Below, one piece after another: positions 1-56,673 of a stretch of DNA of 56,673 nucleotides. Position numbers and translations under genes: made by a program. Source of the DNA: Acidobacteriota bacterium (lineage in GTDB: Bacteria > Acidobacteriota > Terriglobia > Bryobacterales > Bryobacteraceae); contig SYKU01000392.1 in the NCBI GenBank assembly GCA_005808865.1, positions 1 through 56,673 of the forward strand, in the 5' to 3' direction. The number at the start of each line of letters is the position of its first letter. The stretch's first letter is position 1. The notes below the pieces were generated by a model. The model saw only the letters and a program-made list of their open reading frames with translations, made no database searches and was not told the origin of the DNA.

Positions 1-1
1 C

Positions 2-1405
2 GATCGTCTCTCGAATGTCTCCTTGAAAAACATCCGCACGCTCACCGCCCTCCGCCCGGAAGACTTCGGCCGCGTCGATGTCCCCGTCGTCCGCGCTGGA
101 CGCAATGGCACGCCCCGTGGCTTAACTTCCAGCGATTACAACAACTGGGGTCCGCGCGCCGGTGTCGCCTGGCGTCCTCGTGAGCGCTGGGTCGTCCGCG
201 CCGGCACCGGCCTCTTCTATGGTGCCCAGGATGGCGAGCATTATGGCCGTACTTCCATCAGTGTTCCCTTCGTCGTTAGCGATATTCAGGATTCCGACGC
301 CTTCATCCCGCAAATCCCATCCATCGGTTTCACCATCCCGCCTCAAATCGGCGGCAACAATCTGCGCAACGTCTTCGTCGGCATCGACGAAAACCTCCGC
401 ACGCCCTACTCGGTCCAGTGGAACGCCGCCATCCAGCGTCAGCTCACCTCCGCCATTGCCCTCGAAACAGCCTATGTCGGCTCGGTCAGCCACAAGCTCG
501 ATACCCGCAATGCCTACAACGACGCGCCACCTGCCACCGGCGGTCTCGACGGTCGCCGCCCCCACCAGCGGCTGCTCCTGCCGGATCTCTCTTCCTTCCC
601 GGCCGGCCTGCTGCCTGCTCCTGTGGCCGGTGCCACCATCCTCGCGGGGACCATTGAAAACCAGGTCAACCGCGTCAGCGCCAACTACCATGCCATGCAT
701 GCCAAGATGCAATACCGCGCCTCTTCGGGCGTCTCCGCCCTCGTCGCCTACACCTGGGCCAAAGCCATCGCTGACGGCAATTCCTATCGCCGCCAGGGGT
801 TCCAGGGCGAACTCGCTCAAGACTTCTTGAAGGTCAGCGAACGCGCCCTCACGGGCTTCGACGTTCGCCATCGCCTGGTGGCCAACTTCGTTTATCAGAT
901 ACCTTTTTGCCGCACCTCCGCCTCCTGCTGGGGCGGACGGCCCTCCCGCTTTCTACTCGGTGGCTGGCAATGGAACGGCATTTTCCAGGCCCAAACCGGA
1001 TTCCCCTTTACCGTTCTGCTCGCCAACGCCACCGCTAACAACGGCCGGGCCACCCGCGCCAACGTGGTGGCGGGCCAATCGGGCAGCTTGCCGTCCGGCG
1101 AGCGAACGGCCGCGCGCTTCTTCAACACCGCCGCCTTTTCCGCCCCCGCGCCCTTCACTCTCGGCAACGCGGGCGTGAACAACGTTACCGGGCCTGCGCT
1201 CTGGTCTGCCGACACCTCGCTACACAAGAACTTCGCTCTCGACGAGCGCTTCAGCGTCCAATTCCGTTCGGAGTTCTTCAACGTCCTGAACCACCCGAAC
1301 CTCGCAACTCCGAATTCGCTTTTGGGTGTCGCCCAATTCGGCACGGTCACCGCCCAGTCGACACCGCCGCGCCAGGTTCAGTTCGCCCTGAAGTTACTCT
1401 TCTGA
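2..1405 (+). CDS. TonB-dependent receptor, Oar-like (C-terminal part, cut by window start)
   Basis: The reading frame is open from the first bases of the window, so the TTG at 23 is internal and only the C-terminal ~467 residues are seen. The text is typical of the outer-membrane beta-barrel of Acidobacterial Oar-like receptors: the turn 'NNWGPRAGVAWRP', the strand 'YSVQWNAAIQRQL', 'ALETAYVGSVSHKL', 'DVRHRLVANFVYQIP', 'FLLGGWQWNGIFQAQTG' and a terminal 'VQFALKLLF' ending in Phe, the usual outer-membrane insertion signal. It should sit in the outer membrane and import a large substrate with TonB energy; the substrate cannot be told. The regulatory-like and plug domains must lie outside the window. 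Confidence 0.9.
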   Translation, partial: DRLSNVSLKNIRTLTALRPEDFGRVDVPVVRAGRNGTPRGLTSSDYNNWGPRAGVAWRPRERWVVRAGTGLFYGAQDGEHYGRTSISVPFVVSDIQDSDAFIPQIPSIGFTIPPQIGGNNLRNVFVGIDENLRTPYSVQWNAAIQRQLTSAIALETAYVGSVSHKLDTRNAYNDAPPATGGLDGRRPHQRLLLPDLSSFPAGLLPAPVAGATILAGTIENQVNRVSANYHAMHAKMQYRASSGVSALVAYTWAKAIADGNSYRRQGFQGELAQDFLKVSERALTGFDVRHRLVANFVYQIPFCRTSASCWGGRPSRFLLGGWQWNGIFQAQTGFPFTVLLANATANNGRATRANVVAGQSGSLPSGERTAARFFNTAAFSAPAPFTLGNAGVNNVTGPALWSADTSLHKNFALDERFSVQFRSEFFNVLNHPNLATPNSLLGVAQFGTVTAQSTPPRQVQFALKLLF

Positions 1406-1529
1406 GGCGCGATTCCAACTAACATCTCATGACCGACAACGGAGTCACCAAAACCCAGCCTTCCCCTTTGCGTCTCTGCGAGAAACTAGAAGAACCAAAA
1501 AGGGGTTATATCATCGGAGCATCGAAAGC

Positions 1530-2027
1530 TTGTTAATAGGTGAGTGTTACTGGCGCCACTATGATCAGAATTTCGAAGAAGTGAAAAAGCAGCTTGCCGA
1601 ACTCTCGGAAGTTGTGAACAAGTTCAAATCCGAGGCGGTACAGCTACGGATTGTCGATCTGGTCTTTGCGGGCGCAAAGGTGTAGCCGGATGGCGACGCG
1701 CTCAACGAAGCAGAGGATCCGCCGTCACCCAAACGTCGGAAGAAGAGGGGCAAGGCCGCTGTCGATCCGTTGAGCGGCGACAAATCAACCGGCGGCAAGA
1801 AGAAACGCCAGGCAGGATCGGGTCCAAAGCCAAGGCTGGAGCAGTTCATCACAGAGGGGTTCTTCAGTCAGAAACGGACCATTCGTGCCATCGTCGCGCA
1901 CTGTAAACTCAAGGCCCGAAACTACAAAGCCAACGAACTGTCTGGGCCGCTGGCGCGCCTGGTTCGGGATAACAAACTGTCCCGAACGACGAATGCCGAA
2001 AACCAATTTGAGTACATCAAAAAGTAA
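1530..2027 (+). pseudogene. Decayed small protein gene with basic linker and possible winged helix
   Basis: One frame reads from about 1530 (a possible TTG start) to TAA at 2025-2027 with a single in-frame TAG at 1683-1685. Before the TAG lies a short coiled-coil-like segment ('NFEEVKKQLAELSEVVNKF'). After it come a Lys/Arg-rich linker and a compact C-terminal domain ('KPRLEQFITEGFFSQKRT' ... 'LSGPLARLVRDNKLSR' ... 'NQFEYIKK') that looks like a small winged-helix fold. The continuity of sense across the TAG suggests one gene of about 165 residues with a nonsense mutation. A downstream restart (TTG 1770) giving an 85-residue protein is the alternative. Family not recognised. It lies 7 bases upstream of the HEPN-like gene. 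Confidence 0.45.
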
Positions 2028-2034
2028 GTCTCCG

Positions 2035-2791
2035 TTGGAGTTGGCATTGGCGAATGTGCCGAGCCAGTTCCGACCGAAAATCATCAAGCCATTTCTGGAA
2101 GTGAAGAAGCGACTCGCTGAGGGCAACGACGAGACGCTCGGGTTAGCGGCGGGCAAGTTCTGCGAGGCAGTTCTGCGCCTCTTGCAGCACGGGATATTGA
2201 AAGTGTCGATACCCTTCGGGCAGAAAATCCCGGACCTGTCCGTAGAATGTCGTAAGCTCGTCGAGAGCCCAAAGACGGCGGGTTCGGAATCGCTGCGCGT
2301 CGTTATGCCAAGGGCGATAGTCTTCATCTATACGCTGCGCAATAAACGCGGCATTGGGCATGTCGGCGGTGATGTGGACGCGAACCGCATTGACGCAATG
2401 ACTATGGCGCGGACCTGCGATTGGATCATGTGCGAGCTGATCCGGATCAATCACAATCTCTCTCTTGAGGAAGCGCAGGACATCGTCGACAGTCTGGCAC
2501 AGCGCAATATGCCCGACGTCTGGAACGTCGCCGGAAAGAAGCGAGTGCTTCGCAAAGGCCTCACCTTCAGAGACCAAGTTCCTCCTCTGCTACTCGGACC
2601 AGGAAACAGCGGTTTTCGCTAAAGACCTCTTCGCCTGGGTAGAATACTCGAACCAAGCGGTGTTCAAAAGCAAGGTCCTCGGCGCGCTCCACATGGGACG
2701 CTTTATCGAGTACGACCGCGATAGCGAACTCGTCACGATCTCTCCGACGGGAATCAACGAAGTGGAAACCAGAATTCTTAAACAGAACTGA
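2035..2791 (+). pseudogene. HEPN-like protein with C-terminal wHTH, frameshifted
   Basis: Two frames join into one protein. From TTG 2035 the first frame gives 'VPSQFRPKIIKPFLEVKKR' ... 'IFIYTLRNKRGIGHVGGDV'-type helical text and ends sensibly near 2570. The second frame then continues as 'TKFLLCYSDQETAVFAKDL' ... 'SKVLGALHMGRFIEY' ... 'ELVTISPTGINEVETRIL' to TAA 2789-2791. A one-base deletion (or two-base insertion) near 2570 explains this. The R-N-x5-H segment at 2338-2361 (R, N ... H) fits the RX4-6H signature of HEPN ribonucleases and their abortive-infection relatives. The C-terminus looks like a winged helix. About 250 residues if repaired. Function (RNA cleavage on phage attack or stress) is inference from the motif; a programmed frameshift is possible but no slippery site is obvious. 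Confidence 0.5.
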
Positions 2792-2886
2792 ATCCGCGCA
2801 GCCCGTTTTGCGTCCGGCCTGGGTGCCCAGCATGGACGGTCCTGCTGTTTTCCCGTCTAAGTCTCAGTCGTGAAGTGGCTTGCGTT

Positions 2887-2950
2887 GGTTCGAGCGGAAC
2901 GCGTTCAGGCCACAAAAGTTCGAAACGCGTCCAAGGTGGGGAGCCATTCT
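2887..2950. repeat. Dispersed repeat A, copy 1
   Basis: About 62 bases beginning 'ggttcgag' and ending 'ggtggggagccat', clearly similar in direct orientation to 4771-4835, sharing 'gccacaa-agttcgaaacg' and 'aggtggggagccat'. The rest of 2792-3334 holds repeat B copy 1 and no reading frame I can support. Confidence 0.75.
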
Positions 2951-2967
2951 GAAACTTCGCGACTTCA

Positions 2968-3066
2968 CGCTATCTGATTGATTTCATTGCGGGCATCTCA
3001 GGCGCTTCTTCCGGATTGGGCCACCTTGACAGTGACCCCCGGCATGGATTCGAACTCTTGAACCGA
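2968..3066. repeat. Dispersed repeat B, copy 1 (tRNA-tail-like end)
   Basis: About 99 bases from 'cgctatctgattgatttcat' to 'gaactcttgaaccga', similar in direct orientation to 5579-5667. On the minus strand one end reads 'aagagttcgaatcc' followed by 'ccggggtcac', which resembles a tRNA T-loop and 3' acceptor side, but the stem does not pair well, so no tRNA is called. It could be an attachment-site-like or miniature-element sequence. Confidence 0.7.
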
Positions 3067-3334
3067 CCAGCATCCCCAAACGAATCGGCGCTGCCCACTA
3101 TGCGTGCCCAACTTCGGGAGAGCGATGATCCGCCCAGTGGCGTCGGCAAATGCAACGCCGTTAGGGAGGGGTGTCAAGACCCTAAGCCTGGACCGATCCG
3201 CGCACTGTAACCAGCCCCAGTGCAGTCGAACTTGGCTCCCGACCCCACGGCTGGTCATGCGAACCCGAATTTTTGTTCGACCCGCCGCAACCGGCGCCTG
3301 GCACACCTTGTCCTAAGGGTGAGGTGAGAGAGAA

Positions 3335-3706
3335 ATGAGCTACACAATTGGCGATGGGATGGTTGCGCTCGCGTTGGCGGGCGATATTGTTGGATATCTT
3401 TATCTGAGGCACAAGACTCGGCAAAAGAAGATCGAGATCATTCGTGAGGAGCGCATGGCGGCGATGGAAAAGGGAATACCGCTGCCGGAGTTTCCATTGG
3501 AACCGGCGCGCGATCCTCGGCCCGATCCGGACAACGTCATCCCGATCCTGGGAACCGTTCTTTCCACTCTTTCGGTTGGAGCCATGATCGTCCTCTACTT
3601 GAATGTTCCCGCTCCGTCTAGTTTTTGGGTATCTCCTCTGCCGTTCACTTTTTTGGGCGTGGGCCTGATTGCGTTCCATTTACTGACGCGCGAGCCTGGG
3701 CGTTAA
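3335..3706 (+). CDS. Small membrane protein, DUF6249-like
   Basis: A 123-residue inner-membrane protein with three likely membrane segments (about residues 6-24, 68-90 and 97-117). The basic loop after the first contains 'REERMAAMEKGIPLPEFP', a phrase typical of the DUF6249-type small membrane proteins that sit next to ECF sigma factors in Acidobacteriota. ATG at 3335 follows a 'gaggtgagagag' ribosome-binding region. Its stop (3704-3706) is 5 bases before the sigma factor start, so the two are probably co-transcribed. Its role is unknown; sensing or anchoring linked to the sigma factor is inference. Confidence 0.75.
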   Translation: MSYTIGDGMVALALAGDIVGYLYLRHKTRQKKIEIIREERMAAMEKGIPLPEFPLEPARDPRPDPDNVIPILGTVLSTLSVGAMIVLYLNVPAPSSFWVSPLPFTFLGVGLIAFHLLTREPGR

Positions 3707-3711
3707 CGCTG

Positions 3712-4272
3712 GTGGAGAGCGATTCCCAACTCGTGGCCCGCGCGCAGAGCGGCGACCAGCAAGCTTTCGCTGAACTGGTTCGCCGGCATAGCGCTCTCGT
3801 GTTTCGCCTCGCGGTTTCGATTTTGGGCCGGGAGTTTACTTCGGAGGCGGAAGACGTGGCGCAAGAGGTCTTTCTCAAGGTTCACCACGCGCTCGAGTCG
3901 TTTCGCGGCGAGGCCGAATTTAGCTCCTGGATCTACCGGATCACGTTCAACCAAGCAGTGAACCTGAAAGCGCGGGTTCGCTTCCGAAGCCCACACGCAG
4001 GCGAGAGGGTTCTTTATCGCGCGGTGAGTCCGGAGCCTGGACCGGACCGGCAGTTTGAATCGGCGCAGCGCGATCAAGCGCTGGCGGAGTGCATTGGTAC
4101 GCTCCCCGAGGTCTACCAATCGGCCTTGCGGCTCTACTATTGGCTCGGCGCAGGAGTTGGCGAAGTGGCGGTACTGCTTGGCGTGCCCGAGAATACCGCG
4201 AAATCGTATCTGCATCGCGCGCGCCAGCTTCTCCATGTCATGCTGAAAGGGAAAGGATATTCTTGTGACTGA
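3712..4272 (+). CDS. ECF-type RNA polymerase sigma-70 factor
   Basis: 186 residues. Region 2 spans about residues 22-85 ('ALVFRLAVSILG', 'DVAQEVFLKVHHAL', 'FSSWIYRITFNQAVN') and region 4 about 125-180 ('LPEVYQSALRLYYW', 'EVAVLLGVPENTAKSYLHRA'), the -35-recognising helix-turn-helix. This is the classical two-domain ECF layout and length. GTG 3712 is chosen because it follows the upstream gene's stop and begins the conserved text; the frame is open further upstream to 3625, but that extension overlaps the preceding gene and looks non-coding. The gene overlaps the next by 8 bases. It should direct a small regulon under control of the downstream membrane partner. Confidence 0.92.
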   Translation: MESDSQLVARAQSGDQQAFAELVRRHSALVFRLAVSILGREFTSEAEDVAQEVFLKVHHALESFRGEAEFSSWIYRITFNQAVNLKARVRFRSPHAGERVLYRAVSPEPGPDRQFESAQRDQALAECIGTLPEVYQSALRLYYWLGAGVGEVAVLLGVPENTAKSYLHRARQLLHVMLKGKGYSCD

Positions 4273-4591
4273 GATGGAACCTCGCGAAGACGGGATCGAC
4301 AGTTTGCTGCGGCGTTCCATGGCCGCACCTGTCCCGAGCCTGCCGGCTGATTTCGACCAGCGCTTGATGCGCGAGATGCGCCGCAGTTCGCAGCCGCTCG
4401 ACCGATACCGCCGAATTCTGCTCACCGGCTACGGTCTAACGTCGGTCGTAGCGTCCGCGGTGGTCATGCGTGGCCAAGGGCTCGACTGGGGGGCTATAGC
4501 GGTGATGATACTTGGGCCACTCGCCTTGGTTGCGACCGTAGCCTGGGCGCGGCGCGCGACCCATACAACAATGCGGCACAGTGCCAAGTAG
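4265..4591 (+). CDS. Small membrane protein, probable anti-sigma partner
   Basis: 108 residues from GTG 4265, inside the end of the sigma factor gene. The cytoplasmic N-terminal half ('GIDSLLRRSMAAPVPSLPAD', 'FDQRLMREMRR') is the typical opening of short Acidobacterial proteins encoded after ECF sigma factors. Two membrane segments follow (about residues 49-68 and 73-95). No zinc-binding anti-sigma motif (HxxxCxxC) is present, so the anti-sigma role rests on gene order, overlap and topology. Translation is probably coupled to the sigma factor. Confidence 0.7.
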   Translation: MTEMEPREDGIDSLLRRSMAAPVPSLPADFDQRLMREMRRSSQPLDRYRRILLTGYGLTSVVASAVVMRGQGLDWGAIAVMILGPLALVATVAWARRATHTTMRHSAK

Positions 4592-4684
4592 ACCTAGCGA
4601 ACAGAATTCCAACCGCAAAGTCGCGTAGCATTTACCGGCTCCGGACAGACCAAGCGCCATCCAGGTACCTTGGGCTCCCTTGCG

Positions 4685-4728
4685 GGTTCGAGACGTGTCC
4701 AGACTGGTTGCCCAGGGTGGGCAGCCAT
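4685..4728. repeat. Dispersed repeat A, shorter relative
   Basis: Reads 'ggttcgagacgtgtcc' ... 'cccagggtgggcagccat', a partial relative of the repeat A copies, 43 bases before the better copy at 4771. The stretch 4592-4889 holds these two repeats and no supported gene. Confidence 0.5.
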
Positions 4729-4770
4729 ACAAATTTCAGGTGGATGCCATTGATCTGGAAGCGAATGACT

Positions 4771-4835
4771 GGTTCGAGTGGACCCGGTTTCACGCCACAA
4801 GAGTTCGAAACGTGCCCAGGGTGGGGAGCCATCCT
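4771..4835. repeat. Dispersed repeat A, copy 2
   Basis: Direct-orientation relative of 2887-2950; most of its 62 bases match, including 'gagttcgaaacg' and 'ggtggggagccat'. Confidence 0.75.
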
Positions 4836-4889
4836 GACTCCTCTGCCATGAGCTGGCATTACCCACCTGGAACTCTGGCGCCGGGCCTA

Positions 4890-5108
4890 TCAGGCAACCT
4901 GTAATTCAATGTAGGCGACAGCGGTCGAGGGTTCGGGAATTGGCTCCCCGTCTTCCAGCAGGCCTTCGAGGTGAAGTTCGATGGCCTCGTGGATGTTCCG
5001 CTCAACCTCTTCAAACGTCTTCCCGGTGGTGACGCATCCCGGAAGGTCTGGGACATAAGCGGATAGGTTGTCCCGGCCCCGCTCAATCACAACGGCATAT
5101 TTCTTCAC
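4890..5108 (-). CDS. hicB: HicB-family antitoxin
   Basis: 72 residues. The whole protein is the partial RNase-H-like fold of HicB antitoxins: 'YAVVIERGRDNLSAYVPDLP', then 'GCVTTGKTFEEVERNIHEAI' and 'ELHLEGLLEDGEPIPEPS'. No separate C-terminal DNA-binding domain is present, so this is the short HicB form. ATG 5108 overlaps the upstream toxin gene by 4 bases (ATGA), typical of coupled toxin-antitoxin operons. It should bind and neutralise HicA, and the complex usually represses its own promoter. The toxin-first order is common for HicAB. Confidence 0.93.
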   Translation of the reverse strand: MKKYAVVIERGRDNLSAYVPDLPGCVTTGKTFEEVERNIHEAIELHLEGLLEDGEPIPEPSTAVAYIELQVA

Positions 5109-5299
5109 GGTTTCTCTCTCAGTCCGGCTTGGGTCAGAATGCTCTTCAGCGTGCCAGGATGAAGATCGTCACTCGGATGCCCCGGAATCGTGACGCGTCC
5201 CGGCTTGATCGGGTGCTTGTACTGGCGGTGGCTCCCCTTCGTTTTCACATGCTTCCAGCCGTCACTCTCAACGGTCTTGATGAGATCACGAACCTTCAT
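5105..5299 (-). CDS. hicA: HicA-family mRNA interferase toxin
   Basis: 64 residues with a double-stranded-RNA-binding-like fold: 'KVRDLIKTVESDGWKHVKTK', the catalytic-His motif 'GSHRQYKHP', and 'VTIPGHPSDDLHPGTLKSIL'. The His in GSHRQY is the expected active-site residue, so the toxin looks intact. ATG 5299 is preceded by a good 'aggaga' ribosome-binding site. It cleaves mRNA when HicB is lost. The pair lies in a repeat-rich patch beside a sigma-factor operon, consistent with arrival by transfer. Confidence 0.93.
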   Translation of the reverse strand: MKVRDLIKTVESDGWKHVKTKGSHRQYKHPIKPGRVTIPGHPSDDLHPGTLKSILTQAGLREKP

Positions 5300-5314
5300 T
5301 CTCCTGAAAGAACC

Positions 5315-5320
5315 ATTGTA
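5315..5320 (-). promoter_or_regulatory. Candidate -10 box for hicAB
   Basis: Minus-strand TACAAT lies 15 bases upstream of the hicA ATG, just before its 'aggaga' ribosome-binding site. No convincing -35 is seen. The remaining stretch 5321-5578 has no gene I can support; a plus-strand frame ending at 5431 ('LSVEEFIELL') may be a fragment of something older. Confidence 0.35.
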
Positions 5321-5578
5321 CTCTTCTCGCCGGTTGCCGGATGGCTTGGCCGGTCCATCCAGGAACTACTCTTACGCGCCATTGTTCTGGATGCGAACCT
5401 TTCGGTCGAAGAGTTCATCGAGTTGCTCTGATCTCAAACCGCGGCTCCAAACTCAGACGCGAAACGGCAGGTTTCAGATAACCAGAGCGGTGCTTGAAGT
5501 GGCGGCACCAACAGGAAAGTACGAAAAACGTTGAGAAAGGGGAGTCAAATTGCGTTTTCCGGGATGTCCGCTATCTAA

Positions 5579-5667
5579 TTGATTTCATTACCAGCAGTTC
5601 AGACGATTCTCCCGGATTGACCCCATTTGACTGTGACCCCGCCGTGGACTCGAACTCTTGACCACGA
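5579..5667. repeat. Dispersed repeat B, copy 2
   Basis: About 89 bases from 'cgctatctaattgatttcat' to 'gaactcttgaccacga', a direct-orientation relative of 2968-3066. Together the copies bracket the sigma-factor operon and hicAB. Confidence 0.7.
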
Positions 5668-5745
5668 ATTCGCGACTCCTCTAGAGCGTACTTCAACTAG
5701 ATTCCATATGCCCGGCCCGCGCTCCCGGTTCTCGGTCAGTATCGT

Positions 5746-6087
5746 CTACCAGACGCCAGGAATGAGACGCTTCGTCCGTGCCGAGTACGCCGCGTATTCG
5801 TCGCCAAACTCTTCAACCATCATCCTCTCCTCCGCGTCGACGCGAAGCGCGCAGAGGATCGCGAACGCGATCAAGTTCGACGGACCTGCCACCCAATTCG
5901 GGATGACGAGCGATTGGCCGATGGAATACAGTGCTAGCGCCAAGTACATCGGATGGCGGATACGCCGATAAACGCCCCGCGTGATGAGTCGATGCTGCTC
6001 GCGTACCTCCAGGGTGATCGACCAATTTGTGCCAAGGTCAGCGTGCGACCGGTAGAAGAGCCAGAGGCCGATCACCAAGCACATCAC
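5746..6087 (-). pseudogene. ICMT/PEMT-family membrane methyltransferase, N-terminally truncated
   Basis: 113 residues carrying the C-terminal catalytic half of the isoprenylcysteine carboxyl methyltransferase family: 'LGTNWSITLEVREQHRLITR', 'GVYRRIRHPMYLALALYSIG' (the RHPxY SAM/lipid motif) and 'AEERMMVEEFGDEYAAYSAR'. Complete family members are usually 150-220 residues with two or three membrane helices before this core; those are missing. Upstream the frame continues briefly without an obvious start and then meets the end of the PEP-CTERM remnant. A deletion joining two genes is the simplest reading. It may be expressed but is probably not functional. Confidence 0.6.
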
Positions 6088-6207
6088 GCCTGCATTGGGC
6101 TTCAGCCTCCGCTCTTCGGTATAGCTGAAGTTTGACCAGCCAGGAGGCCGGTCCCACCTTGGCTCCCATTGGACCCGGGTCGAAGATCCGCCCTACGACG
6201 GCGCCGG

Positions 6208-7160
6208 TCAGACCCGCCGCCGGCGGATGGCCCGAATGGCGAACAAAGTCCTGATCCCTCTCGCCAGGAACCCGAATGTGGAGGGTTCCGGAATGAGGGC
6301 AGGGTCCTCCAGCTGACGGAACGTAAAAATATCGCGAACCATAAAGGGATCGTTGATCGCGCCCGCGGCCCACGTCTCAAAAGTAGGAAAATCGGAAAAG
6401 GTGTCGGCAATCAGCCTGTAGCGTACCGTGAACGTTTGGCCCGCGCCGAAGTGACCCAGCGGAATGGAGCCGGTAAAGGCGTCGTAACTCCAGGTCCTGG
6501 TTCGGGTGAAGCCCATAGTGTCCACGACGTCCACATTCTGATGAACGAGCGGCGACGTGTCGAGCAAGGGGTTAACCGAAAGAGCGCCATTGGAGAGGCT
6601 GTACGAATCATACCCCCCTTCAAGCTCGGAGAACCATTGAAAAAGCGTGTCGGTGGTACGGGAGCAGGCTGGTGTACAGAATTGAAGGTCGGCCTGGATT
6701 CTCGCGGTCATGGTCACTATGTTTCGGAGTTCCTGGTTCGACTGGAACTCGACAAACCTCGGGGGCAGGAAGAAATCCAGAAAAACGTCGCCTGCAGTGA
6801 GAGCCACAATGTCGATTTCATAGATGGCATCGCGGTACACCCAGGTGTAATTTTGAAACGGGCGACCGGTCCGGCGCCTGAGCGATCCGTTGGCGGCGAT
6901 ATCGCTGACTCCGGACCGGGCTGATGCCCGCGCCTCGCTTGGAGTATTCAGATTTCCGTCAAAGTTGTCAGAGACAATTTGGGCATTGGTCCCCGAGTTA
7001 TGTACTTGGGAAATGGTGCGGCCAAAGCGGATCTCGGCTATCGCCCGTTGGCGATGGCGGTAGCATTGCCGAGGGCTGTACCAGACTCCAGTCGCCGCTT
7101 GATCTATGAATTCGCCAAGGACAGGCGGTGGGGTGCTGCATTTCGTGATGTTCAGAAAGA
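6208..7160 (-). pseudogene. PEP-CTERM protein remnant without its own start
   Basis: A continuous frame encodes a secreted, surface-type protein: beta-rich text such as 'YTWVYRDAIYEIDIVALTAG', 'TRTRTWSYDAFTGSIPLG' and 'GQTFTVRYRLIADTFSD', ending with the sorting tail 'IPEPSTFGFLARGIRT' and 'AIRRRRV'. PEP-CTERM tails combine P-E-P, a membrane helix and an Arg cluster; here the helix contains Arg residues, which is poor. The only ATG in frame (7209) lies inside the tmRNA gene, and no signal peptide is visible, so the 5' end is probably lost or frameshifted near 6950-7150. Alternatively, a non-ATG start was missed. Confidence 0.5.
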
Positions 7161-7512
7161 TGGTGGAGGCGGCGGGAGTTGAACCCGCGTCCGAGAAAGC
7201 CCGCGACAAAAAGAACTACGTGCGTAGCCGACTCTTGAGTCTCGACCGCCGCCCTAGACCCGGCAGAAAGGACGGCCATCCAGCCCGGTTGATCTCGATC
7301 TGAGGCTACGAGCAGAAGCCCTCGACCTATCCAGCAAGATGACGCTCACTCACCGCCGCGCTGGCTCGACGGCTGGAGCGGCCGCTTATTTAATTAAGCA
7401 GCGTATGCAAACTGCGTGTTGGCAGTTGTGTTTTTCCGATCGTTTTACGGGAGCTCGGAACCCGGCACGCCTTCCTGTCACGATTCGATCCCGTCGAATC
7501 CGTTGCGCCCCC
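7161..7512 (-). ncRNA. ssrA: Transfer-messenger RNA (tmRNA)
   Basis: The 5' end (minus strand, 7512 or 7513) reads GGGGGCGCAACGGATTCGAC and the 3' end (7161) reads ...CCGCCTCCACCA with an encoded CCA. The first seven bases pair with the acceptor side CGCCTCC (one G-U pair). The T-arm 'GGGTTCAACTCCC' is intact. About 352 nt, the usual length. It rescues stalled ribosomes: charged with alanine, it enters the A site and supplies a short message that tags the nascent protein for degradation, together with SmpB (not in this window). Confidence 0.97.
7394..7423 (-). other. tmRNA proteolysis-tag reading frame (ANTQFAYAA)
   Basis: Inside ssrA, minus strand, the codons GCC AAC ACG CAG TTT GCA TAC GCT GCT TAA encode A-N-T-Q-F-A-Y-A-A-stop. 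The tag starts with the resume alanine and ends in AA, as required for ClpXP-type recognition. Confidence 0.93.
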
Positions 7513-7548
7513 CTTCTATTTAAGTCTACCACCTGGTTCGGGCGTGCG

Positions 7549-10500
7549 TCAGAACAGGAGCTTGAATCCCAGTGTTGTTTGCCGCTGGCCGTGCCCCTTT
7601 TCCGCCGTGACTGAACCGAACGCGGCGAGTGCCGGCGTGGTGTTCGGACGGTCGAATTGCACGTGGTTCAACGCGTTGAAGTTTTCCAGACGGAACTGGG
7701 CAGTGACCCTTTCCCGGATGCGCACGTTCTTGAACAGCGAAATATCGAAGTTGTTGATACCGTCCGCCCGCACTCCATTGAAGCGGGTGCTGAGCTCCTG
7801 AATATTGTTCGCGAGCACCTGAGCCGAATTGCGGTTGAAGCCGGCGCCGGTGTTGAACCAGCGCTCCGCCCGCCGCTCAGAGACGGGAAGTTCGAGGGCG
7901 CGAACATCGCCGTTGAAGATGGCGTTTCCGAACCCCAACGCGTCGCCCGTTTGTCCCTCAAACCAACCCTGTAACTGCCAGCCGCCGATGAAAAGCTCGC
8001 CCGCGAAAGGCAGCCCGCCGGCCCATTTCCTGCCGCGCCCAAAAGGCAGTTCGTAGATGCTGCTCAAAACGAACCGGTGAGTGAAATCGTTATCGGAGAT
8101 CACTTTCTCGGGCCGGTCGTCCGTCTCGTTCCGGTAGGTGATGGCCTCCATGAACTTCGAGTAAGTCCAGCTCATCTGGAAGCTCAGCCCTCCGCTCATC
8201 CGCTTTTCGGCCCCCACCTGCAAGGAATGATAGTAGGAGAAGCCTGCCGGGAACGTGGTCTGAATGCCGGTGAACTGGGGATAGGGGCGCACCAACTGGG
8301 AAAGCGCCACGGTCTGATTCGCCAGTGTCGTGCCTGCGAATTGCGGAAGTCCGAAGAACGGATTTGCGACCTGCCGCGTCAGCAGGTCGATGACCGGCTG
8401 ATCGCGGACCGGCGATGTGGAAAGGTATTGGCGCGGGATGGGATTGACTTCGCGCGTGACCGGCAGCTTGGTTCCCCGGTTGCCGACGTAAGACACCTCC
8501 AGCACGATACTCTGATGCAATTGCCGCTGCACCGACAGCGACCAGCGCTGGTTGTAAGGATTGAGCGGCTTATCGTTGAAAAAACTGACGCCGCGGCCCA
8601 GAAACGTGGAAAGGCCGCCCGCGGACCCGGCCGCGGACTCAATTCCGTTCGGAAACGGATTCCTCAGCGTGGCGATGTACGTCTGCCCCGAATCGAGCGA
8701 TGGAATCAGATTCGTGGGCTGATTGAAGCCTCCCTGGTTCACATCGTTGCGATCCACTCCCAGGACATCGTAGAAAATTCCGTAACCGGAGCGAATCACC
8801 GTTTTGGGATTCATCTGGTAAGCGATGCCGAATCGAGGAGCAAAGTTATTGCGGTCCGCGGACCACAATCCACCGGGCAGCCCTCCCGCGCCGGCGAATT
8901 GCAACCCGCCGAGTGTGCGAAAAGCGGATGCGGGCACCTGAGGAATCGGGTTGCGCGAATAGTTGGCGAGCGCCGCCTGGGAGACGGGATTCGCCGTCGT
9001 GAAGTCGAATCCGCGAATCGTCCGGTTGTACCTTTCGTTAACGGGGGACTCGTACTCGTAGCGCAGACCCAGATTCAAGGTCAACTTGCGATTGATCCGC
9101 CAGTCATCCTGAACGAAAAATCCCCAGTATCCGCTCTGCTGCGCCGAAGACGCATTGTTGTTGATGGTGCCGCCGCTCGGGATGCCCAGCAGCATCGAGG
9201 CCATGCCTTGACCGATGGGCGCCGCCGGCGCGTTGTCGAGCGGTCCGCGCGTATAGATACCGGCAAAAAGTAATTGCGGGGCCACGAAGCCGGGGTTGAA
9301 CGCCGTCTCCCTCATCAGCCGGTATTCCGCCCCGAGGCGCGTGGCGTGGCCGCGGGCGATCTTTGTCAGCGTGGCCGAGGCCGTGCTGTAGTTTGTGGAT
9401 GTACTGTTTCCGCCGTTGGCGCTCAGCGCCGTATAAGCGTTGCCATCCACCTGCACGTTCGGAAAGGCTAATCCGCCGGAACCCAGCTTGCCGGTGATAT
9501 TAGACACCAGGCTTGCCGGAAGCCCGAGCGTAGTGAGGTCGAAGCCCTGGCTTCCCCTCGAGTTCGTGTTGTTTTCATAGTTGATGCCATAGCGAAGGTT
9601 CAGCAGCAAACTCGGGCTGAAAACGTGAACGTCGTCCACAACCCCTCCCCACGCCGTGCGGTCCAGAATTTCGATGTTCGTGAGATTCGCAAGGCGGTCG
9701 GCGTGGTTGTCGTGCTGCTGGTTGTTCCAGCGGACGAAAAACCGGTTCTTCGACGTGAACGTGTGGTCCACGCGGCTGGTGAACAGATAATTCTCGCGGT
9801 TGATCAACTGGGTAATGAAGTAGTTGTTGGTGTCCTCGGCATTCTGCCCCGGCTGATTCGCCGCCGGATAGAAGCCGATGATCTTTGACCCCACCGGATC
9901 GATCCTGCTGGCCGGCACGATGTTGCCGGCGAGCGGCAGCCGGCTGAACCGGCCGTTCGGCGCCGGCACGGTCGTGAAGGGATCGTATATCTGATAGCGG
10001 GCGCCCAACTTCAACAGTTCCGAAAAATCTCCCCGCCGCTGGGCGGCGGTGGGTACGGTGCCAGTGAAAGACAGGTTTCGCTGGATCAGGAGATCTTCGA
10101 AGCCGAATGTCCAAAACGTGCGGTTACGTCCGTTGTAGACTTTGGGCAGCCAGACCGGGCCGGTCATCGTCGTTCCCCAGCGCCGGTGCAGCCAGCTCGG
10201 AATCTGCTTGGCCCGGTCCTCCGGACGAATATTGTTATTTGGATCGTAAAGGAACCGGTTCGTAAACCACGGCACTGCGCGGACGTCGGAGCGGTCCATG
10301 AAGCCCGTTCCGTGCAGCGTATTGGTGCCGGATTTCATGCTTACATTCGTCATGGCCCCGGCCGCATGGCCGATTGAGGCATCGTAAGTCGCCGTATTGA
10401 CCTTGAATTCCTGCACCAGGTCCTGCGGCGGCGAAAACGACGCGTTGCGGTTGGTCATGACGGGCGATCCGTCCACGGTCGCCTCGCTCGAATTGCTGCG

Positions 10501-11058
10501 CGTACCATTCACGATAATGCCGGTCGCGCCGCCGTTGTCCATGGGGTTCCCCGCGCTTCGGCCGCCGCTCGACAGCACTCCGACCGTCAGCCGAGTCAAA
10601 TAGAAGGGATTCCCACCCACCACGGGGAGTTCCTGAACCCGGCGCTGGTCCATCACCAGACCCATGTCCGCCGACGCAGCCGTTAGAACCGGCGTTTCCG
10701 CAGTCACCAACACCGAGTCCGCGACATCGCCAAGGCTGAGAGTGAAGTCGAGAGTCATGCGATCGCCGATGCGCAATTGCACGCCGTCGCGAACGGATTT
10801 CTTGAAACCCGCAAGTTCCACGGAGACGGTGTAAACGCCTGGAAGCAGATAAGGGATTTCGTAATTACCGCTCTCGTTCGTAACGGAAGATACGGTCGTA
10901 CTTGTGGCTGTGTTGGTGGCGCGGACGACTGCGCCGCTAACGAGCGCCCCAGAAGGATCCGAAGCGCGTCCAATGACAGTCGCGCGCGACTCCTGTGCCA
11001 AGCTCGCTAGTGGCATGGCCGCGAAAAGAAGAAACGCCATTTTCGAACTGAGTGACAT
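7549..11058 (-). CDS. TonB-dependent receptor, Oar-like
   Basis: 1169 residues. A signal peptide (about 1-21, cut after 'ASLAQ') is followed by a carboxypeptidase-regulatory-like domain (about 25-110; 'ASDPSGALVSGAVVRATN', 'ESGNYEIPYLLPGVYTV'). Next come a plug domain ('IIVNGTRSNSSEATVDGSPV') and a beta-barrel ending in 'TTLGFKLLF' with a terminal Phe. These very large receptors are characteristic of Acidobacteriota and resemble Myxococcus Oar. ATG 11058 has 'aaggag' upstream. It is the last gene of an operon with the DUF1501 and DUF1549/1553 proteins (27 bases after the former), a linkage that suggests it imports the material those periplasmic proteins handle. Confidence 0.95.
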   Translation of the reverse strand: MSLSSKMAFLLFAAMPLASLAQESRATVIGRASDPSGALVSGAVVRATNTATSTTVSSVTNESGNYEIPYLLPGVYTVSVELAGFKKSVRDGVQLRIGDRMTLDFTLSLGDVADSVLVTAETPVLTAASADMGLVMDQRRVQELPVVGGNPFYLTRLTVGVLSSGGRSAGNPMDNGGATGIIVNGTRSNSSEATVDGSPVMTNRNASFSPPQDLVQEFKVNTATYDASIGHAAGAMTNVSMKSGTNTLHGTGFMDRSDVRAVPWFTNRFLYDPNNNIRPEDRAKQIPSWLHRRWGTTMTGPVWLPKVYNGRNRTFWTFGFEDLLIQRNLSFTGTVPTAAQRRGDFSELLKLGARYQIYDPFTTVPAPNGRFSRLPLAGNIVPASRIDPVGSKIIGFYPAANQPGQNAEDTNNYFITQLINRENYLFTSRVDHTFTSKNRFFVRWNNQQHDNHADRLANLTNIEILDRTAWGGVVDDVHVFSPSLLLNLRYGINYENNTNSRGSQGFDLTTLGLPASLVSNITGKLGSGGLAFPNVQVDGNAYTALSANGGNSTSTNYSTASATLTKIARGHATRLGAEYRLMRETAFNPGFVAPQLLFAGIYTRGPLDNAPAAPIGQGMASMLLGIPSGGTINNNASSAQQSGYWGFFVQDDWRINRKLTLNLGLRYEYESPVNERYNRTIRGFDFTTANPVSQAALANYSRNPIPQVPASAFRTLGGLQFAGAGGLPGGLWSADRNNFAPRFGIAYQMNPKTVIRSGYGIFYDVLGVDRNDVNQGGFNQPTNLIPSLDSGQTYIATLRNPFPNGIESAAGSAGGLSTFLGRGVSFFNDKPLNPYNQRWSLSVQRQLHQSIVLEVSYVGNRGTKLPVTREVNPIPRQYLSTSPVRDQPVIDLLTRQVANPFFGLPQFAGTTLANQTVALSQLVRPYPQFTGIQTTFPAGFSYYHSLQVGAEKRMSGGLSFQMSWTYSKFMEAITYRNETDDRPEKVISDNDFTHRFVLSSIYELPFGRGRKWAGGLPFAGELFIGGWQLQGWFEGQTGDALGFGNAIFNGDVRALELPVSERRAERWFNTGAGFNRNSAQVLANNIQELSTRFNGVRADGINNFDISLFKNVRIRERVTAQFRLENFNALNHVQFDRPNTTPALAAFGSVTAEKGHGQRQTTLGFKLLF

Positions 11059-11085
11059 GACTGCGCTCCTTACGGCCCATTAGGA

Positions 11086-12444
11086 TCAGGTCAGAATCGC
11101 CTTAACCACTTCGCCATGAACGTCCGTAAGTCTGAAGTCGCGTCCGGCATACCGGAACGTCAGCCGTTTGTGGTCGAGCCCCATCAGATGAAGGATCGTC
11201 GCGTGCAGGTCGTGGAGGTGCACAGGGTTCTCCACCGCGACACCGTTCGCGTCGCACCTGCCGTGGCGAATTCCACCCTTAACGCCGCCACCGGCGAGCC
11301 ACATCGAGTACCCCCGGCTGTTGTGCTGCCGCCCGTCGCCGGCAGGACCCTGCTGCCACGTGGAGCGCCCGAATTCACCACCCCAAATCAGAAGCGTATC
11401 CTTCAGGAGACTCCGCTGTTTCAGATCGGTAAGCAACGCGGCGATCGGCTTGTCGATCTCAGCCGCGTTCTGAGTTAACTTGGCTTTGAGTTGATTGTGC
11501 TGGTCCCAGCCGGGGTGATGCAGCTCGATAAAGCGGACACCCGCTTCGGCCATGCGGCGTGCGATGAGGCACTGTGTGCCAAAATCGCGTGTGTCGCGGC
11601 CGTTCAAGCCATACATCTCACGGACCGCTTCCGGCTCGCTCTTAATGTCGATCACATCCGGCACCGAGGTCTGCATCCGGAAAGCCAGTTCGAAAGATTC
11701 GATCAGCCCTTCCAACTCGCCGTCGACCCTGGACCGCTCCAGCATCTCGCGGTTCATTTCCTGAACAAGATCGATCTGCCGCCTCTGCGCTTCCGCCGAA
11801 AGCCTGGCGTTCCTGATGTTCTCTATAGGAGCCTGCCCGCGCTCGACAGCAATACGGGTTCCCTGGAAAGTTGCGGGCAGGAACGCCGATCCAAACAACT
11901 GAGCACCCCCGTTCGGCGCCGGATTGAGCGTGACGAAACCGGGCAGCGCCTGGTTCTCCGTTCCCAGCCCATACACTGCCCACGCGCCGATGGATGGCCT
12001 CACGAACGTAATGCTGCCCGTGTGCAGGAAGATCGAAGCTTGCGGGTGGGCCGGCGAATTCGTCTGCATGCTGTTGACCAGGCACAAATCGTCGGCGTGG
12101 GTGGAGAGATGCGGGAATAATTCCGAGATGGGCAATCCGCTCTGACCCCGGCGCTCGAACTTGAATATCGAAGGCAGGAGCGCTTGTGAACGCTCTCCCG
12201 TCTTGCCGCCCGATTTCTCCAGATCCTCGTTGTAATCGAACGTCTCGTTCTGGCTGGGCGCGCCAGACATGAAGAGGAAGATTACGCGTTTCACCTTCGG
12301 TTCGAAATGCGGAGCCTTGGGCGCAAGGGGATTCTTGTACTCCCCCTTGGCGGCCAATGCCTGTTCCGCGGCCATACTTGCGGCGGCCAGGTAAGGAAAC
12401 CCGCATGAAGTCAGTCGCAGAAAATCCCGGCGGTTGGAGAACAT
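11086..12444 (-). CDS. DUF1501 (sulfatase/alkaline-phosphatase-like) Tat protein
   Basis: 452 residues, within the usual DUF1501 range. The N-terminus carries a twin-arginine signal, 'NRRDFLRLTSCGF', so export is in folded form. The body has the DUF1501 landmarks 'VIFLFMSGAPSQNETFDY', 'FIELHHPGWDQHNQ', 'DTLLIWGGEFGRSTW' and 'HLHDLHATILHLMGLDH', which follow the alkaline-phosphatase superfamily metal-site pattern. The substrate is unknown. ATG 12444 lies 4 bases after the upstream stop, with its 'aggag' site inside that gene. Pairing with DUF1549/DUF1553 proteins is well known from Planctomycetes and Solibacter. Confidence 0.93.
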   Translation of the reverse strand: MFSNRRDFLRLTSCGFPYLAAASMAAEQALAAKGEYKNPLAPKAPHFEPKVKRVIFLFMSGAPSQNETFDYNEDLEKSGGKTGERSQALLPSIFKFERRGQSGLPISELFPHLSTHADDLCLVNSMQTNSPAHPQASIFLHTGSITFVRPSIGAWAVYGLGTENQALPGFVTLNPAPNGGAQLFGSAFLPATFQGTRIAVERGQAPIENIRNARLSAEAQRRQIDLVQEMNREMLERSRVDGELEGLIESFELAFRMQTSVPDVIDIKSEPEAVREMYGLNGRDTRDFGTQCLIARRMAEAGVRFIELHHPGWDQHNQLKAKLTQNAAEIDKPIAALLTDLKQRSLLKDTLLIWGGEFGRSTWQQGPAGDGRQHNSRGYSMWLAGGGVKGGIRHGRCDANGVAVENPVHLHDLHATILHLMGLDHKRLTFRYAGRDFRLTDVHGEVVKAILT

Positions 12445-12448
12445 GACG

Positions 12449-14839
<2,391 letters not shown>

Positions 14840-14976
14840 CCTACCCCCCGGTTGGGACGATGCGATTAGCATACCATGAACACCGGACCGCGCCGCTTCA
14901 GTATCATTCTTGGATTGGAAAATGCTATACATGCGCCGCAGCGTCCGCAGCGTGCAGGCGGCGAATCCCCTGTAAT

Positions 14977-17046
14977 ATGAATGGATGCTCACTACCAAAG
15001 GGACCGCCCACGGTGCAGCCGTCCGGTAGCCGTGTCGTCCTCTACGCCTGCACCATCTTCCTGAGCGCGTTTCTGCTCTTCCAGGTGCAGCCTATGATTG
15101 CCAAGATGATCCTGCCCTGGTTCGGAGGAACCGCCGCCGTCTGGACCATCTGCATGCTTTTTTTTCAGGTGATCCTGCTCGCCGGTTACGGCTATGCGGC
15201 TTGGTCCATCCGCTATCTCTCGCCGAGAATGCAATCCGGCGTACATGTCTCCCTGCTCGTTCTAAGCGCGGTCTTGCTGCCTATCGCGCCCAATCCGGCG
15301 TGGAAGCCGACTGGCGGCGACGACCCCACCTTCCGGATTCTCGCTCTTCTACTCGTCTGCATCGGACTCCCCTACTTCCTCCTTTCCACCACCGGGCCGC
15401 TTCTGCAGGCCTGGTACGCGCGCCGGGGCGCGGTCCCTTATCGTCTATTTGCCCTCTCGAACTTCGGCTCCATGCTCGCGCTGCTAACCTATCCGGCCCT
15501 TGTGGAGCCGTACTTTGCGAGCCACATGCAGGCTCGCGGATGGTCGGCTATTTACGGCGTGTTCGTGGTGCTTTGTGGCGCGGTGGCGATCCGCGATGGC
15601 GTGGGCCGGAAGGCCGAACCTGCGCGCGCGGCGTCAAAAATCGGGATACCGGTTCTATGGATTGCCCTGCCGGCGTGCGCGTCGGCGTTGCTGCTGGCCG
15701 TCACTACGCACCTTTCGCAAAACGTCGCCCCCATTCCGTTCCTGTGGGTGTTGCCGCTGGCTCTCTATTTGCTCAGCTTCATCATCTGCTTCGAGAAGGA
15801 AAGGTGGTATTCGCGAAGCTGGTTCATGCGACTGCTGGCCGTGACGCTTGGCGGAATGTGCTTTTCGATGGCAAAGGAATACGAAAATACCAGTATTTTT
15901 GTATTGATACCGCTATTCTCAGCCGGATTGTTTTTCGCGTGTATGGTATGTCACGGCGAAATGGTCAGGCTCCGGCCCCCGCCGGAGCATCTGACGAGTT
16001 TCTACCTAATGTGCTCGCTTGGCGGGGCGATCGGCGGAGTCTTCGTGGGCCTGATATCTCCCCACGCCTTCAATACGTATTTGGAGTTGCCGATCGCCAT
16101 GACGGCATGCGCCGTGCTGGTGCTGGTGGTACTGTGGCGAGATCCATCGACGGAACTCCATCACGGCGGCAATACTTTCGCCTGGGTGGTGCTTGGGACA
16201 TTGACGCTCGGGCTTGCGGGAACACTCGCCTTTGAAGAATGGCAGGTAGTCCACGAAACGCGTCTGATTGTCCGCAATTTCTACGGCGGCTTGCGGGTTA
16301 CCGATTCGGGCGACGGCGCGGAAGCGCAACGCGTGCTGAATCACGGCACCATCAACCACGGCGCTCAGTTCCTCGACCCCGTGCGCCGCAAGTTGCCCAT
16401 TACGTATTACGGAAAGAAATCCGGCGTCGCTCTGGCGATTCTTGAATCGGGGCGCGGCGCTCACCAGCGCGTCGGCGTGATCGGTCTCGGAACCGGGACG
16501 CTCGCGGCGTACGGACGCGCGGGCGATGTCTATCATTATTATGAGATCAATCCGCTTGTGGCTCAGAGTGCCAACACGGAATTCACCTACCTAAAAGACA
16601 CCGCCGCGAAGGTCGATATCGCGATGGGTGACGCGCGGATCTCGCTTGAGCGGGAGAGCGACCAGAACTTCGACGTGATCGTGATTGACGCTTTTTCGGG
16701 CGATTCGATTCCCATTCACTTGCTTACGACGGAAGCCTTCACTCAGTACTTCCGCCACACGAAACGCGAAGGCGCTGTGGTCATGCACGTGTCAAACAAG
16801 TGGCTGGATCTGGTGCCCGTGGTCCGCCAGGCGGCGAACGATTTCGGGAAGAGCGCGGTACTCGTCGATACCGACGACGAAGAAGAAGAGGGTGTCTTCG
16901 GCGCGACCTGGGTGGTGCTTGTCGACCCGGCGGAACTGTACAGGAAGCCCTCGCTGAAGGCAGGTGGAACTCTCCTAGGTACGGGGAAGGGTTTTCGGAC
17001 CTGGACCGACGAATACAGCAATCTGTTCCGGATTCTCAAGCGGTAG
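14977..17046 (+). CDS. Membrane-fused spermidine-synthase-like protein
   Basis: About 689 residues. The N-terminal two thirds is a multi-spanning membrane region (from 'VVLYACTIFLSAFLLFQVQP' to about residue 425). The C-terminal part is a Rossmann methyltransferase-like fold as in spermidine synthase: 'RVGVIGLGTGTLAAYG' (SAM-type glycine loop), 'YYEINPLV' (acidic residue after strand 2) and 'FDVIVIDAFSGDSIPIHLLT'. Such fused proteins occur in many soil bacteria; whether they make polyamines is not proven. ATG 14977 is used; GTG 15012 is possible. The frame is open upstream to 14341 but overlaps the divergent operon and is not coding there. The next gene starts 11 bases after the stop. Confidence 0.85.
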   Translation: MNGCSLPKGPPTVQPSGSRVVLYACTIFLSAFLLFQVQPMIAKMILPWFGGTAAVWTICMLFFQVILLAGYGYAAWSIRYLSPRMQSGVHVSLLVLSAVLLPIAPNPAWKPTGGDDPTFRILALLLVCIGLPYFLLSTTGPLLQAWYARRGAVPYRLFALSNFGSMLALLTYPALVEPYFASHMQARGWSAIYGVFVVLCGAVAIRDGVGRKAEPARAASKIGIPVLWIALPACASALLLAVTTHLSQNVAPIPFLWVLPLALYLLSFIICFEKERWYSRSWFMRLLAVTLGGMCFSMAKEYENTSIFVLIPLFSAGLFFACMVCHGEMVRLRPPPEHLTSFYLMCSLGGAIGGVFVGLISPHAFNTYLELPIAMTACAVLVLVVLWRDPSTELHHGGNTFAWVVLGTLTLGLAGTLAFEEWQVVHETRLIVRNFYGGLRVTDSGDGAEAQRVLNHGTINHGAQFLDPVRRKLPITYYGKKSGVALAILESGRGAHQRVGVIGLGTGTLAAYGRAGDVYHYYEINPLVAQSANTEFTYLKDTAAKVDIAMGDARISLERESDQNFDVIVIDAFSGDSIPIHLLTTEAFTQYFRHTKREGAVVMHVSNKWLDLVPVVRQAANDFGKSAVLVDTDDEEEEGVFGATWVVLVDPAELYRKPSLKAGGTLLGTGKGFRTWTDEYSNLFRILKR

Positions 17047-17057
17047 CTCCGACTCTT

Positions 17058-19385
17058 ATGAAACGCCTCTCCGCCTTTCTCGCGCTGCTCGCGATCGCCT
17101 CGGCCCAGGATTTCCCTAAGGGATCGGTGGATCTCGACCGCGCCATCGAAGAAGCGATAGCGAAAGACCAGATTCCCGGGGCCGTTCTGCTCGTCGCGCA
17201 GAAGGGACGAGTGCTGCATTGGAAAGCCTACGGCTTGCGCGCCCTCGTTCCCGTCAAAGAGGAGATGACCCAGGACACCGTATTCGACGCGGCATCGCTC
17301 ACGAAGGTGGTCGCGACCACGGCGTCGGTCATGAAACTGTTCGAGCAGGGCCGCCTCCGTCTTGCCGACAAAGTGACCGACCACCTTCCCGAATTCCAGA
17401 ACGGCAAGAGCGACATCACAATCCGGCACTTGTTGACGCACTTCTCGGGCCTGCGCCCGGATGTCGATCTCGCCCCCCCGTGGAACGGCTACGCGACAGG
17501 CATCAAGCTCGCTCTTCTCGACAAACCGACAAGCGCGCCGGGAGAGCGGTTTGTCTACAGCGACATCAATTTCGTCCTGCTTGGAGAGATCGTTCGCAAA
17601 CTCGGAGGGAAAACGCTGTCCGAGTATGCGGCGGAGAACGTTTTCAGGCCGCTCGGCATGAATGAGACCACATATCAGCCGCCGGCGTCGTGGCGGGCGC
17701 GAATTGCTCCCACCGAAATCCTCAAAGCCGGCCTCGCTCCTCTGCGTGGCGTTGTCCACGACCCCACAGCGCGGAACATGGGCGGCGTCGCGGGGCACGC
17801 CGGCCTGTTTACGACGGCAGCCGACCTCGCGAAGTTCGCGGAGATGATCCTGGGCCTTGGGGAGCGCAGCGGCGTCCGATTGTTCAGCCCCGCCACGGTC
17901 CGGAAGTTCACCTCACCGAACACCCCCGCGGGCCAACCGGTGCTGCGGGGTCTGGGGTTCGACATGGATTCGCCGTTTTCCGCGAACCGGGGTGAGTTGT
18001 ATCCCATCGGGTCGTTCGGCCACACCGGCTTCACGGGCACGTCGATGTGGATAGACCCAGGGTCCCAGTCGTACGTAATCCTGCTCGCCAACAGCGTTCA
18101 TCCGAAGCCACGCCCGGCGATCACTCCACTTCGAGCGCGCGTCGCGACCATAGTAGCCGCCGCGCTCGGGATCGAAGACCAGGCAGTTGCACTTGCCGGT
18201 TACAGCGACACGCAGGCCGGCCCGGGAGTGCGCCGCGCGGTGGCTCACAATGGGGCGGTGCTCAGCGGTCTCGACGTCCTCGCGGAGCAGCGGTTCGCGG
18301 CGCTCAAAGGAAAGCGCATTGGACTCATCACAAATCACACGGGAATCGATCGCGACGGCCGGCGGAACATCGACGTCATGCGCGAGGGCGGAGTGAATCT
18401 GGTGGGATTGTTCTCGCCCGAGCACGGGATCACGGGCACGGAAGATCACGAGAACGTTGGAAATTCGAAGGATGGAAAAACGGGCATACCTGTCCACAGC
18501 CTGTATTCGGGACCGAACCGGAAGCCTTCCGAAGCCATGCTGCGCGGCGTCGATGTGCTAGTGTTCGACATTCAGGACATAGGCGCGCGTTTCTACACGT
18601 ATCCCGCGACCCTGGGCAACGCAATGGAAGTCGCGGCGAAGCTGAAGTTGCCGTTCTACGTCCTCGACCGCCCGAATCCCGTCAACGGCGTAACGGTGGA
18701 GGGGCCAATGCTCGACGCAGATCAAACGTCGTTCATCGGCTATGTTCCCATGCCGCTGCGTCATGGCATGACGATCGGCGAACTCGCCCAATTTTTCAAC
18801 GCGGAGCGCGGCTTCGGCTGTGACCTGCGCGTCATCAAGATGAAATACTGGCAACGCGGCGACTGGTTCGACTCCACCGGACAGCGCTGGATCGACCCGT
18901 CGCCCAGCATACGGAGCCTGAATGCGGCGACGCTCTATTCCGCGATCGCAATGATCGAGTTCTCTACGAACTATTCAGTGGGACGCGGAACGGACGCGCC
19001 ATTCGAACAGGTGGGTTCGGACTGGATGCACGCGCGCGAACTGGCAGCCTACCTGAATGGGCGCATGATCCCGGGCGTCCGCATTTACCCCACGTCGTTC
19101 AAGCCGGCCGCGTACTATTTCAAAGACAAACCGATCGAAGGCCTTCGGTTTGTAGTTACGGATCGCGAGAGTCTTCAGACCAGCCGCCTGGGCCTTGAAA
19201 TAATGGCGGCGCTTGAAAAGTTCTATCCGGGCAAGATTCCTTTCGAGAAGAGCCTGCGGCTGATTGGCAGCCGCACCGTGATTGAGGCAATCAAACGCGG
19301 TGACGATCCTCGCGCGATCTATCAGTCGATGGCCACTGGCCTCGACGCTTTCCTCGAAATTCGAAGGAAACATTTGCTGTACTGA
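17058..19385 (+). CDS. Serine hydrolase (beta-lactamase family) fused to NamZ-type muramidase (DUF1343)
   Basis: 775 residues with a signal peptide (1-16, 'LLAIASAQ'). Residues about 20-375 are a class-C beta-lactamase/esterase-like domain with S80-L-T-K83, Y167-S-D and a third element H-T-G near 322. From about residue 404 lies DUF1343, the NamZ family (GH171, exo-beta-N-acetylmuramidase): 'GKRIGLITNHTGIDRDG', 'VGLFSPEHGITG', 'VDVLVFDIQDIGARFYTY', 'VLDRPNPVNG' and 'SPSIRSLNAATLYSAIAMIE'. The two halves suggest one periplasmic protein that both releases MurNAc from wall fragments and acts on peptide or ester bonds. NamZ function is established for Bacillus; the hydrolase substrate is inference. 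ATG 17058 gives a clean signal peptide. Confidence 0.93.
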   Translation: MKRLSAFLALLAIASAQDFPKGSVDLDRAIEEAIAKDQIPGAVLLVAQKGRVLHWKAYGLRALVPVKEEMTQDTVFDAASLTKVVATTASVMKLFEQGRLRLADKVTDHLPEFQNGKSDITIRHLLTHFSGLRPDVDLAPPWNGYATGIKLALLDKPTSAPGERFVYSDINFVLLGEIVRKLGGKTLSEYAAENVFRPLGMNETTYQPPASWRARIAPTEILKAGLAPLRGVVHDPTARNMGGVAGHAGLFTTAADLAKFAEMILGLGERSGVRLFSPATVRKFTSPNTPAGQPVLRGLGFDMDSPFSANRGELYPIGSFGHTGFTGTSMWIDPGSQSYVILLANSVHPKPRPAITPLRARVATIVAAALGIEDQAVALAGYSDTQAGPGVRRAVAHNGAVLSGLDVLAEQRFAALKGKRIGLITNHTGIDRDGRRNIDVMREGGVNLVGLFSPEHGITGTEDHENVGNSKDGKTGIPVHSLYSGPNRKPSEAMLRGVDVLVFDIQDIGARFYTYPATLGNAMEVAAKLKLPFYVLDRPNPVNGVTVEGPMLDADQTSFIGYVPMPLRHGMTIGELAQFFNAERGFGCDLRVIKMKYWQRGDWFDSTGQRWIDPSPSIRSLNAATLYSAIAMIEFSTNYSVGRGTDAPFEQVGSDWMHARELAAYLNGRMIPGVRIYPTSFKPAAYYFKDKPIEGLRFVVTDRESLQTSRLGLEIMAALEKFYPGKIPFEKSLRLIGSRTVIEAIKRGDDPRAIYQSMATGLDAFLEIRRKHLLY

Positions 19386-19454
19386 ATACGATATTGAAGG
19401 TAATGTGGAGCAGGCGAATCGGCTTTCGTCCCCCGCCTCCTTCCACGAAAATAA

Positions 19455-19500
19455 CAGGCCAAAACAACGATGGCCTGCCCCACCGCCACTATCGTTTCAT
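19455..19500. repeat. Intergenic repeat C, copy 1
   Basis: Contains 'aacaacgatggcctgcccca' and a following 'atcgtttcatg'. Related to the units at 20298-20405 and, more distantly, 30517-30590. It lies between the converging NamZ fusion and RNase III genes; nothing else is seen in that gap. Confidence 0.5.
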
Positions 19501-19558
19501 GCGCGGACTCGGAGCAACCATTTGCCGGCGAGCGACTGGAGAACGGCAGCAGGTTCAA

Positions 19559-20281
19559 TCATTCGCCATCCGCCTGAGCCGACAATCGTTCGAGCGCAGC
19601 GCTAGCGGCCCGCTGCGACGCAACCTTCTTCGAGTTGCCTTCCCCGCGTCCAACCACATCGAGGCCCACGCGTGCTTCCACATCGAACACCTTTGCATGC
19701 TCCGGGCCTCGTTCATTCACGATGATGTATCGCGGCTGCGGCAATCCCCTCCGCTGCGCCAGTTCCTGTAGAGCGCTCTTTTTGTCGGCCGCCGTCACGG
19801 GCGGATCGGGTGAGACTCCGTTCGCCGATTCACCGATCACGTGGTCCACTACCAGCTTGCGGGCCGGCTCGACCCCGCCATCGATGTACACTCCGGCAAT
19901 CAGGGCCTCTAACGCATCCACGAGCAGAGTTTTTTTTGAACGCCCACCGCTCATTTCCTCGCCTCGCCCCAGCGACAAATGCGTGCCGATGTCAAGGCTG
20001 AGCGCCACGCCGTGCAGGTGCGCGGCGCTTGCGTAGTGAGCTTTTCGCTTGGAAAGCCAGCCCTCCGATTCGTCCGGAAATCGAAGGATCAGAAACTCGC
20101 TCAGGAGAAATCCAAGAACGGCATCGCCCAGGAATTCGAGCGCCTCGTTATCGCGTTGCAGCGGCGCGGCCGGGGTCTGCTCGTGGACACGGGAACTGTG
20201 GCGCAACGCTCGACGCAACAATTCCCGGTCTCGAAACTCGTACCCGAGCGCATCCTCAATCGATTCCGCGGCGGCGGCCAT
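19559..20281 (-). CDS. rnc: Ribonuclease III
   Basis: 240 residues. The RNase III signature 'NEALEFLGDAVLGFLLSEF' (about residues 44-62) is intact, including the metal-binding Glu and Asp. The second acidic cluster, 'LLVDALEALIAGVYIDGG', is also present. A double-stranded-RNA-binding domain fills the C-terminus ('SALQELAQRRGLPQPRYI', 'EGNSKKVASQRAASAALERL'). It cleaves double-stranded RNA in rRNA maturation and mRNA decay. Usual length is 220-250. ATG 20281 begins the conserved helix. The gene lies about 130 bases downstream of two TPR-type genes, separated by repeat C units, so it probably has its own promoter. Confidence 0.96.
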   Translation of the reverse strand: MAAAAESIEDALGYEFRDRELLRRALRHSSRVHEQTPAAPLQRDNEALEFLGDAVLGFLLSEFLILRFPDESEGWLSKRKAHYASAAHLHGVALSLDIGTHLSLGRGEEMSGGRSKKTLLVDALEALIAGVYIDGGVEPARKLVVDHVIGESANGVSPDPPVTAADKKSALQELAQRRGLPQPRYIIVNERGPEHAKVFDVEARVGLDVVGRGEGNSKKVASQRAASAALERLSAQADGE

Positions 20282-20297
20282 TAGGGATGAGCTTAGG

Positions 20298-20405
20298 GCC
20301 TGTCAGCAAACAACCGTTGCCTGCCATTTGCGCGGACGAAACCACGCGGCAAACAACTGTGGCCTGCCCGACCGGCTGCCAATTGCGATGGTTTCATCAC
20401 TGTTC
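20298..20405. repeat. Intergenic repeat C, two tandem diverged units
   Basis: Two similar units, 'aacaaccgttgcctgccatt' ... 'gaaacca' and 'aacaactgtggcctgcccga' ... 'ggtttcatcac', follow each other between rnc and the TPR gene. A third relative is at 19455. Confidence 0.6.
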
Positions 20406-20412
20406 CCTGGTC

Positions 20413-21222
20413 TTAGGGCTTCTTCACCTCAACCTGCGGCGGCGCGGGCGGCGCGGCAGGCTTTGCCGCCCCGCCCTTCGCCTGCATCGCCCGCACCCGT
20501 TCGGCCTGCGCGAATTGCTTGATCGAGGGGTGAACGTCCGGCATGGTGTTGATCTTCTCGACCGCGGCCAGCGCGTCGTCCGGCTTGCCCGACAGATTGT
20601 ATGCCTGTGCCAGGCGGACCACGGCGGCCGGATCGGCGGTCGTCGCACCCTCGACGGCGGCCTTGAATTCCGTCACAGCGACGTCGTATTTTTTGCGCGC
20701 CATCGCTCCTAAACCCAGCGCCTCATGCGCCTGCGAGGCGAAGTCCTTCACCGCGCCAGCCCACTGCTCGTCGGTAATCTGCGGATTCGGCTTCGGAGCG
20801 CTCTTGAGAACTTCCAACGCCGAAGTCGCGAACTTCGCCGACCGGGCCAGTTTCTCTTCGCGGTCCAAGTCGTGCTCGCGGGTTCGCTGCGCGATACCAG
20901 AAGCCAGCATCAGCATCGACATGTAGTTCTGCGGATCGGCTTCGAGCGTCAGTTCGGCGTAGGTTACCATCTTCTCGAAGTCGTTTTTCTGCTGATACGA
21001 CGCCGCCGCGAACTGCAGGGCAATCGCCTTGAATTCCGTGTCCGCGAACTTCTTGATCAGTTCGTCAGCCGCCTTAATGCGCGCGTCGGGGTCTGGCGCA
21101 TTGAACATCGCCTGGATCGCCTCGACCTCCTTCTGCGATTTCGGCTGGGGCTGCTTCTGAGCCATCAGGAAAGAGGCGCCGGCGGCAAGCGCGAGAATAC
21201 CGCTAAGAATTTGTCGCTTCAT
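20413..21222 (-). CDS. Secreted TPR-type helical repeat protein
   Basis: 269 residues. A signal peptide ('RQILSGILALAAGASFLMAQ') is followed by helical repeats of TPR character ('AIALQFAAASYQQKNDFEKM', 'VTYAELTLEADPQNYMSM', 'LAQAYNLSGKPDDALAAVEK'), a charged middle and a Pro/Ala/Lys-rich tail ('AAPPAPPQVEVKKP'). It should be periplasmic and mediate protein-protein contacts; no enzyme motif is seen. ATG 21222 is preceded by a strong 'aaaaaaggag'. It follows the 490-residue gene by 15 bases and is almost certainly in the same transcript. Confidence 0.85.
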   Translation of the reverse strand: MKRQILSGILALAAGASFLMAQKQPQPKSQKEVEAIQAMFNAPDPDARIKAADELIKKFADTEFKAIALQFAAASYQQKNDFEKMVTYAELTLEADPQNYMSMLMLASGIAQRTREHDLDREEKLARSAKFATSALEVLKSAPKPNPQITDEQWAGAVKDFASQAHEALGLGAMARKKYDVAVTEFKAAVEGATTADPAAVVRLAQAYNLSGKPDDALAAVEKINTMPDVHPSIKQFAQAERVRAMQAKGGAAKPAAPPAPPQVEVKKP

Positions 21223-21237
21223 GAACTGCTCCTTTTT

Positions 21238-22710
21238 TCATCTCTTGAGAGTTGTTTCGATGGCCTTTTCCGCAGCCTTGCGCGCGCCCTCGGACGCGCC
21301 CTGAACGGCTAGGGCCTCCTTAAAAAACGTTACTGCCTGCTGCCCTTCCCCGGAGGCGTCGGCTAGCCGGCCCATATATACGAGCGACCATGCCCTGGTC
21401 TGCGGATCGGGTTGATACTCGAGAACCTTCTGAAACAGCTTTTCCGACAAGGCCGGATCCCTTTGCAGGATCGCGATCCGTGCCAAACCATAATAAGCCT
21501 TTGCGTGATCCGGGCGCTCGCCCTGACCCTGGAGGATCTTGAGATACGCCTCTCGCGCCCGCTTCAAATCGCGCGCGAGATACAACTTCTCGGCCTCGTC
21601 GAGATCCTTCGCAGCCCCGGTCAGTTCGGGCGGACGTGGCTCCTCCACGGCAGCGGACGCTTTGGCTTTTCGGACGCGCGTGGACGCGGCGAACTTCACC
21701 TGCTCCAGGCGTTGACTTTCCTTTTTAAGGTCGATCCCGTCGATGAATTCGGGATAGTACATCCGCATGGACTGTTCCTGTTTCAGGAACGCCGGCAACT
21801 GCTCGTAGAAATAGGGCGTCAGGATGAAGCCTTCCGCAAGGGCCTGCCCGGCTGCGCCGGGCTTCTTCGAAAGCCTCGCCTCCACAGCCTTGATGAGGCA
21901 TTCGGTGACGAGCAGAAGATAGTCTTCCTTATAGTGTTCGGCGAGCGCGGGAGCGCCCGCCGCGTAATCGATGAGCGACTTCTTCTTCATCACGTTATCG
22001 GAATACTTGGTGGACAGCGGATCGAGAAGATAGTGCAGGTAGCCGTGGCGCACATCGTCAATCTGGGGCTCGGGCGACGGCGTCAGGACCACGAAGTAGT
22101 CCGCGCCATAACTGCGCGTCTGAATCTGGTTCGGGGCGCCCAGGAGGTCCAGAAAAATCTGGAAGCGGCGTCCCAGGAAACCCCGCGTGTCGTTCCTCAG
22201 GTAAACATTCACGTTGAAAACGGCATCGGTGACGCCCTGATGGTAGCGGGCTATTTGTTCGTTGATCGCGGGCTGCGCTTTCACCCACAGGTCGTCGATA
22301 TCCGCCTCGCGGTGGAACCGCGCGAGCAATTCGCCGAATCCATCGAGGGGAAGGATATCGGGCGGGCGGTCCACAGTCCGGGTGAGGTATTCGAAATCGG
22401 GAGGGCCTGCGACCGACAACCCAAAGGAGATGTACTGGCTAAGCTCGGCCGTGTCGTTTTTCTGGCGGTGCAGCCCCATGAATTTCTTCAGTTCGGGCAT
22501 TACCGGGATGTTCTGCGACGCGATGTGCCGGCGCACCATCTGGCGAAGGGGATGATTCGCCGGGGAGTTCACTTCAGCATCGTATCCGGCGGCATTGAGC
22601 GCCGCGAGCACGGTGAACAAAGTGGGGCTGGCGTCGAGTTGACCCAGTTCCGCGAGACACGGACGCGCAAGTAGCGACGCGATCAACACGAAACCGGAGA
22701 AGCGGACCAA
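21238..22710 (-). CDS. Secreted hypothetical protein with C-terminal TPRs
   Basis: 490 residues with a signal peptide (1-20, 'LIASLLARPCLA'). The first ~330 residues are a domain I do not recognise by name. It includes 'YFVVLTPSPEPQIDDVRHGY' and then 'LHYLLDPLSTKYSD', where H-x3-H could bind a metal as in degenerate zinc peptidases, but a full catalytic set is not visible. After a basic linker ('STRVRKAKASAAVEEPRPP') come TPR-like repeats ('EKLYLARDLKRAREAYLKIL', 'AYYGLARIAILQRDPALSEK'). First gene of the pair with the following TPR protein. The set looks Acidobacteria-specific. Confidence 0.8.
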   Translation of the reverse strand: MVRFSGFVLIASLLARPCLAELGQLDASPTLFTVLAALNAAGYDAEVNSPANHPLRQMVRRHIASQNIPVMPELKKFMGLHRQKNDTAELSQYISFGLSVAGPPDFEYLTRTVDRPPDILPLDGFGELLARFHREADIDDLWVKAQPAINEQIARYHQGVTDAVFNVNVYLRNDTRGFLGRRFQIFLDLLGAPNQIQTRSYGADYFVVLTPSPEPQIDDVRHGYLHYLLDPLSTKYSDNVMKKKSLIDYAAGAPALAEHYKEDYLLLVTECLIKAVEARLSKKPGAAGQALAEGFILTPYFYEQLPAFLKQEQSMRMYYPEFIDGIDLKKESQRLEQVKFAASTRVRKAKASAAVEEPRPPELTGAAKDLDEAEKLYLARDLKRAREAYLKILQGQGERPDHAKAYYGLARIAILQRDPALSEKLFQKVLEYQPDPQTRAWSLVYMGRLADASGEGQQAVTFFKEALAVQGASEGARKAAEKAIETTLKR

Positions 22711-22789
22711 ACCGACATTTTAGCAAACCGCCGCCGCGTGATAACGTATTGGGTTCGCGGCATTGCGATTGACATTCGAGAGAAACCAG

Positions 22790-23215
22790 ATGAGCCATTC
22801 ACGACGCGACCTAAACGTGTTTATCGTAGCCGCGGCCGCCGCCGCGGCCGCCAAGGCCCAGAAGGCGGCCTTGCCGTCGAAGATGTTGAAATACGAAGAC
22901 TTCCCCGTCAGGACAAACGGAGCGAACTTCTCCCGGGCCATGATTCGAGGCACGACCCATTCAGGCTTCTCCTTCGACATGCACGAAACCGATCTTCCGG
23001 CCGGCGGCGCGCCGCATCCGCCTCACCATCACGAGCACGAAGAAATGGTCATGATCCGGGAAGGGACGCTCGAAGTCACCATTTCGGGAAAGAAATCGAC
23101 GCTTGGCGCGGGCTCCGTCATTTATGCCGCCTCGAACGAGGAGCATGGCTGGCGCAACGTGGGGACGACCCGCGCAAAATATTTCGTCATGGCTTTCGGC
23201 AGGCCCGTCGCATGA
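22790..23215 (+). CDS. Tat-exported cupin protein
   Basis: 141 residues from ATG 22790, behind 'gagagaaa'; the frame is open to 22763 but the shorter start places a twin-arginine motif at the N-terminus ('SHSRRDLNVFIV'), followed by a nine-Ala stretch. The rest is a single cupin beta-barrel: 'GGAPHPPHHHEHEEMVMIRE' gives the His-rich metal motif and Glu, and 'GAGSVIYAASNEEHGWRNVG' the second cupin motif with His. Probably a metal-binding periplasmic sugar- or small-molecule-modifying enzyme or binding protein. Its stop overlaps the next gene's ATG (ATGA), so the two are translationally coupled. Confidence 0.85.
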   Translation: MSHSRRDLNVFIVAAAAAAAAKAQKAALPSKMLKYEDFPVRTNGANFSRAMIRGTTHSGFSFDMHETDLPAGGAPHPPHHHEHEEMVMIREGTLEVTISGKKSTLGAGSVIYAASNEEHGWRNVGTTRAKYFVMAFGRPVA

Positions 23216-24387
23216 TCCGCGTCGTTTTCCTCCTCGCCTTTTCTTTTGCCGCTCTGGCGAACGATCCGTCACGCGCGGGCATGAGCGTGGACGTTCTGGC
23301 ACGGATTCCGGTGCGAATGAAGGAATATGTGGACCATGGAAAGGCAGCCGGTTTCGTGACGCTTGTGGCGCGGCACGGACACATCGCGAGCCTGGAAGCG
23401 GTTGGTTATCAGGACCGCGAGAGCAGGATACCGATGCGCACGGACACGATTTTCCAGATCATGTCCATGACGAAGCCGGTCACTTGCGCCGGGATCATGA
23501 TCCTGATCGACGAAGGCAGAGTGGCTCTCATCGATCCTGTCGAGAAGTACCTGCCTGAGTTTAAAGGAAAGCAAATCTCCAGGCCGATCACGATCAGGGA
23601 TCTGATGACCCACACCTCGGGATTGCCGGCCGCTCCGCCCGACGGTTTCGACAAGGCGGCGCACACGCTCGCCGAAGTGGTGGCAGCCGCGCGGATGCCC
23701 ACATTCGAGCCTGGCTCGAAATGGAGTTACAGCAACATGGGCATTGCGACGCTCGGGCGGATTATCGAGGTAGTTGCGGGAAAGCCTTTTGAGCAGTTCA
23801 TCGATGAGAGAATCCTGACGCCATTGAAAATGAAGGACACGTCGTTCTTCCTTCCGGGCGATAAGGAAGGCCGCCTCTCGGCAGTGTACACGGACGATAA
23901 CGGTAAGCTCGTGCGGCAGGACGATGCGATTCGCTTCCGCCGGGGAGCCAAATCGCCTATGCCGGAAGGCGGCCTCTACAGCACGGCCGGCGACATGGCG
24001 CGTTTCTATCAGATGATGCTGAACGGGGGATCGCTCGATAGCCGGCAGGTCCTCTCGCGCGCGGCGGTGGCTCTGATGACCACGGTCCACACGGGCGATC
24101 TGAAGACGGGCTTTGCGCCGGGAATGGGCTATGGACTCGGCTGGGCTGTGGTGCGGGAAGCGGCGGGAACGTTCCGTTACAACTCGATCGGGACATTCAG
24201 CCACGGCGGGGCCTATCGCACCTACGGATGGGTGGACCCGGCGAAAGACATGCTGGGCGTCATCATGTATCAGAGAACCAATGGCGGTGGCGACGTCGCG
24301 GACGAGATCAATACTTTCATGGCGCTCTGCGGCGCGGCCATTGAGCGGCAGGTGGCCGGAACTGCCCGCGGGGAAATCGGCCGCTGA
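23212..24387 (+). CDS. Serine hydrolase, beta-lactamase (class C-like) family
   Basis: 391 residues with a signal peptide ('RVVFLLAFSFAALAND'). The active-site elements are S85-M-T-K88, Y173-S-N and H331-G-G, the arrangement of class C beta-lactamase relatives, penicillin-binding esterases and D-amino-acid peptidases. 'IRDLMTHTSGLP' and 'GGLYSTAGDMARFYQMMLNG' are also diagnostic. The substrate is unknown; most such Acidobacterial proteins are esterases or peptidases, not resistance enzymes. Starts at ATG 23212 overlapping the cupin stop by 4 bases. The frame is open upstream inside the cupin gene but that part is not coding. Confidence 0.92.
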   Translation: MIRVVFLLAFSFAALANDPSRAGMSVDVLARIPVRMKEYVDHGKAAGFVTLVARHGHIASLEAVGYQDRESRIPMRTDTIFQIMSMTKPVTCAGIMILIDEGRVALIDPVEKYLPEFKGKQISRPITIRDLMTHTSGLPAAPPDGFDKAAHTLAEVVAAARMPTFEPGSKWSYSNMGIATLGRIIEVVAGKPFEQFIDERILTPLKMKDTSFFLPGDKEGRLSAVYTDDNGKLVRQDDAIRFRRGAKSPMPEGGLYSTAGDMARFYQMMLNGGSLDSRQVLSRAAVALMTTVHTGDLKTGFAPGMGYGLGWAVVREAAGTFRYNSIGTFSHGGAYRTYGWVDPAKDMLGVIMYQRTNGGGDVADEINTFMALCGAAIERQVAGTARGEIGR

Positions 24388-24490
24388 AAAACAGAATGCG
24401 AGCGAAACTACTACGGATGCTCAAGTTGCTCGAAGTCTCGCGGCTGGATGTGGGCCGCCGCGGTGAGTGACGGCCGAGAGGACCGGCGCG

Positions 24491-24531
24491 CTGCAACTGC
24501 GGGCTAATCCGCACCGGTTCCCACGTTGCAG
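24491..24531 (+). other. Nested hairpin upstream of receptor gene
   Basis: CTGCAAC (24491) pairs with GTTGCAG (ends 24531), and inside it GCGG pairs with CCGC around a 6-base loop. It lies between the serine hydrolase and the receptor and could be a terminator (no U-run), a leader element or chance. Nothing else is seen in 24388-24605. Confidence 0.3.
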
Positions 24532-24605
24532 TGTTCACCGGCGTATCCTGGCCGCGTCCCTTGCAACCTTCACCGGACTATTCTGAAACCTCACAGCCTC
24601 TGGAG

Positions 24606-24611
24606 TATAAT
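24606..24611 (+). promoter_or_regulatory. -10 box of the receptor gene
   Basis: A perfect TATAAT 48 bases upstream of the receptor ATG; the -35 side is weak (TTCTGA at 24581, 19-base spacer). It implies that the receptor has its own promoter and is not simply read through from the hydrolase gene. Confidence 0.5.
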
Positions 24612-24658
24612 GGCGGATAGTTTCGCCGGGACATTTTCGCAAACGAGGGTTAATCAAG

Positions 24659-27600
24659 ATGAAACACGTTCTCGCAACGTTCTTATTGAGCGCCGCCTGC
24701 GCCTGGTCCCAGACGACCAGCGCGCTTATTTTTGGCACTGTTACCGATGGATCCGGGGCCGTGCTCGCCGGTACAAGCGTTCGGGCTGTCAAGACCGACA
24801 CAAAAGTAACCTCGACCGTCATTTCTAACGGCGATGGCAACTACGTGTTTCCGGGTCTCGCGCCGGGAAGCTATTCCGTTTCCTGTGAGCAGCAGGGTTT
24901 CCGCGGATTTGTCCGCGAAGGAATCGTCCTCGAAGTCAACCAGCGCGCCCGCGTCGATATCACGCTGCAGGTGGGCGAGGTTCGGGAAGCGGTCTCTGTG
25001 CAGGGCGACATCACCACCGTGGACACGTTCAGTTCAACCGTCAAGGAAGTGGTGGATCCCAAGCGCATGGTGGATCTTCCCCTGAACGGGCGCCGTTCGC
25101 TTCAGTTGCAGAACCTGCTGGCGGGAGCGGTTCAAACCCGCCCGTTCCAGGCTGCCTCCCTCATCGCCCTCAATACTGACATGAGCTTCTCGGTAAACGG
25201 CGCGCGTCCCAACGCCTCCAGTTTCTTTCTGGACGGAGGCATCAACATGGATACGTACAATAACCTTGCGACGGCGTTTCCCAATCCCGACGCGCTGCAG
25301 GAGTTCAGCATCCTGCAGAACAGCTACAGTGCGGTGCAGGGCCGCAACGCCGGCGTCGTGGTGAACATGGTCACCAAGTCCGGCACCAACAATCTGCACG
25401 GGACACTTTACGAATTCCTCCGTAACGACAAGCTGAACACGCGTAACTTCTTCTCAGTGGGAAAGCCGCCGCTCAAGAAGAATCAGTTCGGCGGAACCGT
25501 GGGCGGACCGGTGCTGTTGCCGAAATACAGTGGCAAGGACCGGACGTTCTTTTTCTTCTCCTACGAAGCCAACCGTGAGCGCAACGGCACGACTCGCAGC
25601 GACATCCGGCTGCCCAGTCCGCTCGAAAGGCAGGGGAATTTTTCCGCTACCGTGCTCCCTGCCGGCCGCGCCGTGGCTGATCCGGCTACCGTGACCGCGG
25701 CAACGCCGCAGGGCGTTCCATTTCCGGGCAACATCATTCCCGCCAGCCGCCTGGATCCAACGGCACAGAAGTTCAGCGAGGCCTTCTTCCCCGCCGCGAA
25801 CCTGCCAGGCAATTTCTATAGCTACAACTTCTCCGTGCCGCTAGTGGATGACCAGTTCACAATGAAGCTCGACCACTCCTTCGGTACCAGGAACAAGGCG
25901 AGCCTGCGCTGGTTCTTTGACGACTTCCGCCGCAAACAGAATGAAGCGCTCGAATCTTTCAATTCTGAATTCAACTGGACCACGCACAACGCGACCCTCA
26001 ACGACACCCATCTGTTCAGCCCGAACGTGGTGAACAACTTCACCTTCACACTCAACCGCAATACGTTTATCCGCGGCCCTTTGGCCACGAAGGTGTCCAA
26101 CTGGGACGCGCTCGGCTGCGTGTCCTGCCCGTACCTGGCGCCGTCCGGCGTTCCGCCGGACTGGCAGGTGCAGATCGCGAACGGATTTGGCGTCCGCGTG
26201 TCCACGGCATTTTTCAGCTACATGCAGAATTACCAGCTTGTGGACAACCTCAGCATCACCAAGGGTAACCACCTGATGACTCTTGGCGGCGATGTGGCCA
26301 AAGTGCGCCGGAACGGAAGCGAGTTTTTCCAGGTTTCGCCGACGTTCAGTTTTGACGGCTTGAGAAGCGGCGCGGCTTACGGCTATGCCGACTTTTTCCT
26401 GGGTGTGCCGCGTTCCGTCTTCCAGAACAGCGCATTGCGCAGCAATCCGCATAAGTGGACGCCGTTCTTCTATTTTCAGGACGATTGGAAGATCAGCCGC
26501 AAGTTGACGCTGAACCTTGGCATTCGATGGGAGCCCTTCTTCCCGATCATCGAAAAGCGGGACGAATTATCGGCGTTTCGGCCTGGCCAGCAATCCACCG
26601 TGTTGCCCCTCGCTCCGCGCGGACTCCTGTTCCCCGGCGATGCGGGCATTTCGCGAGGCATAGTTGGCCGCGACTTCAAGAAATTTTCTCCGCGTTTCGG
26701 CTTCGCCTATGATCCGTTTGGCGACGGCAAGACCAGCGTTCGGGGCGGCTATGGCGTCTTTTACGATACGCTCCGCATCGTCGGTGTGAACGGTTATTCC
26801 ACAACACAGCCGTTTTCACTCGGGATCACAACATTCGATCCTTTCAGCCTGACGGATCCCTACCGCAACGCCCCCACCATCCCCAGCCGGCTTTTGGCTT
26901 ATGGTTCGGCGACGAAGGAAAGCCGCAAGTCCACTGCGTTCATTCCGCAAGTGGTGGCGAACTCCGTCGATCCGAACTTCGCGACTGGCTACATGCAGCA
27001 GTGGAATCTCAGCGTACAGCGCGAAGTTGCCCATGAGATGGTGCTCACTGCCGCCTATGTTGCCAGCAAGGGAACTCACTTCTGGGTCGCACAAAACATC
27101 AACCCCGGCGTTTTCATCCCGGGCGAATCGACGCCCGGCAACCTGGACCGGCGCCGGATCCACCAGCCCTTCGCCGGCATCAATAACATCCAGCCGACCG
27201 CGAACTCGACCTATCACTCGCTCCAACTGAGCTGGAAGAAACGCTTCTCGAAGGGTTATTCCGTGCTCGGTTCCTATACGTGGTCGAAATTCATCGACCT
27301 CGCATCGAGCGACACCGGCGCAAACAACCCCTTCAATTGGAATGCCGACAAGGGACGAAGCGACTTTGACGTTCGTCACCGCCTCGTCACCTCGTTCATC
27401 TACGAGTTACCCTTCTTCTCGAAGAAAAAAGGCGTGGAGCGTATCCTGCTCGGCGGCTGGCAGGTGAACGGCATCGTGACCTTGCAGACCGGACAGCCAT
27501 TCAGCGTGGCGGCCGGGCAGGATCGCGCTCTTTCAAGCGGCGGGACGCGCGCGGATTCGGTCGCCCCGGCGACAAATTTCAACGGCAAGAGCCGGGCGCA

Positions 27601-27898
27601 GAAAGTCTTCGGGTACCTGGACCGGGCACAGTTTGCACTTCCAGCTCTCGGCAGCCACGGCAACACCGGCCGCAACATTCTTTCCGCGCCCGGAATGGCA
27701 AACGTCGATTTCTCGACCTTCAAGGACTTCAACATCGGCGAGACCAGGCGCTTCGAATTCCGCTGGGAGATCTTCAATCTGTTTAACAGAGCGAATTTCT
27801 TCGCGCCGAATTCAAACTGGTCTTCCGCTCAATTCGGCTGGCTGAACAGCGCGCGGGATCCGCGCATCATGCAGGCCGGCCTGAAGTTCATTTACTGA
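24659..27898 (+). CDS. TonB-dependent receptor, Oar-like
   Basis: 1079 residues. Signal peptide about 1-18 ('LLSAACAWSQ'), carboxypeptidase-regulatory-like domain about 20-110 ('TDGSGAVLAGTSVRAVKT', 'GDGNYVFPGLAPGSYSV'), then plug ('LPLNGRRSLQLQNLLAGA', 'FSVNGARPNASSFFLDGG', 'VVVNMVTKSGTNNLHGTLY') and a beta-barrel ('DVRHRLVTSFIYELPFF', 'ILLGGWQVNGIVTLQTGQPF'). The end, 'IMQAGLKFIY', has a terminal aromatic residue as expected. ATG 24659 follows 'gaggg'. Location beside the cupin/hydrolase pair may indicate a shared substrate, but an own promoter is likely. Confidence 0.95.
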   Translation: MKHVLATFLLSAACAWSQTTSALIFGTVTDGSGAVLAGTSVRAVKTDTKVTSTVISNGDGNYVFPGLAPGSYSVSCEQQGFRGFVREGIVLEVNQRARVDITLQVGEVREAVSVQGDITTVDTFSSTVKEVVDPKRMVDLPLNGRRSLQLQNLLAGAVQTRPFQAASLIALNTDMSFSVNGARPNASSFFLDGGINMDTYNNLATAFPNPDALQEFSILQNSYSAVQGRNAGVVVNMVTKSGTNNLHGTLYEFLRNDKLNTRNFFSVGKPPLKKNQFGGTVGGPVLLPKYSGKDRTFFFFSYEANRERNGTTRSDIRLPSPLERQGNFSATVLPAGRAVADPATVTAATPQGVPFPGNIIPASRLDPTAQKFSEAFFPAANLPGNFYSYNFSVPLVDDQFTMKLDHSFGTRNKASLRWFFDDFRRKQNEALESFNSEFNWTTHNATLNDTHLFSPNVVNNFTFTLNRNTFIRGPLATKVSNWDALGCVSCPYLAPSGVPPDWQVQIANGFGVRVSTAFFSYMQNYQLVDNLSITKGNHLMTLGGDVAKVRRNGSEFFQVSPTFSFDGLRSGAAYGYADFFLGVPRSVFQNSALRSNPHKWTPFFYFQDDWKISRKLTLNLGIRWEPFFPIIEKRDELSAFRPGQQSTVLPLAPRGLLFPGDAGISRGIVGRDFKKFSPRFGFAYDPFGDGKTSVRGGYGVFYDTLRIVGVNGYSTTQPFSLGITTFDPFSLTDPYRNAPTIPSRLLAYGSATKESRKSTAFIPQVVANSVDPNFATGYMQQWNLSVQREVAHEMVLTAAYVASKGTHFWVAQNINPGVFIPGESTPGNLDRRRIHQPFAGINNIQPTANSTYHSLQLSWKKRFSKGYSVLGSYTWSKFIDLASSDTGANNPFNWNADKGRSDFDVRHRLVTSFIYELPFFSKKKGVERILLGGWQVNGIVTLQTGQPFSVAAGQDRALSSGGTRADSVAPATNFNGKSRAQKVFGYLDRAQFALPALGSHGNTGRNILSAPGMANVDFSTFKDFNIGETRRFEFRWEIFNLFNRANFFAPNSNWSSAQFGWLNSARDPRIMQAGLKFIY

Positions 27899-27906
27899 CC
27901 GCGCGC

Positions 27907-28371
27907 TCAAAACGCGAACGGCACGACGACCGGACGCTCCAGCCGTTCGAAGTCGCGCAGCCGGATGTGGATCGCGTCGCGATGCGTCCCGGCGGAGAAG
28001 GCAATCATGTCTTCGCTGCACAGGCTGCTGTCAAGATAGACGGGCAGTCCGAAGAGATTGCCGAACGGAGGCATCGCGCCCAGTTCGCTTTCGGGAAAGA
28101 GACGCGCCAGTTCCGCCTCCGTGGCGAGCCGCACGTGGGTGAGGCCGAGAAGGACACGCAGTTCCTGAAGGTCAACCAGGGAACTGGCGGGTAATACCGC
28201 AATGCCGTAGCCGTTGTCGCCGTGAAACACAACAGTCTTCGCGACCTTGTGTTCGGAGAGGTGCTCGTTGTGGGCTACGTCCCGTGCGGTCAATGCATTC
28301 CGATGCACGGTGTGGACGTAACTCATGTGGTGATCGCCGAGGTAATTTTCTATTCTTCGGAGCATCGTCAT
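27907..28371 (-). CDS. YbaK/ProX-type aminoacyl-tRNA deacylase domain protein
   Basis: 154 residues, a stand-alone YbaK-like editing domain: 'VAHNEHLSEHKVAKTVVFHG' contains the conserved Lys, and 'LGAMPPFGNLFGLPVYLDSS' is the characteristic G-x-x-P-P-F-G loop. These proteins hydrolyse mischarged aminoacyl-tRNAs in trans. ATG 28371 is chosen over longer starts because a perfect AGGAGG lies just upstream (28378-28383). It converges with the receptor gene, ending 8 bases away from it. Confidence 0.88.
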   Translation of the reverse strand: MTMLRRIENYLGDHHMSYVHTVHRNALTARDVAHNEHLSEHKVAKTVVFHGDNGYGIAVLPASSLVDLQELRVLLGLTHVRLATEAELARLFPESELGAMPPFGNLFGLPVYLDSSLCSEDMIAFSAGTHRDAIHIRLRDFERLERPVVVPFAF

Positions 28372-28456
28372 GGGATAACCTCCTGCAAGAAAGTTCCAAG
28401 CACGCGCTGTGCCACGGGAAGACTGGGCCTGAAGGTTTGATAGCCTGCGGGAGAAG

Positions 28457-28498
28457 CAGGACATGTCCTGTGCCTTTGTAGATCAGGCCTCCCGGCCT
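28457..28498. repeat. Palindrome plus hairpin repeat upstream of the YbaK-type gene
   Basis: A perfect 14-base palindrome, caggacatgtcctg (28457-28470), is followed by the hairpin caggcctcccggcctg (28483-28498). The second part recurs as 'aggcctcccggcctc' near 28665. Otherwise 28372-28727 holds no gene I can support. Confidence 0.55.
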
Positions 28499-28664
28499 GT
28501 CGCGCCGTATGAAGCGCGGCCGGTTTGGCTCCATCCCGCTTGCCTCCGAGTGCGCGAAAGCGCCCCACGAACGGCTATCTTCCCCCGCGATGCGCGTGGA
28601 ATACCACAGGGAAAGAGGAAAGGGTGGCGGAACGAGCGTATGCGGCTGGCTGGACAAGCAGGAT

Positions 28665-28703
28665 AGGCCTCCCGGCCTCGATTCGTCAGGCGCGCGAACG
28701 CCC
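28665..28703. repeat. Second copy of the aggcctcccggcct repeat
   Basis: 'taggcctcccggcctcgatt' followed by 'cgtcaggcgcgcgaacg', direct relative of 28484-28506. The plus-strand gene at 28728 starts shortly after it. Confidence 0.45.
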
Positions 28704-28727
28704 TCAACCCCACGATAAAATCATCCA

Positions 28728-29417
28728 ATGCGCACTAGCGCCGTCCTCTCGCTCCTCGCCCTCCGCGCCTTCGCGCAAACGGTCGAAATCCGTTCCGAAT
28801 TCTGGACACCCACGCTCACCCCTGCCCGGGAAATCATCTCGCCCGCCGTCGCCCGCAGTGCCTTCGCCACTTTTCGGGTCATCGCCAAAGGGGCTGCGAA
28901 GTACAATCTGTGCGTCGCGGCGAATCCCGACGACATCTTCAGAGTCAGCGTCTATGGCTCCGACAACGAGCCCCTGCCCATGCCCTGCGCGGACGGCCTC
29001 ACCGAACACACGCTCACCATGGACGTCTGGACGCCCGCAGACGCGCCTGTTGCCCGCATCCGCCTCGAAGCACAGATGTGGTTCGACGACCGCTGGATCA
29101 TCTACCCGCTCGAGGTCCGCGTGCAGGACGCCCTTGTGCCCGAGAAGCGTACCGAAGGGTGGTCCGGCTATCTGTGCGGCAAGCCCGGCCCCAAACCCGC
29201 CGGGCAGAGCAAGACCGAGCGTAACTACCGCCAGGACGTAGCCATGTCCCGCTCCCTCGAACCCCGCCTGAGCCGCGACACTCTCGTCCGCGAGATCGTC
29301 ACGCGCCTGGGAGCGGCCACTCCGGAGGCTTGGTGCAAAGCCCCGCGCATGCCGCCCGGCGAACAATATCTTTTGCTCCGCGATTACCTCTACTCGGTCG
29401 CGCAACCGGTACAATAA
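28728..29417 (+). CDS. Secreted hypothetical protein
   Basis: 229 residues with a short signal peptide ('TSAVLSLLALRAFAQ'). The middle is a beta-rich domain ('FATFRVIAKGAAKYNLCVAA', 'EHTLTMDVWTPADAPVARIR', 'WFDDRWIIYPLEVRVQDA') and the C-terminal 90 residues are helical and charged. No known enzyme motif is seen. It may be a periplasmic binding or assembly protein. ATG 28728 is the only sensible start. The next gene follows after 6 bases, so they form an operon. Confidence 0.75.
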   Translation: MRTSAVLSLLALRAFAQTVEIRSEFWTPTLTPAREIISPAVARSAFATFRVIAKGAAKYNLCVAANPDDIFRVSVYGSDNEPLPMPCADGLTEHTLTMDVWTPADAPVARIRLEAQMWFDDRWIIYPLEVRVQDALVPEKRTEGWSGYLCGKPGPKPAGQSKTERNYRQDVAMSRSLEPRLSRDTLVREIVTRLGAATPEAWCKAPRMPPGEQYLLLRDYLYSVAQPVQ

Positions 29418-29423
29418 GGTCTC

Positions 29424-30491
29424 ATGAAGCGAATTGTCCTGACTATCCTTGCGTTTGCCGTCCTCGCGGCCAGTTGCTCCGCCCAGCCTAAGATCGAAAC
29501 CGGCGAAATCAACGGCGCGAAATTCCGCATCGACGTGCCCGAAAATTGGAACGGCGTGCTCCTGATGTATTGCCACGGCTATAGCCCGTCCGCCGGGGTT
29601 TTCGACGCAGCAAAGCCGAGTCCGATTCTCGCCGCGCTTCCGGGTTACGCCGTCGCGCAATCGGGCTATTCGGCCGGCGGCTGGGCGATTCAGGAGGCCC
29701 TCAACGATACCGAAGCGCTGAGGCGTTATTTCACGCGCAAGTACGGCGCGCCGAAAGAGACCTATGTCACCGGCCACTCCATGGGCGGTTTCCTCACCAT
29801 GACGATTCTCGAGCGCTTCCCCAACTCCTACGATGGCGGCCTCGCACTCTGCGGACCTCTCGCGCCGGCGGCGTGGTTCATGGCACGCCGAGTCTTCGAT
29901 ATGGCCGTCGTCTTCGCCTACTACTTCCCGGACGCGCTCCCTTCGCCGGATAAAGTGCCGGCGGACTACGCGATGTCACCTGCGCTAAATTCCCGCATTG
30001 AAAGGCTGCTCGACGACAAGCCGGACTCCGCCGGCGCGTTCCGCCGCTATACCAACATCAAGACGAATAAGGAAGCAGCCGCGACCGTCGCGTTTTTCAC
30101 TTATATACTGAAAGACCTTCAGCAGCGCGGCGGCGGCAATCCCTTCGACAACCGCAACACCATCTACGACGGCACGCCGGACGACAACGCGGTCAACGAC
30201 GGCGTGAAGCGTTACAAATCCGACGCCCGCGCGGCCGAGTACGTCCGCACCTGGTATACGCCTACCGGAAAGCTGACCCGCCCAATGCTCGCCATCCACA
30301 CGACCTACGATCCGCTGGTTCCGCCCTGGGTGCCCGATCAGTACCAGACGATTTCGGAACTGGGCGGCGGCGCATCCATGTTCGTGCAGCAATACGTGAA
30401 GCGCGACGGCCACTGCGCCATCGCGCCGCAGGAAATCGGACGCGGTTTCGGGCAGTTGCGCGAGTGGAAGTCGAAGGGTGTGCGCCCCTAG
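29424..30491 (+). CDS. Secreted alpha/beta-hydrolase
   Basis: 355 residues with an export signal ('ILAFAVLAASCSAQ'); the Cys could make it a lipoprotein, though the lipobox is imperfect. Alpha/beta-hydrolase landmarks: 'VLLMYCHGYSPSAG' (oxyanion His-Gly), the nucleophile elbow 'VTGHSMGGFLTM' (G-H-S-M-G-G), the acid in 'HTTYDPLVPP' and the catalytic His in 'VKRDGHCAIA'. An insertion between about residues 150 and 260 forms the lid. Likely an esterase or peptidase acting in the periplasm. Translationally close to the preceding secreted protein. Confidence 0.88.
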   Translation: MKRIVLTILAFAVLAASCSAQPKIETGEINGAKFRIDVPENWNGVLLMYCHGYSPSAGVFDAAKPSPILAALPGYAVAQSGYSAGGWAIQEALNDTEALRRYFTRKYGAPKETYVTGHSMGGFLTMTILERFPNSYDGGLALCGPLAPAAWFMARRVFDMAVVFAYYFPDALPSPDKVPADYAMSPALNSRIERLLDDKPDSAGAFRRYTNIKTNKEAAATVAFFTYILKDLQQRGGGNPFDNRNTIYDGTPDDNAVNDGVKRYKSDARAAEYVRTWYTPTGKLTRPMLAIHTTYDPLVPPWVPDQYQTISELGGGASMFVQQYVKRDGHCAIAPQEIGRGFGQLREWKSKGVRP

Positions 30492-30516
30492 GACCAGACC
30501 GCCATGCGAAATAGTG

Positions 30517-30590
30517 CAGCGGGGCAGGCGATCGTTTGCCATCGCCTGGCGTCTTCCGCGAAAATGGCTGCCCACAGAAGGCAATGGTCC
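30517..30590. repeat. Possible relative of intergenic repeat C
   Basis: Between the hydrolase and the AddB-like gene: 'gcggggcaggcgatcgtttg' followed by 'ccatcgcctggcg' and 'ggctgcccacagaaggcaat'. The gcaggc/cgtttgcc core resembles the minus strand of the repeats near rnc. No gene is seen here. Confidence 0.3.
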
Positions 30591-30628
30591 GCCCCAAGCT
30601 CACGACAGGGCCATTTCGCAGGTCCTAA

Positions 30629-33238
30629 ATGAAACTGCTGAGCGACAGCCTGGAGCAACTACGTGCCGCTCTCGCGCGCGGCGATGACAGCTTCCGGCTG
30701 ATCGTTCCGACAGCCACCATGGCGGAGCATGTGCGCAACCTCATTGCGCGCGAGGGCTTTCTGCTGCGCAGAGGCGTAGTCGGCACGCTTTCGAAATTCC
30801 TCGAGCCGTGGGTTGAGGAACTGCCGCAAATCTCGGGCCCGCTCCTCTATCTGCTCGTCGATGAAGTGGTGGGGCGATTGAAACGGCCGGAGTTCGCGCG
30901 CGCCGCCCACTTTCCGGGATTCGGAGTGGCGCTCGCGCGGATGATCGAAGAACTTTCCGCGGCGGGATGCGACCCGCCGGCCCTTTCGGAATTCGTGGCT
31001 GAAACGGAGGCACCGGTCCCGCTTGGGGCGGCCTTCGCCGCCGTCTACCGCGAGGTTGAGATTGAGTTGATCGCACGCGGTGTGGGAATGCGCGCCACTC
31101 GGTTGCGGCGGGCCGCGGCGGCGATCCGGAGGTCCGGCACGGGCGCGGTGAAGTCGGTCTGGCTCGAAGGCTTCTACCGCATCAACGCGCCGGAGCGCGA
31201 TTTGATCGACGCGCTTCGCAGGCATGCGGACGTTACGGTGGCGCCGCCTTCGGACGAATTCGAAAGGCCGGGGGTGCGCACGGAATTGGTCACCGCACCG
31301 GTCATCGAGCGCGAGGCGGACGAGATCGCGCGCCGTATTCGTGAGCACGCCGAAGCCGGCCGTGAGTTCCAGGAAATCGGCGTGATTCTCCGCAATCCCG
31401 ATATCTACACGCCGCTGCTCGCCGCCACCTTCGAACGCTTCGGAATTCCGGCGCGGTTCTATTTTTCCACGCCGCTCAGCGACCACGGATCGGTCCGGTA
31501 TCTCACAGCCGCGGTCGACGCGATGTTAGGCGGGTGGGACCACGCCCTGGTGCTTGGGGCCATGCGAATGGGAGCTTCGGGCTTTGGCGTGACCGGCGCG
31601 ATGGACTGGTTCGATTTCGAAGTTCGCAAGCAACTGCCCGGGCGCGGAATCGAGGCCTTGCGCGAGATCGTCACAATGGGCGCCGAATCGCGCGCCAGTC
31701 TCCTGCGCTTGCTCGACTCGCTGTCAGACCTCGAAAACTTACGCGTTGACACATCGCATTCTCCAAAAGAGTGGGCCACGCGCACCCGGTCGCTCGCCGC
31801 ACGCGCCCGTCTCGCTCGGCCCAAGGACGGAATTTCCTGGAGCGAGGTGGCGGTGAGCCGCGGCCAGGCCGAAGCGTTGCGCGCCTTTGAGGCGGCCATG
31901 GACGACGCAGCGGATTCCTTTCCAGGCGACCGGGTGCGGTTCGACGAATTCTGGCGGCGCGCGAAGGCGGTTCTTCGCCTTACCCCGTTGCGCGTGGCGG
32001 ACCACCGCCGTAACGTCGTCCACGTGATGAGCGCTTATGAAGCGCGACAGTGGGAACTGCCGGTTGTCTTCGTGTGCGGGCTTCTCGAACGCCAGTTCCC
32101 CAGACATTCGCACCCCGACCCGTTCTTTGGTGACAGGGCCCGCCTGGCGCTCAAGGAGCGCGGCATCGCCGTACGGACTCCGCTCGAAATGGACGAAGAC
32201 GAAGCGCTGCTCTTCCACATCGCCGTGACGCGCGCCACCTCGGAATTGACGCTCAGCTACCCGGAGATGGACGCCCGCGGCGAGCGCAATCTCCCGTCGC
32301 TTTTTCTGGACCGGTTCGCGGTCGCGCCTATCGCCGCACTCCCGGTTTCGACGCGTCGTGCCAGCCCTCACCCGTTTCAGCGGGGCCTCGGCGCAATTCG
32401 CGATGAGGCACTATTGAATGTCCTGGGCGCGCAGCATGAGGTCATGAAGCCGACCGCGCTTGAGAGCTTCCTTCAATGCCCGTTTCAGTTCTTCGGAATC
32501 TATACGCTGAAGCTGCGGTCCGCACCTCCGCGTCCGGAGGACCGTCTGGACTCCCGCGTGCTGGGCACGATCGTGCATCGCGTTCTGGCGGAGTGGACTC
32601 CCGCCCGGCCGCCGATCGAACCGCTGTTCGGACGGATCTTCGAAGAGGTATGCACGAAGGAACATGTGCCCCCCGGCTACCGGCGCGAAGCACTGGGGCA
32701 GCAACTGCTTCAGGACTTGCTCCGCATGACAGCGGACGAAAAGCTTCCGGCCGCCGTCGCCAGCGAAACGGAAGTGAGCTTCGAAGAGCAAATCGGCGGC
32801 GTCATGGTGCGAGGACGCATCGACCGCATTGACCGGCTCCCGAGCGGCCGGTCGCTCGTGGTGGACTACAAGTACAGCCTGCAAATGCAGAAGTACGTAA
32901 AGAACGACAACTCGCTGCAGGGGCCGCTCTACGCGATCGCGGCGGAACGGCTGGGACACGACGTGGCTGCAATGCTCTACTGCGGCGTGCGCGGCGGAAC
33001 GCGCGACAGCGTGCTGTACACCGGTTGGACAGACGGGTTGCCAGAACTGAAGGGCACCTACCTTCCGCTTACGCAAGAGTGGTTAACCGCGGCGGCTGCG
33101 AAAGTCGGGACGGCCGCCGCGGAGATCCGGGAAGGCCGCGTCGCGCCGAAGCCATTCTCAACGGCACCGTGCCGGTACTGCGACTACCGGGACGTCTGCC
33201 GCTATGAAGCGGAGGAAGCGGTTACGGCGGGAGCCTAG
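30629..33238 (+). CDS. AddB-like PD-(D/E)XK nuclease family protein
   Basis: 869 residues. The N-terminal two thirds resembles an inactivated superfamily I helicase as in AddB: 'FRLIVPTATMAEHVRNLIAR' at the start without a Walker A loop, 'FQEIGVILRNPDIYTPLLAA', and 'VMSAYEARQWELPVVFVCGL' (motif resembling helicase V/VI). The C-terminal nuclease has 'GRIDRIDRLPSGRSLVVDYK' (D...DxK, Lys near residue 747). Four Cys suitable for the AddB Fe-S cluster are visible, one at about 617 ('SFLQCPFQFFG') and three in 'CRYCDYRDVC' near 848. It probably acts in double-strand-break processing with an AddA-type helicase, which is not in this window. Shorter than classical AddB (about 1150). Confidence 0.85.
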   Translation: MKLLSDSLEQLRAALARGDDSFRLIVPTATMAEHVRNLIAREGFLLRRGVVGTLSKFLEPWVEELPQISGPLLYLLVDEVVGRLKRPEFARAAHFPGFGVALARMIEELSAAGCDPPALSEFVAETEAPVPLGAAFAAVYREVEIELIARGVGMRATRLRRAAAAIRRSGTGAVKSVWLEGFYRINAPERDLIDALRRHADVTVAPPSDEFERPGVRTELVTAPVIEREADEIARRIREHAEAGREFQEIGVILRNPDIYTPLLAATFERFGIPARFYFSTPLSDHGSVRYLTAAVDAMLGGWDHALVLGAMRMGASGFGVTGAMDWFDFEVRKQLPGRGIEALREIVTMGAESRASLLRLLDSLSDLENLRVDTSHSPKEWATRTRSLAARARLARPKDGISWSEVAVSRGQAEALRAFEAAMDDAADSFPGDRVRFDEFWRRAKAVLRLTPLRVADHRRNVVHVMSAYEARQWELPVVFVCGLLERQFPRHSHPDPFFGDRARLALKERGIAVRTPLEMDEDEALLFHIAVTRATSELTLSYPEMDARGERNLPSLFLDRFAVAPIAALPVSTRRASPHPFQRGLGAIRDEALLNVLGAQHEVMKPTALESFLQCPFQFFGIYTLKLRSAPPRPEDRLDSRVLGTIVHRVLAEWTPARPPIEPLFGRIFEEVCTKEHVPPGYRREALGQQLLQDLLRMTADEKLPAAVASETEVSFEEQIGGVMVRGRIDRIDRLPSGRSLVVDYKYSLQMQKYVKNDNSLQGPLYAIAAERLGHDVAAMLYCGVRGGTRDSVLYTGWTDGLPELKGTYLPLTQEWLTAAAAKVGTAAAEIREGRVAPKPFSTAPCRYCDYRDVCRYEAEEAVTAGA

Positions 33239-33255
33239 CCGAATGACCCTTCGGC
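33238..33255 (+). terminator. Hairpin directly after the AddB-like gene
   Basis: GCCGAA-TGACCC-TTCGGC forms a 6-bp stem at the stop codon; there is no U-run, so termination is uncertain. Confidence 0.3.
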
Positions 33256-33728
33256 TGCTGCCGTGCGAGGAGTGTGTGGGCGATATTTCGCTTCGCGAGG
33301 GCCGCGTCGCGCCGAAGCGTTTCTCAACCGCCCGTGCGTGGACGCTCGCGATGATCGCCCCAGAAGTAGCGGTTATGGAACCGTCAGCGCGGCTCCTGCA
33401 AAGGCCAACTCGCCCAAGAAAAGAGAATGCCGAACGAGGCAGTTCCAAGTCGTCGAGGCAGCGTACCCGCCATTTCGGAAATTTGTCCAAAACCAAAATC
33501 GCAAACCGTGACCCGCGCCCGGAAGGCCGTTTCAAACGGATCGTCTTCCAACCCGGTCTCACTATGCATCAAGTCCGCTCCGATAGGGAAGCCATCGAAT
33601 TGGGCAACCTGAAATAACCGGAGGGCACGGTCCTGTCACTCATGAGCATGACCGGGGCAGAGTACACGACGCCAACATACCCGGCGAGATTGTTACCGGT
33701 GAGGCGCCTTCTTCGAATTAGAACGTGG
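33256..33728. other. Gene-free stretch with a short duplicated segment of the AddB-like gene
   Basis: No frame here looks like a gene on either strand. 33294-33341 closely matches 33128-33175 at the end of the AddB-like gene (shared core 'ggccgcgtcgcgccgaagc' and 'ttctcaac'), so this is at least partly a decayed duplication. Minus-strand fragments such as 'VPSGYFRLPNSMASLSERT' may be further debris. Confidence 0.4.
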
Positions 33729-34937
33729 CTACGTCGATTGCCGGCAATCCGCGCTCTCCCCGGGCAACACATCAATCCCCAGAGGGTCGTGATCCGACAG
33801 CGGCCACCCTTCCCTCACGTCGTGGATCACCACAGGAGCTTCCACACGCGCGCCTCGAGTCGCAAACCAGTCCAGCTTCAGGGGACATTTTCCTCCATGG
33901 TTCCTCAGTGCCCATCGAATAAAGGCGAAGCACCAGCCGGGCACCCAGTCCCCAAGGCTCTTTCTCTTGCTGGGATTCTCGACGTCGTAGCTGACTGTGT
34001 ATTCTCCATCGACGTTACAATTGCGGAAGTCGAACCCCCGCGATTCCAGCAGTTCGAACAACTCCCGCTCGAACAGCCGCTCTGGGTGAAGATAGTGGTT
34101 CCGTATCACGTGATCGACGCCCATGAACACGCGCAGCCAGAATCCGGCAATCGCCGGAAAAGCACTGGTCGAGTCGTAGGTGCTCGTATTCCAGTCGCCT
34201 CCAAGGACTACGGGCAGTCGCGGTGTTTCAATCGCGTCGAGCGCATCGAGCACTTCCCGCATCTGGTCGCGGCGGTGGTTTTGCGACGACTGGGCGTCGA
34301 GGTGAACCGATACCGCGGTGACCGCATAGTTCGGAAAATCGATATCGGCCGCAACCGCGGTTGGACATCCGAGGCGTTGCTCGCGCCCGGCGATCTTGTC
34401 CATGCTGTTTCTCATCTGAATTCCACGCGGGTTGCGGATCGGGTAACGGCTCAGAATGGCGTCTCCATGCAGACCGATTTCGTTCTCCCCGGGGAGGTCG
34501 AACTCCGCGCCCGAACCTTTCGTCAGGTTGAGATACGTAGGAACGAAAACGTATGCAAAGCCTAATTCGCGGGCCAGGGTCTGGGCAACGTGATGGTTCC
34601 CCGATCTGGCCATTCCGATGTCCGTTTCCGTCAGAAGGAGCACGTCGCAACTGCTGAGGTAGGGATGCTGCCGGAACGCCCGGATCTGCCCTTCGATCTC
34701 GGTACCGCGTTCGACGTTCCAGGCAAGGAACCTGTAACGCGGCCGCGCGGGGGCGGCTTCCAAGCGGTAGTCGGCTGTTTCCGGAGCCGCAAGAACGTCA
34801 CGAATCAGCGGTTCGATCGAGCGATAGACGGGGTGCGCCTCGAGTTCCCGCCAAGACCGGCACCGGGCCAGGACCGGGAAATGAGGCTTGATCCGCTCTC
34901 TAATCGTCTGGTAGATTTCTTCAGGCGTGCTTGGCAT
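33729..34937 (-). CDS. Endonuclease/exonuclease/phosphatase (EEP) family protein
   Basis: 402 residues, no clear signal peptide, so cytoplasmic. The EEP fold landmarks are in order: 'YRFLAWNVERGTEIEGQI' (Asn), 'DVLLLTETDIGMARSG' (metal Glu), 'VTAVSVHLDAQSSQNH', 'VVLGGDWNTSTYDS' (D-x-N), 'LKLDWFATRG' (L-D) and the terminal 'WPLSDHDPLGIDV' (S-D-H). All catalytic residues seem present. The family covers nucleases, phosphodiesterases and sphingomyelinase-type enzymes; which one is not clear. ATG 34937. Confidence 0.88.
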   Translation of the reverse strand: MPSTPEEIYQTIRERIKPHFPVLARCRSWRELEAHPVYRSIEPLIRDVLAAPETADYRLEAAPARPRYRFLAWNVERGTEIEGQIRAFRQHPYLSSCDVLLLTETDIGMARSGNHHVAQTLARELGFAYVFVPTYLNLTKGSGAEFDLPGENEIGLHGDAILSRYPIRNPRGIQMRNSMDKIAGREQRLGCPTAVAADIDFPNYAVTAVSVHLDAQSSQNHRRDQMREVLDALDAIETPRLPVVLGGDWNTSTYDSTSAFPAIAGFWLRVFMGVDHVIRNHYLHPERLFERELFELLESRGFDFRNCNVDGEYTVSYDVENPSKRKSLGDWVPGWCFAFIRWALRNHGGKCPLKLDWFATRGARVEAPVVIHDVREGWPLSDHDPLGIDVLPGESADCRQST

Positions 34938-34983
34938 TGATCGTCGACAGAGGGTACGGGCGAAGTGCGCGCCGCAAGAGCGA

Positions 34984-35013
34984 TTGACAAATCGTGCGAA
35001 CCATAATTACCAT
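34984..35013 (+). promoter_or_regulatory. Sigma-70-like promoter of a small transcript
   Basis: Perfect TTGACA at 34984-34989, an 18-base spacer and TACCAT at 35008-35013 (4/6 of the -10 consensus; CATAAT overlaps just before). It points into a region with no ordinary gene but with an extended ribosome-binding site and hairpins. Confidence 0.55.
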
Positions 35014-35045
35014 GATGAGTGAAAAAGGAGGTGGTCCAGAAGACG

Positions 35046-35087
35046 ATGAGTTATTCCAGTAGACCGCGAGAGGTGGCCGGCTGTTGA
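35046..35087 (+). CDS. Candidate 13-residue peptide with extended Shine-Dalgarno
   Basis: ATG 35046 to TGA 35085-35087 encodes M-S-Y-S-S-R-P-R-E-V-A-G-C. The preceding 'aaaaaggaggtggtcc' (35022-35036) is almost fully complementary to the 3' end of bacterial 16S rRNA, much longer than any other site in the window, although the spacing to the ATG is long (about 9-14 bases). The peptide ends in Cys; the stop overlaps a small hairpin (ggctg/cagcc, 35080-35095). It could be a leader peptide controlling a downstream structure, or a functional micropeptide. Function not known. Confidence 0.45.
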   Translation: MSYSSRPREVAGC

Positions 35088-35171
35088 TTCAGCCGTTCCG
35101 ACGTTGCCGGCTTCGTTTCAGTTACGAGGCCATGTTCCGGTGGACCGGCCGCTTCGTCGCTTGTTGAAAAT

Positions 35172-35234
35172 GCCCGCCTGCTTACGCAGCGGGCGACGCT
35201 CGTGAGCCGCCGTTTGTTTTCCGGCGGCCACGAG
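35172..35234 (+). ncRNA. Two adjacent stable hairpins in a probable structured RNA
   Basis: Hairpin 1: GCCCGC (35172-35177) with GCGGGC (35189-35194). Hairpin 2: CTCGTG + GCCGCCG (35199-35212) with CGGCGGC + CACGAG (35222-35234), 13 pairs interrupted by one bulged A. Neither is followed by a U-run, so a simple terminator is unlikely. They lie downstream of the promoter and peptide above, inside a 0.7-kb gap. Confidence 0.45.
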
Positions 35235-35312
35235 ATTCCAGCCTGGGCTTCCCGCCTTCAGTTTGCATTGTTCCGCGAATTCCCATACAACTGCTGACAC
35301 TGTGCGTTCGCC

Positions 35313-35455
35313 ATGAGTACTTACCTACCCCGTCGCTCGCGTCCTGCGGGCCCGTTTTGAAGAAGCGGTTCTCTCTCGGGCTGGGCTTCCTCCCATCCTA
35401 CATGCACCTGCTCGAAGACGCTCACGGACGCCGCCGACGGCCGGTGGAACGGTGA
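35313..35455 (+). CDS. Two overlapping candidate micro-ORFs
   Basis: ATG 35313 to TGA 35360 encodes 15 residues (M-S-T-Y-L-P-R-R-S-R-P-A-G-P-F). Its stop overlaps a TTG (35357) that begins a 32-residue frame (L-K-K-R-F-S-L-G-L-G-F-L-P-S-Y-M ... R-R-R-R-P-V-E-R) ending at 35455. The TTGA overlap would allow coupled translation. There is no Shine-Dalgarno before 35313, so this is weak. The remaining bases to 35646 show no gene. Confidence 0.2.
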
Positions 35456-35646
35456 ACCAGATTCCAGCAATCGCCTGAATCCAATTCAGCCGCGGGTAGA
35501 CACATATTGTTGTCCGAGTGTATTTCTCCCCCGCGCGGCCAATCCGAATGGTGAGAGCCGCGTCGGGCACAGCCCATCGGCTTGCGAATTGCCGATCCCA
35601 AGTGAGGCCTGCGACGCTATCCACTGCACGGGGCTACAATGGCGGA

Positions 35647-35997
35647 ATGAGGTTCGTGCGCGCGGCCATCGGCGGCTCCATCCTGTTATTCCAGGTGGTC
35701 ATGATCGGCTACGCGCGCTTCGTGCCGTCCCGCTATTTCTGCTGGGCACCCTACGACACTCAGACGGAATATTGGATTTCGGCCTCCGTCAACGGACGGC
35801 CGCTTACCGGAGCGGAAATCCGGGCTCGATACCGCCGCGCCGGTCACGGATTCGACAACCGGTCGCCACAACACGTAATCGACATCCTACAAGGCGTCGA
35901 AGAGCGAACCGCCGCGGATGCGCGGGCCGAGGTGTCCTTGAAGTACCGTGTGAACGGCAAGGAGGAGCGGGAATGGCGATTAACCTCCAGCCGGTGA
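35647..35997 (+). CDS. Small hypothetical protein with N-terminal membrane anchor
   Basis: 116 residues. One N-terminal hydrophobic segment ('AAIGGSILLFQVVMIGYARF') is followed by a soluble part with 'FCWAPYDTQTEYWISASVNG', 'AEIRARYRRAGHGFDNRSPQ' and 'HVIDILQGVEERTAADARAE'. ATG 35647 starts the conserved text, and a TACAAT just upstream (35635) may be its -10 box. It overlaps the start of the HTTM-DUF393 gene by 25 bases, so the two products are probably made together and may form a complex. Family not recognised. Confidence 0.75.
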   Translation: MRFVRAAIGGSILLFQVVMIGYARFVPSRYFCWAPYDTQTEYWISASVNGRPLTGAEIRARYRRAGHGFDNRSPQHVIDILQGVEERTAADARAEVSLKYRVNGKEEREWRLTSSR

Positions 35998-37181
35998 ACA
36001 CAGGTAACAACCCTTGGAATCCGTTGCGCTGCTCGACGGCACTTCCAGTGCCGCTGCTTGTAATGGCGAAAGTAATCGCGCTCTGCCTGCTTCTGACCAA
36101 CCACGTGCGCCTGTTGCCGGACCCATTCCTGCCCTTTATCCCAGGACTTGACGGGTTGGTTTCGGCGAACGTTTTCCAGATTACGCTGCAAACGGTCTTC
36201 GTAGTCTCGGCGGCGGCGTTGCTGTTCAACCGTGTGGTGCGCATTGCCTGTCTCGCGCTGGGCGGGTCCATCCTGCTCAGCGTGGTCGCCTCAAAGGCCT
36301 ACTACGGAAACAATAAGACCTTCTGCGGGTTGATCCTGTTTTTCACCGGCCTTTACGAACCGGGCGGGGGGCCATGGATGCATCGTGCTCAGTTGATTGT
36401 GGTGTACTTTGGAGCCGGGCTGAACAAGTTGCTCGATCCCGATTGGCGGAGCGGACTGTTCTTCGAGCACTGGTCGTCCGTCCGCCTGCGGCAGCCTGTC
36501 TTCACGTGGGTGTCCCAGGCGCTGCCGCCGCTGGTGGCTGGGAAGATTTTGAGCTGGATGACGATAAGCGTGGAATTGGGCCTGACGGCCGCGTTCCTTC
36601 TCCGCCGGTTATGGCCCTGGGCGATCTGGGTCAGCATTCTGTTTCACGCCGGCCTGCTGCTCTACACGGGAACGACTTTCACGATGTTCTTTTACGCGAT
36701 GCAGGCCTCGATGCTGGCGTTCGTCGAGTGGCCGCGCGCGCCACTGACCGTGATTTACGACGGCGATTGCGGCTTCTGCAACAAATCGCGCCGCTGGATG
36801 GAATGGTTTGACCTTGAGCGAATGCTCGCATGGCACCCGTATCAATCCGGGATCGGCGGGGAGTTCGGGATCAGCGATGCCGCGCTGTCGCGGCGGCTGC
36901 ATCTGGTTGTGGAAGGCCGCATCTACCAGGGGTTTCGCGCATTCCAGATGATGCTCCTTTATAATCCGGTTACGTATCTGGCTATGGCTGCTCTGATCGC
37001 TGCTCCGCGCGGCGAAGTTCCGCTTTACCGGCGGATTCTGGTATCGGCGCTGCTGGCGTTCTTTTTCCCCCTGTTCCGGCCGCTGGGTGAGGTGGTTTAC
37101 GATCTGGTGGCGCGCAATCGGCACAGGCTTACGGCGAACAGTTCCTGTGTTGTGGAGCCGCCAGGGAAAGCTCCAGTTTGA
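35973..37181 (+). CDS. HTTM-like membrane protein with C-terminal DUF393 (DCC) domain
   Basis: 402 residues. About residues 30-250 are several membrane helices of the HTTM type, related to vitamin-K-dependent gamma-carboxylase ('NNKTFCGLILFFTGLYEPGG', 'GAGLNKLLDPDWRSGLFFEH', 'ILFHAGLLLYTGTTFTMFFY'). The C-terminus is a DUF393 domain with the thiol motif 'VIYDGDCGFCNKSRRWMEW' (D-x-D-C-x-x-C near residue 262). The fusion suggests a membrane enzyme coupled to thiol-disulfide chemistry; the substrate is unknown. ATG 35973 follows 'ggaggag' inside the preceding gene. The frame is open upstream to 35589 but this part is not coding. Confidence 0.87.
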   Translation: MAINLQPVNTGNNPWNPLRCSTALPVPLLVMAKVIALCLLLTNHVRLLPDPFLPFIPGLDGLVSANVFQITLQTVFVVSAAALLFNRVVRIACLALGGSILLSVVASKAYYGNNKTFCGLILFFTGLYEPGGGPWMHRAQLIVVYFGAGLNKLLDPDWRSGLFFEHWSSVRLRQPVFTWVSQALPPLVAGKILSWMTISVELGLTAAFLLRRLWPWAIWVSILFHAGLLLYTGTTFTMFFYAMQASMLAFVEWPRAPLTVIYDGDCGFCNKSRRWMEWFDLERMLAWHPYQSGIGGEFGISDAALSRRLHLVVEGRIYQGFRAFQMMLLYNPVTYLAMAALIAAPRGEVPLYRRILVSALLAFFFPLFRPLGEVVYDLVARNRHRLTANSSCVVEPPGKAPV

Positions 37182-37203
37182 ATCGTTCTGTCCAAACGAG
37201 AAA

Positions 37204-38349
37204 CTAAACCAGCTTCCAGCGTGCCAACCGAAGGACGGAGAATGCCTGCGCCGCGGAACCCGCAGGCATCGCTTCATACCACAACGTCAGCATCTCGCCA
37301 TTCGGCAATTCGACAGTAGAAGGATATCCGATATCGCCCGTTCCGTCATCGGAGAGTACGACGGGTTCCGACCAGGTGCGCCCGTGGTCTTCGCTGATCC
37401 GCGCGTGGTTGCCGCGAGGCGCGCGCCGGTATCCATAGCTCATCAGCAATCGGCCACCGGATAACCGCAATAGATGAGATGGCAGTCCCCAGACGCCTAT
37501 CGCGCGCGGAACGCTCCAGGTCTTGCCACCGTCCAGCGATTCCGATTGCAGCGTTTCCCTCTCGTTCGGACTGTTGTGGTTGCGAATGTGCGCCACGATT
37601 CGGCAGTCGGCGGCCTCGACAGCGTGGAGTTCGTGGTAGTTGGCAAGGTCGTCGCCTGGTCTTGCTGGAATGGGCGCGAGCAACCGCCACGTTTGACCGT
37701 CGTCCAATGAATGCCAGACGCCAATGACTGTCCCGGAACCGCCGAACTGCCTGCCGGCGTAGAGAAGGCGTCCACCGGAAAGAGCGATGGGGCCGTGAGG
37801 GCTGTTGACCGGAATCCGGTAAGGCGCAGACCACGTCAGTCCGCCGTCGGTTGAGCGCAACATCCAGGCCCCCAACAAGGACTCGCGTTCCGCGGCCGTA
37901 CTGGCGCGCTCGACGGCGTTCCATCTCTCCGCCTTTTCCCGATCCCAATCCCTGGCCCCCGCAAGCACCTTTTCGTATGCGAGTGACGTGAATGTGGTGG
38001 CAAGCAGCGAACCTTTGGGCGTTTCGAGGATCCCCGCGTCGCGATCGTCGATCGGCGAATCCATGATAATCCGTGGCCAACTCCATGTCTGCCCGTTATC
38101 CTTCGACCGGATCAGTTCAACTCGTCCGAACGGGCATACATGGGCCTCCCGGCCGCCGGAATAAACCGCGACCAGTTCCCCATTGGCGCGACGCGCCATT
38201 GTTGCCCACGCAGGATAATGACTGGGATTGCGGGAGATCACCCGAGTGGACTCGATCTTCGCCTTGGGTGTGGCGCTCATTGGGGCGGCGAGGAAAGGCA
38301 GCGCGGCTGTCGATTGCAGAAAGGCGCGGCGGCTGGAAGGAGTACGCAT
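37204..38349 (-). CDS. Tat-exported sialidase-like (BNR/Asp-box) protein
   Basis: 381 residues with a twin-arginine signal ('SSRRAFLQSTAALPFLAA'). At least five Asp-boxes are visible: 'SKDNGQTW', 'STDGGLTW', 'SLDDGQTW', 'SLDGGKTW' and 'SEDHGRTW', spaced as in six-bladed sialidase propellers. 'NGELVAVYSGG' and 'GYPSTVELPNGEMLTLWYE' are typical of the sialidase/neuraminidase-like family that acts on glycans. The catalytic Arg triad, Tyr and Glu cannot be assigned safely, so a true sialidase is not claimed. It probably cleaves or binds host- or plant-type sugars in the periplasm. Convergent with the HTTM gene. Confidence 0.88.
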   Translation of the reverse strand: MRTPSSRRAFLQSTAALPFLAAPMSATPKAKIESTRVISRNPSHYPAWATMARRANGELVAVYSGGREAHVCPFGRVELIRSKDNGQTWSWPRIIMDSPIDDRDAGILETPKGSLLATTFTSLAYEKVLAGARDWDREKAERWNAVERASTAAERESLLGAWMLRSTDGGLTWSAPYRIPVNSPHGPIALSGGRLLYAGRQFGGSGTVIGVWHSLDDGQTWRLLAPIPARPGDDLANYHELHAVEAADCRIVAHIRNHNSPNERETLQSESLDGGKTWSVPRAIGVWGLPSHLLRLSGGRLLMSYGYRRAPRGNHARISEDHGRTWSEPVVLSDDGTGDIGYPSTVELPNGEMLTLWYEAMPAGSAAQAFSVLRLARWKLV

Positions 38350-38450
38350 GGCTGCTTCAATATTCTCTCAATTTTGCGGAATTCTCCACCAATGAGATCG
38401 TACGCGGCCGCTCCACCTGTGTTGGAGCCCCAGGCGACACCTTCCCACTG

Positions 38451-38456
38451 TATAAT
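38451..38456 (+). promoter_or_regulatory. -10 box upstream of the oxidoreductase gene
   Basis: TATAAT 42 bases before the ATG at 38498; the -35 side is not clear. It sits in the 148-base gap between the divergent sialidase and oxidoreductase genes. Confidence 0.5.
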
Positions 38457-38497
38457 ACGTCTCAGTCGCCGTCCGGTTTGCGGCGCGAGGGAGACCT

Positions 38498-39796
38498 ATG
38501 AATCGGCGTCACTTCATGATGAGTTCAGCGGCGGCCACCGCCAGTCAGGCTGTCCGGTCTGTTGCCAGTCCAAATGACACAGTTCGCGTCGCCGTGGTGG
38601 GATGCGGCGGACGCGGGTCCAGTCACATGGGTGCGTGGACATCCATGCCGAATGTCGAACTTGCCGGCCTGGTGGATGTGGACGATTCGCACTCGGAACG
38701 CTACATCGGGACACTGCAGCGGCAAGGGAAGAAGCCGGTACCGGCGTTCCGCGACATCCGCAAAGTTTTGGACGATAAGAATATCGACGCGGTCTCGATC
38801 GCCAGCCCGAACCACTGGCACACCCTGCAAGCCATCTGGGCCTGCCAGGCGGGCAAAGACGTCTACGTCGAGAAGCCGTGCTCGCATAACGTGTTTGAGT
38901 CGCGGCAGATCGTCGCGGCAGCCCGGAAATACGATCGCATTGTGCAGATGGGCAGCCAGAGCCGCTCCTCGCCCGCCCTGCGGGAAGCCGTGCAGAAGCT
39001 GCGCGACGGCGAATTCGGCGAGATCTACATGTCGCGGGGACTGTGTTTCAAGGCGCGAAACACAATCGGGAAGACTCCGGTGGAGGCGGTCCCGCCGGGA
39101 GTCGATTACGACATGTGGACCGGACCGGCGCCGATGCGTCCGTTCACGAAGAATCGGTTCCACTACAACTGGCACTGGTTCTGGGATACCGGCAACGGCG
39201 ATCTGGGCAATCAGGGGATTCACGAAGTGGATATCGCGCGCTGGGGACTGGGCGTAACCCATCCGACGAAGGTGAGCGGGATCGGCGGCAAGTTCATGTT
39301 CGACGACGATCAGGAGACCCCCAACACGATGACGGCATCGTACGAGTTCAACGCCGGCGGCAAACCCAAAATGATGACCTTCGAGGTTCGCCACTGGTAC
39401 AGCAACCATGAAGCCGGCATTAACGCCGACCGTCCGGGCAACACCATCGGGAACACTTTCTACGGCTCCAAAGGGTATCTGGTCATCGAAAACTACCACA
39501 AGTACTACAGCTTCATGGGCCCGGAGCAAAAACCAGGACCCGCCCGGACCGAGCGTGACCATCACTTCGAGAACTTTATCGCCGGTGTCCGGAGCCGTAA
39601 GCGGGAAGAGCTGACCGCCGAGATCGAAGAAGGCGCGATCTCATGCGTGTTGGTGCACCTGGCAAACATCTCATACCGGCTGGGACGCACGCTGCACTGG
39701 GACGAAAAGACCTGGACGGTCAAAGGGGACGCGGAGGCGAACAAGATGCTCACCCGAGCGTACCGTGCGCCGTATATCGTGCCGGCGAAGGTCTGA
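38498..39796 (+). CDS. Tat-exported Gfo/Idh/MocA-family oxidoreductase
   Basis: 432 residues. Twin-arginine signal at the N-terminus ('NRRHFMMSSAAATASQAVRS'), then the NAD(P)-binding Rossmann motif 'VRVAVVGCGGRGSSHMGAW', the family 'DVYVEKPCSHN' (E-K-P with Lys) and the C-terminal sheet region with 'NQGIHEVDIARWGLG'. Such exported Gfo/Idh proteins are common in Acidobacteriota and Planctomycetes and are thought to carry tightly bound cofactor through Tat and modify sugars in the periplasm. 'gaggg' precedes ATG 38498. Close to the sialidase, it may serve the same glycan pathway. Confidence 0.93.
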   Translation: MNRRHFMMSSAAATASQAVRSVASPNDTVRVAVVGCGGRGSSHMGAWTSMPNVELAGLVDVDDSHSERYIGTLQRQGKKPVPAFRDIRKVLDDKNIDAVSIASPNHWHTLQAIWACQAGKDVYVEKPCSHNVFESRQIVAAARKYDRIVQMGSQSRSSPALREAVQKLRDGEFGEIYMSRGLCFKARNTIGKTPVEAVPPGVDYDMWTGPAPMRPFTKNRFHYNWHWFWDTGNGDLGNQGIHEVDIARWGLGVTHPTKVSGIGGKFMFDDDQETPNTMTASYEFNAGGKPKMMTFEVRHWYSNHEAGINADRPGNTIGNTFYGSKGYLVIENYHKYYSFMGPEQKPGPARTERDHHFENFIAGVRSRKREELTAEIEEGAISCVLVHLANISYRLGRTLHWDEKTWTVKGDAEANKMLTRAYRAPYIVPAKV

Positions 39797-39850
39797 TCGG
39801 CCGCAGCCCGCATGCCGCGCGGAATCCGACCGCCCGATTAACTTAGTTAC

Positions 39851-40648
39851 GTGGGAACCTCCGTCATTCATGAGGCGTGCCCGGCAGGACTCATGGCCAT
39901 CGAAGAGAATCTTCACGGCCACGTCGCGCTTGTCCACAGGCACACTGCCGGAATGACGGTCTGGGACAGAGCCGACCTGCTCCTCGCGGACTCCGGTCTC
40001 GCCGCCGATTATTTCAACAGGATCTGCCGTGCCCGCATGCGCCCAGACGCCGCGGACGGGGCCATCGAACAGGCGTTGGGATATTTCCGGACGGCCCGCC
40101 GCCCGTTTGCATGGTGGGTCGGGCCGTGCTCGCGGCCTATCGATCTCGAGAAGCGCCTGACGGATAACGGCCTCCGTGCGGCCGAGTACGAATTAGGCAT
40201 GTCGATGGCACTCAAGGATCTCCCGCGAGAGGTACCCTGGCCGGACAACCTGACCGTCCGCCGCGTTGAAACAACGCCGGACCTTGAAGACGCAATCTCC
40301 GTCTTTCGCGGCGACCCCGCAATCGGCGCATTCTACCGGCACGCCGCGCCATTGCTTCTCCACGCGGGCTGCCCGATGAGGCTATTCGTTGGATACCTCG
40401 AAGGCGAGCCCGCCGCGACCAGTGAACTGTATCTCGGGGGCGGCATCGCCGGGGTTTATTCCGTGGGAACGCGCGAACGATTCCGCGGAAAGGGAATCGC
40501 CTCGGTAATGACTTGGACCGTCGCCAGCGAAGCGCGCCGGGAAGGCGTTACGACCGCCGTGTTGCAGGCATCGGAGAGCGGTCAGGGAGTCTACTTCCGG
40601 CTGGGGTTCCGCGCCTGCTGCCAGTTCCGCGAATACGCACCAGCCTGA
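39851..40648 (+). CDS. GNAT-family N-acetyltransferase
   Basis: 265 residues from GTG 39851 (an internal ATG at 39893 is an alternative). The GNAT core is in the C-terminal half: 'MRLFVGYLEGEPAATSELYL', then 'GGIAGVYSVGTRERFRGKGI' with the acetyl-CoA loop R-F-R-G-K-G-I-A, and 'VYFRLGFRACCQFREY'. The N-terminal half resembles a degenerate second GNAT-like domain. It should transfer an acyl group from acetyl-CoA; the acceptor is not known. Confidence 0.85.
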   Translation: MGTSVIHEACPAGLMAIEENLHGHVALVHRHTAGMTVWDRADLLLADSGLAADYFNRICRARMRPDAADGAIEQALGYFRTARRPFAWWVGPCSRPIDLEKRLTDNGLRAAEYELGMSMALKDLPREVPWPDNLTVRRVETTPDLEDAISVFRGDPAIGAFYRHAAPLLLHAGCPMRLFVGYLEGEPAATSELYLGGGIAGVYSVGTRERFRGKGIASVMTWTVASEARREGVTTAVLQASESGQGVYFRLGFRACCQFREYAPA

Positions 40649-40678
40649 ATTGCCGCGGGCCGGAACAACCTCCGATAA

Positions 40679-40861
40679 CTAGGCGGCTTTCGGAACTACC
40701 ATCACAAAGCCGGCGTCGAGCGAGGACCAGCACCGCGAGCACTTCTGGCCAGGCAATACGGTTGGCTTTTTCGGCGTTAGCGCGATATCCGCGTTAACGA
40801 TGTGCGTGCACATCGGGCAATAAACCTGGGCGTTCGAAACTTTCTCAATCCGCGGCTTCAT
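40679..40861 (-). CDS. Small zinc-ribbon protein
   Basis: 60 residues. Two CxxC pairs ('VYCPMCTHIVN' and 'GQKCSRCWSSLD') form a four-Cys zinc ribbon. ATG 40861 is preferred over a longer start because it follows an 'aggagacc' site. No enzyme motif is seen. It may bind nucleic acid or a protein partner. The stretch 40890-41089 beyond it has no gene. Confidence 0.7.
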   Translation of the reverse strand: MKPRIEKVSNAQVYCPMCTHIVNADIALTPKKPTVLPGQKCSRCWSSLDAGFVMVVPKAA

Positions 40862-41032
40862 TTTCGGTCTCCTCAAAACCTCACTCATGCAGACGCAGGA
40901 GACCGCCGGAAGGTTCTAAGAAATTTTGAACAAAGCGGGTATCCAGCCCGATGTCTCCTAGCGAAGCCGGGTGGGCCGGATGCCTTCGCCCGCGCAGGCC
41001 CCTATGTCCGCTTGCGCAAAGCGGGACGAATG

Positions 41033-41053
41033 CGTCGGGGCTTCCGCCCGACG
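41033..41053. other. Hairpin between the zinc ribbon and the RND pump
   Basis: CGTCGGG-loop-CCCGACG, 7 bp, 36 bases past the end of the pump gene (which runs on the minus strand). No U-run. Confidence 0.3.
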
Positions 41054-41089
41054 GGCTGAGTTATGGAGATACGCATTTGTAACGATTTG

Positions 41090-44000
41090 TTAGTCTCCGG
41101 AGGCTGTCGATGGGATCAACCGTCCTTGACCGAGCCGCTCCCGGACTCCCTCCACCAGGGAATAACCCACCGGCACCACCAGGAGCGAAAGGACCAGACA
41201 CAGCAACTGGCCTCCGATGATGGTTACCGCGATCGCGGAGCGCTGCGAAGCGCCCGACCCGGTTCCAAAGGCCGTCGGAAGCAAGCCGGCAATGATGGCG
41301 AACGTCGTCATGAGGATCGGCCGCAGGCGCACGCGGTTCGCCTCGATGATCGAGTAATGCAGATCGTTGCCAGCCTCGCGAAGGTGGTTCATGTAGTCGA
41401 TCTGAAGGATGCCGTTTTTCTTGACAATTCCCAGCAGCAGCAACACACCGAGAGCGCTGAACAGATTCAGTGTGCGCCCGGTGGCGATCAGCGAAATCAG
41501 CGCGAAGGGTATCGAAAGCGGAAGCGTCATCATGATGATGAACGGGTGAACGATGCTCTCGAACTGCGCCGCGAGCACCATGTACATAAAGACTGACGCA
41601 AGGCCCAACGCCATCATCATGTTGGTCGTGGTCTCTTCCAGAATCTTGACCTGGCCGGAAAACTTGAGCTGGTAACCGGGAGGCAAGCCTATTTTCGCGA
41701 TCACGCTCTGGGTATCCGCCGCCGCTTCCTGGAGCGAATGCCCTGGGGCGACGTTTCCATAGACGCCAACGGAGAATTGGCGATTAAAGCGGTCGATCCT
41801 GCCGGGACCTAGGCCGCGCTCCAGATGCGCCACCGAATCGAGCCGGATTAGCCCTAATCTTGAGGATGGAATCAGCAGACGGCTAAGCGCCGCCGGATCG
41901 TCGCGCTGTCCCGGCAGAAGCCGCATCGTCACGGGGTATTGCTCGGGGCCCTCTTTGAAGGTCGAAATCTGATCCTCGCCCGACATCAGCAGGCGTACCG
42001 CGCCGGCGATATCCGATACGCGCACGCCCAGGTCCGAAGCCCGCGCGCGGTCGATGGTCACCTGCATTTCCGGATTGTTCAGGTTCAGGGCCACTCTTGT
42101 GTCGACCACCGACTCGAGCTTGTACATTTCGGCGCCAATCAGCTTGGATAATTCGGCTAGTTTCTTCAAGTCCGGGCCGAGAAGCATCCCTCGAATCGGG
42201 GACATCGATTCGCGCCCGCCGAGCGCGTTCGGGAAATTGATGCGGGGCCGGGTGTAGGCGTAGTCCTTCAGGATCTCTCGGACTTGAGCCGCTATAACAT
42301 TGAGATCCGCGCGGCGATCAGGCTCATCCAGCAACACCGTGATGTACGCGTTATTCACTCGCGCGCTCATGGACGAAGTCTGCGGTAGAACGGCGAGCAC
42401 GCCGGGGATTTTCTGGAACTTCGCGGCCAGCGGGAGAGACAATTGTTCCGTGGCCTCGATCGACGAGCCTTCAGGAAGCTCCAGATATACGGAAAGCTCG
42501 CTCTGATCCTCCTGAGGCATCCAGTCGCGGCCGATGTTCTTGTTCACAAAGTAGGTTGAGCCAAAAGTTACGAAGCAGATGACGACGATCACCCACCGGT
42601 GCCGCAGAGACCATTCCAGCGTGGAAACGTAAACGTTTTCGAAGAAACCATGTTTCGCTTCGTGCGTTCGCGGCCCACCGCCCTCTTTCCGGGGCTTCTT
42701 GCGCAGCAGTCTCGCACTCATCGAAGGCGTGAGCGTAAACGCCACCAACATCGATACCATGATCGACATTGCCATGGTCCAGCCAAACTGGTTTACGAGG
42801 CGGCGGGCATAGCCGTTCATGAACGCGATCGGCACAAAGATGATCACGAGCGAAACCGTAGTGGCGATAACCGCCGTGGCTATTTCCTCGGTAGCTCTAA
42901 CCGCCGCCTCCATGGGCGGCATGTCGCGCTCCTCAATGAATCGGTAAATGTTCTCGAGAACGATAATGGCATCGTCGATTACAATGCCCACGGCGAGCGT
43001 GAGCCCCAAAAGCGTCATCGAATTCAGGGTGAAATCCAGAGCCTTCATCAACGAGAATGTCGTGATAATCGATGTTGGAATCGCGATCGAGCTGATCAAT
43101 ACGGTTCGCCAATCGCGAATGAAAAGCCACACGATGAACGACGCGAGCACGCTACCCAGAACCAGGTGCTCTTCGAGCGACGCCACGGAGTTGCGGATGT
43201 AGATTGACTGGTCCTTGACGATGTCTACTTTCACGCCGGCCGGCAACTCCCCGGCCATGGCGGCAAGCCGCTCTTTGATCGTGTCGACTACCTGAACCGT
43301 ATTGGTGCCGGTCTGCCGCCGGACTTCAAGCACGACGGCGGCCTTCTGCCCGTTATAAGCAAAGGTGCGCTGTTCAGCGACGCCGTCCTCGACGCGCCCC
43401 ACGTCGCTCACCCGGATGGGCGAGCCCCCCTCGTTCTTGATAATGATGTCGTTGAACTGCGCAACGTCGGTGACGCGCCCCAACGTGCGCACGCCGACTT
43501 CGGTAGGTCCACGCACGATGCGTCCACCGGGCGCTTCAATGTTCTCGGTCCGGACGGCGCGCTCGACATCCTGCGCGGTCAGCTTATATGCGCCCATCTT
43601 GTCGAGATCGAGGAACAGGTTGATTTGCCGGTTCCGGCCGCCGTTCACGTCGACTCCGGCGACGCCGTCCACGGTCTCAAGCGAGCGCCGCACCTGTTTA
43701 TCGGCAATCTCGGTCAGTTCCCGCGTGCTGCGCTGTCCGGAAACGGTGAGTGTAACCACAGGGTCAAGATCCGGATCGGATTTCTGAACGACGGGCGGCA
43801 GCACGTTTGGCGGAAGGTTTCGCATGGCGCCCGACACTTTCTCGCGGACATCCTCGGCGGCCTCGCCGATGTCGCGTTCGAGCACGAAGGTCGCGTAAAT
43901 CGTGGCCGATCCTTCGCTGACCATGGCGCGCAACTCGTCGATTCCGCTGACGGCGGCGATGGACTCCTCGAGCGGCATCACGACCTGCGTGGTAACCTCT

Positions 44001-44170
44001 TCGGGTGTCGCGCCGGGCAGACGGACCTTCACGAAAACGGAAGCGGGGTCGCTACGTGGAAACAGATCGACACCGAGTTTGAGGAACGACGAGACGCCCA
44101 GCACGACCAGGAACATGATCAGCATGAACGCGAACACGGGACGCTTGACGCAGATTTCGGTTAACCGCAA
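41090..44170 (-). CDS. RND-family efflux pump (HAE1/AcrB-like)
   Basis: 1026 residues from TTG 44170, chosen because 'aggag' lies 6 bases upstream; the frame is open to another TTG at 44191. The family features are complete: first helix after 'EICVKRPVFAFMLIMFL', periplasmic porter domains ('GATPEEVTTQVVMPLEESIA'), the central cluster of helices with the proton-relay pair of acidic residues ('GIVIDDAIIVLENIYRFIEE'), the repeat of the whole fold, and 'ILLMTTFAIIAGLLPTAFG'-like text near the end. It exports hydrophobic compounds using the proton gradient. No periplasmic adaptor or TolC gene is adjacent, so it must share partners encoded elsewhere. Confidence 0.93.
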   Translation of the reverse strand: MRLTEICVKRPVFAFMLIMFLVVLGVSSFLKLGVDLFPRSDPASVFVKVRLPGATPEEVTTQVVMPLEESIAAVSGIDELRAMVSEGSATIYATFVLERDIGEAAEDVREKVSGAMRNLPPNVLPPVVQKSDPDLDPVVTLTVSGQRSTRELTEIADKQVRRSLETVDGVAGVDVNGGRNRQINLFLDLDKMGAYKLTAQDVERAVRTENIEAPGGRIVRGPTEVGVRTLGRVTDVAQFNDIIIKNEGGSPIRVSDVGRVEDGVAEQRTFAYNGQKAAVVLEVRRQTGTNTVQVVDTIKERLAAMAGELPAGVKVDIVKDQSIYIRNSVASLEEHLVLGSVLASFIVWLFIRDWRTVLISSIAIPTSIITTFSLMKALDFTLNSMTLLGLTLAVGIVIDDAIIVLENIYRFIEERDMPPMEAAVRATEEIATAVIATTVSLVIIFVPIAFMNGYARRLVNQFGWTMAMSIMVSMLVAFTLTPSMSARLLRKKPRKEGGGPRTHEAKHGFFENVYVSTLEWSLRHRWVIVVICFVTFGSTYFVNKNIGRDWMPQEDQSELSVYLELPEGSSIEATEQLSLPLAAKFQKIPGVLAVLPQTSSMSARVNNAYITVLLDEPDRRADLNVIAAQVREILKDYAYTRPRINFPNALGGRESMSPIRGMLLGPDLKKLAELSKLIGAEMYKLESVVDTRVALNLNNPEMQVTIDRARASDLGVRVSDIAGAVRLLMSGEDQISTFKEGPEQYPVTMRLLPGQRDDPAALSRLLIPSSRLGLIRLDSVAHLERGLGPGRIDRFNRQFSVGVYGNVAPGHSLQEAAADTQSVIAKIGLPPGYQLKFSGQVKILEETTTNMMMALGLASVFMYMVLAAQFESIVHPFIIMMTLPLSIPFALISLIATGRTLNLFSALGVLLLLGIVKKNGILQIDYMNHLREAGNDLHYSIIEANRVRLRPILMTTFAIIAGLLPTAFGTGSGASQRSAIAVTIIGGQLLCLVLSLLVVPVGYSLVEGVRERLGQGRLIPSTASGD

Positions 44171-44223
44171 ATGTCGCTCCTGACGCCTCAAATTGTATCA
44201 GAGCCGGGCCGGACAGACCTTGT

Positions 44224-44700
44224 TCACGCCGGCGTCGTGTCGCGGCAAAGTAGAAAGTTCCTCCTGACAGCCTGCAGGCTGGCTGGCACGGATCGCATCG
44301 ACACCACTACAAGCCGCGGACGGAATTCGGTCATCATCCGGACCGGATCCTGATAAGTCCGGATGGTGCGGTCACCGAGCGCCTTGCGCGCGGCCCCGAA
44401 CGTCTCGCCGGCGATTGCGAACTCGCCAACGCCGGCACACAGGCCCGTGCGGTAGTAATAGCCCAAGTGATCCCCGGCGGGCTCGATCATCAGCACCGCG
44501 CGAATGGGCGGAGCAGCGCCCGGGGCGAAGGCCGACCGGCGGCCCCTTGCAGGAATCCCCGCCTTTGCATCAGCGCCTTGCCAGCGTCGCGCGATGGTCG
44601 AACATCCGGTGATGCATGGCCAGCACATCGAGACCGAAGTCTCCCTGCCAGTCACGCCAGACTTGGCTTGACCGGCAGCCAAAATGGAAAATCCGGCCAA
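44224..44700 (-). pseudogene. Truncated, frameshifted Gfo/Idh/MocA oxidoreductase and tail of an upstream gene
   Basis: Minus strand. One frame ends a gene with 'VWRDWQGDFGLDVLAMHHRM' ... 'ATLARR' stop. The TGA overlaps an ATG (TGATG) that starts 'MQRRGFLQGAAG', a Tat-type signal. After a frameshift the text continues 'PIRAVLMIEPAGDHLGYYYR' and 'TEFRPRLVVVSM', an N-terminal Gfo/Idh-like region, and then stops at about 44224. So two adjacent genes are broken and the oxidoreductase lost its C-terminal two thirds. The stretch 44701-44988 has no gene I can support. Confidence 0.5.
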
Positions 44701-44988
44701 TTCAAGGCAAAGACCAGCGCGCCAACCGCCGCAACCGAAGGGGCCAGACGAAGGAGTCAGGCGGAGACGGAGTTGGCGCCATTAGGAGAAAAAAAAGCAG
44801 GTGAGATATTTCAGGGTTAAGGAAGAGTATCTGGCGGCCCCAATTGAGAATACCGCCCGAGGCCCAAATGACGGCCTAACTGCCGCCACGCGCGCAGCCC
44901 GACTGATTACTCGAACGCCCCGACAGACACGGCATTCGCCGTTAGGGTTCGATCAGTTGATACCCGCACGGGTGGGCGTGAGGCTTTG

Positions 44989-47106
44989 CTACCGCAACCC
45001 GCGCAGAGCTTCTGCCGCCTTCTGGCGGATCTCCGCATCCCCGACCGCGGCCGCTTTGCGCAGGTGCGGCAGCGCGGCGGCAACCTCGCCGGATGCCGCA
45101 AGCGCCATGCCCAAGCCGAACGCCGCGCGCATGGAAGAAGGCCGCAGGCGAACGGCTTCGCGGTAGTGTGTCGCTGATTCTTTAGGATTGTTGCGCGCCA
45201 GCAACAGATCGCCCAGCAACTCGCGGGCGTCGGCGAATGACGGATCGGCGCGGAGACACGCTTCGAGTTCACGTTGCGCGTCGTCGTAACGTTGCAGGCG
45301 GCCGACCAGCATCGCATAGTTGTAGCGCGTGCCGGCATCATTCGGACGCAGCCGCAGCGCGGTGTCGAATTCCGCTTGCGCTTCCGCCGCGCGGTCCGTC
45401 GCGGCCAGCAGATTTGCGAGATTCCCGTGTGCGTCGGCGTAATCGGGCTTGATACGGATCGCTTCGCGGAAAGACGCTTCGCCGGCCGCCATACGCAAAA
45501 TACCTAAATTGTTGTGCGCTTCCGGCATGTCCGGGTCGAGCGCGATTGCTTTTTCGAACGCCGCCGCAGACTTCGCCGTCCTGCCCAGCGCGCGGTACGT
45601 CAGCCCAAGTTCATGCCAGGTCAACGCGTGGACGGGCGAGAGCGCCGCCGACCGCTCGAACGCGCCCACCGACTCCGCATTCCGCGCCAATCGCCGCAAC
45701 GCTGTTCCCAGTTTCTGCCAGCCAACCGCGCGCGACGGATCCCGCCGCACGACTTCGCGATACCAAGGCAGCGCCTTCGCCGATTGCCCGTCGTTATCCA
45801 ACGCCTCGGCGAGCTCCAAGTACCAATCCGCGCGTTGCGGCGCAAACTTCGCGATCGCCGCGGTCAGTTGCGCGATGCCTGCTTTCAAATTGCTCTTCTG
45901 CTTCACCTGCGCGACGGCGCGATACAACTCCTCTGTCGTGGACGGGTAGTAGGGGACGACTTCGCCTCGATAGACGTCCTGCGTTTCCGCGCGCTCGGCG
46001 AGCAGATTGCCCGCTGGCTTCCTGCGCTGAATCAGATGATCGGTCACCACGGCGTGGACGACGTCGCTCGTCCGGCGCTTCGGCATGTGGCAGTCGACGC
46101 AGCGGCTTGGCGATTGTGCATGCGACGAATTGTGGCACTGGCGGCAGGCGTTCTCGTAGTGGCGATCCGCCTCGGCGCCGCGCGGCGCGTTGTGCGGATC
46201 GTGGCAAGTGGTGCACAACATCTTGCCGGCGCTCCTGGTGAAACACGCCGACTTTCGCAGACGATAGGCCGAACTGACGATCTCGAATTTTTCGTCGCGG
46301 CCGGCGCCGGGGGCGTGATCGAAGTTGAGAATGTAATCGGCGAGCGGTTCGCCGGGCCGGAATGAAAACGGCGTACGTTCATAACGGAGGATTGCGTTGG
46401 GCAGCGGAGCACTTGTCGTCTCCAGATGGCAGGCCATGCAGAGTTCGGATTGGCGTTCCCCGCGCGGCCGCGTGATTGCCTGCCGGACGAGATCGACCGC
46501 GGCGCCGGGTTTACGAGCGAGATCGACATGACGTTGGCCGGGGCCGTGGCAGCGCCGGCAGTCGATGCCTTCCGGCAGCGTGCCGAGGTAAACCGGATCT
46601 TCACTCTTCGCCGGAACCTTCGGATAAGCGTTGTGGCAGAACATGCAGTCATAGGTAATCGGGCGGCGAAAGCCTTCGTGGTCCGGGCGATCGTAGCCGG
46701 GGTTCATGGCCCAATACCCGCCCTTCCCGGCATACCAGCCGAGCGGTAACTCGAGTAGCGTGCCCGCCGGCGTGCGATGCAGGAAGGTACGGGCGAGATT
46801 GCCCGAACCCATGACGTAGTCGATGCGTTTCTCCATCACATTGATTTCCCGCCCGGCGGAATCCAACTGATGCCGGCGCTGGAAGAACTCGCCATCGCGC
46901 AATAGTGTGGTGAAGAAGCTATCCGACGGCGAATGGTAGAACGCGCCTTTCAAAACGGGCGTGTTCTCCGCCGCCGGACGCGTGAAGGAACGGCCCATTC
47001 CGGTCTTCTGATACGAGTCGTAGATCGCCTTGTGACAACCGGCGCACTCCGGTTGCGCGAACGCCGCACCCGCCAGCATTACGGCCAATAAAACCCACGC
47101 TCCCAT
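44989..47106 (-). CDS. Heptaheme cytochrome c with C-terminal TPR domain
   Basis: About 705 residues from ATG 47106, which gives a signal peptide ('VLLAVMLAGAAFAQ'); the frame extends upstream to 47628 but overlaps the divergent receptor and is not coding. Seven CxxCH heme sites occur between about residues 20 and 340: CAGCH, CMFCH, CRRCH, CMACH, CTTCH, CRQCH and CVDCH. The second half is a long run of TPR repeats ('ADWYLELAEALDNDGQSAKA', 'AHNNLGILRMAAGEASFREA', 'AHGNLANLLAATDRAAEAQA'). It is a periplasmic electron-transfer protein with a protein-binding scaffold. Its promoter region (63 bases) is shared with the divergent TonB receptor. Confidence 0.92.
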   Translation of the reverse strand: MGAWVLLAVMLAGAAFAQPECAGCHKAIYDSYQKTGMGRSFTRPAAENTPVLKGAFYHSPSDSFFTTLLRDGEFFQRRHQLDSAGREINVMEKRIDYVMGSGNLARTFLHRTPAGTLLELPLGWYAGKGGYWAMNPGYDRPDHEGFRRPITYDCMFCHNAYPKVPAKSEDPVYLGTLPEGIDCRRCHGPGQRHVDLARKPGAAVDLVRQAITRPRGERQSELCMACHLETTSAPLPNAILRYERTPFSFRPGEPLADYILNFDHAPGAGRDEKFEIVSSAYRLRKSACFTRSAGKMLCTTCHDPHNAPRGAEADRHYENACRQCHNSSHAQSPSRCVDCHMPKRRTSDVVHAVVTDHLIQRRKPAGNLLAERAETQDVYRGEVVPYYPSTTEELYRAVAQVKQKSNLKAGIAQLTAAIAKFAPQRADWYLELAEALDNDGQSAKALPWYREVVRRDPSRAVGWQKLGTALRRLARNAESVGAFERSAALSPVHALTWHELGLTYRALGRTAKSAAAFEKAIALDPDMPEAHNNLGILRMAAGEASFREAIRIKPDYADAHGNLANLLAATDRAAEAQAEFDTALRLRPNDAGTRYNYAMLVGRLQRYDDAQRELEACLRADPSFADARELLGDLLLARNNPKESATHYREAVRLRPSSMRAAFGLGMALAASGEVAAALPHLRKAAAVGDAEIRQKAAEALRGLR

Positions 47107-47169
47107 GCGTGGCCCATCGTAACAGACTTCCTGTGATATGCTCACCAGTACAAGGGGGGCTTCTGCCTG

Positions 47170-50100
47170 ATGTCTAATCTTCGTTTCGTTCTTCTGCTGG
47201 CCGCTTGTTCCGGTCTGTGGGCGCAAAGCGGCGCCGGCACGATTCAAGGCACTGTTCAAGACGGCACCTCGGCCGCGATTCCCGGCTGCAATGTGCAGGC
47301 GGTGAACCAAGCCACTGGCGTCTCGGTGCAGACGACCGCGAACGCCGCGGGCTTTTACGCCCTCAAGGGCCTGTTCGCGGGCGCATATACGGTCACGTTT
47401 GCAGCGGCCGGCATGAAGAAGTCCGACGTCTCCATCACGCTGCAGAGCAGCCAGGTGCTGGTTTACAACATGCAACTCGCGGTTGGCGAGGTCAGCGAAA
47501 GAATCACCGTAACCTCCGAGACCGTTCAACTCGCCACTTATGACAGCGGCACGGTCAACACGCAGCTCGACGCCGCCCGCATTGCCCAGCTTCCCCAGAA
47601 CGGACGCAACGTGCTCGGCCTGGCGCAAAACACGGTGCCCGGGCTGGAAGGCGGCGGCACACGCGCCAACGGCCTGATGGGCGAGGCGATGGAGTATTCG
47701 CAGGACGGCGCTCCCATGACCAACCGTAATTTCGGCAGCCCGTCGAATACGGGGCGGGCGATATTGCCGGATCCCGATGCGGTGCAGGAGATCCGGTTCG
47801 AGACAATGAACTCCAGCGCGCAGTTCGCGACGCCGGCCACGGTCATCCTGACAACGAAATCAGGGACCAACCAGGTGCACGGTTCGCTCTTTGAAACGGC
47901 GCGCAACAACTACTTCGGCATCGCGAAAGCGAGGCAGGATCCTTCGAATTTTCGCGCTCCGAAACTGATCCGGAACGAGTTTGGCGCGTCGGTCGGCGGA
48001 CCCATCTGGGTCCCGAAAGTGTATGACGGGCGAAATCGTTCCTTTTTCTTCTTTGCCTATGAGCGCTTCTCGCTGCGTTCCGCCAGCCAGCAACTGATGA
48101 GGGTGCCCACAATGGCCATGCGGCAGGGCGACTTCAGCGGCCTCATCAACAGCGCCAACGTCTTGCAGCAGCTCTATGATCCGAGCACTACTCAGGGCGC
48201 GAACATGGATTACTCCCGCCTGCCGTTTTCCAACAACCAGATTCCGCTGACGCGGATCAGCCCTCTGGCGAGAACGCTCCTCGCCGCCACACCGCCTCCG
48301 ACCTCGGCCGACAATCCGATGGTCAACTTCAATCTGAACGGGCAGAACCCGACCACCCAGACCGTTCCGAATTACACCGTCCGCCTCGATCACGTCTTCA
48401 ACGAAAGGAACCGGATGTATTTCCGCTTTACCGATATCCGGCAGCAGCAGCGGGCGCTGCGGAACTATCCGTCCGCCTCGCCGGCGAATATCGAGACCCC
48501 CGAACTGAAGGAAGGGTCGACCGGTTATCAAGACATTCCCGTGCAGACCATCAGCGGCGCGCTCGGCTACTCGAAAGTGCTCTCGCCGACGTTTTTCTCC
48601 GAGACGGTTCTCAGCATGCAGTGGCAGCGCATGTACGTCCAGGGCCCCGACCGGTCTCTGCTCAACTTTGAAAAGCAGTTTGGTCTGCCGAATAGCCTAG
48701 GCAATATCGGGTTCCCGGACATCGGATCCAACCTCTTCATGCCCTACGGCGGCTCGCAGTGGTACTACGGAATGAGCCAGCGCGTTTCGACCATCGACGA
48801 GAACCTTAACAAGATCGTCGGCAAACACCAACTCGCCTTTGGTTTGCGCGTTCGCCACGAACGGTTCGCCTATCTCTCCGACCGTGGGACCGACCAGACC
48901 ACGTTCACCAATCAGGCCACCGGCATCTACGATCCGACCACGGGCCTTAACTTCGGCGTGCGCGCCAATACCGGAAATCCGAACGCCGACTTCTTCCTCG
49001 GCGCGGCGGCCAGCTACAGCGAACGGCGAAACTCTCCGTTCAATATTTCCTCGTTGATGGAATACGACTCCTACATCCAGGACAACTGGCGCGTGAATTC
49101 GCGCCTTACAATCAACCTCGGCCTTCGCTGGGAGGCGCATCCAGCAGCGCGCGCCGCCAACGATTACATGGTGGCGTTTGACGTCAAGAACAAGGCGATC
49201 GCGCTCCCCCGACCACTGGATTACTACCTCCAGAACGGCCTCACCTCGAATCCGATTCTCACCAACCTGCGCAATTTGGGCGTGAAGTTCGAAACCATGC
49301 AGGAAGGCGGAATGCCCTCTCGTGGCATCGCCGGCGCCAACGCAAACTTCCTGCCGCGCACCGGCTTCGCCTACATGCCATCGTTCGGCAAGAACGGAAC
49401 CGTGATCCGCGGCGGTTTCGGCGAGTATGTCTATCCGGTGCCTGTGCGGAACTCGATTCGCTACCTGACGGCGAGTTACCCATTCACGGCCGCTTATTCG
49501 ACGAGCTACACGGCCGCTGCCCAGTCGCCGGACGGTCTGCCAAACTCCCTGCTGCGCAACCCCATCCGCGTTGTCGCCGGCGTAAACTCGGCGAACGCGG
49601 TGGATACGCAGTCGACCACTGCGCTGCTACCGGGCATCGGCACCGGCACGGTGGTTGGCGGGGATTATCCTCCCGCCAGAGTGAGGGAAGCGAACTTCAC
49701 CATCGAGCAGCCTTTGAAAGATGGTTCGGTGTTCCGCGCCTCCTACGTGTTCACCCACGGCGAAAATCTCGACCAGAATTTCCATATCAACGAAGCCCCG
49801 TCCGCCTATGTGTGGCAGGCCAAGACCGGAACCACACCGCCGACCGGACCGTTGGCGGGCGTCGCAACCCGGCCGTACGACAACCGCACGTGGGGCAGTA
49901 TCGTCCAATCCACCAAGAACGGTTTCTCAAACGATAGCGCTCTGCAATTCAACTACCAGCGGCCTTACCGACGTGGCTTTGGCTACCAGATCTTCTATGT
50001 TTACTCGCGCGCGTTCCGCGTAGGCGGCAATACGTTCCGCGACAACATTCTCTATCCGGCCGAAGTCTTCGCGCCGGGCGCAATTCCGCAAGGCATGGAC

Positions 50101-50856
50101 GTCGGCACGCAATTCAAGCCGAGCCGCGAATTCAACCGCTGGCAGAACTACCGCCCCGACACGGCGATTCCGGTGCACCGTATTACGTTCAACGGCTTGG
50201 TTGATGTGCCGTTCGGCAAGGGACGCCGTTTCGCGAAGAACAGCAACCGATTTTTAGACGCCCTCATTGGCGGTTATCAAGTCGCCTTCGTTGGCACGGT
50301 CGTGTCACAGGCCTTCCAGGTCGCAAACTCCGATTACGGTGCAACCAGCCCGGTCGAGGTGTACAAGAGTTCGGTTAAGGTCACAGACTGCCGCTCCGGT
50401 GTCTGCCGCCCCGCGAACATGTGGTTTAACGGGTACCTGGCGCCCACGGTCATCAACGCGACGACTCGCGGCGTCACCGGAGTCCCCGCGGACTACACGC
50501 CTTACCTGGCTCCCATCAACAACACTCCCGGCCAAACCAACTTCGGCAACAACAACGTTGCGCAGACGCTGGCCGGCGGCCGGCAGGTGACCACTGCTTT
50601 CTCGCCCGGTCCCAGCGGTGTGCGGAACTATAACGCGTTCGTTCTCCAAGGGCCGAAGAACTTCCAGTCCGACATTTCGATCTATAAGGAATTTGCGATC
50701 ACCGAGCGGATCAAGCTGCGGTTCAATGTGGACGCTTTTAATGCGTTCAACATCCAGGGTCTGTTGAATCCCGGTGATTCGGACGGGATTCAGACGCACC
50801 AGAGATCATACTGGACGCCCCGGCAGATTCAGTTCACCGGCCGGTTGTCGTTCTAA
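47170..50856 (+). CDS. TonB-dependent receptor, Oar-like
   Basis: 1228 residues. Signal peptide about 1-19 ('LLLAACSGLWAQ'), carboxypeptidase-regulatory-like domain about 22-110 ('VQDGTSAAIPGCNVQAVN', 'AAGFYALKGLFAGAYTV'), plug ('IAQLPQNGRNVLGLAQNTVP', 'TVILTTKSGTNQVHGSLFE') and beta-barrel ending 'RQIQFTGRLSF' with terminal Phe. ATG 47170 follows 'aaggggggc'. Divergent from the heptaheme cytochrome. Confidence 0.95.
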   Translation: MSNLRFVLLLAACSGLWAQSGAGTIQGTVQDGTSAAIPGCNVQAVNQATGVSVQTTANAAGFYALKGLFAGAYTVTFAAAGMKKSDVSITLQSSQVLVYNMQLAVGEVSERITVTSETVQLATYDSGTVNTQLDAARIAQLPQNGRNVLGLAQNTVPGLEGGGTRANGLMGEAMEYSQDGAPMTNRNFGSPSNTGRAILPDPDAVQEIRFETMNSSAQFATPATVILTTKSGTNQVHGSLFETARNNYFGIAKARQDPSNFRAPKLIRNEFGASVGGPIWVPKVYDGRNRSFFFFAYERFSLRSASQQLMRVPTMAMRQGDFSGLINSANVLQQLYDPSTTQGANMDYSRLPFSNNQIPLTRISPLARTLLAATPPPTSADNPMVNFNLNGQNPTTQTVPNYTVRLDHVFNERNRMYFRFTDIRQQQRALRNYPSASPANIETPELKEGSTGYQDIPVQTISGALGYSKVLSPTFFSETVLSMQWQRMYVQGPDRSLLNFEKQFGLPNSLGNIGFPDIGSNLFMPYGGSQWYYGMSQRVSTIDENLNKIVGKHQLAFGLRVRHERFAYLSDRGTDQTTFTNQATGIYDPTTGLNFGVRANTGNPNADFFLGAAASYSERRNSPFNISSLMEYDSYIQDNWRVNSRLTINLGLRWEAHPAARAANDYMVAFDVKNKAIALPRPLDYYLQNGLTSNPILTNLRNLGVKFETMQEGGMPSRGIAGANANFLPRTGFAYMPSFGKNGTVIRGGFGEYVYPVPVRNSIRYLTASYPFTAAYSTSYTAAAQSPDGLPNSLLRNPIRVVAGVNSANAVDTQSTTALLPGIGTGTVVGGDYPPARVREANFTIEQPLKDGSVFRASYVFTHGENLDQNFHINEAPSAYVWQAKTGTTPPTGPLAGVATRPYDNRTWGSIVQSTKNGFSNDSALQFNYQRPYRRGFGYQIFYVYSRAFRVGGNTFRDNILYPAEVFAPGAIPQGMDVGTQFKPSREFNRWQNYRPDTAIPVHRITFNGLVDVPFGKGRRFAKNSNRFLDALIGGYQVAFVGTVVSQAFQVANSDYGATSPVEVYKSSVKVTDCRSGVCRPANMWFNGYLAPTVINATTRGVTGVPADYTPYLAPINNTPGQTNFGNNNVAQTLAGGRQVTTAFSPGPSGVRNYNAFVLQGPKNFQSDISIYKEFAITERIKLRFNVDAFNAFNIQGLLNPGDSDGIQTHQRSYWTPRQIQFTGRLSF

Positions 50857-50869
50857 CAGTTGTTCGTAC

Positions 50870-51253
50870 TCTCCAACGGGCGCGGATGCGCGTGCTCCGC
50901 CGCCGCGCTCCGCGCCACCCTTGTTTTGTGGCAGACCCCAGGCGTGGCCGGCCACGAAGACGGCGACTTCGGCGAGCAGATTCGGCATCGCCTTGATCTC
51001 CTTGGCGCCGGAATGAAAGTAGCGCCGCTCGATCTGCCAGTGTTCGCGGGAATCCGGCGCCGACGGCGAGTTGATCGCTCGCGAATCCAAAGAAAGCGGC
51101 GTCGGGATGAAACGCGGGGCGCATGAGTTCGCTGCTGCCCTCGTTACCGCCGTCCAGGTATGACTGGAGCGTGGCCTGGATCCCGCCGCGCGGGGAAGGG
51201 CTCTCGGTTGCTGTCATGATGCGAGCGTATTTCCTGGCGGGCGTGGACATCAA
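50870..51253 (-). pseudogene. Decayed NTF2/lumazine-binding-like protein
   Basis: Minus strand. One frame reads 'ATLQSYLDGGNEGSSELMRP' and 'AFHPDAAFFGFASDQLAVGA', the usual opening of small NTF2-like (putative lumazine-binding) proteins; the likely continuation lies in another frame as 'EIKAMPNLLAEVAVFVAGHA'. Both the frame change and the missing end suggest decay. 51254-51565 has further fragments ('MPDNTLELVVEVDTNRP') and nothing I would call a gene. Confidence 0.4.
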
Positions 51254-51565
51254 CGGACAAGTCTGGCCAATTGGGGCGCTTCCCGCGTAGGTTGCCGGCG
51301 GCTGCGCCCTTGACCATGGCCGCCGTCATGCCGTCGATGCCCATAGTGGCGCCCCGGGCATTCCTGGCTGCCCGCAGCTTCGCTCTGGACAAGCGGCTGT
51401 TTACACTCCTGATGGGCGCATTGGGCCTGTTCGTGTCGACTTCGACGACGAGTTCGAGCGTGTTATCGGGCATGGAACGAAGACGCAAGGTTGCGTCTGT
51501 ATGCGAGCTAAATTAGCAGCCGACGTGCATTGTGGCGGAGCCGGAGCACGATACAATCGACTCGA

Positions 51566-52804
51566 ATGGCGCTACAACTGTTTCCGGATCTGCGCAAGAC
51601 GACTTTCGCTTCAGGGTTGCTAATCGTCTGCGGCGCAGCCCTCGCCGGCGCGACGGCCCCGAGGCGGAACATTAGAGTGCCGGTCCCGGTGTATCGTGTC
51701 GACCCGGCGTGGCCGAAGCCGCTGCCGAACCGATGGATCGTCGGCGCCGTCGCCGGCGTCGCCGTGGATGGCCGGGATCACGTGTGGATCACGCATCGGC
51801 CGTCTACTCTGCAGCCGAACGAAACCAGATCGATCTGGCGCGCGGCTCCGCCCGTCCTCGAGTTTGATCGCGACGGCACGCTGGTCTCGTCTTGGGGCGG
51901 TCCGGGACACGGCTTTGAATGGCCGCGACTCGAGCACGGCATCTACGTCGATCGGCAGGATCATGTGTGGTTGGGTGGAGGAGGAGACAAGGACTCGCAA
52001 CTCCTGAAGTTCACCCGCGAGGGCAAGTTTCTGTTACAGATCGGGCATCAGGGGCAGGGGCGGGGCAGCAATGATACGGAGAATCTCGGCGCCGCGGCAA
52101 GCATGGTGGTCGATGAGGCAGCCAACGAATTGTATGTTGCGGACGGATATGTCAACCACCGTGTTATAGTTTTCGACGCGGACACAGGGGACTACAAACG
52201 CCACTGGGGCGCGTACGGGAAGCAGCCCGACGACAGCTACTTCACGCAGTCGGGTGAAAAGCTGCCACTGCCCTTCAGCGGCGTGGTGCAGCATGAGAAT
52301 AAACCGAGCCAGTACGATCCGGCCGGTCCTCCGCCGCCGCAATTCCGGATCGTCCACGCCGTACGGATCTCTCACGACGGGCTCGTGTACGTCTGCGACC
52401 GCACAAATAATCGGCTTCAGGTCTTTCGAAAAGACGGCGCATTCGTCCAGGAAGCCTTCATCGCGAAAGAGACGTTTGGCAGCGGATCGGTGTGGGACAT
52501 CGGTTTCTCAGTCGATCCACAGCAGCAATACGCGTTCGTGGTCGACGGAACCAACCAGCAGGTGTATATTATCGACCGGAAGTCACTGAAGGTTGTGAGC
52601 ACATTTGGTGGAGCCGGCCACTGGGCAGGACAGTTCTACGGCGCGCACAACATCGCAGTGAACTCGAAAGGCGATCTCTTCATCACGGAGACATATGAAG
52701 GAAAGCGTGTGCAGAAGTTCCGGAAAATGACGCCGTCACGACCACCTAGCGTCCGGCCCCCGGCAACTTCTGCCGCTCCAACAAGCGCTGCTCCCCGGCG
52801 ATGA
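51566..52804 (+). CDS. NHL/six-bladed beta-propeller secreted protein
   Basis: 412 residues from ATG 51566, which starts a signal peptide ('FASGLLIVCGAALAGATA'). The body is made of NHL-type blades: 'GVAVDGRDHVWITHRP', 'GIYVDRQDHVWLGGGGDKDS', 'MVVDEAANELYVADGYVNHR', 'VRISHDGLVYVCDRTNNRLQ' and 'NIAVNSKGDLFITETYEGKR'. Such propellers include SMP-30-like and peptidylglycine-lyase-like proteins, but no specific catalytic site is clear. The last ~30 residues are Pro/Ala/Ser-rich and look like a tail. Its stop overlaps a frame that opens before the next gene. Confidence 0.85.
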   Translation: MALQLFPDLRKTTFASGLLIVCGAALAGATAPRRNIRVPVPVYRVDPAWPKPLPNRWIVGAVAGVAVDGRDHVWITHRPSTLQPNETRSIWRAAPPVLEFDRDGTLVSSWGGPGHGFEWPRLEHGIYVDRQDHVWLGGGGDKDSQLLKFTREGKFLLQIGHQGQGRGSNDTENLGAAASMVVDEAANELYVADGYVNHRVIVFDADTGDYKRHWGAYGKQPDDSYFTQSGEKLPLPFSGVVQHENKPSQYDPAGPPPPQFRIVHAVRISHDGLVYVCDRTNNRLQVFRKDGAFVQEAFIAKETFGSGSVWDIGFSVDPQQQYAFVVDGTNQQVYIIDRKSLKVVSTFGGAGHWAGQFYGAHNIAVNSKGDLFITETYEGKRVQKFRKMTPSRPPSVRPPATSAAPTSAAPRR

Positions 52805-52944
52805 TCGGCATCGCGCGGAATTCATCTGTCCTGATCTCATCCATCGAGATCCGAATCATCGAGATCCGAATCCCAAGCTTCAATGCACTGCGGAGATCGA
52901 GCGCTCTCCGCAACAAGAGGCCAGCGCGGCGTATTCTACTGTTA

Positions 52945-53976
52945 GTGACCAGACGAACTGCTGTTTCCCTTCTTGCCGCCGCGGGTCTCCACGCCGCCGC
53001 GCGCCTCGAGATCCGCGGCATGTACTCGAGCCCCAAGCCCTTCTGGGACGCCGGTCTCCGCCTTCCCGATTTCGGCATCAACGCGATCTTCGTGCACGCG
53101 GGGTCGATCAACGCGGCGATGATCGAGCGCGCCGCCGCCGAGGGTGCGCGTGTCTTCGCTGAGTTCCCCACACTTAACGGCAAAGGCTACGTCGAGGAGC
53201 ACCCGGAGGCTTGGCCCATCGACGAGACCGGTGCCCGCTCTCCAGCCGCCACGTGGTTTCTCGGCGCCTGCCCGTCCGACCCCGGCTTCCACGCGCATCG
53301 CGTGAAGTTGCTCGAAGACCTGCTTGATCGTCACGCAGTGGCGGGCGTCTGGCTCGACTACCTGCACTGGCACGCGCAGTTTGAAGATCCCAAGCCGGTG
53401 CTGCCGGAGACATGCTTCAACAACGCCTGCATCTCGGCGTTCGAAAAGTCCTCGGGCGTCCGCGTTGCGGCCGGAGAGACGGCGGCGCGCGCCCGCGTCA
53501 TCCTCTCGCGGCACGAGCGCGCGTGGCGCGACTGGCGCGCGCGGCGTCTCGCCGCATGGACGCGCGACTGCCGCGAGATCGTGCGGCGAAAGCGTCCCGG
53601 CGCGCTCACCGGCATCTTCCACTGCCCGTGGACCGATTCGGACTTCAACGGCGCGCGCCGCCGCACGCTGGGTCTCGATTTCGATCTGCTGGCGCGCCAG
53701 GCCGACGTCTTCTCGCCGATGGTCTATCACGGGCGCATGGGCCGCGCGCCCGCATGGGTGGGAGAGAATCTCGCGTGGCTCGGCCGCACGCTTTCCGGTA
53801 AAGCGAAAATCTGGCCCATCGTGCAGGCGCATGAAGTCCCGGCGGCTGAGTTCGAGACCGCGTTGCGGCTGGGCGCCGCGTCGCCCGCGACCGGCGTCAT
53901 GATGTTCACCGCCGGCGCGGTTGCCGCCGACCCCGCCAAGCGGGAGGCTGTGCGCCGGATCTACCGCGACGCCTGA
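52945..53976 (+). CDS. Putative glycosidase-like TIM-barrel secreted protein
   Basis: 343 residues from GTG 52945, which places a Tat-like signal first ('TRRTAVSLLAAAGLHAAA'); the frame is open to 52801 but that part has no export signal and includes the duplicated 'atcgagatccgaatc'. The body resembles glycosyl-hydrolase-like (GHL10-type) barrels: 'FGINAIFVHAGSINAAMIE', 'GARVFAEFPTLNGKGYVEE', 'AVAGVWLDYLHWHAQFEDP' and 'DVFSPMVYHGRMGRAPAW'. The substrate is unknown. It lies 140 bases after the propeller gene and may belong to the same pathway. Confidence 0.7.
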   Translation: MTRRTAVSLLAAAGLHAAARLEIRGMYSSPKPFWDAGLRLPDFGINAIFVHAGSINAAMIERAAAEGARVFAEFPTLNGKGYVEEHPEAWPIDETGARSPAATWFLGACPSDPGFHAHRVKLLEDLLDRHAVAGVWLDYLHWHAQFEDPKPVLPETCFNNACISAFEKSSGVRVAAGETAARARVILSRHERAWRDWRARRLAAWTRDCREIVRRKRPGALTGIFHCPWTDSDFNGARRRTLGLDFDLLARQADVFSPMVYHGRMGRAPAWVGENLAWLGRTLSGKAKIWPIVQAHEVPAAEFETALRLGAASPATGVMMFTAGAVAADPAKREAVRRIYRDA

Positions 53977-54252
53977 GAGGCCGCGTGCGCGAGCGCGATC
54001 GCCGCCCACGAAGTCGCGGCGGCCGGTGGCGTCACAGCAAGGTCACCAACTGTCGCATCGGTGTAGAAGAGAGTCGTCGCTCAGAACTTCCCGCTAGTCC
54101 CGTAGACCCGGACGCCTTTAGCAGGCTCTAACCATACCAAGTGGGCGCAGTGATTGGCGAAGTTCACGGGCTGTTCGTCTGGTTCTCGAAAATCGGCAAA
54201 GGGCACGCAACTGCCACGATATCAACTAGTTTCGAATTTGCGAGAGCCACAA

Positions 54253-54325
54253 ACTGAAGGATGGCAGACAAGCTCCATTCTCGGATGCAGTTCGAGATTT
54301 CCGGTAGGCGCACTCATCCTTCAGT
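54253..54325. promoter_or_regulatory. 11-base inverted repeat in front of the DapA-family gene
   Basis: actgaaggatg (54253-54263) and its exact complement catccttcagt (54315-54325) are separated by 51 bases. It could be a looped operator or part of an RNA hairpin. The rest of 53977-54356 holds no gene. Confidence 0.45.
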
Positions 54326-54340
54326 GAGAATATGCTGCGA

Positions 54341-54346
54341 TATACT
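54341..54346 (+). promoter_or_regulatory. -10 box of the DapA-family gene
   Basis: TATACT 10 bases before the ATG at 54357. The -35 side overlaps the 3' arm of the inverted repeat. The very short gap to the ATG would give a nearly leaderless mRNA. Confidence 0.35.
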
Positions 54347-54356
54347 ACCCGTAGCC

Positions 54357-55292
54357 ATGAACCGTCGCGCCTTTCTCGCCTCCATCGCCGCCGCCGTCAA
54401 CGCAAAAGAAAAATCCTGGGAGGGCATCTTCGTCATCATGCAAACGCCCTTCCTCGATAACTTCGAACTCGACGAACCCTCCCTCCGCCGCGAATGCGAT
54501 TTCCTCGTTCGCGGTCGCGTCCACGGCATGGTCTGGCCCGCGGGCGCCGGCGAATCCGTCTCCCTCTCCCCTGCCGAACGCAAACAGTATTCCCAATCCG
54601 TCGTCAAGGAAGTCAACGGCCACCTGCCCGTCTTAATCGGTGTCCACGGCGCAAATAAATACGAAGCCATGGACTACGCCAAATACGCCGAAAAAATCGG
54701 CGCCGATGGCCTCCACGCCCTTGGACCCACCAGCGGCGTCACCGATAGCGAAATTCTCACCGACTACTTCACCTCCATCGCCAGCGTCTCCAAACTCCCC
54801 ATGTGCGTCCAGGTCACCAACGGCGGCATGACGACCGATCTCCTGCTTAAACTCGCCGACAAAATTCCCACCCTCCGTATCCTGAAACTCGAAAACTCCG
54901 ACGTCCCCCACGACGTCACCCGCGTCGTCCGCGAACGCAAACGGCCCGTTATCGCCTCCACCGGCGGCGGCGCCATGTACCTCTACAACGAGATGGAACG
55001 CGGCTCCGGCGGCACCATGGCCGGCGCCGGGCTCGCCGACATCCAGGCCGAAATCTGGGATCTCTTCCAGGCCGGCAAAAAGAAGGAGTCCCGCGATCTC
55101 TTCTTGAAATTCCTCCCCTCCGCCGTCCTCGAACGCCGCACCAGCTACATCCTCCAGAAGGAAATCCTCCGCCGCCGCGGCGTCTTCACCACAACGAAGA
55201 TGCGCAACACCAGCCGCAATTTCATGGACGCCGGTGACGTCAAGGAACTCGACCTCATCCTCGAAACCTTGAAGCCCCACTACCGCGTCTGA
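54357..55292 (+). CDS. Tat-exported dihydrodipicolinate-synthase/N-acetylneuraminate-lyase family protein
   Basis: 311 residues. N-terminus 'MNRRAFLASIAAAVNAKEKS' is a twin-arginine signal, unusual for this family. The TIM-barrel text is clear: 'GIFVIMQTPFLDNFELDEPS', 'FLVRGRVHGMVWPAGAGE', 'LPVLIGVHGANKYEAMDYA', 'IGADGLHALGPTSG' and 'LRILKLENSDVPHD'. The Lys in I-L-K-L-E-N matches the Schiff-base Lys. The usual Y-N-x-P is here 'VQVTNGG', so the catalytic Tyr is replaced. It may be an aldolase with altered chemistry, or a non-catalytic relative. ATG 54357 is chosen because it begins the signal; the frame is open to 54261. Confidence 0.85.
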   Translation: MNRRAFLASIAAAVNAKEKSWEGIFVIMQTPFLDNFELDEPSLRRECDFLVRGRVHGMVWPAGAGESVSLSPAERKQYSQSVVKEVNGHLPVLIGVHGANKYEAMDYAKYAEKIGADGLHALGPTSGVTDSEILTDYFTSIASVSKLPMCVQVTNGGMTTDLLLKLADKIPTLRILKLENSDVPHDVTRVVRERKRPVIASTGGGAMYLYNEMERGSGGTMAGAGLADIQAEIWDLFQAGKKKESRDLFLKFLPSAVLERRTSYILQKEILRRRGVFTTTKMRNTSRNFMDAGDVKELDLILETLKPHYRV

Positions 55293-55378
55293 TCCATGCT
55301 CCTCGTATGGCAAGGAAACTCGATCCATGTGAGTCAGCGGGAGATGATCCCTGGCGTCGTCGATAGTGAGACGACCCG

Positions 55379-55624
55379 ATGTCAAAGTGCCTGGACCCGT
55401 TCCGCTTCCTGTTGATCTCCCTGGCGGGCTGGATGCACCTGGCGCGCCGGAGGTATGCGCCGTGTCCACGGTTTTGGCGTCTCCTGCGTGAGCCGCAGAG
55501 TTTCCGGGGCACTCGCCGGCTCAAGTTCCGAAGTTTCGGACGGAGATGTAACCCTCGGTTGGCCTTGGGATTCGGCGGATCGAGTTTTCGGGCCAAACGA
55601 AATCAACGCGGAACTGCTCGCTAA
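55379..55624 (+). mobile_element. Possible insertion-sequence/integrase fragment
   Basis: An 81-residue frame begins 'CLDPFRFLLISLAGWM', which resembles the first residues of integrase-core (IS481/IS3-like) transposases seen in Acidobacteriota; the rest diverges into Arg-rich text. It is probably a deleted remnant. Nothing else is seen in 55293-55704. Confidence 0.35.
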
Positions 55625-55704
55625 CGAATTGCCCGGAGGGTCGCCACCGCGCCCGTGTTATTGCTCCTATTGTTGCAGAGCAAACGCGACATACCGTCGC
55701 CAGA

Positions 55705-56673
55705 CTACGATGCAGCCAGCGCGTGGGCGTGATCGCGCCGGAAGAACCGCAGAATCCCCACCAGCACAATCACCGCCGCGACCAGGTACATGCCACTGGT
55801 GAACACCATCACGCGGTCCACACCGATTGTGCTCCGCGCGAGCCCGCCGAGGAACGGCGCGAATCCAGACACGGCCGCGCCCAACAGATTGAGCACACCG
55901 ATCGTTGACGCGCGATGCGAGGCCGGCACCACATCGAAGGCCGACGCCACTTGATTAGCGGAGATGAACCCGGTAAAGAAACCGAAGGCGATGGCGGCCA
56001 CGCGGGCCGCTTCCAGCGTGGCGGCGTGGCCCAGCAAATAGATGCTGGGGCCCGCCGTACAGAAGGCCGTCAAGATAATCCAGAAGCGGGCCGCAGGCGT
56101 TTTCCGGTAGCCCCAGTCCGCCAGCACCCCGCCCACCAGGAGTCCGGCGATGGAACCGAACTGCGGGTAGACGCTCGCCTCTACGCCGGCACGTGCGAGG
56201 CCCAGTGAGAACTTATCGTGATAAAGCGTGGGCAGCCACGTGTAGACGAGGAACAACCCAAACGTCGCGATACTCACGTAGAGCGTCACCACGCACAGCG
56301 AAGGAATGCGCAGCAGTCCAAAGAAGCTGCGGAAGTCCGCTTTGCTTTCCGGTCCGCCGCGCAGAAACGAAGCCGGCACGTGCCCTAGAAATCGCCATAG
56401 CGGCATCGCAAAGAGAATACCGGTCGAGCCCAATACCCAGAAAGCCACGCGCCAATGCAGATGCTCGGCCAGCCACCCGCTCAGCGAACCGCCAATGGCC
56501 ACGCCCACCGTCTGGCTGGTGGCGAAGATCGCGATGGCTTTCGAACGCGACTCGGGTCTGTGCGCGCCGGCCATCATAGCGAATGCAGCGGGAATGAACA
56601 GCGACTCGGAAATGCCGAGAAAACCGCGCAACACAAGGAGCGACGTACCGTTGAAGGCAAAACCCGTCAGCAG
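55705..56673 (-). CDS. MFS transporter (N-terminal part beyond the window)
   Basis: The frame is open to the window end; 322 residues are visible. Multi-spanning text with MFS features: 'LRGFLGISESLFIPAAFAMM', 'SRSKAIAIFATSQTVGVAIG', 'LVYTWLPTLYHDKFSLGLAR', and a C-terminal half with 'GVLADWGYRKTPAARFWII' and 'LGGLARSTIGVDRVMVFTSG'. It resembles the anion:cation symporter (hexuronate/glucarate-type) branch. It should import a sugar acid or related solute. The C-terminus ('RRDHAHALAAS') is complete. Confidence 0.9.
   Translation of the reverse strand: MLTGFAFNGTSLLVLRGFLGISESLFIPAAFAMMAGAHRPESRSKAIAIFATSQTVGVAIGGSLSGWLAEHLHWRVAFWVLGSTGILFAMPLWRFLGHVPASFLRGGPESKADFRSFFGLLRIPSLCVVTLYVSIATFGLFLVYTWLPTLYHDKFSLGLARAGVEASVYPQFGSIAGLLVGGVLADWGYRKTPAARFWIILTAFCTAGPSIYLLGHAATLEAARVAAIAFGFFTGFISANQVASAFDVVPASHRASTIGVLNLLGAAVSGFAPFLGGLARSTIGVDRVMVFTSGMYLVAAVIVLVGILRFFRRDHAHALAAS

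Follow-up and report, generated by a model that had tools for sequence, protein, structure and literature searches.

The closest described system to the element analyzed here is Ms_IGR-5 (RF02471), present in Rfam as an uncharacterised actinobacterial sRNA. In M. abscessus and M. smegmatis, Ribo-seq gave significant reads on its homologs, although the authors themselves caution that co-sedimenting RNPs can give rise to such a signal on sRNAs (PMC4974804). Streptomyces transcripts have also been annotated as Ms_IGR-5 (PMC8079986, PMC8780764). Two other systems show a partial likeness. The flavobacterial rpsU mRNA has an unusually long Shine-Dalgarno (SD) sequence that responds to the 16S tail (reviewed in PMC10931766). 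That SD serves a gene for a ribosomal protein, while here an SD of similarly unusual length precedes an ORF of 11-21 codons within a structured RNA. Each of the L31 leader motifs (PMC7247131), which come from other phyla, is a single hairpin within the L31 transcript. Our element is likewise an RNA upstream of rpmE in most of Bryobacteraceae, but it is preceded by a promoter of its own, contains a mini-ORF and persists without L31.

One copy was found in the window, which is the whole stretch of DNA that was analyzed (56,673 nucleotides from a Bryobacteraceae member of Acidobacteriota). With Ms_IGR-5 the RNA shares the 5' segment ACAC..AAGGAGGUGGUCC, the ORF end ..GUGAGGUGGCUG.., the 3' strand GAAUCC..CAGUCACC and a terminator. 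The Bryobacteraceae copies differ in having another partner for helix P1, CGGCCGCCUC, and a pseudoknot with hairpin P3, and the Rfam consensus structure pairs the SD with the codons after GAGGUG instead of forming P1. The covariance model of RF02471 (cut-off 45 bits) gave no match at the window element, and Rfam searches at gathering and relaxed thresholds returned nothing meaningful for it. Two acidobacterial copies pass this cut-off (L105 with 50.6 bits and L095 with 50.3 bits), and three others (L092, L088 and L083) score below it at the same place and strand as the element. The window element is a distant relative of RF02471 that falls outside the family under the current Rfam model. The initial annotation proposed it as the best candidate for something undescribed, which must be qualified, as its actinobacterial relatives are already in Rfam. 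In a literature search that did not cover most subscription journals, no description of the mini-ORF, of the pairing with the 16S tail or of an occurrence outside Actinobacteria was found, and searches with the peptide strings returned unrelated words only. The parts of the window copy are listed below.

34984-35013, + strand: sigma-70-type promoter, TTGACA (34984-34989), 18-nt spacer, TACCAT (35008-35013); TTGAC lies at a similar distance in homologs.
35017-35022, + strand: 5' arm of the pseudoknot, CACTGA in relatives and GAGTGA, with mismatches, in the window copy.
35022-35037, + strand: SD stretch AAAAAGGAGGTGGTCC.
35022-35039, + strand: extended SD AAAAAGGAGGTGGTCCAG, able to form 16 contiguous pairs with the 3' tail of 16S.
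35046-35087, + strand: mini-ORF MSYSSRPREVAGC-stop, from ATG to TGA; in-frame start and open frame in 126 of 127 non-redundant homologs.
35070-35079, + strand: GAGGTGGCCG, which comprises the E-V-A codons, a second SD-like motif and the 5' arm of helix P1.
35079-35094, + strand: hairpin around the stop codon, GGCTG/CAGCC, from the fold of the window sequence; equivalents in relatives.
35109-35131, + strand: hairpin P3, GGCTTCGT/ACGAGGCC, with a TCAGT loop; double changes in four of six counted pairs.
35118-35123, + strand: pseudoknot partner TCAGTT.
35142-35146, + strand: GGACC, complementary to GGTCC of the SD, a possible means of SD sequestration; same place in most Bryobacteraceae.
35146-35155, + strand: CGGCCGCTTC, 3' arm of helix P1 in its family version.
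35172-35234, + strand: two hairpins where relatives have a terminator; the U-tract is absent in the window.

The promoter, SD, ORF, stem at the stop codon and both 3' hairpins had been named in the initial annotation, and each was found where it had been placed. The promoter matches the consensus at 10 of 12 positions. No second promoter occurs in 34900-35700, a region for which 0.2 sites of that grade are expected from shuffled sequence. GGCCGAC/GUCGACC hairpins in relatives, read by eye, are the equivalents of the hairpin around the stop codon. The 3' hairpins have folding energies of -16.9 kcal/mol (35172-35194) and -24.8 kcal/mol (35199-35234, 13 pairs). In most relatives the last hairpin is followed by a T-run, forming a terminator. 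The window copy has lost several parts common in relatives, namely pseudoknot pairs, the motif GGCTACC and this U-tract. The window species and genome G002 keep the hairpin itself while the U-tract is gone and L31 is not downstream (35199-35260, compared with L003); in another genome of the same genus (G001) both U-tract and downstream L31 are present.

The element is conserved in nearly all Bryobacteraceae genomes. Positions 35012-35166 of the window belong to the conserved RNA. A blastn search with 34938-35320 against 60 related genomes matched the core (35020-35160) in many genera, with identity from 90% (L002) down to 69% and E values from 6e-149 to about 1e-5. Homologs have in common the TTGAC promoter, CACTGAGAAAGGAGGTGGTCCAG, the start codon and the ..REVADC stop region. 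A covariance model of the family (R1) has matches in 140 of 150 Bryobacteraceae genomes, including 106 of the 108 of good quality, and all but two of the matched genomes have a single match. The two exceptions may carry paralogs: G152 (C39 151211-151360 and C24 29837-29981) and G003 (C93 5700-5850 and C208 7415-7575), the second match in G003 being weak. Covariation agrees with the structure. Over 22 family members, 25 double-change cells were counted against 10.2 in shuffles, and when the pseudoknot (5' CACTGA with the P3 loop TCAGTG) is added the count is 30 against 11.2, a value reached in 0 of 500 shuffles; these shuffles do not remove relatedness, but slid controls are likewise far below. 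The pseudoknot is paired in 91.7% of cells over the 22 homologs, including double changes from A-U to G-C. Taken together, the comparisons indicate that the element is real, a single-copy RNA gene of about 0.2 kb. The initial reading was borne out in that the region holds a conserved element, explained by no gene of the window, in which a dedicated promoter and an extended SD are combined with structured RNA and a mini-ORF of coding-type conservation.

Outside the family, R1 matches in other Acidobacteriota families are weak; most of them can be read with the same SD and ORF, the exceptions being L102, L104 and L106. A second model (R2) was built from 35 loci, Actinomycetota included and none titled Bryobacterales. 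It matches the window element at E 4.3e-8, its sole match in that genome. At E 1e-3 it matches 48 of 199 Acidobacteriota genomes, and it also recovers copies in families f2, f3, f4 and f6; one extra match (L262) is 16S antisense and false. A pattern scan of genome contigs with AAAGGAGGTGGTCCN{20,50}GAGGTGGC found at least 80 loci, and among the matches listed Actinomycetota and Acidobacteriota predominate. Among these same matches are single records titled Sumerlaeota (L119), Zixibacteria (L129), Planctomycetaceae (L130), Nitrospirae (L139) and Deltaproteobacteria (L145). In L130 the stop lies at +18, unlike the usual position, and L138 is probably a chance match. On these searches the RNA extends to other families of Acidobacteriota, to many Actinomycetota and to a few other phyla.

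The 16S rRNA of the relatives ends in GCGGCTGGATCACCTCCTTTCT, and the 5' segment of the element is able to pair with most or all of this single-stranded tail. With G-U pairs included, 15-21 continuous pairs are possible in most copies and 16 in the window. The complementarity recognized in the initial annotation is therefore present, but it had been reported too short, its actual length being 16 nt (AAAGGAGGTGGTCCAG). The SD 14-mer AAGGAGGTGRTCCA occurs once in the 5.7-Mb genome of the window, at the element. The form with GGTCCA is found at most once in each of the other genomes searched. The form with GATCCA occurs in several of them as antisense of the 16S gene itself, and in f3 genomes it lies inside the element. 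Some f3 copies (L252, L257 and other loci) have GGTGATCC, a perfect Watson-Crick match to 16S, while most other lineages have GGTGGTCC, with one G-U pair. An extra base (GGAGGATGGTCC) breaks the SD of family f8, so that contiguous pairing is just 10 nt there. Sequestration of the SD by a complementary strand was considered as a universal feature and rejected, being lineage-specific only.

The shared ORF has 11-21 codons, begins 1-10 nt after the SD segment and ends in E-V-A-x-x-stop. The stop lies 15 nt after the start of GAGGTG, with 9 nt between the end of this motif and the stop, and TAG, TGA and TAA are all used at that one position. An in-frame ATG, GTG, TTG or CTG at 1-10 nt from the SD, followed by an open frame, is present in 126 of the 127 non-redundant copies against 18.0 +/- 4.2 in shuffled sequences (87 against 6.7 for ATG alone); the copies had been chosen by a stop at the stated distance from GAGGTG, which conditions the stop and not the start or the open frame. 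GC at wobble positions of the ORF is low, 0.32 at family loci with 60% GC and 0.41 at loci elsewhere with 68%, which fits an open region of ribosome entry. With the stop codon in the A site, GAGGTG would lie at an ordinary SD distance from the P-site codon. Four loci of the acidobacterial family f24 (L083, L085, L089 and L093) have two GAGGTG motifs per ORF, e.g. MSYHSSSEVSYRTREVAAT, as if the end module had been duplicated. An RNA catalogued as an sRNA has thus kept an ORF of 11-21 codons over very long evolutionary times.

Helix P1 is formed between the codons at the ORF end, which follow GAGGTG, and a 3' strand close to the terminator. Its pairs vary among copies as GCUG/CAGU, ACUG/CAGU, UCUG/CAGA, CCUG/CAGG, GCUGUG/CACAGU, GCUGAG/CUCAGU and CCGGG/CCCGG. 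Across phyla, 376 of 450 pairs form at six variable positions in 75 non-redundant sequences, while permuting the ORF ends gave 306.5 +/- 6.1 with a maximum of 329 in 5000 permutations. A sequence motif, and not pairing, served to anchor the 3' strand, and a bulge of 0-2 nt was allowed equally in the permutations. The signal was weaker in an initial swap test whose search region was loose, and it is clear in the anchored versions. In Bryobacteraceae the P1 partner is CGGCCGCCUC, immediately 3' of UGGACC. About half of the family also retains GGCUACC, able to pair with GGUGGCC, and the genus of the window has only the CGGCCGCCUC partner.

This anatomy is well supported by conservation, ORF architecture, complementarity and covariation, and from it we infer a function probably tied to the state of the ribosome. 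A free 30S subunit would bind the extended SD, and a ribosome would translate the mini-ORF to its stop, covering one arm of P1; there its anti-SD may also pair with GAGGTG. As a ribosome at the stop would cover a P1 arm, the RNA is predicted to have two exclusive states, one folded without a ribosome and one opened by it. In this way it could sense or soak up free 30S subunits, and its 3' strand, released or hidden, might relay the signal in trans to a putative target; the product that counts is probably not the peptide itself. That the element is a stand-alone, ribosome-gripping mini-mRNA related to Ms_IGR-5, whose most likely role is to sense or soak up free 30S, is the reading we prefer, with confidence about evenly balanced between belief and doubt. 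The Ribo-seq reads on mycobacterial homologs lend it indirect support from outside, while the parts lost from the window copy, the lineage-specific SD sequestration and the interrupted SD of family f8 weigh against it. A wider proposal is more tentative and may well prove wrong: the RNA could represent a hitherto unrecognised, phylum-crossing class of ribosome-state sensors, which would base-pair with the whole free 16S tail, be briefly translated, switch between held and folded forms and regulate ribosome supply or hibernation in trans. A near-universal, single-copy family RNA, recognisable across phyla and with a 16S-tail complement unique in the genome of the window, suggests that a part of translation control has gone unnoticed. 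Ms_IGR-5, an orphan sRNA of mycobacteria and Streptomyces, gains a testable anatomy (mini-ORF, P1 switch and 16S-tail pairing), and its function can therefore be attacked in M. smegmatis.

Two other explanations deserve weight, both of which we consider unlikely. In one, the micropeptide (M..S..RT/PREVAxx) is the product that matters and the RNA structure merely sets its expression. The retention of the ORF in 126 of 127 copies speaks for this, as do the nearly invariant E-V-A and the enrichment of Ser, Arg and Thr. However, length varies between 11 and 21 codons and the residues outside E-V-A vary widely, while E-V-A itself can be explained at the nucleotide level by P1 pairing. Copies ending in REGAGS or SEGAEA (L022, L254) still keep the ORF, and the Ser codon is mostly AGT, suggesting selection on nucleotides rather than residues. 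In the other, the element is a non-coding antisense decoy of 16S rRNA or 30S with an ORF that is read incidentally. The 15-21 nt of complementarity in most copies and the 14-mer found nowhere else in the genome of the window are what a decoy would have, and an extended SD can inhibit translation according to Komarova et al. 2002, as cited in PMC10931766. Pure base-pairing would nevertheless need neither a conserved start distance nor a fixed stop distance kept with differing stop codons.

A role as cis leader (attenuator) of the ribosomal protein L31 gene is very improbable. In 32 of 39 non-redundant family loci L31 follows directly downstream, in most of them with a terminator-like T-run in between. 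However, L31 appears to have its own TGnTATACT promoter past the terminator, and in the genome of the window the element (contig C351) is conserved although L31 is on another contig (C128). Neighbors, with names read from protein sequences, also change with the lineage: L31 in most of the family, and uL13, thiG or unrelated genes in others. As neighbors differ and L31 is unlinked here, the L31 leader was rejected, and a cis leader of any other gene is likewise unsupported.

Sensing of cysteine, also suggested in the initial annotation from the terminal Cys that the window copy shares with many family members, or of another amino acid, can be practically discounted, since the last residue is not conserved (C, S, R, T, A, F, G, H and others across homologs) and there is neither a run of regulatory codons nor a conserved regulated gene downstream.

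Like tmRNA, the element is a structured RNA that contains a short ORF with its stop, but it starts from an SD and a start codon, and a tRNA/tmRNA search gave no match for it, with neither tRNA-like ends nor a tag ORF. A regular tmRNA gene, the sole one found, is present in the window (7161-7512, - strand, tag ANTQFAYAA); the element is thus not a substitute tmRNA. Carriage by phages or plasmids was searched with one mycobacterial copy as query and rejected. The lone plasmid match is a 2.7-Mb Nocardia replicon, and the one phage match (MT835602) reads as an actinobacterial chromosome. In this last record, titled 'unverified bacteriophage' and obtained from human faeces, an Ms_IGR-5-like element lies beside chromosomal-type genes (L239, MT835602.1 13873-16928), and it looks like an actinobacterial scaffold. 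Another record, titled Acidobacteriota (L137, JAGWNV010000124.1), has an Acidimicrobiia-type element ending in ..GTLEVAGR, which suggests a mislabelled MAG.
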